Shown piece by piece: positions 1-64,000 of a DNA stretch of 64,000 nt. The stretch's first letter is position 1. Every line of letters starts with the position of its first letter. The position numbers were made by a program, and so were the translations under genes. Below the pieces are notes generated by a model, which was not told the DNA's origin, searched no databases, and saw only the letters and a list, made by a program, of their open reading frames with translations. The DNA is from Hydra vulgaris (lineage: Eukaryota; Cnidaria; Hydrozoa; Anthoathecata; Hydridae), in NCBI RefSeq assembly GCF_038396675.1, contig NC_088926.1:39721501-39785500 (forward strand), written 5' to 3'.

Positions 1-2621
1 TATTTGTGTCACAGTTGTCATATGAGATGCTTTCATATAAAAAATAAATGCAATAGCCACTGTGATACTAAAGATCCTTTCAAATTTTCTCCACATACAG
101 ATAATTGCATTTTATGTTTTAGTGACAAAAAATCAGTGAAAAAAGAATTGGAAAATGACAAAAAGTTATTAAAAACAACTTTGATTGATATTGGATTTAG
201 TTTTGGTTTTCAATATTATTGTGACGAGTCTTCTTCCCTTCAAATATTTTCTCATCTTTCAGTAAATGCTGATAATTCAGTCCTTAAACAAATAAATGTA
301 GCTCATGATAAAAAATGGGATCTGAAAATAAATGGAAAATGTGTTTCAAAATCTGATTGCAGTCTTCTAAACAATCTTCCCAAGCTTTTGCTAGTAGAAA
401 GTTCTAATCTAATCTTCAGTCTTATAACTCAATCCAATGTCTGCAACGCAAACTGTGAATACAAAGAGTTAGTAAAAAATTACATATCTTCTTTCGGTTC
501 TGAAAAAAACTTTAAAATAGAGACTCCCTATATGGAATCAGTCGCCGATTGTACAGTTTTTAGACACAAGTTGTGTCCTATTCTAATTCCATTAACTATA
601 TCAAAATGTGAGTTTTGTTTGGAATTAAGAAAATACTTAAATTTAAAACAATTTCGTCTAAATGAAAAGAAGAACAAAAATGCATTGGATAGCGGAAATA
701 ATTCCAGGTTTTCAAATAAGAAAAATGACAGATATATGTCCAAAGAAGAACTGTTGCTCAAAATAAAGATCTTGGAAAATGATAAAAAACAAATAGTAAC
801 CAAATCTTTGCACCTCCAGTGTCGAATTAATCAGCTGATTAAAAAAGAAGGACTAATTGTTGATGGCGAGACACACAAAGTTATGGAAGAATGCTTGATA
901 AAGAAAAATAACAATCCTTTCAGTGAAAATTCCCCCCAATTTTTATTGTGGGAACAACAGAAAATTCAGGTCTCACGTAAAGATAAGAGGTCTATGAAAT
1001 GGCACCCAGTTCTTATTAGATGGTGTTTGAGCATATATCTAAAAAGTCCTGAAACATACAAACATTTAAGTCAGTCAGAGTTTATGTACCTTCCATGTAA
1101 AAATACTCTTTTAAAATACATAAATTTTACAGATCCAGGATGTGGCTTCAATGCAGATGTTATCTCTCGATTAATTTTGAATGCTGATATTAAAAATTTA
1201 AAAGAACATGAAAAAAATGTGTCTTTAGTATTTGACGAGATGAAAATCAAGAGTGGTCTTGTATTCAGTACAACAACTGGTAAAATAGTTGGCCTGACTG
1301 AAATGGGTTCATTAAATGATGCTCTTGATGAGTTTAAAAACAAAACCGAAGGGAATAAAAGTGTTAATTGTACAACTTTGGCAAAGTATGTTATTGTGTT
1401 GGACATTTTGCATCTAGTGGATTTAATAGTGATCAAATTTTTAATTGCGCTTGGGAAGCAACACGCATTCTTGAATGTATTGGGTTTAAAGTTCGCTCTA
1501 TGGTAGCAGATGGTGCTTCCCCAAATCGTAAGTTCTTTCAAATTCATCTTGCTGAGAATTACGAAAACGTTAAGGATACAACTGTGCATTGGACATGGAA
1601 TATTTGGTGTTCAAGTATAGTTTTAATTACTATTTTTCAATGTACAAATGTTGCTTTTAGTTTGAAAAAAATATGTTATTAATTAAAAAACTGAAATATT
1701 TTTAAATATCACAACAAATTTGAATAATATCTTTTAGCTCGAAAACTTTACTTTTTTTGTGATGTTCCTCATTTGATAAAAACTACTAGAAATAATTTGG
1801 AAAACTCTCATTGGAACCAACATTCTCGAAATCTAATGGTAATTTTAATTTGTAGTGCTAACCAGGAGTGGCAGAAGCAGGGGGGGATGCCAAGGGCCAT
1901 GGTCCTTGGCGATGCTCAAGATCATTATAAGGTAGATAATCAGGTAAAGATGCTCAAGATCATTATGGTAATTGTGATAATTGGTATAGTGGCTCGAAAA
2001 TATGATTTATAAATATATCATTTATATATAAAAAAATTTTCAGATTGAAGATCAGTTTATAACGTGGCCTCAAATTATGAATGTCTATGAATGGGATCTG
2101 GGCATGTTTCATGATGCTGTTGGTCTACGATTGGGACACAAACTCAGAGATGAGCATATTCATTTAACTCCACAATCTAGAATGCGTGTTAATTTAGCTG
2201 CCCAGGTTAGCCTGCATATAGCAGATAAATTTTTAAATTAGTACAATATTTTTTAATATTTAAATTATATATTTATGCTTAAGGTGTTAAGTCAAACTGT
2301 TGTTCACATGTTGGAGGAGCAGGGTAAAGCTGAAACAAGATGTCTACAAAAGTTTATAAATTTAATTGATACCTTCTTTGATTGCCTTAATGTTTCAAGG
2401 CAATTTAATAAAACTAGAAAACCGGCTTTAGATGTATACAAAACACATTTGGATAAAAGATTTGAGGTACAATGTTTCTTAATTAAAGATTTTTTATTTA
2501 AAATGTTTACTGTTCTATTCGTACTGTTTTATTCTTCGGGTTTCATTATTTTGTGACTATTTTCTGGCCGTAATAAAAATAGTTTATGTTAATGTTATGC
2601 TAATAATTATTATTAATTATT

Positions 2622-3166
2622 CAGGGTTGCCACTAAAACCAGAAATACCCAGGAAAACCTAAAAAGCTCAGGAATTTTCATATTTTTTTATAAAATTCAG
2701 CAAAACTCAGGGAAAATATGTTGTTTTTTTTTAATTTGAACAATACATTTTTTTTAAAGAAAAGCTTGTTAATACATAAAATAAGAAATTTGGAAGGTGT
2801 AGCTGTTGTTGTAAAATGTTTAGTTAGTCAAATAAATAAATTGTGTTTAAATAAGGAAAATGACTATATAGTGGATAAACTGGAAATAATATGGAAAAGT
2901 CACGGAAAAGTCAGGGAATTTAAAAAGCTTAACATACATACATAAAATAAGAAATTTGGAAGGTGTAGCTGTTGTTGTAAAATGTTTAGTTAGTCAAATA
3001 AATAAATTGTGTTTAAATAAGGAAAATGACTATATAGTGGATAAACTGGAAATAATATGGAAAAGTCACGGAAAAGTCAGGGAATTTAAAAAGCTTAACT
3101 CAAGAGAAAAGGTTCTTTGCTCGGAAAACTAGGGGAAAGTTTTTTTAAATTATAGTGGCAACCCTG
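2622..3166. mobile_element. hAT-like non-autonomous element (MITE) in an intron of the P transposase
   Basis: The ends are inverted copies: CAGGGTTGCCACTA at the left and TAGTGGCAACCCTG at the right. The flanks TAATTATT and TTATTATT match at 7 of 8 positions, as expected for an aged 8-bp hAT target duplication. No coding capacity is seen. It lies wholly within the intron 2467-3233. The internal phrase GGAAAAGTCAGGGAATT recurs in the element at 62762-63256, so the two belong to related families. Confidence 0.8.
2775..3099. repeat. 166-bp tandem duplication inside the MITE
   Basis: The sequence beginning CATAAAATAAGAAATTTGG at 2775 starts again at 2941 and stays near-identical to AAAAAGCTTAAC at 2933 and 3099. 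The period is 166 bp. The close identity of the two copies suggests a recent duplication. Confidence 0.9.
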
Positions 3167-3755
3167 TTATTATTACTGTTATTGTTAATGTTATTAACAA
3201 ATAATCAATGTGAATATATTGTTTCTTAAACAGTGGTTGAATAAAACGTTTCTTAAATTTTTAAATGAATGGGAACAAGCCAGTCAAAACGTTAAAAATT
3301 TATCGATAAAAGAAAAAGCCAAACTTTGCTTAAGTAAACAAACCCTAGAAGGGTTCAGAATTACAGGTAAACATTGATTAATATGAACAAAACATAAACT
3401 TGTACTTCTATTACTTGATTAATAAAATCAATTTCATTAAATTTTTTAAATAGTGCACTCATTTACTGAACTTGGTTCAGCTCTTTTACAAGAAGAAGGT
3501 GTAGAGTACTTACTTTCAGAAAAGTTCAGTCAAGATCCTATAGAGGAATATTTTTCCAAGCAGCGAAGAAGAGGGGGAGGAAACGAAAATCCTTGTTTAG
3601 AAGAATTTAATCGTAACTTTCTAGGTTTAAATATTGCCGGTGACAATCTTATTCGAGCCTTAAATGGAAATTATAGAGGAAGATTTCAGGAAGATCTAAA
3701 GATTGATGTTACTGACACAATACATCTGCCAAAGAAAAAGCCGAGAAAATATTGA

Positions 3756-4112
3756 TTTTATTTATTTTAAAATTTGTATATATATTCAATGAATTGTAAT
3801 TCTTCCTTTTTTAGAAATTTAGTTTTAAATTTCTCTTTAAATATACTTTTTATATATACTTTTTTTTTTTCAACTAACTTTTTGAGTTAGTTTGAAATTT
3901 AGGAGGATTCAAACTTTAATAGTAAAAAAATATTTTGCCAACCTCGTTGCCCTCACATTTAGGCTAGAGGTGGTAATTTTGGGAGGGCTTTTTTCCTATA
4001 CTTCTTTTTTAAAAAAAAGTCATAAAATTGAGACCCCCTCCTTTTTTTTCCAAAAAAATCTAACTAAATATTCTATGACAATCGATTTTTTTTCTTATTG
4101 ATGAGCGTTATG
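3756..4112. other. AT-rich spacer 3' of the P relic
   Basis: No coding frame is supported here. The only structure seen is a short hairpin, AACTAAC/GTTAGTT at 3872-3892, which could belong to the P-element 3' end. Confidence 0.4.
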
Positions 4113-4560
4113 AGGAGCCATCCATGAAGTACGTACGCAGGTATGGGGGAGGGGGTAACCCAAAAATGTACGAATGCGTATAAGGGGGAAAGGGATGTTA
4201 AAAACAGCGAGTACGTACGCGGTTTGACTATTTCTCTTTCTCTATCTCTCCTAAATTTGATTTTTTTTTCTTATAAAGACATTGAATTTCGCGAGTGTAA
4301 AAGATCAATATGTTATTTTTTTTTGACTTCGGTCCCAACTGATTTTTACATTTCTTTATAAATAATTAAGAGAGAAACAGTTTTTTTTGTAAACGTTTTG
4401 AAATATTAATGCGTTAGTAAAGTAAGGGAGGAGGTCTTGATTTTGTAAAAATAACGCGTACTTTCGGAAAAGGAGGGGGAGTCGTTAAAAGCATTCAGGT
4501 GCGTACAAGGGGGTCCTAAATAAGTGGTTTTACTGCATACGTACTTTATGGATGGCCCCT
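4113..4560. mobile_element. MITE with GGGCCATCCATAAAGTACGTA-type terminal repeats
   Basis: The left end AGGAGCCATCCATGAAGTAC and the reverse complement of the right end AGGGGCCATCCATAAAGTAC agree at about 25 of the first 28 positions. The interior holds G-runs and A/T tracts but no coding frame. I could not identify a clear target-site duplication, and I do not assign a superfamily. Confidence 0.7.
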
Positions 4561-4829
4561 AAGCTCATAAGACTTTATAAGCGAATTTATAAGACTATTT
4601 TTATCCATATTATGACATGAACATTAAACGTGCAAATGAAAGTTATAGCAGACAACATTGATGTTTGACACTATTGCAACACTTTGGAAAAAAAATTCTC
4701 TAACGATAACTTCATAAAAGCACAAATCTACATAGTTTGTAATGTTATAAAAATTAAATATCCTATAAAATGACGTCATATACTAATAAAACCTCGCCTC
4801 CTTTCATACCAAACACCTTCTCCCCACGC

Positions 4830-5036
4830 AACCTTTATGGATGGCCCAGTAAAGTCTTTTTCATAAACTTTTCAAAAAATTTGTTTCTTCGTAATAAATG
4901 GCAAGGCGATCTTTTAATTAAAAACAGAAAAATGGGAGGTGTATTGATTTTGTTAAAACGTCAGTATACAAGGGTAGGGGGTCTGAAATCAGTGGCTTTT
5001 ACTGTGTACATACTTTATGGATGCCCCCTTAACTTT
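4830..5036. repeat. Partial second copy of the same MITE family
   Basis: ACCTTTATGGATGGCCCAG near 4833 and TACATACTTTATGGATGCCC near 5011 repeat the right end of the 4113-4560 element. The intervening stretch also resembles it, for example GTATACAAGGGTAGGGGGTC against GCGTACAAGGGGGTCC. It seems to lack a left end and is probably truncated. Confidence 0.55.
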
Positions 5037-5095
5037 GGCCAAAAAAAATTGATAATGTATTCTTGTGTAATGCAAAATTGATGGGTACCTAATAT

Positions 5096-5297
5096 CAGGG
5101 GCGCCGAGAGCCGTCACGACACCTGAGAAAGCAACCCTGATTAGCGCCCCTATTTATCCAAATTTTACTATATTATTAGTGTAGGATTTTTTTTTTTTTT
5201 TTTAAGGTATCTCATTTTCCTTTGGCACCCATTGTACAACTGCCATCCGGGTCAAACAGTTCTTTTTGCCCCCCCCCCCCTCCTCTCGGCGGCCCTG
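5096..5297. mobile_element. Short hAT-like MITE (202 bp)
   Basis: The left end CAGGGGCGCCGAGAG and the right end CTCTCGGCGGCCCTG are imperfect inverted repeats with the CAGGG start typical of hAT. There is a C-run and a T-run inside and no coding frame. The flanking 8-mers CCTAATAT and CTTAAAAG are at best a decayed target duplication. Confidence 0.65.
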
Positions 5298-5634
5298 CTT
5301 AAAAGCATCGAAAAAATGAGGCTAATAATAAATAAATCAATTTTGATCTTTACTTCATTGCTAATAACTCTAAACAAACTATAACTTATAAAAAATATTT
5401 AAAATGTTCACTGGTTTAGAGGCGGATCCAGGATTTTTTGGTCTTAGAGTTAAAATCAGCATAACATTTTGAAAAATATTCTAACAAGACATACATATAA
5501 ACGTACAAAAGTTTTTAATTTAGAACGTTCCTGGAAGTTACCTAACTCAAATACTAAAAAATCTCTTTCTAAACTCTAAAGTCTCTTACTAAAAAATTCG
5601 CTTTTTGACTTTTGCAAGATTTGAATAATTTTAA
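5298..5634. other. Spacer, nothing recognised
   Basis: AT-rich sequence downstream of the minus-strand zinc-finger gene. It may contain that gene's 3' untranslated region. No motif was identified. Confidence 0.4.
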
Positions 5635-7081
5635 TTATTTTCTTTTTACAAAAAGAGTTTTTCTTAGTCCCGGTTCGCCTTGACTTGAAATGTCACCTTT
5701 ATTTATATGCTTTACCACGTTAATCCAAGCTGTTAAAAAGGAACGAGCACGCATTGATATCCACTTTTTTAAGATTGTTAACTTTAATAGTTGAGATAAA
5801 TCTAAATTCTCAAGATTTCGAGTCAGTGATGACCAAGAAACATCTAACTGAGCATTTTTTTGGAAACTTGACATTAAAACATCTCTAAGATCCTGCCCTT
5901 TATAATTCACTAGTAAGTTCCTATTTAGTATGGATCTTGCAATGTTTTCAACATGGCATATAAACAAATAAAACTCATCATTCACATGCATTAATGCTCC
6001 TCGATCTACTCGGTCAATCCACGATCTTGTGCTATTCAATAAAGCATCATTAGAAATGTTGTTTGACAACTGCCAAGAATTTATAACAGAACAGATAATT
6101 AAAGATGATGGTGATTTGTTTCTTTTGTATTTTTTCAGCAAAAAAAAAACAATATATCCGGAAACATACATTACTACCTTTTCCTCTCTTAAAGATAATT
6201 TTAATTCTAACATTTTCTCATCAGTTACAAAGAGTTCTTTATTTCTCCATAATAAACATTTTTCATACATTTTGTTTAACACAAATACTCTTAACATGTC
6301 AATATGGATCTCACTAACTTCAATATTTATAAACTTTAAAATATTATTCCATTCAGTTTTCAAATTAGCTGACAATCTCATTTTATTAACCATTTGACAT
6401 ATATTGTTACGAGAACAAGAAGTATTACTTGATGCGTTTAAAATTGCAAACATATCAACAGATAGAAGTCTATTAAAATGTTCAACTAATTTTTCTATTT
6501 CATTTTTGTGAAATAGCAGTTTAGAAGCAACCATGACAGAAATATTGCCAGGAGTAACAAAACCTTTTTCTGACATGTTGAAAAATTCATCTTTAAAAGC
6601 TTCATTTATCGATTCCCAAAAGTATACCGGGAATTTCTCTAAAAGCTTTATTTGCACATCATCATTGAGAATATCTAAATTTCAAAAATTTTTAAAAAGG
6701 AATTATAATTTTATTTTTTCATAACCATATAAATACAAAACACACTTTGGGTATACTACCTTTAGAGCTTGCTTTACCTTTTGAAAATGATTTAGTTGAA
6801 TGGATTTCACCACATTTAACGATGTGATTATCATAATATTTTTTGGAATTGTAATGTTTTTTACATTTTTCACATCTCATTAATTCAGAACTTATTTTTT
6901 TCATGTCAAGCTCTTCAAACTCTGGAAGAAAAAAAAATTTCTCGTCGAAGGATGAGATATCAAAATTTTCTTCATTAATAATTAATTCAGTTTCAAAATC
7001 CTCAAGTAAAATACTTATTTCATCACTTTGAAAACATTCAACATCCAAAATAGAAAGAACATCATTTGTTTCACAAGACAT
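5635..7081 (-). CDS. Unrecognised two-exon protein with a C2HC zinc finger, apparently intact
   Basis: Exon 1 is 7081-6760 and exon 2 is 6674-5635, joined across an 85-bp intron with a GTAGTATAC donor and a TTTAG acceptor. The spliced frame is 454 codons including the stop, with no internal stop. Start: the first ATG, encoding MSCETNDVLSIL. The N-terminus is acidic (about residues 1-65), followed by a C2HC finger, C-x2-C-x12-H-x3-C, around residues 67-90, then a basic serine/lysine stretch. The remaining ~340 residues have no motif I can name with confidence; a segment YVSGYIVFFLLKKYK is loosely like the YxxGY motifs of some P/THAP-type transposase C-termini. It faces the P-transposase relic tail to tail. 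It could be a second transposon-encoded protein or a domesticated gene. Function unknown. Confidence 0.6.
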
Positions 7082-7166
7082 TTATTTAATCTATAATTAT
7101 ATACACAAATGAAATTATTTTAAAACTAATTTGTAATGTTTATATAGCTGTAAGCAATACGGGTTT

Positions 7167-7602
<436 letters not shown>

Positions 7603-7685
7603 TCTATAGTTTGTTGGCTTTGGGAAGAGCGGAAGGAAAAAAGTGATTCTTACGCCAACATATACGTCACTTTTAATTACTTTTA

Positions 7686-7719
7686 ACTTTCGTCCAACAT
7701 TTCCGTGTTGGACGAAAGT
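7686..7719. repeat. Perfect 14-bp-stem hairpin
   Basis: ACTTTCGTCCAACA (7686-7699), a 6-nt loop TTTCCG, then TGTTGGACGAAAGT (7706-7719). No T-run terminator context or promoter is recognised. It may be a MITE relic or a structured RNA. Confidence 0.8.
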
Positions 7720-7921
7720 AAAAACCATTAATTTAATTACAAATTAATCGTTTTTTAAAAAAACCACAAAAACGCAAATTTAATTGACCAGAATGTTTTA
7801 AAAACATTGTGAATGTTTTTAACAATATAAACAATGTTTTTTTTTTATTTTTTTTAATAAAATGTTTTTATTTTTATTTTTTTTAATAAAATGTTTTTAT
7901 TTTTATTTTTTTTACTGTAAA
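7720..7921. repeat. Low-complexity T-rich tandem tract
   Basis: Repeats of a unit like TTTTTAATAAAATGTTTTTA from about 7830 to 7915. No gene. Confidence 0.6.
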
Positions 7922-7928
7922 TCATGCG

Positions 7929-8130
7929 CGGAGTGTTGCTACATCGACTATCTTATAGCCTGACTCGCAAGGGAGTGCTGCTACATCGACTGACAAATAG
8001 CCTGACTCGCAAGGGAGTGCTGCTACATCGACTGACAAATAGCCTGACTCGCAAGGGAGTGCTGCTATATCGACTGACAAATAGCCTGACCCGCAAGGGA
8101 GTGCTGCTACATCGACTAAGGGTTTGGTTG
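7929..8130. repeat. 42-bp minisatellite
   Basis: The unit starts GGGAGTGCTGCTACATCGAC at 7971, 8013, 8055 and 8097, with a diverged first unit at 7929. The period is 42 bp, a multiple of three, so open frames run through it on both strands (LLHRLTNSLTRKGV on plus, VDVAALPCESGYLS on minus). There are no spacers, so it is not a CRISPR-like array. A single relic unit lies at 17572-17612. Confidence 0.93.
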
Positions 8131-8239
8131 GGGCAGGCAGTCTATCATTATTAAAAAAAAAAAAATTCCGGTCTTGCATTTTAATTTTTACTTTTTGTCA
8201 ACAAAATATCGAAAAAACTTTCGGACAACATCTAAGGGT

Positions 8240-8241
<2 letters not shown>

Positions 8242-8289
<48 letters not shown>

Positions 8290-8336
8290 CATATATGTAT
8301 ATATATATATATATATATACATAGATATATATATAA
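8242..8336. repeat. (TA)n microsatellite
   Basis: Alternating TA with TGTA/TACA interruptions. Confidence 0.95.
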
Positions 8337-9072
8337 CAATTAATAATTTAATATTCCTTAACATTAAAACATTAGCAAACTCAAACATTAGCTATGTAGA
8401 TATGATAGTTTTATAAAGAATTTATTGAAATAATTAAAATTGAGTTAGCGAGTTAAGTATTTACATCAAAAGCGAATACATCATAAGCGCCGTTATACGA
8501 CGACTTAATTCTTTCCGACTTTCTATTGTATAAAGAACAAAAGATTTCACGCATAGTTTTTGACATTTCAATAGCGTTGCACTTCCATCTCTAATACTTC
8601 CATGATTTAATTGACGTTCGGTTGAATGAACGACAAGGAGCAAAAAAATTTCGAAATATTCAATTCGATTATCGAACTAAAGGTTTTGAAATTTTTAGCA
8701 AAAATTTTATATAACAGAAAATCTTATAAAATTTTTTTCAAAAAAAGTTTTATAAATATGTTAATAAAAATTTATAAAAATAATATTTTACAGCTTTAAA
8801 GAAAAATTTACAACTTTTTGAACATTTGTTAAACTTATAACTTGAGTTTATATATATAATTAAAAATTTAATAATAATAATTGAAAAAAAAAAAAACACT
8901 TTTTATAATTGAAAAAAAAGTTTTTAACTAATAATTTTCAGTTGATTAACTTTATTAAGTTTATTTCATTTTCCAAATGTCATTTTTTTATTATAATAAT
9001 TAAAGCATATTATTGGTATTGCAAAAGTTTAATGACATTTTTTTATATATTAGCTTCTTTATTGTATGTAAA
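8337..9072. other. AT-rich spacer upstream of hAT-1
   Basis: No supported gene. A 60-codon minus-strand frame at 8461-8643 contains no recognised motif. The 5' terminus of the hAT-1 transposon should lie here, but I could not find an inverted copy of the hAT end seen at ~16990. Confidence 0.4.
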
Positions 9073-9540
9073 ATGCCAAAAACATGTTCTGTTATTTGGG
9101 ATTATTTTGAAAAAGAACCAACTAATAAAGATGGAGAAGTAGTTGCCAACGCAATTTGCAAAAAATGTCGAAAAGTTTACAAACTTGCTAAGGGTTCAAC
9201 ATTTAGTATGAGATACCACTTGAAAATAACTAATTTATATTTGTATAAATTATTAGTTGAAAGAGAATTAAAAAATTCAGTTGATCAAAATGATGGTGAG
9301 GAAAATAATTCTACAGAGACACAAGGTAACTTATAATAAAAACTTTTTCACTGGTTTTATTTTAGCTAAACAGTTTAATTGAAAAGTTGTTTTTTAATTT
9401 CAGATTAGTATATCGAAAGTCGATACAAGGACCAGCAGCAAAAAAAAAAAAGAGTTATGCAAGAAGATTCAGCTCGCTCAAGTTGTTCAAAAAGTATTGG
9501 CAAACAAAACAATACAACAGTATTTAAGTCACAAAACAAT
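9073..9540 (+). pseudogene. hAT-1 transposase, 5' part (BED zinc finger exon)
   Basis: Starts at ATG 9073 (MPKTCSVIWDYFEKEP). The exon encodes a BED-type zinc finger: CKKC in the first half and a typical SMRYHL helix. A likely donor follows CACAAG near 9327 and the gene resumes after an acceptor near 9405-9409 with basic, serine-rich sequence. An A12 homopolymer around 9440 appears to break the frame. The exon ends in KSQ at ~9535, where a LINE is inserted; coding resumes at 15068 with KSQ again. BED fingers are the DNA-binding N-terminal domain of many hAT transposases. Confidence 0.8.
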
Positions 9541-11430
9541 ATATTTTTTTTTTTTTTTTTCTTTCTCTGTTTTAATATATAATAAGATTTTACAACTTCG
9601 TAATATAAAATTTTAATAAATAAAAAAAGTAAAACAGATAGGGGCTCAAAGAAGATGAGGATGACAGTACGTTATCGCAATCTTTTCATAGAGCCCCTAT
9701 AACAACATTTCGAAAAAATATCGTAATATGTTACAATATGCGTAATAAAATTTCAATAAAATATCGTAATAAAACGCGTAATTCGCTAATAAAATTGATA
9801 AGCAACCAACAAAAGTAGAAATAAAACAAAAACAGATTTATGAGAAATTATTCAAAGTATCATTAACCAAAAACGTTTCTTATATTTAAAATTTTTTTTT
9901 TTTTGTTAAAAACTCGAATGAACTTAACAAATTTACCGTACCTTTGAATCCTTTTTGAAAAGTATTCCATACTTTTGGACCTCGATATAAAATGCTGTAC
10001 TCTGAATATTTGTTTATTATCCGAGGCAGTTTATTTGTGTTGGACATATTTGGAAGATTATAGCTATCATTTTTATTTATTTTAAACTTGTTATTAAAGC
10101 TTATAGGAGAGAAATTGTGATTATAACGATACATGAAAATTAAATGCCGGTAGATATTTATTTCAAACACATTCATCATTTTCATATCTTTCATTAAGGG
10201 CTTAGCGTGTTCACGCCTATTTTTTGAGTAAATGATTCTGCAGGCATGTTTTTGTAGACTATAAATTTTTTTAATCTTTGCCGCTTGAGTACTTGCCCAT
10301 GAAATGTTTGCATAGCTGATGAAGCTATAAATTAGCCCAAAGTAGATTAATTTAAGACTATTTTTATTGACGTAGGAGCGAACTCGATACATCAAACCTA
10401 TTATTTTGGTGATTTTTGACTGGATATATATTATATGTGGAAGCTAGGATAATTTTTCATCAACAATGATTCCTAAGAATCTTATATTGGATTGCTTATT
10501 TACTAGTTTATCATTTAGAGATAGGTTAGGCAACTTGAGAGGAAGATTTTCTTCTTGTGTTTTTTTGTGAAATAGTATATACTTTGTTTTCTCAGCGTTA
10601 AGTGAGAGTTTGTTAGCCTTAAACCAGTTGTTTACTTTACACAGTTCAATATTCATGTCTGCATATAATTTCTTGATATCATTGTTGGTGAGAAATAAGT
10701 TTGTGTCATCTGCAAACATGACCGAGTTCATTTTTAAAGATGCATTACAAAAGTCATATATATATATTAGAAAAAGAAGTGGACCAAGAATCGATGCTTG
10801 CGGGACTCCACATATGACATTTAATACTCCAGATTGGACATTATTTACATATTGTTTTCTGTTTGTAAAATAGCTTTTAATCCAATAATAAGTTTTATTT
10901 ATTATTCCGTAATGCCTTAATTTATCTAAGAGAATGCAATGGTCCACTGTATCGAATGCTTTTGATAAATCAAGAAACACTCCTAAAGTAAATTTATTAT
11001 TTTCAAAACCATTAGTTATTTGATTTACTATTTCAATGATTGCATGCTCTGTAGAGAGATTTTTTTGAAAGCCAAACTGATTTGGGTAAAAAAAATTGTT
11101 TTTAATGAAATAATCATAGATTCTATTATAAACTACACGTTCGAAGAGTTTTGAAAATACAGAAAGTATTGATATAGGCCTGTAGTTTGTAATGTCAGAA
11201 TGATCATTACATTTATATAATGGAATTACTTTTGCCAATTTAAGTACATCCGAAAATATCCCAGAATTTAATGAGAGCTTAAGTATATGAATCAGGGGTC
11301 TATTAAGACTGTGTTTGTTTGCAATAACTATATCACTAGATATCTCATCAAATCCTGGAGCATTTTTTTTTTTTAAGAAGGCAAAGGCTGCCTCTAATTC
11401 TTCATAGCCTAATTCATAATCAAGCATGGT
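9541..11430 (-). pseudogene. Jockey/CR1-like LINE, reverse-transcriptase part and 3' end
   Basis: The minus-strand frame 11427-9886 encodes a non-LTR reverse transcriptase. Seen in order are KKKNAPGFDEIS, NYRPISILSVFSKLFERVVY, QFGFQKNLSTEHAI, FLDLSKAFDTVDH, CGVPQASILGPLLFLIY and the catalytic MFADDTNLF, then the C-terminal region (YRGPKVWNTF). The usual PQGS is PQAS here. One in-frame TAG at 10446-10444 interrupts DEKLS-LPHI, where relatives normally have tryptophan, so TGG to TAG is likely; the frame downstream is otherwise the same. The 3' end on the minus strand has a hairpin (9638-9700) and an A-run at 9560-9544. The 5' part of the same LINE is at 14149-15067. Confidence 0.85.
9638..9700 (-). 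ncRNA. Hairpin in the LINE 3' untranslated region
   Basis: Arms ATAGGGGCTC (9638-9647) and GAGCCCCTAT (9691-9700) form a 10-bp stem, with partial further pairing (AAAAGAT with ATCTTCTT) toward a ~40-nt loop. It lies between the RT stop and the terminal A-run on the LINE sense strand. 3' hairpins recognised by the LINE reverse transcriptase are known in several non-LTR families; that role is inferred here. Confidence 0.65.
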
Positions 11431-11840
11431 AACGTTATTCGTGGTTTTAAGATAGGTTTCGTGGTTTTAAGGGGCTATCCCCCCTTAAAATTTCAATATT
11501 TTCAAAAAAAAAAAAAATTATTTTTAACTACTTTTACCTGTGTATGATTATAAAAATTGTTTTAAAGTAGCAAATTAACCTATAACTATCTTAATTTGTC
11601 TATTTAAATAAACTATCTTAACGTGATATCCCTAGCAACGCCATAGCAACGCACTTGTTTAACTGTATACATCCTACATTTTATCTTTATTCAACCCTAA
11701 TGTGTGTTATAATAGTCATGTACAAGCTTGAACAGATTCTTTACGAATTTTTCGAGAATTTTTGTAAAGGTTGCTACATCAAGTACGACAATTTAAATCA
11801 GTTATAGTGTTATTTTATCAGGTTAGATTTATTAGTGAAA

Positions 11841-13591
11841 ATGGGAAAAGATTGTCGAGTGAAGCAACGTACACAAACTCACCGTAAAAGAAAAGGATTT
11901 ATTGGAAATCTTAATAAATCTGTGAACATTGATAGTGTTTCTGATAATGTTAGTATTGAGTTGCCAACAATTAATTTAAATGCTGCTAACAGCACTTGTG
12001 TTTTGGAACAAAATAATGAAAACTCACTTAATTTGTCAGCTTCGTCTCGAAAAGTTGAAGACTTAGAAGATACACTTGTTTTGAAACCTTGTATATCTGG
12101 TTATCGTATCATTGATGTTGCTGTTTTGGTTTCTGTTTTTACTTCTTATCTGTGTCCAGAATGTGGTAGTCCCACACTCTCATTAGGTGAGAGATATAAT
12201 AAACGACATGGTTTATCTTCCTTGTTATATCTTAAGTGTCAAAAAAAGATTGCAACTATCTTCATCAGTTCTACACCTCTATCAATGATAATAATAAAAA
12301 AGGATTTGATATTAATAAGCGAATAACTTATTGCATGCGACTTTTGGGCCATGGATATGCAGGCATAAAAAAGTTTTGCACTTTTATGAATTTACCTAAG
12401 CCTATGACCAAAAACAACTTTGAAAAACTACTGAAAATAATTGCAACAGCTGTTGAAACTGTAGCAGAACAAACAATGATAAATGCTGCAAATAAATTGC
12501 AAAAAACATCTTTGGCAACAACTGATATTTGTGTATCTTGCGATGGTGCATGGCACAAACGATGATATTCATCGCTGAATAGAGTCTTTTCTGTTATCTC
12601 TACTGTTAGTGGCAAAGTGTTAGATGTTGAAGTCATGTCTAGATATTGTAAAGGTTGTAGTATTAATCAAGACCTTCAAAAGTCTAATCCAAATGCTTAT
12701 GCACAATGGAGAAATTCCCATGTTTGTAAGTATAATTACCAAGGTTCTGCTGGTGGTTTGGAGCCAGAAGGAGCAAAACGTGTTTTTCAGCGTTCTATTG
12801 ATAAATGCCAGTTAAGATATATTCAATATTTAGGTAATGGAGACAGTAAAAGTTACGTGAATGTTAAAAGTACATACCCTGATATAGAAGTTGAAAAGCT
12901 GGAATGCGTTGGACATTATCAAAAGAGAGTTGGAACACGGCTGCGGAATTTAAAGAAAAGAGGAAAAGGCCTTGGTGGTAAAGGGCGTCTTACAGATGCG
13001 ACAATTGATCGCTTACAAAATTTTGTTGGAGTTGCAATCAGACAAAATGTAGGTAACCTAAAGGAAATGAAGGCAGGAGTGTTAGCATCGCTATTTCATG
13101 TGGCTTCATCGAAAAATAATAGTTTACATTTTCCACACTGCCCTACTGGTTCACACAGCTGGTGCAAATACGATGCTGATAAAATAAATAAAACAACAAC
13201 ATATAAGCCAGGACCGGGTTTACCAATGGACGTTATTATGAAAGTGAGATATATATTTGAAGAGTTAAGTAAAGACAGTGAGTTACAAAAATGTTTGCAC
13301 GGCAAAACACAAAATGATAATGAACCATTTAATAGAATGATTTGGGACCGTATACCAAAACAAACATTTGTCTCGCTTACCCAATTAGAAATTGGTGTAT
13401 ATAATGCTGTTGCTTACTTTAATATTGGAGCAAAAGCATCATTTGATATTTTTAAAGAACTGAACATTGAACCAGGCTTTCATATGATTGCAGGATGCAA
13501 AGTATTAAATAATGAAAGAAAAAGAAATGCTGAATATCGAATAAACCCTGATAATAAGTCAAGGCGGCAATTTTTACGTGCCAAAAAGTAA
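11841..13591 (+). pseudogene. Mutator-like transposase, one frameshift and one nonsense codon
   Basis: Start ATG 11841 (MGKDCRVKQRTQTHRKRKGF). Landmarks: a basic N-terminus, a GYRIIDVAVLVSVF motif, a CPECG zinc knuckle, CDGAWHKR (first acidic residue), LDVEVMSRYCKGC, IQYLGNGDSKSY (second acidic residue), LECVGHYQKRVGTRLRNLKK, then conserved KCLHGKTQNDNEPFNRMIWDR, matching the animal Mutator-like transposase domain family. A frameshift lies in an A7 run near 12243. A TGA at 12563-12565 follows WHKR, where relatives usually have glycine, so GGA to TGA is likely. The last ORF runs open to the TAA at 13591. This is close to an intact gene of roughly 580 codons. Confidence 0.8.
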
Positions 13592-14148
13592 AAAAAAAAA
13601 TGACAAAATAATTGAAAAAGATGGTGACTTGTATGTACCTGGTGGATTTTGAAAGTTTGGATTATTATTTTTACCTATTTTATGAATAAAATATTACTGT
13701 ATTTAAAGTTTTTACTTTAATCGAGCTTTTCTCAGAATTGCAATTTGTGGACGCCGGCCAATATATTTGGAGAACGGTATGATATTTTTTTATGAAATTT
13801 TCATGAAGTGTTGTCCATATTATACTCTATGATATGAATGGAATGGATTTTATTTAAATTTAAAAAAAAAGTTTTGGGTCAATAAAATGATAAAAAATTT
13901 GACCTTAAACTTCGGTCGTCCTGTTGAGGTGGTGAGAAAAAGTTATGAAAAATCTGTTCCACTCATATCATAGACCTGCCTTATAACAACACTATGGTTC
14001 AGTATGGAAAGGTGGAAATGACTCAATTTCTTTGTATTTTGGCCGGCGTAAAGTCATTTTTTGGTCATTTTAGTGGTATATTGTGGTTACTATGGCAACA
14101 ATATAAATTTAAAAAAAAAAAGTTAGTCCATTATTCTTAATTTAATAT
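13592..14148. other. 3' flank of the Mutator-like transposase
   Basis: Non-coding right part of the Mutator-like element. It contains a polyA-signal-like AATAAA near 13684 and two similar stretches mentioning TATGATATGAATGG / CATATCATAGA in opposite orientation (about 13830 and 13965). Nothing else is recognised. Confidence 0.4.
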
Positions 14149-15067
14149 AAGCATGTTACCAATAATCTTTTTTTTTTAAAATGCTTAGATTTAAAATCAG
14201 AGGGGGTACCCCCTTGAATGATACAGATGTTGGTACAATTTTATTTACAAGATTTGGACCAATATTTGTAAAATATTTATTGAATTCTTCTGAAATTAGT
14301 TTTTGACAAAATATATCGTTATTTTCAATAACAATTCGTTTAGGAAGAGAAGGTGAATTTAGTTTTTCTCTTCCCATTATGAGATTAATGATGGACCATG
14401 TTTTTTTGCTATCAAATTTGCATTTGTTAATTTGATTACTATAATATTTTTTTTTTTTTTTTTGCATTTTTAATGAGATTTTGGTAAAAAAATTTATAAT
14501 TTTTGTAATTTTTTTCATTATCATTGTTTCTATTTTTCAAAAATTTATTGTAGAGTTTTTGCTTTTTTTTTTGAGCACTTTAATAACGATTTATCCATCC
14601 ACGGATTAGCTATTGCTTTTGACTTAGTTGTTATTATCTCTTTTGGACAGGTTTCATTAAAGTACTCCAAAAATGTACTTAAAAAGGCATTGTAAGCTTC
14701 ATTAGTATCTACATTAGTATTTACATTAGTATTAGTACTACATAAGTATCTACATTAGTATTTACATTTATATACGTTGTTCCATGTTTCTTGTTTTAGT
14801 CTACTTGTTAATTTATTAGTGTTACTTAATTTTAAATTTCGTTTTTTTAAATGTATAATTTTTGAATGACAATCAGACATAGATTTAAAGTTTTTTATTT
14901 TTATGAATATCGGGAAATGATCGCTAATATTTGTCAAAAATATACCGGTTTCAAATGTCGTTTCTAAATAATTATTGATAAAAATATAGTTTATATAGTA
15001 AATATAGTAAATATATAGTAATTTATATAGTAAATACAGTTTCTCTACATTCAAAATAAAAGTCAGG
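14149..15067 (-). pseudogene. Jockey/CR1-like LINE, endonuclease C-terminus and linker
   Basis: Minus-strand remnants continuing the LINE at 9541-11430. The ORF 15072-14755 carries the end of the APE-type endonuclease (NISDHFPIFIKI). The ORF 14524-14156 carries the linker (KTWSIINLIMGREK, FNKYFTNIGPNL) typical just upstream of the RT. The endonuclease N-terminus is absent, so the copy is 5' truncated at ~15067, where TAAATATAG repeats occur. Frames are interrupted between the two ORFs. Confidence 0.8.
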
Positions 15068-16670
15068 AACAAAAACAGCTGGTTATTGATTGTAATATCA
15101 CAAAGTTTTTAGTTGAATCTCAAGGTTTTAAAGATTTTGTTCATAGTTTTGATCCCCGTGCTAATATAAAAGTAGGACAACATTTTCTAAGTTATCTATG
15201 ATGTATCGGAATATGAAGGCAACATTAGATAAAAAGTTGACAATTGAACTTAAATGTAAATGGGTAGGATTTACCACTGATTGCTGGACCTCTAGAGCAG
15301 TAGGTTTATTTATTACTTTAACTCTGCATTACATTGCTGATAATTACACTTTGAGAAAGGTTTTTATTAGCTGTGAAGAGTTTTCAGAACGCCATACGGC
15401 TCAACATATTGCTAATGGAATAGACAAAATGATTGAGTCAGTAGTCGGCTTGAAAGCAAAACAAAAAGTGATGGTAACTGGTGCTGCAAGCAACATGATA
15501 AAAGCAATGACGTTTTCAAAGCATGTAACTTATGCTAATTTGTGTTACAATCATAGGAATAATACTTGTTTAGGTAGAGCATTAAAAACAATGAAACAAA
15601 ATTTTAACTGAAGAGGTTAATGAAACTCAAGATGCTCTTGACATCTGCATAAAACTTTCTTCTAAAACTCATCAATCATTCTAAACTTGTAAAGAAGTTA
15701 AAAAAGAATGCAATAAACCTGATGGTTGGTTTTTTTAACTTACTTTGTGCCTAAATTTCTATTCATAATATTAAATTAATTGTAATATAACATGATATTT
15801 GCTTCTTTTATAGTGCCTTATGTTAATGTAATCGCTCCCGTTAAAAATGCGATGGATCAACCACAGCATGATGAAAGAACCGATATTGAGTCTATTAGAG
15901 ACTTAGAAGCTGTCTCAGAGTTACAAAAAATAATTCCTGATGCTAGACACTTTGATATATTGAATCAAATTTTACCGATCTTGACAGAATTTAAAAAAGT
16001 AAGTGAAATGCTTTCAGCTGATAATGTTCCGACGATTCAAAGTGTTACAGCAGCTTTTTATAACATTACCGTGCACCTTACAAATAAAAAAAAATGAAGA
16101 TGTTTTTTTATTACCGAGCATAAAAGTTTTCATTGAATCTTTGCTTACTGAAATTGAAAATAAAGTGCCAAAATGCGGTTCAGAGGATTTTAGTAACAGA
16201 GTTGCACATTTTCTACACCCATATTATCGAGAAGCTGTTTTAGAAAAATTTGAAGTAAGTTTAACTATAAATTTTATTATAAAAACTTAAAAAGTATTAC
16301 AACATTGTGCTTTTTTTTAGTGTTTTTGAATCATGTTAAAGATATTACAATGGGAGATATGTCTTTAATTGAAGAGGAAATGTCCTCTTTTTTTTCAATG
16401 CCAAAGCCTGTCACCAGAGGCAACGCAAACGTTTAAACCTGGTGGAAAGGCAGTTTAAAGGTTCTTCCAATCTTGGCTAAAATTTCCAGATCCATATTTT
16501 GCATTCCTGCATCAAGTTCTCCGTCTGAAAGGGTTTTCAGTTCGTCAGGAAGTATCGTAACGTTTAGCAGAGAAAACCTTTGCACTGACACAATAAGACA
16601 ATTGGTATTTTGCAATGCCAACTTTGAGAGTATTAGTGAAAAACTGGAAATTGAACGATTCTGTAAATGA
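15068..16670 (+). pseudogene. hAT-1 transposase, catalytic and C-terminal part
   Basis: Continues the BED exon after the LINE. It shows KSQEQKQLVIDCNITKF, a frameshift near 15197, then FTTDCWTSRAVGLF (first catalytic acid), VTGAASNM where family members have aspartate (VTDxASNM), so D to G, and CYNHRNNTCLGRAL in place of the usual CxxHxLN. Further pieces follow: 15810-16096 (VPYVNVIAPVK to LTNKKK), 16097-16250, and after an acceptor at ~16320 the dimerisation end IPASSSPSERVFSSSGSIVTFSR, finishing at 16670. Several stops and frameshifts plus a lost catalytic residue make it dead. Confidence 0.85.
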
Positions 16671-16754
16671 ATAAGAAGAAGAGTGATAGCTTTTATTTTT
16701 ATACAATGGACAACTCTGTCTTGGTGTTTTAATATTATTTTGTTTGCTTTTAAA

Positions 16755-17370
16755 AATATAGATTTTATCTCATTTGCATTTATTTTAATTTTCAATATTT
16801 CTTTGTTTACATTTAAAAATATACATATGTATTTTGTTGTATCTTTTAATTAACGGCCGTTAACGGAGTTTAACGGGCGTTAAAATATGTTTATATTAAC
16901 TGCCGTTAATAAATTTCAACGTAACAGGTTTTAACGAAAATTTCGTTAATTTTTTCTTACGAAACGGAAATTAACGGTTTTTTACGGACCGCCTAACGCC
17001 CATGCTTACTAATAATTTGTTCTTAAGGAGTGATTTAAAATTAAGCAAAAACGTGAAAAAAGATGAAATGTGAAATTTCGAAATAAAATGCTTCTGATTT
17101 TATTTGATTTGCAACTATTTTAATTTTCAATATTACTTTGCTTACATTTAAAAGTATACATAGTGTTTTGTTGTATCTTTTAATTAACTCTAACCCTTTA
17201 ACGTCCGTTAAAATAAGTTTACAGCCGTTAATGGAAAACGGCCGTTAATAAATTTCAACGTAACGGATTTTAACGGAAATTTCGTTAATTTTTTAAACGC
17301 AACGCAAATTAACGGTTTTTTACGGACCGCCTAACGCCCATGCTTACTAATAATTTGTTCTTAAGGAGTG
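16755..17370. repeat. hAT-1 3' terminus, tandemly duplicated
   Basis: Two copies of a ~200-bp block dense in GTTAACGG/CCGTTAA motifs and ending ACGGACCGCCTAACGCCCAT: copy 1 to ~17003 and copy 2 to ~17341, each followed by GCTTACTAATAATTTGTTC. The offset is about 330-340 bp. The 54-bp flank after copy 1 (ATTTAAAATTAAGCAAAAACG, 17033) recurs at 18361. The CATGGGCGTTAGG end, read from the other strand, looks like a hAT terminal inverted repeat. Confidence 0.75.
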
Positions 17371-19199
17371 ACATAAAGTCATAAACTCTATTAATATGTT
17401 GCAAACACATTTACTACTACTTGTTTATTTAGCCTATCAGAAGAAAAAACAACAAAAAAACTTAATCAAACTTTTAAAATACATTTAAAAGTTAAATAAT
17501 TTGAATTCAAATAAGAAAGTAACTAATTGTCGACTACATACTGAGATAGTAAGTACAAACTAAAGTACAAGGAGTACTGCTACATCGACTAATGGTTTGG
17601 GTTCAGGCAGCAAGCATTTTTTTTTTCATTATGGAAAATTAAAGCGCAAATTTTAAGATTTGAAGCGCACAAAATATGTTATGAATTTGGTCTTTAGATA
17701 TTATCCCCGTAACAAATATAGTAAATTGTAGGATTGACTTAGGGAAAACAGAACATCAAATAACTCAAAATACTCAAATTTTTTCTATTAAAGTCTATTA
17801 TTATACTCTACTATTAAAGTTAAACTTTCTTATCATTTTTACTTATCTCTACTTCTAAAGTCCAATTTTTTACTAAAGCTGTTTAAATTAAATAGAAACA
17901 AGTCACGACAACCTTACTAAATTTCTTGATGTTTTTCTTCAATAAAATCTTTATATTCCAAACATTTATATTTAAGAGAGCTATACAAGTTTTAGAAAAG
18001 TATATAAGTAATTTTTTAGCTTATATTATTTTATTATATTTTTTACTTGGTTATAAGAAAAATAATTTAAATTATTTTTTTGTAATTTATTATAAAATGA
18101 CGGTTCAATTCTGCTACTTAAGAAGAGAGAAAACGAAGGCATATTTTAAATGTAAAAGAAACCAGTGATTAAAGTAAACATTCTGAAAAGTCTATTTGTT
18201 AGTGGTAAAAAAAAGTTCTTAAATTGTTGGTAATAAAAACTTTTTACAAAAAAATTAAAAACCATTAAAAAAAATAATTTTAACTTAAAATAATTGTTTC
18301 ACTATTTATTAACATTTTATATTTTAAACATTTTGATCAATTAAGAAAAATTTGAAGGTGATTTAAAATTAAGCAAAAACGTCAGATGAAATGTGAAATT
18401 TCGAAATAAAAAGCTTCTGAGAAAAATTCTTCTTAACCATCGAGTTTATTTATTTTGTTGACTACGAATATTTTTTAAAGAAACAATGGCGAGAACCTTA
18501 AAAAATTATTTTTTATTAACATTAATTTGTGTAAAAAGTGTTTAAAAAGTGAAAATCTGACATAAAAATAATTTTATTTTTTTTTATTATAAAATTAAGT
18601 TTTTTCAAAAATCAATCAAATCAAAAACTTATGACTTTATTTTAAATATAATACGATACTATTTGAAAAGAAATTGATAATAAAATAAAAAAATTAAATA
18701 TTTTATTTAATTTGCATATTTGTTAAAAATTCTTAAACATTATAAAAAGTATACATAAAATATTTAACAAATATTTATTAACAATATAATTTAAAAAATT
18801 ATATATTAATAACATAATTAGTAAAAGCTGTAAATATAAAAATATTTAAAAAAAAAAACAATAATAAATTATGTACCGTAATTTATCATTACACAAGTAT
18901 AATGTTATTAATATTAATACTAAAAAAAAATTATAAAAATTTGTATATCATACTAACAGTTATTTTTAATAATTTATATTATAATTTTACCTAATAATAT
19001 ATTTGAAAACGAATTATTTATGGGATATTTTATTAAAAATTTAAACTTTAAATTATAAATCTAATTAACAAGTAAAACTAATGTGTGTATTTAAAAACGT
19101 ATTTATTATAAACTAGTACATTAAATATTTTATTAGTTATTTATAGTTATTGTTTTTATTTAATATATATTTAAGGCATTAAATTATTTATCGTGTTGT
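17371..19199. other. AT-rich spacer
   Basis: Contains a single 42-bp-minisatellite relic at 17572-17612 (GGAGTACTGCTACATCGACT) and the repeat of the hAT flank at 18361-18412. Otherwise very A/T-rich with no supported gene. ORFs here are composition-driven. Confidence 0.5.
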
Positions 19200-19625
19200 A
19201 AAGTTTTTTTAATTCATCGAGATTATAAAAGTTATTTGGACGGTACCTGATCTCAAACTTCTTGATATTCGAACAACGAATCCATTCATAAATTATTTTA
19301 ATAAAATCAATGTCATCGTCAAGATCAAGATTTATTTCTTCACTAAGATTAAAGCAAGGAAGGAAGCTTTATTCAAAATCTTTTTTTGTTATCGAATGAT
19401 TTGAGATCCATATCTTCAAATTTTCAATCTTATCTTTCGTTTCCATCGGTCAAAATTAATTAGACGATAAAGGAAGACACCGCTAAAATCAGTTAAACCG
19501 TGAACATTAGTTGAACATTGTATTAAAAGTTTTTTTTCTTTATCACTTAAAATATTTTTATCAACACGTAACCACATTACCTTTCTTCCAGATTTTATGT
19601 AATAATTTACAAATAATTTTTGCAA
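19200..19625 (-). pseudogene. Possible coding remnant of unknown family
   Basis: On the minus strand, three neighbouring open pieces have normal amino-acid composition: 19625-19416 (WLRVDKNILSDKEKKLLIQC...NVHGLTDFSGVFLYRLINF), ~19437-19366 (ENLKIWISNHSITKKDFE), and ~19360-19180 (NLDLDDDIDFIKIIYEWIRC). They are offset by frameshifts and a stop. No domain is recognised. Confidence 0.3.
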
Positions 19626-19674
19626 AAAGCTTTGTAAGAAGTTTTTCTATCGTCAATCAAAAGAGGAGGCTGAA

Positions 19675-20045
19675 TAAGTGCGAATTTCATAACTGCGAAC
19701 TTCATAAGTGCGAAGCAGTTGCAAAGACTGGCATAAGTGCGAACTGGCACAAGCGCGAACTGGCTTAAGTGCGCCAAAAGAATTTGCAAACATTGGCATA
19801 AGTGCGAATTGGCATAAGTGCGAACTGGCATAGGTGCGAATTGGCATAAGTGCGAACTGGCATAGGTGCGAATTGGCATAAGTGCGAACTGGCATAAGTG
19901 CGAAGTGGCACAAGCGCGAACTGGCATAGGTGCGCCGAAATATTTTATAAACATTGGCATAAGTACGAATCGGCATAAGTGTGAACTAGCATAAGTGCAA
20001 ATCAATTGCAAACATTGGCATAAGTGCGAATTGGCATAAGTGCAA
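19675..20045. repeat. 16-bp-unit minisatellite (CATAAGTGCGAACTGG)
   Basis: About 20 diverged units of GCATAAGTGCGAA[CT]TG, arranged in a higher-order pattern punctuated by GCGCC-AAA-GAATTTGCAAACATTGG. The same array with the same punctuation occurs at 36345-36560 in the opposite orientation. Confidence 0.93.
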
Positions 20046-20177
20046 AAAAGTCAGAATTATTATTGTGAAAATAAAAGTCACTGATAACTGATAGAGAGCC
20101 AAGATGGGTCCCGGGGCAAATTTATTTATGGGCCCTATCTTGGCTGAAAATGAGCACCATGTAATGCCAAATCAGCT

Positions 20178-20253
20178 ACTTTTTTTTTTCTCCCATTTTA
20201 TGGGAGAAAAAAAAAAGTTTCTTTAAGAGTCCTGCTCCGGACTCTTAAAGAAA
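20178..20253. repeat. Two abutting perfect hairpins
   Basis: Hairpin 1: a 19-bp stem of A-C-T10-CTCCCAT (20178-20196), loop TTT, mirrored arm 20200-20218. Hairpin 2: TTTCTTTAAGAGTCC (20218-20232), loop TGCTCC, GGACTCTTAAAGAAA (20239-20253). They share one base. Upstream, GCCAAGATGGG (~20098) and CCCTATCTTGGC (~20133) form a third, weaker inverted pair. Probably the terminus of a transposon or a structured RNA. Confidence 0.8.
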
Positions 20254-21234
20254 GCCGGGCCCCAGGACAACACACCCGCCTAATCCTCACTCTATACGGC
20301 CATGCCGATAACCGCTGAAATAACCACTGAGTGGATACTTAATTAAATTTTTACAACTTTTATGTCAACTACATCAACATTACACTTCACATTTTGATTT
20401 TGCTATTGTTAAAGCAAACGGTATCCAATTACAACCAACCAAATGCTAAAAATTCAAAAATTAGTTTGAAGATGATATTCAACTCGTGCAAAAAATCAAA
20501 TAACGATTAATAATTTTTACACTGACCACAAATATTATTTTTAATTACATTATTGATGACCCGACGATTACCATTATTTGTAATGATCATTCTCTTTTAT
20601 ACTTTTTATTTTATTTCGGTACACTTAGTTAAAAACAGCAGGAAGATATGTCGAGCAGAACAGTAAGTATTATACCCTTATTGAAGGTTTTTTTAATTTT
20701 TAAGTTTCATTTTATAAAAGGTTTTATAAAAGCTTTTAAAAATAAATTATGCTCATAAAAATATTAGAATAATTTATTTATGCTATAATAAACATATTCA
20801 AAAAAAGCACTATTTTAATATTTGAAAAAACTTTTAAAAACTTTTCCTTTTGGGTTGCCATAAAGTACGTACGAAGTTATGGGTTTCCATAAAGTACGTT
20901 TGAAGTTATTTTTTATAAACATTTCTGGTTTTTGAAAGTTCATTCAAAAATTTAATAAAGCAAAAGAGAGCACAACCACAACTGATGTAAATAACACTAT
21001 AGTCATTAAATATTGATATTCATTAGAGTCATTCGAATAAACTCAAGTTTATTACAAAAATAGGCAAGAAGTTGTTCGTCAATATTTATAGTTTTATAGG
21101 TTAATAATAACCTATAGGTTATTTTAACCTATAATAATCGAACAACTATTTTATAATTGTCCTTAATAACACGTTATTGGTGGTAGCCAGTCGGTTTTCA
21201 AAATCTGTAGTATCAGTATTTTTTTATTTAAGAA
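20254..21234. other. AT-rich spacer with a MITE-end fragment
   Basis: GCCATAAAGTACGTACGAAG at ~20866 and TCCATAAAGTACGTTTGAAG at ~20894 are two tandem copies of the terminal motif of the 4113-4560 MITE family. CCTATAGGTTATTTTAACCTATA at ~21110 is a short palindromic tract. No gene seen. Confidence 0.5.
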
Positions 21235-21359
21235 TGAAGGCAACGACATCAAAAGAATTGATTAGTTAAGGCAAAAAACTGAGGAATATGTTATTAAAAA
21301 TAAAAATGACTTTATGTCGGCAGATGATGCTGTCGGCAGATGATGCTTTCGAAATGTTT

Positions 21360-21577
21360 ACATCAAAAACAACGATGTAAAACTTATTCCGTTTGCATCC
21401 ATTCTATCTATTGCTGGTAGAATATTTGTTTTTAAAATGAAGTCTGAAAATAAAGACGATTATAAATGCAATCATTATAGATGGAAAAATAATAAGAATA
21501 ATAAGTTCTAAGAATAGCAAAAAAGGTTTTAAAAAAACTTATTATCTTACCCAAACTACTATAGGCCAAAAACATTG
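21360..21577 (+). pseudogene. Unknown-family gene relic, left half (split by the Tigger element)
   Basis: Reads NVYIKNNDVKLIPFASILSIAGRIFVFKMKSENKDDYKCNHYRW in one frame, then after two stops and a frameshift KGFKKTYYLTQTTIGQKHY. The DDYxCxxxRWxN signature suggests a zinc-binding, FLYWCH-like fold, but I cannot name the family. It continues in frame across the TA target site of the inserted element at 24505 (KHY-IREF). Confidence 0.5.
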
Positions 21578-21579
21578 TA

Positions 21580-24502
21580 GGGGAGATGGGGGCGCATTGA
21601 TCGCCGGGGCAGTATGATCTTTTGGCTTTTACTCGTTCATTTTTGCCTTACTAGAAGTGAGGTTGCAATTTAATTAACCATTATGCTTCCCTAATTGATC
21701 ATTCGTAATATTTTTTCATAAGGTTATCAGCGTCAAAAAAAATAAAGAAAATATTGTTTTTCGTCATAAAAAGTGATTTTTTTAAATCGTACTATAATTC
21801 AAATATATTTTTATTTAGATGTCTGTATGGGTTAACAACAATTTTATTTTAAATTTGTAAGTGTTAGGTGTATAATATAATGTATAATTTTTATTTGGCT
21901 GCAATTTATACAGTAGATATTGCTATCAATATGTTACCTATACCTATTGGGGTACATTGATCTTTGACTATGCGGGGCCCATTGATCGGAGGATCAAAGT
22001 GCCCCATAGAAGACGAAGTGCCCCATGTTTTTGTTTATAAGCAATACAGTTAAACGAATGGATTTGTATTTATAATTTAAAAAAAAACTATAAATAAACA
22101 AACAATAGCTTTTAGCATTTTATTTTTTAAATCTACTTATGTTATAAGCTAGTAATAATAATACTATTATTTTATAATATCAAAAGAATAATATTTAACA
22201 TAATGATTAAAAAATATTTAACATAATATTATTATGTTAAATATTAGCATTTATTAAAAACATATGTTTTTATTGATATATTTTTTTACAGATCTTAAAA
22301 TGGTTAGAAATAGAATTAAAAAAACCAATAAAGTTGCTATACCAAGTGAAACAATGAAAGTAGCTGTTAATAAAGTTTTAGAAGGAACACAACTGAATGT
22401 TGTAGCACGTCAGTTTAACATAGATAGAATGACTTTAAAAAGATATTGTCGTAAAAAGAGGCTTAATCCAAATGAAGCTTTCAAGCCTAACTACAACAAT
22501 AGACAAGTTTTTACAGCAGAAGATGAAAAAAGTTTATCAAGTTATTTACTAATTGCATAAAAAATGAACTATGGCCTTTCAACTAGGTCAACGCGATTAT
22601 TGGCATATGAATTTGCTTTAAAAAACAATAAGATATGCCCATCATCATGGAACAAAAATAAAATCGCAGGCATTGATTGGTTGCAAGGTTTTATGAAAAG
22701 ACAACCAGAGTTGTCTCTACGAACACCTGAAGCAACGAGCTTCGCTCGATCAACAGCTTTTAACAAACACACTGTAAGAGAGTTTTTTCAAAATCTTAAA
22801 ACGGTAAGAAATCGATATAAATATAATCCTAACTGTATATATAATGTTGATGAAACTGGTTTAACAACCGTTCAAAAGCCGGTAAAGGTTTTAGCTGGTA
22901 GAGGAAGCAAACAAGTTGGAAGAATCACATCTGCAGAACGAGGAACATTGGTAACTGCATGTTGTGCCTCTAATGCTATTGGAAATTCCATTCCTCCATT
23001 ATTTATTTTTCTTAGGGTAAAGTTTCATGATTACATGATTAAGGAAGGACCTCCTGGATGTGTGGGATTTGCAAATCCTTCTGGTTAGATGAACTCAGAA
23101 ATTTTCATAGAATGGATTAAAGATTTTGTTAAATATTCAAACTGTTCTCAGGAATCTCCAGTTTTGTTACTTCTCGACAGTCATGAAAGTCATATTTCTG
23201 TTAAAGGCTTGGAGCTTGCAATTCAACACGGAATTACAATGATAAGTTTTCCTCCCCATGGCAGCCATAAATTGCAGCCATTAGATAGAACTGTTTTTGG
23301 ACCATTGAAAAGGTTTTACAATTCTGCATGTGATAATTGGATGGTTTCAAACCCAAGACCAATGACCATTTATGATATTGTTTCATTAGTTCGAGAACCG
23401 TATACAAAAGCTTTCTCACCATCTAATATACAGACAGGATTTAGAGTAGCTGGCATTGAGCCATTCAATTCTGAAATTTTCAAAGATGACGAATATTTAC
23501 CATCATCAGTTACAGATAGAGCTGCTCCAGATACAGTTACTATCACTCCTGTCAACAACATGGAATCTGAAATGATACCAGCACATGTTAATCACATAGA
23601 GTTTGAAATAACTATAGTAAATATTGAAACAAGTATTTTAAACAAAGTGTCAACAAGTGTTGCTTCTATAATCTCACCTGAGGTTTTAAAACCTTACCCA
23701 AAAGCATCTGCCAGAAAAAAAAATGTTAAAAGTAGGCAGTTAAAAACAAGGATCTTGACTGATACTCCTGTCAGAAATGAAATTCGTTTGTCAAAAGAAA
23801 AGAAAATTTTGAAGCAAACCAAAAATCAACAAAAGTCTCCACAAAAGATAAGAAAGAAACTAAGAATTACTCGCTTAGGAATAAAAAACAATGTAAACCA
23901 AAAGCTGCTTCACAACTTGACTTTCACAAATGATGAAATATTCTTAATCAAAATATTGTACTTTTAACAAGTTTTGTAAACTTAAAAGTTGTATTCTTAT
24001 TTCAGTCTTTATATTTCAGTTCTTATAAATTTCAAGTTGTTGTAAAGTTTTAAACGTATATAAAGCGGGTAGCTTATAGCTGCTGTGATTTATACATTTT
24101 TTAATTAAAAATTAGACTAGTGGGTTTAACTGCTATATTTAAAAAATAATTAAAAAATTTAGATGTATTATATGTTATACAATACTACCCTTTGACTAAA
24201 TTATTTACAAGATTTAGTTATAGAAGTGTTAAACGTTTAGATAATATTACGCATATAAGATCAATGTGCCCCAAGTCGGTGATCATAGTACCCCATAGTT
24301 TATGGTACATTGATCTTTTGAGAGGGTTGTTTAAAAGTTAAAATTATTCATGTTTATCATTTTTTTAAATCAAAATATTTATATATTCCAAAAGCCAGAT
24401 AGTTCTACATGTGTTTCGTATTTAATAAGTTTTTACATCTCTTTCAGGTTCTGCGCAATTTTCAAAACACTGCTACGGCGATCAATGCGCCCCCATCTCC
24501 CC
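21580..24502. mobile_element. Complete pogo/Tigger-type transposon
   Basis: A 27-bp perfect terminal inverted repeat begins GGGGAGATGGGGGCGCATTG at 21580 and ends at 24502, flanked on both sides by TA (21578-21579 and 24503-24504), the Tc1/mariner target. Length is 2923 bp. Subterminal copies of ATTGATC/GATCAAT next to a GGGGC/GCCCC run appear at ~21595, 21952, 21980, 22005 (left) and 24259, 24279, 24307, 24480 (right), and are plausible transposase-binding sites. The perfect ends point to a fairly recent insertion. Confidence 0.93.
22300..23967 (+). pseudogene. Pogo/Tigger-type transposase with two nonsense codons
   Basis: One frame of 555 codons starting at ATG 22300 (MVRNRIKKTNK). It has an N-terminal helix-turn-helix (NKVLEGTQLNVVARQFNIDRMTLKRYC), a second CENP-B-like DNA-binding segment (WLQGFMKRQPELSLRTPEA), and a DDE_1 catalytic domain with NVDETG, LLLDSHESH and QPLDRTVFGPLK, then a lysine-rich tail. 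Stops: TAA at 22558-22560 (LLIA-KMNYG) and TAG at 23086-23088 (NPSG-MNSE; tryptophan is usual, so TGG to TAG). There is no frameshift. It is centrally placed in the 21580-24502 element. Confidence 0.92.
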
Positions 24503-24504
24503 TA

Positions 24505-24736
24505 CATCCGCGAGTTTTAGTAAACAAGTGTTAATAAAAAAACTACCAAAGGTTTTATTGCTATTATCTATTATTTAGGCAATGAAAAATGTGGTGTAAA
24601 AGATTTGAAACACGGAAACAGTAAAACTGACCATTCATACATTCGCACTGCATCGTCTGTAGTGTCATGTATAAAAAAGGTTTTAAAACCAAATGATAAG
24701 CCACAAAATATTTATGAAAAACTAATGTTTGATTAA
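24505..24736 (+). pseudogene. Unknown-family gene relic, right half
   Basis: Continues the 21360-21577 relic: IREF, then LGNEKCGVKDLKHGNSKTDHSYIRTASSVVSCIKKVLKP to KLMFD and a TAA. The HGNSK...R-T-x-SSV pattern is consistent along the frame, but the family is unidentified. Confidence 0.45.
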
Positions 24737-24739
24737 AAT

Positions 24740-25763
24740 GTGATTCAAACATTAACAAACGTTAAAAAAAATAGGTTGCGCAGGGTCGCCAAATTTTCAT
24801 GAGTTTTTTCATAAAAAAAATAGGCAAGGCTCCTTATGCAGGTAAGAAAACGGTTAAAAAATAACTTTTTTCGTTGTAATGAGGGTTTTAGGCCACTTTT
24901 AAAGATTTAAAAAAACGTGTAAACTTAAAATTACCTTAAAATTATCAGCTTACTAGGGAGTTTTTAAAGCACATTTTTAATTCAAAATGGCGTAAACATT
25001 TAAACTAGGAGATTTTAATTAAAAATCTTAAACTTCAATGAAAATGAACTAGAAACAGGTTCTAAAATATGGAAAATGGTTCATCACAAAGAAAATAAAC
25101 TATTTAATTAGGTTCAATTTCTTTTAAGACCAAAATATGCTTATTTTTTTTTAAATTGATAACATAGTTGGGTGGGGTAATCTGGGCCTATAAGTCAGTA
25201 TTTATTGCATTGTTAAAAATCTAATTCTTTTACAGCAATAAATACTTTTAAAATGAAAACTAATGTAAATAAGATTTCTGGCAATTTCTTTTGTATTCAT
25301 TTTCTGATTTTATTTTTCAACGGGTTCATATAGACAATCATTAAAGATGTAACTTTCCATTGAAACTAGTAGATACCAGAGAGTAGTAGTTTTGAATCTT
25401 AGCACATCAAATTTATTTTTAAATAAACATTGCATTTTTAAAGAATAATGAATCTATAATATATAATACGAGAACATTTGGTTAATTTTTACTTGAGCAT
25501 CCGTCTAATTTATTCCTTAAATTTTTTTTATCATGATTAGGCGTAATATAAGTACAGGGAGGTTGTCAGGGACGCGTAAACAAGTAAGGTTTAGTAAAGT
25601 TTGCTTTCCTAAAGTTAATTTTAAAGCTAAATTTAAAAAAAAAAAGATTTTTAGAATATGATTCTCTAATAAATTTTAAATAAAATTAAACAAAAAAAAT
25701 TGAAAAATTTGATTTTTCTGAGAGATATACCAGCTTAATCTTAATTGCACCCCTCTAGCGCCG
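24740..25763. other. AT-rich spacer
   Basis: No gene supported. CAGGGAGGTTGTCAGGG at 25553 and GCGCCGGCCCTG across 29122-29132 could be the two ends of a small hAT-like MITE into which the Transib element inserted, but only CAGGG is shared, so this is weak. Confidence 0.35.
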
Positions 25764-25792
25764 CACAGTGGGCCAGTAGGTGGACAAAATGG
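25764..25792 (+). other. Transib left end, RSS-like
   Basis: Heptamer CACAGTG (25764-25770), 13-nt spacer GGCCAGTAGGTGG, then nonamer-like ACAAAATGG (25784-25792). Confidence 0.75.
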
Positions 25793-26683
25793 GAAAAATT
25801 TTAGTTGTCTAATCTTGAAAACCTATTTAATTCTAGTATCTACATATATTAGGAGAAATCTATTGATAATTTATTTATATTAAATCCCTTAGTTACCAGG
25901 ACTCTAAGCATTTGAATATTGAGATAAAAAAAAAATAAAAAAAAATTATAAATAAGTAATTAACGGTGACATCAACGTTGTGTTATATTTCAATTACATC
26001 TACGTTTTTGAAACAAAAAATTAGTACATGTTATTCTAGAGTATTTAGAGATAAGAAAAACCAATGCGTGAAATAAATTTGTCATAGCTTGTTATCTCAA
26101 TTATACTTTGAAAATCACAGATTAAAAAAAAAAATTTCTTAAGAAACTTTTTTTTTGCCACACAATAACTAATAATTACCACAATTTGCCATATGTTGTC
26201 TTATATTTATTTGAGCTATATGATGCTTCAATCGAGTTTTAATTGATTGCTCGTCCCCTTAAATCCCCACTCAGATTTTATGCATGTTTTAACTTGGTTG
26301 CTATGGTACTAAATTTTGCATAGCAACAACTCATTTTTACATTAACGTTGTTTTAACAGTATTTTACTTGCGCTAAATACACAATATTGGGGGTATGTAT
26401 TAAAATGAGATTCAAAATTCTTATGAGGCTAATTTTTTTTGGTTACTATGGATACCTTACTTTGCATAACATAGCAACAACATATTTTCGGTAGTTGTTA
26501 GTAATTTAATTACTAACACTGACAGTAATTTAATTACTTTTAATTTTAATTACTAACACTTGTAGTAACTTAATTACTAACAAGTATTAGTAGTCCAGGC
26601 GGCATATATATTATAACATTTTACTTTTAAATACAAAATACTTGTTACAATAATTATTTAGATATGGTTTTGTTAAACTGTGA

Positions 26684-28645
26684 GACATTCATAATTTTCT
26701 CCAAAAAAACAATCTTAGTATTTCAAAACAAAATATTACTGAAGATATATTAAAATTTATTCAGCTAAAATTTGCTGATTTTAAAGACGTTGATTTTAGA
26801 CATGCTGTTCAACGATTTGTTTACTTGTATAAAAAAAAGTGGAAATCTGCAAACTATACTGTGAAAAATTTTGAAAAGAAGTTTGTGAACTGGCTTAATG
26901 AATATTTAATTGTCAGAAAAAAAGACAATGAACCAACTGCAAGTAGACGTGGTCGAAAACCAGTTGCATTTGATAATAGTTCTAATAAAACTAAAAAACG
27001 GCGTGTATCTTGTTCAATTGAATCTCATTCATCCAATGAATTATTTTTTGCTGCTAATAAAAAAATTAGAGATGAATCTGTTGTTATTGCTGCCAAGAAT
27101 GTTTTAAATATATCAAATACAGATAAAGCAACTAAATATTAAGTAGACGAAGCATTGGCTTTAATAATTGATGCAAGTCTGACAAAAGCTTCCTATCAAT
27201 TGATTAGAAGCGGAGCCTTGGAGAAAGAATATAACATCTACCCCACTTACAATGATGTCAGAGATGCAAAATTAAAATGTTATCCTGCAAACATAACAGT
27301 GGAGGACTATTCAGCTTCAGTTCCTTTAAAAGATTTAATGACTCATACTTTGCAAAGAATCTGTGCAGTTCAGGAACCTGTGCTAAGGCACTTGATATTG
27401 ATCGACAAAGCAATAAAAACAATGACACTAACGTGTTAGGCTGGTTTTGATGGTGCTACTGGCCAAAGCATTTATAAACAAGTTTTATCAGAACCCGACA
27501 TTAATAGAGATTTAAAGCGTGAAGATCCATTATTTATTACTTGTCTTGTCCCATTGGATTTGACTGGATTTAACAACAGCAACGAAAAGGTGCCTATTTG
27601 GAGAAATCAAAAGTCGTCCTCCACAGCCTATTGTAGACCCATAAGATTTGCATACAAAATGGAATCCAAGGAATCTGTGATTGAAGAAGATCAGTACATT
27701 AAAAGTGAGATAGAAAGCTTGGGTATGATTTTATTAGAGGTTTGCGGATCTTCTATTGAAGTGAATTGTATTATTGAACTTACAATCATTGATGGGAAGG
27801 TTCAAACAATATTATCTGAAAAAAATAACTCATACCAATGCTGTTCAGTGTGTGGTGTCTCTCCAAAAAATATGAATAGTCTTGATATCCTTAATATAGA
27901 TTATACTAACAGAGAGTTCAAATATGGTCTTTCCAGTCTTCATGCATGGATTCGATTTTTTGAGATGTTATTGCACATTGCATATAAAAAAGAAACAAGA
28001 AAATGGCAAGCAAGATCTAAAGAACACAAAGAAAACGCATCTGTAGCTAAACAAAAGATTCAGACTGATTTTATGAACAAAATGGGACTTGTTGTTGATT
28101 TCCCTAAAAGTGGTGGTTCTGGAACAAATAATGATGGCAATACCTCAAGGCGTGCGTTTGCAGCATATGAAAAAACAGCTGAAATTCTGGGTATTGACTA
28201 ACACCTTATATTCAGATTTTACATTATCTTGGTAACGCTCTCTTCAGGATATGAAATAGACTGCTTAAAGTTCAAGGATTATTGTTTTGACACTTTTAGA
28301 CTATATGTGTCCCTTTATTTATGGTATTACATGGCTCTATCAGTTCACAAAGTATTGATACATGGACATGACATAATTAAAAGCCTTACATTACCCATCG
28401 GACTTATGTCAGAGGAAGCTCAATAGGCTAGAAATAAAGACTTTAAATCTTATCGCGAAAATTTCAGCCGAAAAACATCCAGAAAAGCAACAAATACTGA
28501 TCTTATCAATAGACTCCTAGTTTCCAGTGATCCTGTTATTTCATCATTGCGTAAATCAACATCACACCAAACAAATCATAAAGCATTTCCTTCAGATGTT
28601 TTACAAATACTTAAACAATCTTCAAACGATATTATTGTTTTATAA
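26684..28645 (+). pseudogene. Transib transposase with four in-frame stops
   Basis: A single reading frame holds the whole C-terminal three quarters of a Transib transposase. Landmarks: GFDGATGQSIYKQ (first catalytic D), ELTIIDGKVQTIL (second D), CCSVCGVSPKNMN zinc pair, FPKSGGSGTNNDGNTSRRAF, then LYLWYYMALSVHKVLIHGHD and LPIGLMSEEAQ-ARNKDFKSYRENFSRKTSR. Stops: TAA 27140, TAG 27437, TAA 28199, TAG 28424. The last falls in EEAQ-ARNK, where relatives have glutamate, in the segment aligned with the RAG1 catalytic-Glu region. No frameshift is seen downstream of 26684. The N-terminus is unclear; an ATG at 26664 is in another frame. Confidence 0.9.
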
Positions 28646-29085
28646 TTTTTTGATGTAATTTAAAATTGATAACGTTTTCTTGCACTATTTTTTGCTTTTA
28701 TTATTCCTAAAACATTATTTACCTAAATACTCAATTTTTATTCAATATAGGTGGGTCAAAAATCCGATAAGATATTCAAATATCAATTTACCACTTTGTA
28801 ACTAAGGAAAGTATCCGGTAACTAAGCAATATAAGTATCCATAACAACTACATTTAAAAAATTATCATTTTTGTAAGAAGTGTGATCTCATATTGGTACT
28901 CATGCCAAATTTATTGAATATAGCACTTATAAAATATCTGCAGATAACAAAAGTAGGTTGTTGCTAAGCAAAATAAAGGTATCCATAGCAACGAAATAAA
29001 AAAATATTTCCTTCATAAAAAGCGCAGACATCATATTAGTACTCATACTAATTTTAGTGAATATAGCTCTAATATTAAATTAGTT

Positions 29086-29121
29086 ATGAATTTTGTCCAG
29101 TAAAAGTTCTGGCCCACTGTG
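29086..29121 (-). other. Transib right end, RSS-like
   Basis: On the minus strand: heptamer CACAGTG (29121-29115), 18-nt spacer GGCCAGAACTTTTACTGG, then ACAAAATTC (29096-29088). The spacer is 5 nt longer than at the left end. Confidence 0.75.
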
Positions 29122-29126
29122 CGCCG

Positions 29127-29567
29127 GCCCTGTATATTGTTCTCTATGTTCGCTACAATATTCAACAAATATTTAAAACATTTTATTACTTCTATACTAA
29201 GAATTATTATTCCGTAGTAAATAAGTTTAGTTTTTAGTTTCCTACTCAACTTTGAAAAAACATATTTTTTCATAATATTTACAGAACTAAAGAAAACAGT
29301 TAAATTCGAATGGAGAAAGTAATTTAAATAAGTGCTTTGGGTTAAAAATGGAATTTTGTTAATTCGTTTTCAGATAAAACATCCCAGTACAAAGAAAAAG
29401 AACTGGTTGGTGACACACAAAATCGAATTTTTTTAAGTTTAGTTTATAAATGTTAGAACGATTAGTACGTTCTTATTTAATTTAATGTTAACGCTTCAAT
29501 TTATTATATCAAAGTACAAAAAAGTCATAGTAAAAGAAAACTTTTCTTTTTTTAGTTAAACATTAAA
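29127..29567. other. Spacer, nothing recognised
   Basis: AT-rich sequence between the Transib element and the MULE gene. Short open frames carry no motif. Confidence 0.4.
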
Positions 29568-31776
<2,209 letters not shown>

Positions 31777-32021
31777 AACTTACATAGTTCTACAGAAATT
31801 GTTGGAATCACGGAGACTTCAAGAGTAGTGGATGAAACTAATGGAGCAACATGAATCATAATATTTACAAATAAAATAAATAAATAATAAAACATTAAAT
31901 TTGAGATTTCGAAATGCAATTTTGTTTGTCGAATAATTAAAAATTATGTTTATTATTTAAAAAAATTGTAGCCACTTAATACTATCATCAATATGAAAGT
32001 ATCATTTTTACAGACCTATAT

Positions 32022-32324
32022 GGGGCTGTTAATACGTGACAGTTTTAAGGTGGGAGGGGGTATCAGAAATTGTTACCAAATGTCACATGGGGGAGGGGGG
32101 TTAGCTTTAGTGTAACGTGACAAATTTTTAAAATTTAAATTCTAATCACAGCGGAATCAATGAAAATGTTAGCAAAAAGTTGAAAAATTGGGTAAAAATA
32201 ACGCCACGTCTCATATTGGAAAAAGGGAGGAGGTTGACAGAAAATGTCATAAAATGTCACATGGGGGAAGGGTGGGGTGTCTAAAAACAGCCAAAAAGGT
32301 GTTACGTATTATTTGAACAGCCCC
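32022..32324. mobile_element. MITE with GGGGCTGTT ends
   Basis: Left GGGGCTGTTAATACGTGACA and right (reverse complement) GGGGCTGTTCAAATAATACG share the terminal 9 bp and an AATACGT(G/A)ACA block. The internal phrase AAATGTCACATGGGGGA occurs twice (about 32078 and 32249). No coding capacity. Confidence 0.7.
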
Positions 32325-33124
32325 TAACTTAAAAACAAACTAATATTTAATTAAATCTAAAACCAATTAAAACATTATCATAAAGGTCTTTATTCTATAA
32401 AGTTCATTCTATAAAGTAAAGTTCAAGTTCCGCATAATCGCTTTGCCCGAATAGAGCTGTAACCAGGGGATTAAGGTGGTCTAGAACCCCCTAGTATTTA
32501 AAACTAATAATTTTCTTTTTAACGAAAAGCATAATAAAAAATCTTAAAAAATCATATATTGTGATATATCAATTAATGTTTCAAAGAAAGAATGAAACTC
32601 CGCAATAGTCAATAGTCAAATGTAATCAAAAACTTTTGAATATTGATTATTTGTGTTTCATTTAAAATAAACTGAAATTTAAAACCAGTTTAAAATAGTT
32701 TGCTTAAACTAATTTTCAACTTATTTTAGACAAATGATTTTATATAGTTCTCACTTCTCCCGCTCGCTTGTCTGACTTCTACTCACACCTACACATCAAT
32801 AAATTTCTGGAAAAATTATAACGCTGCGGGTTTCCATAAATGAAAAATAATTGAAGTAAGAAGTCTTTTAAAATATGAAATTTACATTGCCTATTGTTAA
32901 GTTAATAATGCTCCAGGTATGAAGGATATGTATATATTTGAACATAATTTTAAAATTTAATTTCAAAGACAAAAAATGAAAACTGAAAAACTGAAACGGA
33001 AAAACTGTTATGAAACACTAAATGTAATAAAACGCGTGAAATTTAGTACATACTGATAAAGACCGCAAAAAATAAAAACGTGGCAGTAGTGTACATTGAG
33101 ATCGATTGTATATGTGCCACAGCG
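32325..33124. other. AT-rich spacer
   Basis: No supported gene. A GGGGATTAAGGTGGTCTAGAACCCCC stretch at ~32467 is a short imperfect inverted repeat. Confidence 0.4.
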
Positions 33125-33600
33125 TAAAAGTGACTAAAAAAAGGTTCTCTTCACATTCCGGAGATTATTTGTATAAATTACGACAATTAAAGTAGAAGAT
33201 GTTAACGTTGTTCTGGTTGCGCTTTTTACTAGTTGCTTGAAACCATAGAATCTTAACATTGATTTTATTTCAGTGTGATCACTTGACCTCATGTAATTAA
33301 CATTAGGATCTCTAATTAAAATTGTTTCTAATAAATTAGGTTAATTAGGTTTAGATATCATTACTGAAAATAGGTTAGAGAATTTGTGGCTAAGGTATTT
33401 TGAGCCATCCGGTGGGCAATATAGGACACAAAACAACATACTCTTCGTCTTTGGAAGTATTTTTTCGAAACAAACGCTCTCTATTTCGTTGGATTTGAGA
33501 TTGTTACGTCTTACCTAGTTTAACTTATTAGATATGTAAACGGCAACACATCCACCACGTCTGTTTTTACGTATGCTGCTTAGAAATGCATAACCCTCGA
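33125..33600 (-). pseudogene. LINE endonuclease relic
   Basis: Minus-strand translation in broken frames reads RKNRRGGCVAVYISNK, then VLYCPPDGSKYLSHKFSNLFS, then SSDHTEIKSMLRFYGFKQLV and TRTTLTSSTLI, ending IYTNN. These are typical blocks of the APE-type endonuclease of jockey/CR1-like LINEs. No RT part is adjacent, so it is an isolated fragment. Confidence 0.7.
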
Positions 33601-33609
33601 TATGATATA

Positions 33610-33666
33610 GCCCATATAAACCAATATAAACAAGGGTCGTCCTTGTTTATATGGGTTTATATGGGC
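33610..33666. repeat. 26-bp-arm hairpin
   Basis: Arms 33610-33635 and 33641-33666 pair at 25 of 26 positions around a 5-nt loop GTCGT. Each arm itself contains two copies of CATATAAAC. Confidence 0.85.
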
Positions 33667-34417
33667 GAAAATGTCAATGTTTTTGTTGCAGTTAAACAAA
33701 TAAATGATGCTAAATGTTCCATAGGCCACGGATATTTAAATGAAAACATTGTAAGCATTTCATATACAGAATATTTTCAAGTTTCTCCAAGTTTATCACT
33801 GAAATAATATGGTTCAAATACATTGGTCCAGGTCATAGTCATAGTTCATAGTCACCTGATAATTATATCAGGTCATAGTTCTATGTCACCTGATAATTAT
33901 AACATAACTCTTAGGAAAGCATGTTCTTTTAGTATAATTTTATTTTCTGGTTGGTATTGCCATAAAAATATTTGTATGAATTTCAACTCAAATTCTATAG
34001 TTTCAAGAGATGTTTCAGAATAACATATCAAATTTGAATTTTGTAATGACGTCACTTTAACAGTTATTGTAGCGTAGATTAGAAGTGTAATATAGATATA
34101 GTTAAACATTTTAAGAAAGTATTCTTAGATACATGCAATATTTATAAAGAAAACAGCTTTAATTTGAAATATTTCATACGAACCTGGCTGATGGCGTAGA
34201 ATAAAGTAATAATATGATGTAACTTCCAAATCTATATTATTGTTTTTTCTTCTTTTAAAACTTTATATTAAAATATAAAGTACCCCCACCCCCACAAACA
34301 CACACTCACACTACTGTGTGACGTCTAGAAAGACGTCTTTAGTTTGTCCGGATACGAAGTTCTCAAGACTTTTATATGAGACCAATTTAGTATGTCTAAC
34401 GGAGAAGAAATCTAATA
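33667..34417. other. AT-rich spacer with a short tandem repeat
   Basis: CATAGT(T)CACCTGATAATTATA repeats at ~33845 and ~33883. No supported gene. The 73-codon and 70-codon open frames carry no recognised motif. Confidence 0.4.
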
Positions 34418-34547
34418 TAAATGAGTGCAGCATAGAGCCACCGAACTAGTTACATCAATTAGCCGTTTGTGCGATGAAGATCGATCCTCCTAGCACAAAC
34501 AACTAATTGATGAAGCTAGGTCGGTTGCTCAACGCTACACTCATTTA
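34418..34547. repeat. 130-nt imperfect foldback (miRNA-precursor-like)
   Basis: Arms pair in blocks with small bulges: TAAATGAGTG / CACTCATTTA, ACCGA / TCGGT, CTAG / CTAG, CATCAATTAG / CTAATTGATG, GTTTGTGC / GCACAAAC, around a ~20-nt loop GATGAAGATCGATCCTCCTA. No protein is encoded. It could be a small non-coding RNA hairpin or a foldback transposon. Confidence 0.7.
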
Positions 34548-34555
34548 ACCATCAT

Positions 34556-34759
34556 GTCTCTTCAAGCCAAGAGGGGGGGGGGGGGGGTTCGAACTTTACA
34601 TGGTCATTTTTTTGGCATATATGTATACATAAAAACAGTGATCGATTAATAAAATGATAGATTATTAGAAATAATTTTCTAATATTCGTGTTCTAAAATT
34701 ATGACCATAAAAAGTTTGATTCATTAACTCCCCCCCCCCCCCCTTCGATTTGAAGAGAT
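34556..34759. mobile_element. Foldback MITE with G-run / C-run inside the arms
   Basis: Left TCTCTTCAAGCCAAGA then a run of 14-15 G, TTCGAACTTTACATGGTCAT. Right: ATGACCATAAAAAGTTTGA, a run of ~14 C, TTCGATTTGAAGAGA. The arms are inverted copies. No coding frame. Confidence 0.75.
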
Positions 34760-36344
34760 ATTAAACTTTGATGAGTCATAAAAACCGAACACAGCAGATT
34801 ATTTCTGGAAATTTTAAATTTGTAGATAAATTGAAAATAATTTAATTATGGTAAAATAACTACTTTTTTTTTAGTTTTTTTTGGTTCCCAGGCTGCAATC
34901 ATTACAGTACTTGGCAAAGATTACTTATTTGACATTAATATAAACATATACATGTTTGGAATAATTAAACACTCAAAAATGAGGTCAACGCCCCCTAATG
35001 AATCGATATCATTTATAACAAAAGACTTGAGCTAAGCTATAATCCATATTTATCCATAAGTTTATTTATGCTTGGGTTAAGTAAAGTGTTACAAAAACGT
35101 TAGGGCATACTAAGAAAAGTACTTTGAAAAAATGCTAGTATAAAAAATAAATTTTCATATCTTTTTTTCTTATTTCAATATATGGTGTCTTTGACCTAAT
35201 ATGTAGAGTTAAGACATTAGAATAGAAAAAAATTGTTTCTCTGGCTTCATTTTATTTTTCATTTTGACTAATATTTGAAAAATAAAATATTACCATTTCC
35301 CTAGTAAAAATGATATGCTGAACCTAAAAATTAAGTATGGTTAATATTAAATCAGTTTTTGAATGACTAACACAATATTGGTTTTGCATGGTTTTGCTTA
35401 TCTCATACCCAACTATGCAATTACTAAATTAACACTCAGTAATAAATTTACAATTAAAATTTTATTTTTTTGGAAATACGAGTTGATTAAAAATGTTACA
35501 TTTAAAAAAGTTGACGAACTTGATTTCTTTACAAATTAAAAGTTCATAAACTTAATGTTCAGGCCCGTGTACAGGCCTGAAATATGAACATATATTGCCC
35601 GTATATGAACAACAATTGTAAATTGTTAACTATAAATATAGTTTGAAATAAATAAATAAGACATGGAAGTTCATGAACTTTGCTTTGAAAGAAAAAATTT
35701 AAAATGTTTTGTGTGATGCTCGGATTATTTGTAGGAACTACAACTTGATTAAATTGGTTGTCACAGCATACTTTACTCTATGTTCACTATGCATGCTCAC
35801 TGGACAAGTTACAGCAATAAAGAAGAGAATAAGTCAAACTATTAAATAGTATTTTGATAAAAAAAAGCTTATTTATCAAAATGGCAAACAACTTGTAAAT
35901 ATTTTATTTAAAGAATATTTTAAACATTGTGTGGAGTAACCTCATTGGAATTCATTGGAAAGTTCAACAATCTCTTTTAATACTTTTATTAACAAAGACT
36001 GTAACACGAGCTCACTACCGGGCTTAACCAACTTTGGAAAAAACGTTTATTAAAGCCTAATTTATTAGAAGCCTTTGATAAAAAAAGATCTAAACGGCTT
36101 CGTGGCATTGAGGCCACTAAGCCTTATAGAAGCCTCACTAAGGTGTCCCGTTCCCGCACAGTTTTTGAACGACAACACCAACTTTTAAATTGAGTTTTAG
36201 ACAAAGAAAATAAAAATATTTACTGATTTTTTTTTAAAAATAAAAAAATTCAAGAGTCCCCACTAAGAAAAAGTTGAAAAATGTATTCGATGCACTAATG
36301 CTACCGCCCTCTTATTCCAAAATTTTCGAATTTTTTTGGCGCAC
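34760..36344. other. Spacer, no gene recognised
   Basis: AT-rich. A short hairpin TTCAGGCC/GGCCTGAA lies at ~35561-35582. A G/C-richer stretch around 36000-36180 contains repeated AAGCC(T) words but no supported coding frame. Confidence 0.4.
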
Positions 36345-36560
36345 TTATAACAGTTCGCACTTATGCCGCACTTATGCCAGTTTTTGCAGTTGATTCGCAC
36401 TTATGCCAGTTCGCACTTATGCCAATTCGCACTAATGCCAATGTTTGCAAACTCTTTCGGCGCACTTATGCTAATTCGCGCTTGTGCCAATTCGCACTTA
36501 TGCCAGTTTTTGCAATTGGTTCGCACTTATGCCAGTTCGCACTTATGCTAGTTCGCAGTT
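36345..36560. repeat. 16-bp-unit minisatellite, opposite orientation to 19675-20045
   Basis: Units of TTCGCACTTATGCCAG with the same higher-order punctuation (TTTGCAAACTCTTTCGGCGC). It is the reverse complement of the array 16 kb upstream. Confidence 0.93.
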
Positions 36561-36675
36561 AATTTTATTAAATAGAACATTTTACATAATAACATTATAT
36601 ACATAAACTAATATTAAATTAAAATGATATGTAAAAGTATTAAAATTGTGAAACTTTTAAATACAATAATTCTTT

Positions 36676-36678
<3 letters not shown>

Positions 36679-36752
<74 letters not shown>
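36679..36752. repeat. (TA)n microsatellite
   Basis: Uninterrupted alternating AT. Confidence 0.95.
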
Positions 36753-36756
<4 letters not shown>

Positions 36757-36821
36757 TTTTAATTTTAATAATTTAAACATTTTATCACATTTTTAAAACA
36801 AAATAATTTAAATATAAGTCA

Positions 36822-36960
36822 TTACACTGTGCTCTCCTGAGACCGCCAGGGTAAATTTTGGTTTACTATAAATTTTTTTTAATTTACTATTATTGGGTTA
36901 AATAAAGTATTTTAAAATAATTTTTAAAATTTAAACTAATTTTTAAATATAGAAATTTTA
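36822..36960. repeat. Dispersed repeat, inverted copy at 47200-47325
   Basis: GCTCTCCTGAGACCGC and GGTAAATTTTGGTTTACT here correspond to the reverse complement of 47270-47318. Similarity extends for roughly 130 bp. Function unknown. Confidence 0.7.
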
Positions 36961-37389
36961 GATTTAATTAACATGTCTAAAATAAAATGCGTCATTTTAT
37001 GATTACATCATCTATTCAAATTGGTACAAAATGTTGCAATACAGATGAAAATAATTATTTTAAAAGCGATCATATATAACCAATGATATATTATATAACT
37101 AGATGTCTTGCGGGATTTTATTAGACAAAAAATGAAGCCGCTTTTTTTTGTTTATAACAATAGTTCGCCATTTGTAAAAAGGGCAAAAGCTTAATCCGAA
37201 GTGTGGAATAAAAGTTAAAAAATGCAACTCAAAAGTTCCCAATGAATAAAAGATAAATCAAAAAAAAAATTTTAATAATTATAAAATACTTATAAAAATT
37301 TTTTTATGAGCCAATGTTCATTAAAAAATATTTTAATTCATAAAAAGCGTCTGTCGTTTTACTTTGCTATTCAAAAGTTTAATCTAAGC

Positions 37390-37640
37390 ATCTAGGTATC
37401 GTTATCGAAATATCGAAACTAACCAATATTTTTTACGATAATGGGTTTCGATATGAATTGCTATGATCCGATATGTTTCAATATGATTCGGATAAAATAT
37501 TGTTTGGGTTTCGATATGCACGATATCAGTATCGCTTTTAGCGACAAATATCGCATAATTCATCTCTAAAAAATGTATAACGATATTTTTTGAGTTTCTA
37601 TATGATTCGATACGTTCCGATAAAATATCGTTTGGTTTCG
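37390..37640. repeat. ATATCG/CGATAT-rich tract, possible hAT-A terminus
   Basis: Many short words ATATCGAAA, TTTCGATATG and CGATAAAATATCG in both orientations. A similar tract sits at 45740-45990 beyond the hAT-A transposase, so the two may be subterminal iteron regions of one element. A clear terminal repeat is not seen. Confidence 0.5.
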
Positions 37641-38087
37641 ATATTATACAATATTTTGTATTAGATATAACTAAATGTTAAGTTAACTTATTTTGCAATA
37701 TATTTTCTCAATTTATTGATTAAAATATTGATAAAAATTAATAATCGCCTAATTTTGGATGCAACTTTTTAGATTAAATTGTTAAAAACGGCTCAGGCGG
37801 TTAGGAGAACAATCCAACTGTTTAGTTTTTTTAATAAAAACATACCGTGGTGTGACCTAACAAAGTCCTATGCTTTAAGAAAGTCCTAATTTAAGAAATG
37901 ACAAAATTCGTATATATAAATTGCGGAAAATAATTTTGTTGTTTTAACTTGATATATGGGGTCATAATGGTTTCCTAATTATACTGATGTTTTAATCATT
38001 TGTGGGTAATTCAATTTTTAATTACAACAATTGTAGTAATTTTTAATTGAAATCACGTGAAAATTGAATCAAGTTACTATTCTTAAA

Positions 38088-38256
<169 letters not shown>

Positions 38257-38289
38257 TTATAAATTAGTAAAAACACTTATCTAATTTTT

Positions 38290-38339
38290 GATTACTTCAA
38301 CACTGTGTTTCAACAGCAGCAGGTTCATCAGGAAGAATC
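38290..38339 (-). ncRNA. Hammerhead ribozyme motif, type I, degenerate helix II
   Basis: Read on the minus strand: helix I strand GATTCTTC (38339-38332), CTGATGA (38331-38325), helix II ACC / GTT with one mismatch, GAAA (38311-38308), helix III CAC-A-GTG (38307-38301), TT, then GAAGTAATC (38298-38290) pairing with helix I. The core boxes are intact, but helix II has a C/U mismatch compared with the plus-strand copy. Confidence 0.7.
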
Positions 38340-38376
38340 TATAAAAATTTAATCAATGCTTCAAAACTCAAAGAAA

Positions 38377-38426
38377 GATTCTTCCTGATGAACCTACTGA
38401 TGGTGAAACACAGTGTTGAAGTAATC
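38377..38426 (+). ncRNA. Hammerhead self-cleaving ribozyme, type I
   Basis: Helix I strand GATTCTTC (38377-38384); core box CTGATGA (38385-38391); helix II ACC (38392-38394) with GGT (38402-38404) and a 7-nt loop; core box GAAA (38405-38408); minimal helix III CAC (38409-38411) with GTG (38413-38415); UU at 38416-38417 as the U-H dinucleotide, with cleavage expected after 38417; then GAAGTAATC (38418-38426) closing helix I with one bulged U. All conserved core nucleotides are present. The 1-nt helix III loop is too tight for a stable monomer, and the near-palindromic CACAGTG suits the dimeric form known for such minimal hammerheads. Confidence 0.82.
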
Positions 38427-38510
38427 AAAAATTAGATAAGTGTTTTTACTAATTTATTATTGCTCTGTTCTTTTAGAACATTGAGCACTCTGTTTGTAGA
38501 ATACACTAAC

Positions 38511-38612
<102 letters not shown>

Positions 38613-38639
38613 AATAATTTTGATAGCTGTTTGCAACAA

Positions 38640-39720
38640 CTATCAAAATTTGATTACTTTGGCAATTTTACCGTCAGTTTGGCAATTTTAAGTTGATCAG
38701 GGAAATCTCGTTGGCTAACGCAAGACGAAAAGATTGTGAATATAATATTGTATGAATTTATATAAACATTTTCGTTGATACCTTCGAATCCTATTGCTTT
38801 ATTTGGTTTAATCGTTTTGAAAGCAGCTTCAAATTCCTTATAGAATATTTCAATGCAATTAAGATATGTTGTTTTTTTGAGGTAAAAATTTAAAAGAATC
38901 ACCAGTATATGAAATAGTTTTTGCTAAGTTAGGCCTTGCTAAAACAAAATGCTTATTTAATTTAACTGCAATATCGCTTAAAGCATAAAAAATTTTATCA
39001 TTAACTTTAATACCGTTAGGCAAAGCGCCTGATTTAGTTTTAGCTTTACCAGTGATTTCTCTTTACCAAACTTACCAAGTGCGTTTTGAGTTTTTTTTTT
39101 TTTTTAAGTTAGTCAAGATAGTTTTTTTTTTTTGAAATTTTTTCTTTGTCTTTCGAACTCTCTAGCATAATTTTTGTAAATGGTTTTATTTTCAACTGAT
39201 TTGGATTTCATGTACTTAATATATAATTTTTGTTTAATTGTGGAAGATTTTCTTAGTACATCGGTTATCCATGGGGATGTTATTTATTTTAAAGCTTTTG
39301 GTTTATTTGAATTTTAGGAAAATTTGCGTCATAAATATCATAGAATGTTTTAAGAAAATTGCTATATGCTAAGTTGGCGTCCTGAAAATGATCAATATGG
39401 TGCCAATGAAGCATTGATAATTGGTCATTAAATGATGCTAAATTTGCTTTGCTATAAATGCGTTTACAAAAGTTGTTTTTTTTATCTAATGTTAATTTAG
39501 TATCTGTATTTATGGAGATAAGAATCGGAAAATGATTTATGATATCCCATTTAATGATTCCTTTTTTAAGAGAAACGCTCCGTTTTTAAATACGCCATTG
39601 TAAAACTTTTTAATGTCGTATTTGACGTGATACTGTAAACAATAGAAATTAAAATCACCAATTAAATAGTTTAATTTTTTTTCGTGGTTACTTTTTTTTA
39701 AAATAACTTTTTTTTGGTTT
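38640..39720 (-). pseudogene. LINE fragment: endonuclease C-terminus, linker and start of RT
   Basis: On the minus strand in broken frames: IINHFPILISINTDTKLTL (end of endonuclease), a linker with HHIDHFQDANLAYSNFLKTF, then 38902-38654 FEAAFKTIKPNKAIGFEGIN and [16 protein letters not shown], the first RT block. It stops before the catalytic FADD region. Same broad LINE class as 9541-15067 but a different family by sequence. Confidence 0.75.
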
Positions 39721-41707
39721 TGGTTACGGTTTCAATAACGGTTCTACCTAACCAAAATTAACTGGCTAGTAGTCATAAAAACGTTTTTAAAAACTCTCTG
39801 GGAAAAAGTTTTTGAATACTCTTCAAATTACTTAGATATACATCATAAGGCTCTTAAAAAAAATCTCTTTTTATAAGGAAAGATGTTAAAATTTTAGTTT
39901 GAATTAGTATTAAAATTGTAATTGAACAACATTTTGAAGAATGCCAAGGCCAAGGACCGAAATTCGGAATCACTTTTATGAAGAGGTCAGTACTACACCT
40001 GATGAAGAGCGACTTGTTACTGCAAAATGCAAGTATTGTTTTTCAATTTGCAAGTTGACGGACAGAAGCACATCTAGCATGAGATCACATTTGACACGGA
40101 AGCCTCCTGTTCAGTTTGCAACCCTGGAGAAAAAGCGCCATATTCTTTTTGATGAGTTAGAACAGGTGCAATAAAGTGTAGAAACGTTTTTACTTTTTTA
40201 ATTTAAATATTAACTTTTATTTTCATATGTATTAGTTATTGTTACTATTAAAGTACCATTTAACAATAAATATCAATAACTTTCAATAAATGCTGATGAA
40301 TGTTTCAATATTAGGTATTTTAACAGGTTTCATATTAATTTTTAGACCTACAATGAAGGCGAGGCTTATGAGCAGGTCCGAGATGAAAAGACGCCATTAG
40401 TGTTGGGGAGTAAAGTTAAATAAAGAAGACTTTCCGGACCATCAGCAGAAAAGTTCCAAAATCTAAAGCATTGGGTCAAATACAAGCCACAAGACCGTGA
40501 ACAGCTTAGAGGAGACATTGAAATTGTCAAGTTTTTGGCCCGTTTAAATTTGGCATTCTCTTTGGTTGAACATAAAGCTTGTAAAGATTTTGATCACTAC
40601 TGGAACCCAAAAACGAATGTGAAGACTGCAACAAAATACTCCCGTTTCAAGTATACAAAATTTTAATTGTTTTAAATAAATTTTATTTTGGGGTGGGGAG
40701 TCAATTCAATGGGAGTTCCAAGAGAACAAAATTTTTAAAAAAACTACTTTTTTAAGACCAATCCACACTAATTTTTTTTTGGTTTTCTTAGTAGGTAACC
40801 AAATTGATATGTAACTAGAAATAACAATAATATGAAAATCTGTGTGGAAGACATTCTAAAGGAGGAATTGCCAAAGACCGCTGGATTTGCAATCTCAACT
40901 GACCTTTGGCAAAGTTGAAACAATGATGCATTCCAAGCCAGTACATTGCACTATGTGAGTGAAGACTTCCGGTTAAAGATGTTTGTGATTGGAGTTATTC
41001 CGTTTTCCGGACAACATACAGCTAAAGCCATTGCTCTTCGTCTGGATAAGTATGTTTTAGTACTTTATTTTTATTAGGTTAAAATTTCTGTAAATTAAGT
41101 CAACCGTTTGAGTTATTTAGATAACTTTTTGTTACAAAAAAGCAAAACCCACCATTTAGTTTAAAATTAATTGCACAAATTAATACTTTTACTTATATCT
41201 AAAATTACAACAAAAGCATTAGTTTGCATTTTAAAATATCAAAAAGCAAACAACTAATTTTACTTTGCTTTTCAGGAATGTTTCAGAGTTGGCCGGAAAT
41301 AATGGAGTTTTGTCCATTGTGTGTGTCCATGATTCAGCCAAGTGCATTTTTGTAGATGCACTTCTTTTGTGTGCTGAACATCTTTTGAATATGGCAGTTA
41401 AAGCAATCCAAAAAGCAACTGAATTAAGTTTAAGATGACACAAGTCATCATTGTCTGAGCAATGAGTTAAAAAAGAGGTAACTAGTTTTTAGTTTAACAT
41501 CCTTTTTAGCTTTTAAAGCAATTTAATTTATAGTTTAATACAATACAAGCACAATTTACACTTTTCAGTACACTTTGTGTGACAAAATTTTTCTAATGAT
41601 AGCTATCATTAATAACTGATAAAATGTTAACACTTAAAAAGTAAAAACATTTAACATAGTTAATATCAGTTTTTAATAATAGTAAATAGTACTAATCACC
41701 TTTTATG

Positions 41708-44221
41708 TAACCATGAGCGAGACTAGGTTTTTTCAAACCGAGACGAGACCGAGACGAGAAGTTAGTACTTCTCGTGAGACCGAGAACAAGACGAGACGAG
41801 AAATTTAACAATTTTTGAAAACAAATTTATTAAAATCCAAGAAAAAAAAAAATGTAAACATGGTTTTGACAAATAGACACAAATGATATTTGTCAAATGT
41901 AAACAACTTTTTCAAATATTAATTCAGAATTTTTTTGCCAAACTTTTCCAACAAGACAATGTTTTCTCTGATTAAGACGATTTGTTCTACTTTTTCTGGG
42001 TGAAAGTTGTGTCTGGATGATCGGACGACATTTCCACATGAGCTAAAAACTCTCTCTGATTTAGTTGAACTTGCTGGAATAGCTAAAATTTGTCTAGCTA
42101 ATGAAGAGAATTCTGGCAATGTATTTAAATGCAATTTCCACCAATCAAGACTCGGAAAGTCTTTTTTGGCATCAGGGAGATATTCATACTGACACATTTT
42201 GCTTCAAATAAGATTCAGTTCAGATGGTGGCTCTTGTGTTTCAAGTCTGACGTTTAACTTGCGCTTTAGTTTTGAATTAGGGGACAAATCTGCTGAAAGG
42301 ACTCTGGCAACAGGTTGACACTCAACATTATCCTTAACCTGTGAGGCTAACCATTCTTTTTTTTTTTTGAAATTTTTTGAAGAGCTTCAAGTGAAGTCCC
42401 TTTGAAGCAGGATTTAAGTAGTTTGCTGCAGCACTCAATAAGTTTCCAGTGTGACAAAGAGAAAATCTTTTCTCAATGCAGCTTTTCAAGTTCTTTGCGT
42501 ACAAGACACCGTAGCCACTTTTCCCATCGGTCTCAATAAATTGATCAATTTTGTCATGGATTAAGTAAAGAGAATCGGCGACAGTGTTAACTGTTGGAAA
42601 AGACTCAGCCAACCACGTTTCTGTAGCTTCTTTAAATGGTGCCAAAATTTCTATTGCTCCCTCGATTGATTTCCACTGTGATGCACTGATGGTCTTTGAA
42701 GAAAAAATATCTTCATTTGCACATAAGCTGATAATTGCACTCTTTAGATGTAGGACAGAAGCCATGCAATCCAGTTCACTATTCCATCTTTTGTCAACAG
42801 ATTGGCGTAACTGTCTAAAATCGATTCCTTGAGCGTCTGATTCTGATTCAAGCAACTCAGCTGCAACTGTTGACTGGTGAGTTAAAGAAGCCAAATCTTT
42901 GCATGTTTGCAACGCATTATCCATTCTAGCAGTCATTCCAAATGAGTTTCGAACTGCACATTGCAAAATATGATTGTTGCACAACTATTGGTCAAGGCGC
43001 TTTGACAATTTGACTGCAAGTTTCATGTTTCTTGCCTGGTCGTTCACGCAGTACATTGGCAAATTAGCAGGCAAATTTAGTTCTTCTAAGAAAGAATCCA
43101 GCTTTCCTTTAATTAAGATACCTATGTGTCTGCCTGGGAACTGTTGCACGTGGGGTGTCCAGTGATGTAATCTCCAATTTTCGTCAATAACATGAAAAGT
43201 CCAAGAGATGTAGCTGTCCAAAGCTCAAGTCCAAAGGTCAAATGTAAATGCAGCACTTTTTAGATTTAGCGTAATCTCCGTTATTATGCTCTTCATTCCA
43301 GCTTGAACTTCTCTCAACCGAATTGAAAGCTTTCTTGAATATGTTGTTCTGTGATGAAGGCTCAGTTTAGGGTTTGCAATGTCAAACAATTTCTTGAAAC
43401 CTCTTCCTTCGACTGCTGAAAAGGATGCCAGATCAGGGCAAAAGTAATCCAGCATTGCAGAGTCAAACTGTTTTTGAATGGAATTGTCTTTGTCATATTT
43501 GGACTTTGTTTCAAGCATTTCGACCATGGTTCGTTGTTTCTCCTTAGGAGGAGGAAGAAGAGAGTCGTCAGTTTTTTCAGAATACTCAACGTAATTTTGG
43601 CTGTGTTTTTTTTCGAGGTGACGATGAAGTCCGCTTGTGTTTCCATCTTTTGTTTGTCACAGAGTTTTTGCACGCCTTGCATTCAGGACCGTCACTTGTT
43701 TTTAGAAAATATCTCCAGATTTTGTTTTTTTTTGGTGAAATTTTATATCGTTGAAATGAGGCAAGAATATTTCTTTTCAATATGAACAATATGTGTCAAG
43801 TTGAATTCCACTGGTAAACTAATGATATTAAGTCGAAAGTGCACCATTTTATACAAAAAGTTTTTGTATTTAAAATCTAATTAAATATATTTAAAATCTA
43901 ATTAAAATTTTTTAACTCGATTTTTTTTAAAAATCTAATTGAAAAATCTAGTTAAAAATCTAATTAAGAATTTAATTTGTTTTTGTCAAAAACAAATTAA
44001 ATTTTTAATTAGATTTATTAAAATCACGGAGTCAAAATATTAATTAGTTAATAAAACAAATTGTTAAGCATTTTGTAAATTATAATAATTTTTAATTTGG
44101 AAAATAATATAATATTTAAGTCTCGTTCTACTTCTCGCGAGAATTTTCTATTTCTCGTTTCTCACGAGAAGTCCCATTTCTCACGAGAAACGAGATCGAG
44201 ACGAGATCTCGCTCATGGTTA
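41708..44221. mobile_element. hAT-B transposon, complete, inserted in hAT-A
   Basis: Terminal repeats TAACCATGAGCGAGA (41708) and TCTCGCTCATGGTTA (to 44221), flanked by a perfect 8-bp duplication CTTTTATG at 41700-41707 and 44222-44229, as in hAT elements. The subterminal regions are packed with CGAGA/TCTCG words. The 2514-bp element carries a transposase gene on the minus strand. Confidence 0.95.
41919..43789 (-). pseudogene. hAT-B transposase, a few stops and frameshifts
   Basis: Minus strand: BED finger at the start (KNKIWRYFLKTSDGPECKAC, continued in another frame), then 43527-43225 (YFCPDLASFSAVEGRGFKKL ... SAAFTFDLWT), a stop, 43221-42985 (SWTFHVIDENWRLHHW ... CVNDQARNMKLAVKL), a TAG, 42984-42334 (LCNNHILQCAVRNSFG ... 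SVDKRWNSELDCM), a gap, then 42197-41919 with the dimerisation end ILAIPASSTKSERVFSSCGN. All hAT blocks are present, but at least two stops and two frameshifts interrupt it. Confidence 0.88.
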
Positions 44222-45381
44222 CTTTTATGTTATGTTTCTTATAATTCTATTTTAATTTTTAGCTAAAGCTGTTGCTTGGTGAAAGTGATGTTGTTGGCAA
44301 GGATAAGTTAAAATTTGTGAAAATCATCACTCCCGTGAAAACACGCTGGAATTCAACTTTTATGATGGAGAGCATTGTAAAAATGCGTCTTTTCCTCAGC
44401 TCCATTTGAGGCATTCCTGGAAAAGATGACACCAATCTAGCTCTAGTCATTCCTTCAGAAGATGAGTTCAATCTTTATGATAAAATTTGCCTATTCTGAG
44501 GAGAGTTGCTGAGATTTCAGAATGTTTCTCTGCTGACAAAGAAGTAAGCATTCACCTAGTTATCTCAAAAATTTACACACTGAGGTACAAATGCCTGGAT
44601 TTCATCAAGGCTGGTGGGGCATCACCAACAGCACAAATGTTTCACCAAAAATTGGTGGAAAACTTGGATGTTCGTTTTCCGGACACTGGTTGTCAAAACC
44701 TTTTTTCCTCTGTTGCCTACTTGTTTAACCCCTTGCACAAGGGAAGAGCTCTGAAAAAACTGGGTGGATTTGATGAAGCCTATGAGGCACTGATTACTCA
44801 ATCCAATGTTTATCAGGAATGGATTTCTGCAACAAGATTATTTAATAAACGGTTACATGCTAAAATCCAAGGTCATGTTTCAGAAGATAATCATTTCTAT
44901 AATGTTGGAATCAAAGAAGCTCCTGCACTTATGACTTCCTATTCTGGTCCGGCTCCACCTGCAAAGTCGGATATTGTCACTGAATGGGAAATATTTCAAA
45001 AACTCCCAGGGGTTGTTCATGTGGACGTGCTAGAATTTTGGAGAGCAAATATATACAAATTTCCTCTTCTTGCTCAAACTGCTAAAAAATGGCTATGTGA
45101 ATCTGCTTCCTTAGCATCTTCAGAAAGAGCCTTTAGTGCCGGTGGTGGAATCGTTTCTTATTAAAGCAGCCTGAACAAGTTGTAGCCTGAACAAGTTAAA
45201 AAATTGTTGTACATTCAGCAAAACTACCCTAAGATCCAGATCAAAAGATGGTTTCTAACCAGTCAGGAGGAAAAAGAAGAATTGCCTGAAGAGGCTTCTA
45301 CCAATGACTCTGAGAATTCAGTTGCTTCCAGTCAGGGACCTTCTATTTCAACTTTTTCATCAGCAGTTGAAATTGATGACT

Positions 45382-46231
45382 AACTTAAACTGGTTCATTG
45401 CTTAAGTGGCATCATTGGTCTATTTCACTGCTTAGAGTTTATAAAATTTGCCATATATTGATTTAGTGATTTCAATAAACCTTGTCTTTGAGATTAAATT
45501 TTAATATTTTTTTATATTAAGTCACAAGCGCAAACCTTAACATGTTAAATATGTAAAGCCAACAATTTATCAAGTAAAACATTGTTATTTTTTGTTTTTA
45601 GTTGTTTTTTGTTTCAGCTTAAGTCTTAAATAAATTAAAAAATCAAAATTACAAATAAAGTTTTGTTTATTTCTTTTTTTACATTAAATAGTGCACTTGT
45701 CAGTTATTTTATTAAAGTTATTTAGGTTCTCAAAAAAGTTATTTTTTTGTCGGAAAAAGTAATATCGTAATGAACCGATAAGTATCGTTTTCGTTTGAGT
45801 TACGATATCAGTTACAATATTTATGGTAATTGAACGATAAATATCGAAATGAATCAATAAATTTCGAAACTTTATCATGCAAATTTTTTGGTTACGATAT
45901 TATCGTAATATAAAAAAAATTACGAAACGCACATTCCCATATCTTATCGTATCGTATCGTATTAAGAAAAGTTTCGAGACGCAGACCCTTAGTTTAATCC
46001 CTTTTTAATCAAAAATAAATTAAGGAATCATAAATTATTATTTTACAAGTATTATAATTTCCGCTTAACACTTTTACATAAATAGTATTTAAGTTTAAAA
46101 TATATTTACTTCATTTAAGAAAAGAAAAGTTAAAAATATTTGTTTACAAATTTTATCCGCCATTTGTAAAAAGGGCAAAAGTGGCTTCACTTTTCGGATC
46201 AAAGTTACACATTTAGTTATATAATATATCA
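45382..46231. other. Spacer containing the right-hand ATATCG tract (45740-45990)
   Basis: Words ATCGTAATGAACCGATA, CGATAAATATCGAAATGAA and CGTATCGTATCGTATT recur in both orientations and may be the 3' subterminal region of hAT-A. CGCCATTTGTAAAAAGGGCA at ~46158 also occurs at ~37168. No gene. Confidence 0.45.
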
Positions 46232-46274
46232 TTGTATAAAACATTTTCTTTTTGTCAAAAAATAAAAACTTTTT

Positions 46275-46560
46275 GCCGACGAAAATGTCTAATTTGTGCA
46301 TGTTGCTTTATTTCCTTTGTAAAAGGATCACATAAACTTATTAAAGTAACTCCAGGAGTACAGCTTCATATTCAAAACTTATTCTGGAGAGAATATAATG
46401 TAGAAAAAGAGTGTTGTCCAAAAAACATTTGTAATTCTTGCAAAACAAATGTATATGCATTGAATAGGGGTGAAACATCAAAACTAAATGATTGGATTGA
46501 GAAAATATCTCAAATTAACAGACAAAAACATCTGGAAAAGCTAAACTACCAACTAAATAT
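46275..46560 (+). CDS. Cysteine-rich exon of unknown family (partial)
   Basis: Open frame RRKCLICACCFISFVKGSHKL ... FWREYNVEKECCPKNICNSC ... ALNRGETSKLNDWIEKISQIN. The C-x2-C ... C-C-x4-C-x2-C spacing suggests a zinc-binding domain at the start of a longer protein. The frame runs on into the SINE at 46583, so any downstream exon is absent or displaced. No start codon context is convincing. It could be an exon of a host gene or of a transposon. Confidence 0.4.
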
Positions 46561-46582
46561 TAGCCGGAAAGTTCATATTTGT

Positions 46583-46785
46583 GCGGCCGTGGCGCAGTGG
46601 TCAGAGCGCTTGCTTTATAAGCAGGAGATTGAGGTTCGAAACGAGCTCTGGACAAGTTTTCGCGTCACGGTAAGGAAGAAGGCGTGAACTTCCCGGTTAA
46701 ATGCGCTTCCGCGGTGCTCTGTAACAAGACCGTTAGGACTTCTTGGGGCACCTAAAAATAAAAAATTAAAAAAAAAAATTAAAAA
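46583..46785 (+). mobile_element. tRNA-derived SINE
   Basis: A tRNA-like head starts GCGGCCGTGGCGCAGTGGTC, containing a polymerase III A box (TGGCGCAGTGG) and, near 46633, a B-box-like GGTTCGAAACG. An anticodon-stem-like CTTGC/GCAGG with a 7-nt loop lies between. A G/C-rich body ends GGCACCTAAAAATAAAAAAT and an A-rich tail. There is no matching acceptor stem, so it is not a tRNA gene. Confidence 0.78.
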
Positions 46786-48463
46786 TATTTTAGTATGTCA
46801 TCTTGTTCCTTTTCTTCAGCATAGTCAGTGATTAAGTTCGGTATAAACAGTTTCAAGTAGTCCTTTTCTCTCCTTTTTTTAAATTTTTAATTATTGTGAA
46901 CTTTGAAATGATTGAATTATTTTGTAAGGAGTTTCAATATTTCATGTTAAACTGCTGCATTTATTGCATTGACGTTATATTTTTAACTCTGGAATTTTTC
47001 CCAATTTTATCATAAAAGATCTCATTTTTTCATTTCAAAGTTGTATTCTTTTAACAAAAATTTTTTTAAGAGGTGTAATACCCTATAACTTTTGAAAAAA
47101 ATCCCCGCCCTCCCCATATTACCCTCCCCCTCCATAATTTATTTTAGGTAAAAACTATTTTTACAAAAAAATATGTTTAGTTCAAAAAAAAGTTAGTTTT
47201 TAGATTTTAAAAATAATTCTCAAACACTTACCTAAGCCCAATATTAATAATTAAACAAAAAAAAATTCGAGTAAACCAAAATTTACCTTAGCGGTCTCAG
47301 GAGAGCGCAGTGATAAAATTAACATATTAAAAAGAAAACAACAAAAATTATTCAAATATATAATTAAAAAATACTTTCTATTATTCATATATTCCAAAAA
47401 AGTTTCGTAGCTCGGTTGTTTTAATAAAACATAAAATATTTTACTTAAACAAGTGAATGTTTTTTATAAATCAAGTTTCTAAAGAAATTGTATAAAATAA
47501 ATATTTGTTGATTTGATTTTAACATTTGTTAAAAACTTTGACGAATTTATTTCTTTAAGGGCGATTTATACTGAATTGGTAAAATACTGAAACAGTTCAA
47601 AAGTGCAGTAATAGAGGGCAGAAAAAAAAAGTTGGGAAAATATTTTGCACTTTCTTCCCGCAAATTACCCGTTGAAAATATCCGCATTTTTTCTGTCTTC
47701 CAATTGATATACTTTTATAAATTTTCTAAGATAAAACACGTGATGCAATCTGCCTTTCTTAAATTAGACAGAGCAATTAAAGTCTAAACAGAAATACGCA
47801 AGACTTATGAAAAAAAGCTGTCATGGTGAAATACAAAGAAATTAGAAAAAAAGACTCATAATAAGGGGACACACCATAGTCAACGTAATTTTATCACTAA
47901 AGCATAGCTACAAAATATTATATATATAATATAAAAAACAAGCAACAAACATACCTAAGATAAACCGATAATCGATTAAATCTAAAATATACCATAAAAT
48001 CACATCAAATGACATTTTGTTTTAAAAAGAAAAAATTAAATCCTTGTAAATAATCATTCCGACGTAAACAAGAAAATAATTCCTCAATTACATCGGTTTC
48101 ATATCAACAATAGTTCTCTGGAACTTTTTGTAAAAGAAACAGGTTCTTGTCAGAACTTTAAACTGAGAGAAACTGTTAATTTACAATAAAAATAGTACTA
48201 TATTGTTCAAATATTGTAAACATATAAAACAAAAAAGAATCGATTAAAAATAGTGGCTTGAAAATGCGATTGAATAATACCTCAGTATTTTATAAAATTA
48301 GTATGACTTAGGTACATACATACTTTTATCATACTGTAATAGTTTTTTTGTATACTAAAGCATGCCAAACAATTTTTAAAGTAAAAAATTTGTATAAATT
48401 ATGTTTAATTATGTTAATTTATGTTAATTAATTTATGTATAAATTATCAACGCGACGAAAACA
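46786..48463. other. AT-rich spacer with an inverted dispersed repeat (47200-47325)
   Basis: 47200-47325 is the inverted partner of 36822-36960. A pyrimidine-rich stretch CCCCGCCCTCCCC lies at ~47103. Otherwise no supported gene. Confidence 0.45.
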
Positions 48464-48628
48464 TTTTTTTACAGCGTAGAGTTTTTGGGGCCTGTGTGAT
48501 ATTTTAATTTATACTTCATAAAAAAAGAATATCTTTTAAGGTTTTTATAAACATTAAAAAACATTCTTTTTTTATGAAGTATAAGTTAACCAATACCTAC
48601 GGCACAAAAACTCTACGCTGCAAAAAAA
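48464..48628. mobile_element. Foldback MITE
   Basis: Left CAGCGTAGAGTTTTTG and TATACTTCATAAAAAAAGAA; right arm TTCTTTTTTTATGAAGTATA and CAAAAACTCTACGCTG. The two blocks are in mirrored order, giving arms of about 65 bp with a diverged middle part. No coding frame. Confidence 0.82.
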
Positions 48629-49827
48629 GATATTTATATATGCATTTGTTTTTTTTTTGCACCACTAATGTTTTGAAGGTAGGTTGATTTATTTTTCTAC
48701 ATCTGTTTTCGATTTACCTTTCTATAGAAAAAACTTCACTCTTTCATACTCAATTATCGTATTTCCAAAACACTGGTCATTTTTAGAGATTTTAAGTTGA
48801 AGTTATTTTTACTTCAGATTTTTTTTTAACCCTTCTTTCGAGCAGGTTGACATGAAATAGTGACCGTTGAAATAGAACTAAAAACCGCATCTTTTTTTCT
48901 TTTTTTGACCATTTTTCTAAATATTTGAAGCCTTCAAAAAATGAGGGGGTCCTAAACTTTATGTTGCTGTATCTTTTGAGCGTCAAAATATATTTTGATA
49001 AAATTTAAAACCTAATTACAATTTATCTTTGAATTCAAGATACAGAACTTTTTTAAAAAAAACAATTTCCCTCAACCAGGGGATGCAGGGGTCATTTTTC
49101 AAGGATATTCCTGCCCCTGTGATCTTACTGTCGTGATTTTTAACAAAAAAATTATCATTTTAATGAATATTAGCACAATAATAGTTGCAAGTATCTTCTT
49201 GTCAAAAATCTATTGGGAATGCAACAAATTTTCCATCTCTACTGACAGAAGATTATTTTAATTTTATTCATCAATATTTTGACGAATTTACACTAGCTAT
49301 TATACAAACTTATTAGAAATAATTTGTCTGAACTATGATGTAATTGTGCTATCTATCTCAAATGATGGTTTGTGATCAGGTTCAAATCTTTGATTCAAGA
49401 CACAAAAATTGAGATCTGGCAAACACAAGTTAATTTAAAGAAATATCTATCTCTGCTTGAAGGAAATTATAAAAAAAAAATTGCTTTACTTTAAATGAGG
49501 ATCAAAATTTATAAATAAATTTTATCAAATTATACTTTAGTGCATAAAAAATAAAACCATATAATTTGTAGATAAACAAAAAAGTGTTTTAAAGAAACCT
49601 TAATATAAAAATTACTTGACTTAAAAACACCTAAAAATATCTGTCTTTTTATTTTAAAATCAGTATAACTAGTAAACAACTTGGAAATTGAGAAACACAA
49701 GTAAACTTATGAAACACAATAACAGAACCAAAACTATTTATACAATCATTATTATAACGAAAATATCAGAATAAATATAAAGTGAAATTAATTCTTTTTT
49801 ATACTTGATTATAAAATACTAATAATA
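48629..49827. other. AT-rich spacer, nothing recognised
   Basis: No gene, RNA or repeat structure that I can support. Confidence 0.4.
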
Positions 49828-50895
49828 TTATACTTGTTAGATCTTTTTATTTTTATATTTATAACTATTGTAATTTAAAACCTTCTCTCATAGGTAAATA
49901 AAACGGAATGGGGAGCTTTTAAACTGCGATCAATCTTATTAATTTTAAATTAAATCTCAAATCCAATTTTGCCAAAAGCATATATGCTTAATAATGATTT
50001 TAAGTTGCGCGGGTTGTTTCATTTTCTTACACTTTAGATTGGTTAACAAAATTCGAATGAAGTATCTATGACAACGTTAGAGTTTTTTGAATACTCTATT
50101 ATGTTTTATTTTATTTTAAAATGGTTTTTTTAGGGTATATTGCCATTTGATTGTTTTTGGTTTATTTGTGCTGGAAGTACCTAAGTGGTTTGAATGGTCT
50201 AAGGGAAAATTTATTAGCATTTTCTGTTAAACACTTTAGTTGTTTTTAGTTTTGTTTCTGGCGTTTTTATTTGAATTTTAATTTATTGTGCGTAGTTTTT
50301 TCTACCGTTGGTATGGTAAGTGATTTATTGAATTATTTTTACTTATATTGTGCAGTAGATTAACACTTTTCATATCATTAAAAAAATATATACATACTTT
50401 TTATTTTTTAATGTATTTTTTGTTTTATTTATTTTTTGTTTGGTGATATATTTTTTGTTTATCTTAGTTCATATTAGTATTTATATAACAATTTATTTTT
50501 TATTATTATTGTTAGTACTGTTTAGGTGCATTGTCTGTCTTATTTTAAATATTCCTCTATTAATCTTTATTTTTGTCTTGACAACTGTCAAAAAATGCTT
50601 TGTTTGAAAAATAATTCTCCTTTATTCTAATGTATTTCATTTCTTCCCTCAGGCGTTCACTGCTCGTGTGTGACCATTCGGCGAATTTTATATATGTCAG
50701 AATTATATATATGCCAAAGTTTATAAATAAAAAATATACTTGTTAGATCTTTTTATTTTTATATTTATAACTATTATAATTTAAAACGTTCTCTCATAGG
50801 TAAATAAAACGGAATGGGGAGCTTTTAAACTGCTATCAATCTTATCAATTTTAAATTAAATCTCAAATCAAATTTTGCCGAAAGCAAATTTGCTT
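49828..50895. repeat. Direct repeats of ~155 bp (49831-49985 and 50737-50890), 906 bp apart
   Basis: Both copies run TACTTGTTAGATCTTTTTAT ... AACGGAATGGGGAGC ... TTTTGCC(A/G)AAAGCA with few differences. TG...CA boundaries (TGTTAG to AAAGCA) suggest a terminal-repeat-in-miniature or LTR relic, but no target duplication or primer site is visible. The 750-bp interior has no coding frame. Confidence 0.7.
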
Positions 50896-51782
50896 TTTAT
50901 TTGAAGTTTTTATTCACTTAGATTTTTGTTTATTGATTATTGTTATAAATTCCATATACATTATTGCACCACAGACAATGTAGATTAAAACCAGATTTAA
51001 GCTCACAATGTGAGCTTAAATCTGGTCTACTTTGTGGCAGATCATTTTTCAGATCTGCAAATAGATTAACAAAGAAAAGAACTAATTTAAAAATTTTTTT
51101 TTCGGCCAAGACCTGGATTGTTTCCTTTAGCAGATAATAGAAGCAAAGGCTAACCAAAAGAATATCAAAATTCTTTTAATCAGCTTATAAAAAAGAGAAG
51201 CAAAATCGCCTACAAAAAGCAAAGCAGATGGACTGACACACCTAGATTTATTCCAGAATGATTTGCTAATGAAGCTAGAGAGGAATAATTCAATAAAATT
51301 ACCCTCAGAAAAAAACTGAAACTATAGTAATAAAAACTAATACAAAGAACAATTTCAAGCAAGAACTGGGGAAGCCTTACACACACAGAATCAGACAAAG
51401 TGATACAAGATAAAATTAACAATTATTAAAAAATTTTGAAAATAACACCAGCTAAAAGGTTTAAATAAGCATTAAATTGCCATCATAACATGAAGGCATG
51501 AAATTGCCGTCATAATAAGTGGGCATAACATGCATTGAATTGCCCTCATAACATATAAGTGATTCCATGTAAAAACATCCAGGAAACGTCAGATTATGCT
51601 GATTTTTACACCACGCAAAGATTTTAATAAGTTATGAATATTTTATCATCTTTTTATCATCTTTTCTTAAACAGAAAAAAAAATTCAAATTTACTTGAAC
51701 ATGTTAGGTATAAAACATTTATAAAACATGAACAGTTATGAAAAATGAACAGTTATGAAAAATGAAAAAGGCAAAAAAATTG
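50896..51782. other. Spacer with a perfect hairpin at 50990-51026
   Basis: ACCAGATTTAAGCTCAC (50990-51006), loop AAT, GTGAGCTTAAATCTGGT (51010-51026). A second small one, CAGATC...AGATCTG, follows at ~51040. Short ATTGCC(A/G/C)TCATAA repeats lie at 51478-51560. No supported gene. Confidence 0.6.
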
Positions 51783-53878
51783 AAACTCCTAAGTCTTTAA
51801 TACGCAGAAGTTGATATTTAATAATTTTCGTAAAATTTTCCTACCCACCCTGAGCTTATTAAGATCTCCTCCCCCTGTTTATTAAATTTTCCTCAGAGAT
51901 AAAAGTACTCCGGTTTGAAAGTCACAAAAAGATTACTTTTTACTTGTTTTTAGTATTCAGGAGCTCTAAAAATATAAAAAGCTTATGGACCACTAATAGA
52001 AAAAAGTTTAAAATTTTAGTTTTTGAACCCAGAGTCCTTAGGTATAATGGTGGCAAGGACTCCAGGACTTTGGACTTAAAAACATTAAGTTTTAAGTCAT
52101 TAAATCATATGAATTTTTTCTTTTTGCAAGTCAAACAACATGTTTAGTGCTTCTGGACACGAGAGCAGGGCAAAATAGGGATATAAAGCCGGAGTCCTTT
52201 AGGCACTCTGCATTCCTAATTTTACTTGTTATGAACAAAGAGTTTTACTTGTTATATACTGTATCTCAAAACCAAAAAACAAAAAAATTATTTTTAGTTA
52301 TTGTTTTCTAATTTTGAAGACGGGTACAGGTTTCAAAAATTAGAAAATATAAACTTACTTATAGAAATAAAAATAAAAAGCTCCCACCCTCCTGTTTAAT
52401 ATTACCAAATTCTTCCCCTTTTCCTTCCTTTTCTTATCTTCCCTCATTTATTTCACCTGAACAAAAGCCTTATTTTTATATTGATTAAAAGAGTTTAAAA
52501 AAGGCTAAATTTTGAGGGAAAGTGACCAGTATGTTTGTAATCATTTCTCTTTCTTTTATTTACAGCTTCCTCAACAGCTCTAAATACAATGGAAAAAGTA
52601 ATGCAATATTATAAACATTACCTCCTGAATTACTAATAACACTTACCACTATTGCAGAATGCTGTCTAACTATTTTCTTAATAATATTTTAGGTAAAAAA
52701 ACAAATAGAGGTAGATTGTTCATATATATTATGATATTCTAATGATTATGACATTTTGTCCATGACTTTGCATATAAAAAACAATGTAAAAATATAAAAA
52801 AATATAAGCCTTTTAGTGTTATTTTTTCAAATTTATATTTTAAAAAATGTATAAATTTTGTATAATTTGTTTATAATAATTTAATTAATATATATTTATA
52901 ATAAAAATAATTTGTAAATTTTATAAATTTATATTTTAAATGGTAAAATAATTAAAATTATAAATGTCCCATCATATAAAACATGTTGTGGAGCGTATAA
53001 TGTAGAAAGTGATAAACTAATAATATGCAGAAAGTGATAGCGAACAACTTTATTAAATATTGATGTGTTTTACCAATAAATGTCTCAACCAATTGTTGGC
53101 TAATTGTCAATATCAAAAAACAACTTTTTATTATTCACTAAAATTAATTTTTTAAGTTGAAACTTGTTTAGGTAATTAAAATTTATAAAATATTTAGAAA
53201 TGTTAAATGAAAAAGTCAGATTATGATTCTAAACTTCCTCATTTAAATTTATCTACTAATAATGTACAATGTTTTTTATTTCTGCTTTAAAAAAGACCAC
53301 AATTCCATTCATTGTGATAACTCTAAATAAATTAGATAACTAAAAAAAAATGAGCCTTTAAGACTGCACTTTTATAATTCAATTGATCCCGGGTAAAATT
53401 TTTATAAATTTTTAAGGTCGGATTTTTTAAAACTATCAAGGAAACAGATAAAGAAAGTCAGCAACAACTAAAATAACGATTTGATATGGTCAAAGATTTT
53501 TCAGTTTTATTTCAGTTAAGTTACTCTTAGGTGCCTAATACAATGTGGTTGGATGGGAACTTTTATCCATATGTATTAAACGAGGAGAGATAGGAAAGGA
53601 AGAAAGGGGGAGGGAAGGTAGTCTTAACATACAGGTGAGTGGGAATTTTTTTTCCCTGTAAGTGAGTTTATAGTTTCTAATTTTTTAGACCTAAAGCGGT
53701 CTCAAAAATCAGAAAAAGACAGCTGAAATATTTTAAGATTTTGTATTTGAGTTTCTTTGTTCATTACAAGTAAAATTTAATAAATGGGAGGAGGGGTAAT
53801 AATTAGCTCAGGGTGGGTGGGAAAATTTTCCGAAAACTATTAAACACCAACTTTGTGCACTTAGGAGTACCACCTTTT
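51783..53878. repeat. Large inverted-repeat pair
   Basis: 51783-51900 (ACTCCTAAG, TTTTCCTACCCACCCTGAGC) is the inverted copy of 53750-53878. A second block, 52220-52445 (TTTTACTTGTTATGAACAAA, TCCCACCCTCCTGTTTAA), is the inverted copy of 53575-53790. The left arm carries ~320 bp of extra sequence. It is either one foldback element or two opposed copies of one repeat. No coding frame inside. Confidence 0.65.
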
Positions 53879-54379
53879 TTTTCTTTTTGTTTTTCATAAT
53901 TCCTGTTTTTGAAGTAAAGTAGCATAAATTTAGTGATTTAATAAAGAAGCAGTCAAAAAAATTTAAAGCTTCTATACAATCTTTTTTCATCATCTTTTTA
54001 AGTTATTGTAAGTTTATTTTTATTGTATTTGCAAACCTTTTTTTTTATTAATGACATAATATATATAACATAAAAAAGTGATTTATCTTTGAAATTACTG
54101 TTATTTTCCAGTTAGATCTTTAGCGACATTTAAGCTTTAAAGTAACTAAAAATATTTTAAGCAAAAAAGGAAAAGGGTGTTTTAAAATATTGGGCTCTGA
54201 AACTGAGTTATATAAACATGTTATTTTAATAATTTTTAAGAATTTTTTATTTCAGCATTTCAAATACATTTATTGTATATGCACCAAAAAAGTGTTACAA
54301 ATGTTGAATTAAAGATTGAGTTTTATCTGAATTAAAGTTCGCTAGTGGCTGGTGAACTTTAATTCGGATTAAACTCAAT
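53879..54379. other. AT-rich spacer
   Basis: An inverted pair TTGAGTTTTATCTGAATTAAAGTTC (~54316) and GAACTTTAATTCGGATTAAACTCAA (~54354) forms a ~25-bp-arm hairpin around 54316-54379. No gene. Confidence 0.55.
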
Positions 54380-55060
54380 TATTTTCAGTCAATCCTTATC
54401 GCAATAATTTAGATTTTCCCATATTTATGAACGGTTATGTACTCAATGATTCATCTAACATTCATCTCTTAGGAGTAACTCATACTTCAGATCTTTCTTG
54501 GAAACCATTTATCTAATCCGTTGCAAAATTATTATCGGGTAAGATTGCATCTCTTTATCGAGCTTGGCACTTACTTACTCCTGGTTCTATCATCTATCTC
54601 TATAAATTTCAAATCCGGCCTTGTGTGGCATACTGACATACATATCTGAGGTGGATCTTCTAATGATGTCCTTTCTCTTTTTAGACAAGGTGCAAAAACG
54701 CATTGTAAACATAGTTGGACTTGCCCTTGCAGTCAACCTTCAACCATTATCACATCGTTGTAATGTTGCTTCTCTTTCTCTTTTCAACAAATACTATAAT
54801 GGGCACTGCTCTAAAGAGCTAGCGTCAAATGTGGCATCTACTAAAAATCATTCTTGTGTTACTCGTCATTCAATTTAGTCTCACCTTTTTTTTTGTGACT
54901 GTTCCTGAAACAGTAACTCTTATTCCTCTAATTCTTTCCTTGAAGATTTGGAATTTGCTTACCACTGTAAAAATAACTGTTATGTATAAATTTATTACTG
55001 GCCGAAAATTTAAAAAATGCCTCTTTAGTAATTGATTTCCCTAAATCCACCTACAAAATT
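54380..55060 (+). pseudogene. LINE reverse-transcriptase C-terminal fragment
   Basis: Plus-strand remnants with many stops: NGYVLNDSSNIHLLGVTHTSDLSW (block after the RT active site), IASLYRAWHLLTP, QIRPCVAY-HTYLRW, then 54621-54878 LDKVQKRIVNIVGLALAVNL and HRCNVASLSLFNKYYNGHCSKEL. These are the thumb and C-terminal blocks of a jockey-like LINE. The catalytic FADD part is absent. Confidence 0.72.
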
Positions 55061-58000
55061 GATAGTCCATCTAGACTTTCCATATTAAGACCATAAATGT
55101 GAAACAATAAATCAGCATTCATAACAGATGGGATTTGTTGTGGTTAGCTATCAAAATAAAGAGTTGTTTATAATTATTATTTGAAGTTAAACAGTTATGA
55201 CTGGTACACAAATGTGATACTGCAACATCTAGGAACTATAACATACTTAGTACATCTAGGAAATAAAAATACTTAGTGATCTCAATTCACATCTTTTTAT
55301 TTTATTTTATTGTGTTAACACTTTAAAAGTCAAGGTGGCCAATACGAAAAAACCTTTAAAAAATACAGTAAAAATAAACACACATTTTTTTAAATAAACC
55401 TCAAAACAATAGCATCATGACACTAAACTTAAGCAACAAGAACACTGCACCATGACAACAAGCTCTCTTCTTGCTTTGTTTTTCAAACAAGTTAATGATA
55501 CTACCATTGACATAGGGTCTTATTTATAGTTTTAACTAAGAGTAAAACAACTAATTACATTTAGAAACACAAGAAATTTTTGTTATTCATTAGGAAGTTA
55601 TTAAAAAATCTAAAAAAGTTCAACTCATTCCCGAAAGGTTTAATTACAAATGTCTTTTCTTATAACTTTTGTCCTTATGAAAATGTTTTCAAGATTTAGT
55701 ATATGTTTCAGGTCTTGTAACAAATCAAATATGAAACTGAAACTAAGTGAAAGTAAAACAAAGCAGAACACCACCGGAGCAAAACAAAAACAAATGAAAC
55801 TGCACCCAACAAACAGAGAAAAAAAGAAAAAAGTGTTATTAAATTATGAAAAACCAAAGTAGTTTATCAAAATCATTCAATTTTATCCATGACCTTGTTT
55901 ATCAAAAGTTTTTCAGGTTAGGCAGCTTGTCAAGACTAAATGTCTGGCTTTTACAAAGAAGAATACTATAAAAATCATAGTTCTTTTTTCTCCGTTAAAA
56001 CCTGACTACAGCAACCCTGGCCAAGTATGTTTTAAAAGAGGTTTTCACGACATGTCATTTACTCATCCTAAGGTCAATATTAAGGTTTATTAACTTAAAC
56101 CCTAACAACAAGTATACATGACCCAACCCGAACCCTAAAAAATTTAGTTTGCCCACCTACTCTGGTAACATAAAATGTGGATTATCTGAGGTGATTACCT
56201 GCAATTAGTAAATAACCAAGTTAATATTTTTCAAGTCTCTTGAAAAATCCTTAACTAAAAAGGAAAACACCTATGTTTAATTCTCACTAGAATTAACATT
56301 GGTGTTGTCTATGTAGGAAAAACAATATCATTTTTAAGATGTTTACAGCGTTAAGTGTTGTTTCTAACAGTTTACTTAATTTAACAGAGTATTGTTCATA
56401 ACGGTTTATTAATTATTTTACTAGCTATTGATAAAATACTGATAAAATGCTTTTAATTTTTAATGATCTTCTAATTGCGTTCAAGTAATCCATAAATGGC
56501 AAACTGCTTAGCAGACATAATGAGTTTAGTTACTTAAAAGAATGGCCTCCTTGACTCTAATGACACTCTTGACCTTAGGGTGATGATTTAATATAAAAAA
56601 AAATTTCTACCCACACTCAGAAAACTATGTTACAAGAAAATAATATTAAATTTACAAACGCTGGCCAAAAAAAAAGGGGATTGTTGAGACATAATCCAAT
56701 TTTTTCAAAAAGAAAACGGGCTAAATTGGAAAGATCATGCAACTTGAAAGAATACTATCTGAGAAACAAAAACATGGATAAGTGAAACATTCTACTAACA
56801 CAAATAAAACTAACACGTGAATTAATTTGAAAAGCACACTCAGCTTAAAGACGTACACACACACACACAAAAGCTGCTGTGGTGCAGTAACTGCTTCTAT
56901 AACTCTCTGCAGTTATAGGGTGGGCAAACAGAATCTTTTTTAGAGATTTGACAAAATCTCTAAGAGAGTGACAAGTTATTTAAAATTAATTTAATAAAAT
57001 TTTCTATTTCTAAAATTAATAAAACTTAATTAAACTTTATACCGGGAAAATTATTTAATGTAACGTGAAAACTCTTTTTAAATATTTTAAATGAACATAG
57101 ATAAGTTTTTTTCGGGGATTTCCTGAAATCCGGAAAGTCACTTTAAATTCTTTTAACTTTTCCAAAATCTTTGAGTGTATTTTGCTCTTGATTTGAGAAA
57201 AAATTGTTATTTTTTTTTTAATTATTCTTTTTTTCACAAATCATTAGCAAAAAACACTTAAACTTTTTTGGAAACTTTAAAGAAAATTTACGTGAATTTA
57301 TGGAATTCACTTTAAATAAATAATTTTAATAAAATACTTAAGGCATTTAGTGAAATGCCGCGATCTCGAAATTTTAAATGGAAAAGTGTGGAAATAATGT
57401 GAAGAAATAAAGAAAGAAGCCCAAAGGATTCAATACATAAATCAATTGATTTAGGAACACGATAATAAAAAGTAATGTTACATCAACAGAGGGTTTTGAT
57501 TGAGCAGCAATAGGGTTAGGGTTAGGAGATTTTCCATTTTCTAATTTTACTTCTGACAATTTTCAATCTGCTATGTAAACATTATCATATTTTTTTCAAG
57601 TAATCGTTTTTTTTTAATTATGAATTTTTAATTTATTTATAATGATACATATAGAGAGGCTGATTCTACCAACAGCTGTAAAATATCAGATTATTAACAG
57701 TTTATTGTTGCGCATGGAGAATAACTAATATGTCCCTGTTAATGCTTTTGGTGTGCATTGTTGAGGCCACACAAGCAGCCCTAAGTTATAAAGTTAAAAT
57801 TGTTAAAAAGAGTTTCAACTTCAGGTTAACTAACAGGACCAAGACAATTGCATACCTTTTGATGGCAGAATCTATGAATGAGGTTTTCTTTAAACTTAAA
57901 TTATACCTAAAGTAACCTAAAATATTAAGCATAAAAACCATTCCTACCAGGTAACTAATCTAAGTTCAATCTTTCAAAAATCTTTGTGGTCTTTGTAGCA

Positions 58001-58343
58001 ACCTTCAATCAATTGAATCTTACCACAAGCTAAATTCACCAGATTTGCTTGATCATTTTCAACCTAATTTTAACTCAATTGTACTTTCATCTGATCTCAG
58101 TATTGATAAGTATTATCCTTTGATTTGAAAGACTCAATTAGCCACATTTTAATTTTTTTTAACATCTTCACATCAAAAAGGCTACAAACAACCACTATTA
58201 GAATTGGAAGTTACTGGAAGAGAAAAGACAAAGTTTATAAAGAAATATAATGATTAACAACTTAAAAGATTGCAAGTTATATGAATCAGGAAAACAAGAA
58301 AAAAGAGAGAGAATTCCAAAGAACAAAGTTATAATATAGTCAT
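55061..58343. other. AT-rich spacer, no gene recognised
   Basis: Contains a (CA)n run at ~56857 and a short telomere-like TAGGGTTAGGGTTAGG at ~57511. Open frames such as 57730-57915 have no motif and no neighbouring exons. Confidence 0.45.
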
Positions 58344-58546
58344 TGTAATAATAATTCATGTTTGTTTTTCTCACACTATTTGTGAATATATTTGCTAAAT
58401 ATATACATTTGCAAATACCCCCGAGGGTATAATAAACATTTTAAACGTTATATACATTTTAATAAATGACGCACCCACAACGTTCCTTCTGTCGCAACAC
58501 AACAATAGTTTATATATAAATACAGTTATTTACACTAATTACAACA
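58344..58546 (-). repeat. 3' LTR
   Basis: Starts TGTTGTAATTAGTG on the minus strand, directly after the polypurine tract. Contains TATATAAA (TATA-like) and TTTATTATACCCTCGGGGG. Confidence 0.9.
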
Positions 58547-58557
58547 CCCCTTGATCT

Positions 58558-59357
58558 CTAGATCACAAAATCCGCATACTTATTCGGAAACTTCCACACT
58601 CGCGTCGATCTTCGGAGATTCAGGTTATCCGCGATGGGTTCTTCCGATTCTCTGATAGACAAGTCAGCTACAATGGGAATAGGACGGACGTCCGACATGT
58701 GTCTCGGCAATCCATTGATTTCTACCGAAACTTCTCGTCCTTCATCTGAGACTCTTCCTCTGTTCCATTCGCTCGTACATTTTGAGTCAGGTGGTTTTAC
58801 AAATACTTCTTGTCCTTGTGTATAGTTGTGGAGAACTTCCACGTTAGTTTTGGCAGAAATTGTGTGTGGTTTCCAATTATAGGAAAATATAGTTTCGTAG
58901 GGAAGCAATGTTTCCTCGCCATTTTTTCTGGGAGCAATGTTATACCAATATACCATTTTTAACGGGTCTTTGCCACTTCTGGCTGCCATACGCTTGATTG
59001 TGCAATGATGACGTTCAACAATTCCATTTCCAGATGGCCTGTAAGCGCAACAATACAGGATGGACACTCCCCATTCTGCGCATAATTCACTTACGAGTTT
59101 GAGCGAAAAGTCTTGCTGTTGTCAAGTAGAACTTGCCATGGAGGTCCTCTTTCTCGGAATATTTTTTCTAAATGGAAGCACACTGTTGTTTCTTTCTCGT
59201 TCTGTAGCCTTCTCCAAATTTCAAACTTGCTCCTTTTTCCACAGTCAATAATAGACAAATAAATCTCTGATTTGTAGTGGGTTACGTCAATAGCCAATCG
59301 ATGCCAGATCTTTTCAACTTCAAGGTTTCCTTCCCATCTAATTGGCGCAGGATCCAC
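58558..59357 (-). pseudogene. Integrase region of the gypsy-like element
   Basis: 59357-59091 encodes IWHRLAIDVTHYKSEIYLSIIDCGKRSKF (first catalytic D) and VLLDNSKTFRS (second D, in a DNxxxFRS context). After a frameshift at ~59090, 59067-58558 gives CCAYRPSGNGIVERHHCTIKRMAARS (catalytic E) and a C-terminal domain ending RRSTRVWKFPNKYADFVI with a normal stop. The D,D-35-E residues are all still present, but the frame is broken. Confidence 0.85.
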
Positions 59358-60224
59358 CTACAAACATCTTTCGCAACTTTTCACGATTGTTTCAACGTCT
59401 TTTCTGCAAACTTTCTCCTTCGGAATATATGTCTGTTTCATCAAATAAAGTGTTCGATTGACTCCAAAGTGATGAAGATTATGAAACGACATTACATCAG
59501 GCGGTACAATGTTTGCTGTCATTGCAGAATGGTTTGAATGCAGCCAGTTCTGTGGTACCCTCGTAAGAGCATCGGCTTTGTTTTCTGCTGACTTTACCAG
59601 GAAAAGTTTTAATTTTATATTGCACTCCTTCACAAGGTCTTCAATCAACGACAACCGGCGACGGACAAGTGGTTCTCCAAGACCGTGTACTCGAACGGGC
59701 TTGTCACCGATAATTAAGGAGCTCAACCAACCGACAACAGTAGCCGAATCACACTTTATGGTAATACATTCGAATCCCCATTTTGTTGCTAGATTAATTC
59801 CTTTTATCACGGCTTCTAACTCTGCAAGATTTATGTGAGCCGTATCATCTTGTTTCCTCAGCCACGAACAGTCTTCTACAATTTCCCCAGCCACTTCCAA
59901 AACTGTGCCAACAGCTAAACTGCTTGCATTGCACCACACTGTTGCTTCAGAAATGTTTTTGACGTTCCATGACCCATGAACGGGATCTTCCTTTGTAAGT
60001 ATTTCATTTAAACTGCTTACTAATTTAATAGCACGTTCGTTCACCAAGGAGTCCCATCCGCAACTACTCGAAACCCTTTTTAGATAGCTGCACGAAGGGC
60101 GCAGCCAATTTGCTATTGGAAAATGTCCGGTCAGCTGTCCGCACCAAGAAAAGATTTGCCGACGTGTCATTTTTCCTTCAGGAACTTTCGGTATGTTGTC
60201 ACGTTTCCAACGGACTATTTGCAT
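59358..60224 (-). pseudogene. RNase H and integrase zinc-finger region
   Basis: WKRDNIPKVPEGKMTRRQIFSWCGQLTGHFPIANWLRP is the RT thumb/connection. Then ATVWCNASSLAVGTVLEVAG, LAELEAVIKGINLATKWGF and IKCDSATVVGWL form the RNase H (A/D-E-D set, with the first acid apparently changed to N in WCNASS). The end carries an HHCC integrase finger (HNLHHFGVNRTL ... CERCL). Confidence 0.85.
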
Positions 60225-60278
60225 CGTTTGTACTCTCGCAATCCAAGCACACGACCACCGACAAGTTTTTCTGGCAAC

Positions 60279-60960
60279 TTAGAATCCAAGCCATATTTTT
60301 TCAAGAGTTCTTGAACTCTGCAACTTGCCACTCAGCCATCCCTGTGCTATCCATTCACTTATTTCCATTGCGTACTCACTTTTAACGTCCTCAGAAATAT
60401 GATAGTTTGGAATTTTGTTAGTTAAGGTTGCTGGTTCCATCAGCCATTTCCAAGACACGCTCCAACTGCCATTTTTGAATTCTGCTAGGAAGTCTTTATC
60501 AATCAACTTTGGAATAGTAGACGAGAATACTTCACTCGTTTTTTCTTGAGAAACAGCAGTAGCATTAAAGTTTATGGTTTCGCTGTCTCTCCCGACTTGG
60601 ACACCTCCAAGCAGTCGTATTGCGTCCACACCAATTAGCATTTGATATTCGGGAACAATGTCTGCCACCAGGCATTCCAAATTGATGGTGGTATCATTTA
60701 TAGAAAGATTAACAACAATCTGGTGTTTTATTTCAATTGAGTTTCCATTCATCATAACAACCTTTTTCTCTTGCGTGTTTGACATTTTTTGCGTTTACAA
60801 TTTCCCGACTTAAAATGGATTTGGAGCATCCAGTATCCAACAATGCTTTTATTTTTCTTCCATTGACATATACGCAGAGAGTTGGCGGTTTTAAATTTTG
60901 TGGGAAGCCGCTTGCACAAAAACGGGTGGCTTCCATTCCATGTTTTTTGAGTTCGTACAC
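60279..60960 (-). pseudogene. Retroviral-type aspartic protease and start of RT
   Basis: 60960-60733 contains the protease active site ALLDTGCSKSILS. After a frameshift, 60785-60279 continues the protease (VPEYQMLIGVDAIRLLGG) and enters RT (YHISEDVKSEYAMEISEWIAQGWL). It then runs into a stop. The RT fingers/palm with the Y/F-x-DD motif should follow but are absent, because only ~55 bp separate this from the connection domain. Confidence 0.82.
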
Positions 60961-61686
60961 TTTTTATAGCAGTGCAGGGCCAGGTGATTGTCCATTCCAC
61001 ACACAAAGCACCTTTTCTTGTCAATTTCTTCGCTACAATTTCGACTGATATGTCCATCCTCTCCGCAACGGTAGCAAGTTATAGTCTTTTTTCCGCGTCC
61101 TTGAGGAACCTGCCTTGGACTGATGGATACTAACAAAACACGATTCTTTACAACGTAAGATTACCAAACTTCTTGATTTTTCAGCGATCTGGTACAGCGA
61201 CATTGTTGATATTGAGCATGCGGTTTGCAGCTGTTTTCTTGCTTCGTCAGGTAACCCGAGAATGAATGCGCACCTTAACCACTATTCTCTTACGTGAGAT
61301 GATATTAGCTTGCTCAGCCTTGTTAATTCTGCGAGATATGCGTCAACAGACTCGTTCTCTTTAAGACGGCGAATTTCGAATTCTTTGTATGCTGTTAGCG
61401 GAGAAGCAGAGAAGGCAGTAGTCAGTGCTTTTTTCACTTCATTGTAGTTTTCTTTTATTTCATCAATAAGACCTTGATAAACGGCAAACGCTCCGCCAGA
61501 GAGAAATAAAGGGAGCACCACATGCAACTCATCAACTTTTTGAAGTTTTGCAACCAGTTCCAATTTCTGTATCCATTCTGAAAATTCACCCGAACCATCG
61601 TATTGCGACACCAAATCTGCGAATTTTATCACGATACTCAATGCCGAAATAGCTTGTAATATTAATTCTATGTTTGTTTTTCTCAC
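60891..61686 (-). pseudogene. Gag with two CCHC zinc knuckles
   Basis: 61686-61282 is a capsid-like region (FADLVSQYDGSGEFSEWIQK, LPLFLSGGAFAVYQGL, KEFEIRRLKENESVDAYLAEL) ending at a TAG in SSHVRE-WLRCAF. It continues in frame to ~61140 (ILGLPDEARKQLQTACSIS), then a frameshift leads to knuckles CYRCGEDGHISRNC and CFVCGMDNHLALHC (both C-x2-C-x4-H-x4-C). Confidence 0.85.
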
Positions 61687-61855
61687 ACTATTTGTGAATA
61701 TATTTGCTCAATATATACATTTGCAAATACCCCCGAGGGTATAATAAACATTATAAACGTTATATACAATGTAATAAATGACGCACCTACAACGTTCCTT
61801 CTGTCGCAACACAACAATAGTTTATATATAAATACAGTTATTTACACTAATAACA
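61655..61855 (-). repeat. 5' LTR
   Basis: Near-identical to 58344-58546 with a handful of substitutions and small indels. The gag open frame starts within its end. Confidence 0.9.
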
Positions 61856-62761
61856 GACATACGTTAACTGATAAAAGAAAAACACTTATTACGCATTAAT
61901 GTGTAATGTACTCTATTTATTTATTTCAAAATATTTCTAATTTGTGACTTAACAGATAACATATAAAAACTTATTTTGTGAGGTTGTTTTTTTTTGTGAA
62001 AGTTTCAAGATTTATTGTTTCAAGTTTAGATTACCAACTCTTTTTAAAAAAGCACGGCTAAAAATAAATAATTTCAATAAGATAAATCTTACTTAAAAGT
62101 TAAATATAAAATATAAGACTTTTAGCTTTTATTGATTTTATGTAGTCAGTTTCAGTAATGAAACTTCCCAATAATCGCTTCTTACTATAGACGTGAAGGT
62201 AAACCAAGTTGTCTATCAATACAAAACAACACAACAATAACATCACAAAATTAAAAATAGCATAATATATCACAGTAAAGTCTTAAAAAACTCACACCTT
62301 TGAGAGATAAAGAATTTAGCTTGTTAGAGAATGTTAGAGATATTGAAAGTATCATTTATAAATAAAGGTTTAACTAGATTTTTAAAATTAGTTAAAGTTA
62401 TGAATGGTTAACAAGTTATCCAGAGTTTGTTTTACATATTTTAACTACTAATAGTACACAAATAAAAACACTTACATAAAAATTTACAAGATATAAATCC
62501 ATATAACTTTGTATAACACATATTAACACACAGTAAATAACACACATTACCACATATCACATATAAAAATTCTTATTAAAACTATTACAAATATAACATT
62601 CAAAATACTACATTATTTGTGTTATATATTTGTTCAATGATATACCTTGAAATTCATGCTTATCAAATTTATCGAATGATAAATTTAAAGTAAATTACCA
62701 AATAATTTGGTTCTGGAACATGCTACATAAAATTTGGTTGTGTGAAAAACCAAGGCTTTTT
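61856..62761. other. AT-rich spacer
   Basis: Rich in ACATATAACACA-type words (62500-62600). No gene or structured repeat supported. Confidence 0.4.
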
Positions 62762-63256
62762 TAGGGTTCGTACTGTACCTGGAAAACCTGCAAAATTAGT
62801 TTATTTTGGCTAAAGTGATGGAAAACCTGGAAAAGTCAGGAAATTTTTTTTTTCTTTAGATAGTAATGGAAAAGTCAGGGAATTCTGATTGAGAAGTTAC
62901 TTGTTTTACCATTAGGCTATAATTTTTTTGTTGGTGTTACCCATTTATTTTTTCTAAAACTTATGTTTTTCTTAGCGTTCATTCTTAGTCATCCTTAATA
63001 ATAAGATCCATACTAACATTTATAATTTGATCCATACTAATATCCAACTTAATTAATAGCTATATATAACTTAACTAATAGCTAAGTTTAATAAGTTTTG
63101 TCATTTGAAGCATGTACAATTTTATTTACATTAGATGGTAATTTTAAACATTTTTAAAAACCATTGTTGAAAATGGTCTGGGAAAATCATCTGATTTTTA
63201 AAAAAAGCGGGGAAAAGTCAGGGAATTTTTATATTAATATTTGGCTACGAACCCTG
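62762..63256. mobile_element. hAT-like MITE, relative of 2622-3166
   Basis: Ends TAGGGTTCGTA and TACGAACCCTG are inverted. The interior has GGAAAACCTG and GGAAAAGTCAGGGAATT repeated several times, as in the 2622-3166 MITE. The outermost left base is T instead of C. No target duplication visible. Confidence 0.7.
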
Positions 63257-64000
63257 ATTTTGAGACTAACACCAAATTAATCAAATGTTATTACTTTGTA
63301 TACTAACTTTTATTAAAAAAAAATCATTTAGGTTAAACATTAATAATAAAAAAAAAAGTTTTAAATCTTAATTAAAATTTACAAAAATATTTAAACAGTC
63401 TATTTTTATAAATCTATGTTGGGACCTGTGGACCCTGTGGGCCCTTATTCAGTTTTTTAAATGTCATAAAGTCTTCATATGGTAAATCTAAAAATAAAAA
63501 GTAACATAAAATTCAAAAGTTTTTTTTTATAACAACCTATAAAAACTACACTTATTTACTTTAGCAAATGTCGCTCCTGCTACATGATAGAGCAGCACTT
63601 GTTGATGTTGTTGCAACAACTGTACTGGCAATGAGAAATATTTATCTAACTAAAAATTACACATTATATGAATACACTAACTACAGACAGATTTTATAAT
63701 GTGTTTCATCATGACAGTACACCAATTGGCTAGCGAGGATAACATTTTTACTCTCATCAAAGCCAATTCACATTGTAGAAAAGTACACCACTAAGCTAGC
63801 AAGGGCTCTTGCTGTAACTAATCCAATTTAAAATACTTTGAAACCACAGAATCAACATAATAACCACCTACAAACTTTAAGCAAATAATATTATAATACA
63901 TAACAGGCACACTTTATATATAACAGATAGAGGTACATTTATGACACAAATACACTAACAAAATAAAAACTCATATAGCTTTAAAACACATTTAAAAACA
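63257..64000. other. AT-rich tail of the window
   Basis: GTACACCAATTGGCTAGCGAGG (~63717) and GTACACCACTAAGCTAGCAAGG (~63783) are diverged direct repeats. A short open stretch at 63566-63632 has normal composition but no motif. Nothing else. Confidence 0.4.

Follow-up and report, generated by a model that had tools for sequence, protein, structure and literature searches.

A foldback with two outward-pointing hammerhead motifs in Hydra vulgaris is probably a Penelope-like insertion into a (TA)n array

What could place two hammerhead ribozyme motifs on the opposed arms of one short inverted repeat? A stretch of Hydra vulgaris DNA of 64,000 nucleotides, here called the window, raises this question at positions 38259-38457, where two arms of 82 nt each (38259-38340 and 38376-38457) are 96% complementary and enclose a 35-nt spacer. 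The sequence-only reading had seen two opposed hammerhead cores in a single inverted repeat, and this was borne out: each arm carries a core, and the arms mismatch at three positions (38396, 38400 and 38403). The arms stand head to head, and both hammerheads point outward. The parts of the locus are as follows.

38090-38261, no strand: left (TA)n array, target context (Tandem Repeats Finder, 86 copies)
38259-38340, minus strand: left arm, a tail-less pseudo-LTR-like copy, identified by the inverted repeat and as an arm of the genome family; its hammerhead is in sense on the minus strand
38290-38339, minus strand: minus-strand hammerhead motif, core at 38308-38331, helix II with one mismatch; the MFE structure of its homodimer is not a double hammerhead
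38341-38375, no strand: spacer, the head-to-head junction; spacers differ among copies
38376-38457, plus strand: right arm, a pseudo-LTR-like copy with a tail; its sequence is that of the 80-arm consensus
38377-38426, plus strand: plus-strand minimal type I hammerhead motif, identified by its core match, covariation among relatives and a homodimer MFE structure that is a double hammerhead
38458-38513, plus strand: tail, a longer second 3' end of the element with two predicted stem-loops, between the right arm and the right array
38517-38609, no strand: right (TA)n array, target context (Tandem Repeats Finder, 46.5 copies)

Taken over 80 arms, 61 of them distinct, the consensus matches the right arm letter for letter, and the three differences of the left arm from it are private to the window. 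The fold of the tail (38458-38516) had a z score of -2.06, with 5 of 200 shuffles equally stable. No tRNA was found within the window.

We used the foldback as a query against the genome (911,502,276 bases in 15 contigs), a search that the sequence-only reading had itself suggested. There were 1071 candidate places; the best 40 were scored, with 83 matches listed among them over both strands. The 39 other loci were taken with about 800 bases on each side, and L053, an inner piece of the L042 place, was left out. As the 40 best matches to a foldback query, the sample is biased towards foldbacks, and its counts of solo copies are not representative. The window and the 39 loci contained 37 head-to-head pairs in which both arms reach position 77 or more. 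An assembly artefact, which had been raised as a possible source of the inverted arm, is unlikely because 37 such pairs occur in 40 genome places.

The outer ends of the sampled foldbacks are fixed. A tail is attached to one arm in 34 of the 37 foldbacks of this query-biased sample, to both in 2 and to neither in 1; independent attachment predicts 18.5, 9.8 and 8.8, respectively, and gives a probability of 6e-8 for at least 34 one-tailed foldbacks. The arm starts at consensus positions 1-4 on the left in 34/37 and on the right in 36/37. Both arms thus usually end at the outer end of helix I, for which the 5' end of an RNA or a stop of reverse transcriptase (RT) at the hammerhead are candidate readings. 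Adjacent arms within 400 bp were head to head in 41 cases, tail to tail in 3 and direct in 1, again in a foldback-biased sample. The (TA)n blocks had been suspected to belong to the unit and do form its usual context: judged by eye, they flank most of the 31 family copies inspected, with clear one-sided departures at L031, L035 and L048. Solo copies were seen as a truncated arm plus tail (L026, 1499-1623) and as a tail-less arm (L051). At L043 (801-1664), three tailed foldbacks lie in series and share a (TA)n stretch, a pattern suggestive of repeated insertion or of a later tandem duplication.

The centres, by comparison, vary. Spacers range from 0 to 70 nt among the 37 foldbacks, and among the 27 of at least 15 nt, only 2 of 351 pairs were alike over at least 70% of the shorter member. 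Arm-like bits occur inside 13 of these 27 spacers. The window spacer has a sole relative in the sample, at L032 (0.66), 181 kb away on the same contig; the window foldback and that of L032 (801-1090) probably share an origin. Palindromes are often rearranged at their centre, and variable spacers alone are therefore no proof of de novo formation.

Perhaps, then, the foldback is an ordinary one-tailed MITE or foldback element that was copied as a unit, its palindromic centre scrambled over time and its hammerhead an ancestral passenger? The near-constant one-tail form and the spacer common to the window and L032 would both fit this, and DNA transposons that target TA microsatellites are described (PMC4486113). 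The same search found 12 further inverted repeats or palindromes in the window, most of them compact (48464-48628, 34418-34547, 43952-44021, 57124-57309, 33610-33666 and 54315-54379 are among the 12); the six inspected lack CTGATGA and look like MITE-type hairpins. However, a MITE would have symmetric TIRs and a shared centre, and what we observed were asymmetric ends, with a 56-nt non-TIR tail on one arm, and mostly unrelated spacers. Among the 34 one-tailed foldbacks, moreover, no position separates tailed from untailed arms, and the two arms of one element diverge by a mean of 0.054, below all 2000 re-pairings (between elements, 0.075 for tailed-tailed, 0.065 for untailed-untailed and 0.070 for tailed-untailed comparisons). 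Hence two separately inherited lineages of arms do not seem to lie behind the asymmetry, with the caution that gene conversion could obscure such a signal and mimic this result. Solo arm copies also speak against copying as a unit, as does a broken Penelope-like element flanked by diverged copies of arm and tail, described below. We consider this explanation improbable.

We conclude that the foldback is very probably a non-coding Penelope-like insertion, in which two head-to-head pseudo-LTRs (pLTRs) lie in a (TA)n array and which would have been formed by two-ended priming. The link to a Penelope-like element (PLE) came through the tail. Used as a probe, it led to further diverged copies, and six 10-kb stretches around them were examined. 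At one of these loci, L054, two diverged arm-plus-tail copies (7329-7483 and 4794-4974) share the minus strand. Between them, on that strand, are an RT piece (5980-6780, minus; 266 aa, with LKDHK, DINDFYPS and YRDDGL) and an endonuclease-like piece (5347-5613; 88 aa, with YIGITEG and LSKYIW). Direct-orientation pLTR copies flanking an RT piece were present at this one locus, which belongs to a diverged subfamily and not to the window's own; among the loci examined, we found no full-length PLE with a pLTR of exactly the window's subfamily. The same endonuclease-like motifs recur at L055, upstream of the arm-plus-tail copy there. The six motifs searched for were absent from the window, from four of the six 10-kb loci and from L006-L013. 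The tail is homologous to both pLTRs of the broken element in L054: against the L054 and L055 copies it scored 74, 76 and 79, where shuffle maxima were 25, 26 and 29. The arm scored modestly against the L054 pLTRs (32 and 37, where shuffle maxima were 34 and 30) and reached 48 against a shuffle maximum of 30 with the third copy of this set.

Pfam gave no match for the RT piece or the endonuclease piece of L054. At E <= 0.001 the RT piece matched 794 relatives, and among the 120 listed, LKDHK occurs in 61, Y.DDG in 106 and a YIG-type motif in the same protein in 3; we take these to be Penelope motifs. YIGITEG, found at both L054 and L055, resembles the GIY-YIG endonuclease motif; relatives of this candidate endonuclease piece lacked a Pfam match, and the AlphaFold model of one relative was too poor for a structure search (pLDDT 40.3). 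When eight RT relatives were run against Pfam, RVT_1 appeared in two, both times under the curated cut-off, and a PDB sequence search with an RT relative found nothing. P0121, a protein 52% identical to the L054 RT piece, gave an AlphaFold model with pLDDT 83.2. Its nearest solved folds are telomerases at ranks 1 and 2 (TM 0.49 and 0.52 by query length), with DRT9, LINE-1 RTs and others close behind. This ranking is as expected for PLEs, which are described as sharing an ancestor with telomerase RT (PMC3846280). The sampled foldbacks further show inverted pLTRs and an optional tail, which are Penelope-like traits. The sequence-only reading had named both minimal type I hammerheads and kinship to Penelope, and both stood; its remark that such ribozymes usually occur as same-strand repeats misses the head-to-head inverted pLTRs already described in Penelope (PMC3846280).

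Are the motifs on the arms hammerheads at all? CTGATGA...GAAA occurs at 38385-38408 on the plus strand and at 38308-38331 on the minus strand, and around it we found what defines a minimal type I hammerhead: the core CUGAUGA, GAAA, U16.1, an H17 that is not G, and three helices, with one helix II mismatch in the left arm. As had been claimed, helix I (GATT+CTTC / GAAG-T-AATC) is present in both arms, and helix II is fully paired on the plus strand (ACC/GGT) and mismatched once on the minus strand (ACC/GTT). A minimal helix III is there too; its pairing in a monomer had been given as CAC-A-GTG, which would need a 1-nt loop, and so the monomer helix is instead ACA/UGU with a CAG triloop. When two copies dimerize, ACACAGUGU forms 4+4 pairs flanking a single A-A mismatch. 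The plus-strand motif is laid out as follows.

38377-38384 with 38418-38421 and 38423-38426, plus strand: helix I
38385-38391, plus strand: core, followed by helix II (38392-38394/38402-38404) and GAA (38405-38407)
38408-38410/38414-38416, plus strand: helix III, with the predicted cut at 38417/38418

The likeness could be a chance one within a repeat of another kind, and two results lean that way. One is the Rfam covariance check, proposed in the sequence-only reading, which brought no significant match: nothing reached gathering scores, the 19 matches of a 321-nt query at E <= 10 included no hammerhead family, and 59 nt of the right arm matched only RAGATH-1-hammerhead, at 13.3 bits against a cut-off of 56.3 (E 2.6). 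Matches to miRNA families merely reflect the long hairpin while the hammerhead models stay silent, and we judged Rfam insufficient as sole arbiter. The other is the monomer, whose MFE structure is a different fold, 3.9 (right) and 7.3 kcal/mol (left) below the hammerhead at 37 C; monomer folding was accordingly rejected as support for a hammerhead.

Three lines of evidence argue against chance. The motif is rare by composition: with a type I descriptor written post hoc, after the motif had been seen, and the base composition of the window, the expected number per 64-kb window is 1.9e-5 for Watson-Crick pairs and a helix I of at least 4, and 4.7e-7 for a helix I of 4+4; with G-U pairs allowed, these become 2.8e-4 and 2.4e-5. 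Relatives also vary in step. In an alignment of 13 hand-chosen arms and relatives from the window and the fetched loci, all of the same genome, 21 cells showed a two-sided change against a shuffled mean of 8.7, and 0 of 500 shuffles reached 21. These changes fall in helices I and II, and helix III has none. Pairing was seen in 80.6% of cells against 70.8% in the shuffle comparison, and the covariation score was 0.295 against 0.151, with 0.054-0.106 for slid versions. The number of pairs showing a two-sided change (7 against 5.5, reached by 107/500 shuffles) and that of further pair types (10 against 10.9, reached by 426/500) were not above shuffles. Two covarying pairs are clearest: 10.2-11.2 is C-G in 7 sequences, U-A in 5 and unpaired in 1, and the first pair of helix I is C-G in 8, U-A in 5 and unpaired in none.

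The third line is the dimer. The MFE structure of the right-arm homodimer is a full double hammerhead in which all 30 expected pairs form and both cores stay free, at -21.0 kcal/mol against -15.0 for two monomers. The other combinations fell short (left with left, 16/30 pairs; right with left, 19/30). Of 1000 random control sequences that kept the core and a 3-bp monomer helix III, 18 reached at least 24/30 pairs; 0 of 500 shuffles did. The energy gain on dimerization is ordinary, being equalled or exceeded by 483 of 1000 controls. From these comparisons we take the arm motif to be a genuine, or formerly genuine, minimal dimer-type hammerhead with predicted cleavage, and hold a chance likeness to be very unlikely. 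Elsewhere in the genome, a diverged foldback at L014 (370-524) has GCC/GGC in place of ACC/GGU in helix II, a two-sided change; a G10.1-C11.1 pair, as seen there, is usual in hammerheads.

An inverted arrangement, it had been proposed, would let transcripts of either strand cleave themselves, but could also lock a through-transcript into an 82-bp duplex that hides both ribozymes. The folding models uphold the second idea and do not support the first. Forcing the hammerhead into the whole foldback cost 65.7 (plus) and 72.5 kcal/mol (minus) in ensemble energy. On both strands the antisense arm is transcribed before the hammerhead arm, and in a nascent plus transcript ending just past the motif the penalty is already 59 kcal/mol. 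Transcripts started in the spacer are freer (penalties of 9.4 and 8.1), and the hammerhead is still unfavourable in them as monomers. The models thus indicate that the hammerhead inside the finished foldback very probably does nothing. They also indicate that it would need a copy of the same sense to pair with usefully, and no single foldback transcript can provide one.

Least probable, to the point of being remote, is a retrozyme-type non-autonomous element moving through circular, hammerhead-processed RNA: animal retrozymes do have type I hammerheads, and PLEs have been proposed to mobilize these elements (PMC7761336; PMC7229834), but upstream of the predicted cut the arms here continue for 42 nt and reach consensus positions 1-4 in the proportions given above, and same-sense neighbours make up 1 of 45 adjacent pairs within 400 bp in our foldback-biased sample.

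How might a two-ended Penelope-like insertion have arisen? On our model, a PLE protein would cut both strands of AT-rich DNA, and reverse transcription would be primed from both ends on two pLTR RNAs. The cDNA begun at a long start site would leave the tail, and that begun at a short site the tail-less end. Both cDNAs would stop near the outer end of helix I and would then be joined in the middle of the insert with extra filler, giving two pLTR copies, each with a minimal dimer-type type I hammerhead, head to head. The hammerhead itself would belong to the RNA of the parent element, where copies of the same sense may form a double hammerhead; once the foldback is complete, the motif would be buried in the 82-bp duplex and probably silent.

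In favour of this model is Poseidon_Ac (PAc), a PLE of Anolis, whose purified protein is described as cleaving and extending both target strands, with a preference for AT-rich DNA, and as using two internal start sites that define the tail (PMC11167929). In that element, about 85-92 nt separate the cut from the RT start (PMC11167929); in the window, the predicted cut lies 40 and 96 nt from the two ends, distances that agree roughly with the Anolis layout. The sampled arms reach 42 nt upstream of the predicted cut, and hence the copied RNA would not have been cleaved there, which is consistent with PAc, where hammerhead mutants still insert (PMC11167929). A bolder version of two-ended priming holds that the foldbacks record an obligatory, ordered two-site reaction, with the long RT start used on one target end and the short one on the other. 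Both ends would come from two template RNAs, which the near-palindromic helix III, along with a protein dimer of the kind predicted for PAc, would keep joined as a double hammerhead. The hammerhead would then serve to pair templates no less than to cut, and the hairpin insert would be what the reaction naturally yields. We think this version unlikely.

Compared with known systems, the insert combines familiar traits. Among the closest are Penelope elements of Adineta vaga, for which head-to-head inverted pLTRs with an optional tail are described and self-priming was suggested (PMC3846280). As here, one inverted pLTR may carry a short tail at its 3' end, and some copies hold foreign DNA or no coding DNA between their pLTRs. 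There, the inverted pLTR is found together with an ORF or with captured DNA, and the tail measures about 31 bp (PMC3846280), whereas the Hydra insert consists of two short arms without an ORF, has a 56-nt tail and usually sits in a (TA)n target. The available text of that paper contains no mention of hammerheads. PAc shares the pLTR hammerhead, a tail defined by two internal RT start sites, the cleavage of AT-rich DNA and the extension of both target strands, all as described for PAc; it differs in a tail of 30-40 bp against 56 nt and in an ORF that starts in helix II (PMC11167929), where the Hydra arm has no reading frame open throughout. Small dimer-cleaving Penelope-like hammerheads (Cervera 2014; Lunse 2017), so far as those accounts go, resemble the arms in their minimal type I form and very weak helix III, and a same-sense dimer is likewise predicted here; in the foldback, however, two are locked in opposite orientation within one insert. 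Animal retrozymes share the type I hammerhead, the lack of coding capacity, the small repeat and cnidarian hosts, but are same-strand tandems of about 150-450 bp (PMC7229834), not a head-to-head pair with a tail. In the open-licence literature, judged mostly from listings, we recognised no description of hammerheads in a head-to-head foldback.

These foldbacks bear on two matters in PLE biology. The in vivo role of Penelope hammerheads was called a mystery in a 2020 review (PMC7761336), and the steps of PLE insertion after first-strand synthesis are described as unvalidated (PMC11167929). The Hydra genome supplies many short inserts (the 1071 candidate places), with both ends and the junction in less than 300 bp each, and the one-tail rule of 34/37, a 5' stop shared at the outer edge of helix I and the junction filler make such questions countable. 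A hammerhead motif inside a foldback, moreover, need not imply a self-cleaving foldback.

Exact and degenerate hammerhead patterns were also run against sequence collections. They matched 0, 0, 1, 1 and 0 stretches in a viral contig collection and 3 in a genome contig collection, and none in plasmid and phage collections. The five matches (L001-L005) come from microbial or viral contigs, several lie in or at the edge of an ORF, and they lack matching helices; we judged them to be chance.

The window also holds coding remnants of mobile elements: a reverse transcriptase (RVT_1) at 9886-11466 (minus), a DDE_1 transposase at 22258-23967 (plus) and a Mutator-like transposase at 12566-13591 (plus). 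For a reverse transcriptase of the window, the best named match is a Hydra vulgaris protein (71% over 81% of the query), and an unnamed protein reaches 76%. A 16-bp unit makes up two arrays far from each other, at 19727-20043 and 36394-36561, and occurs there as ACTGGCATAAGTGCGA and in the reverse-strand form.
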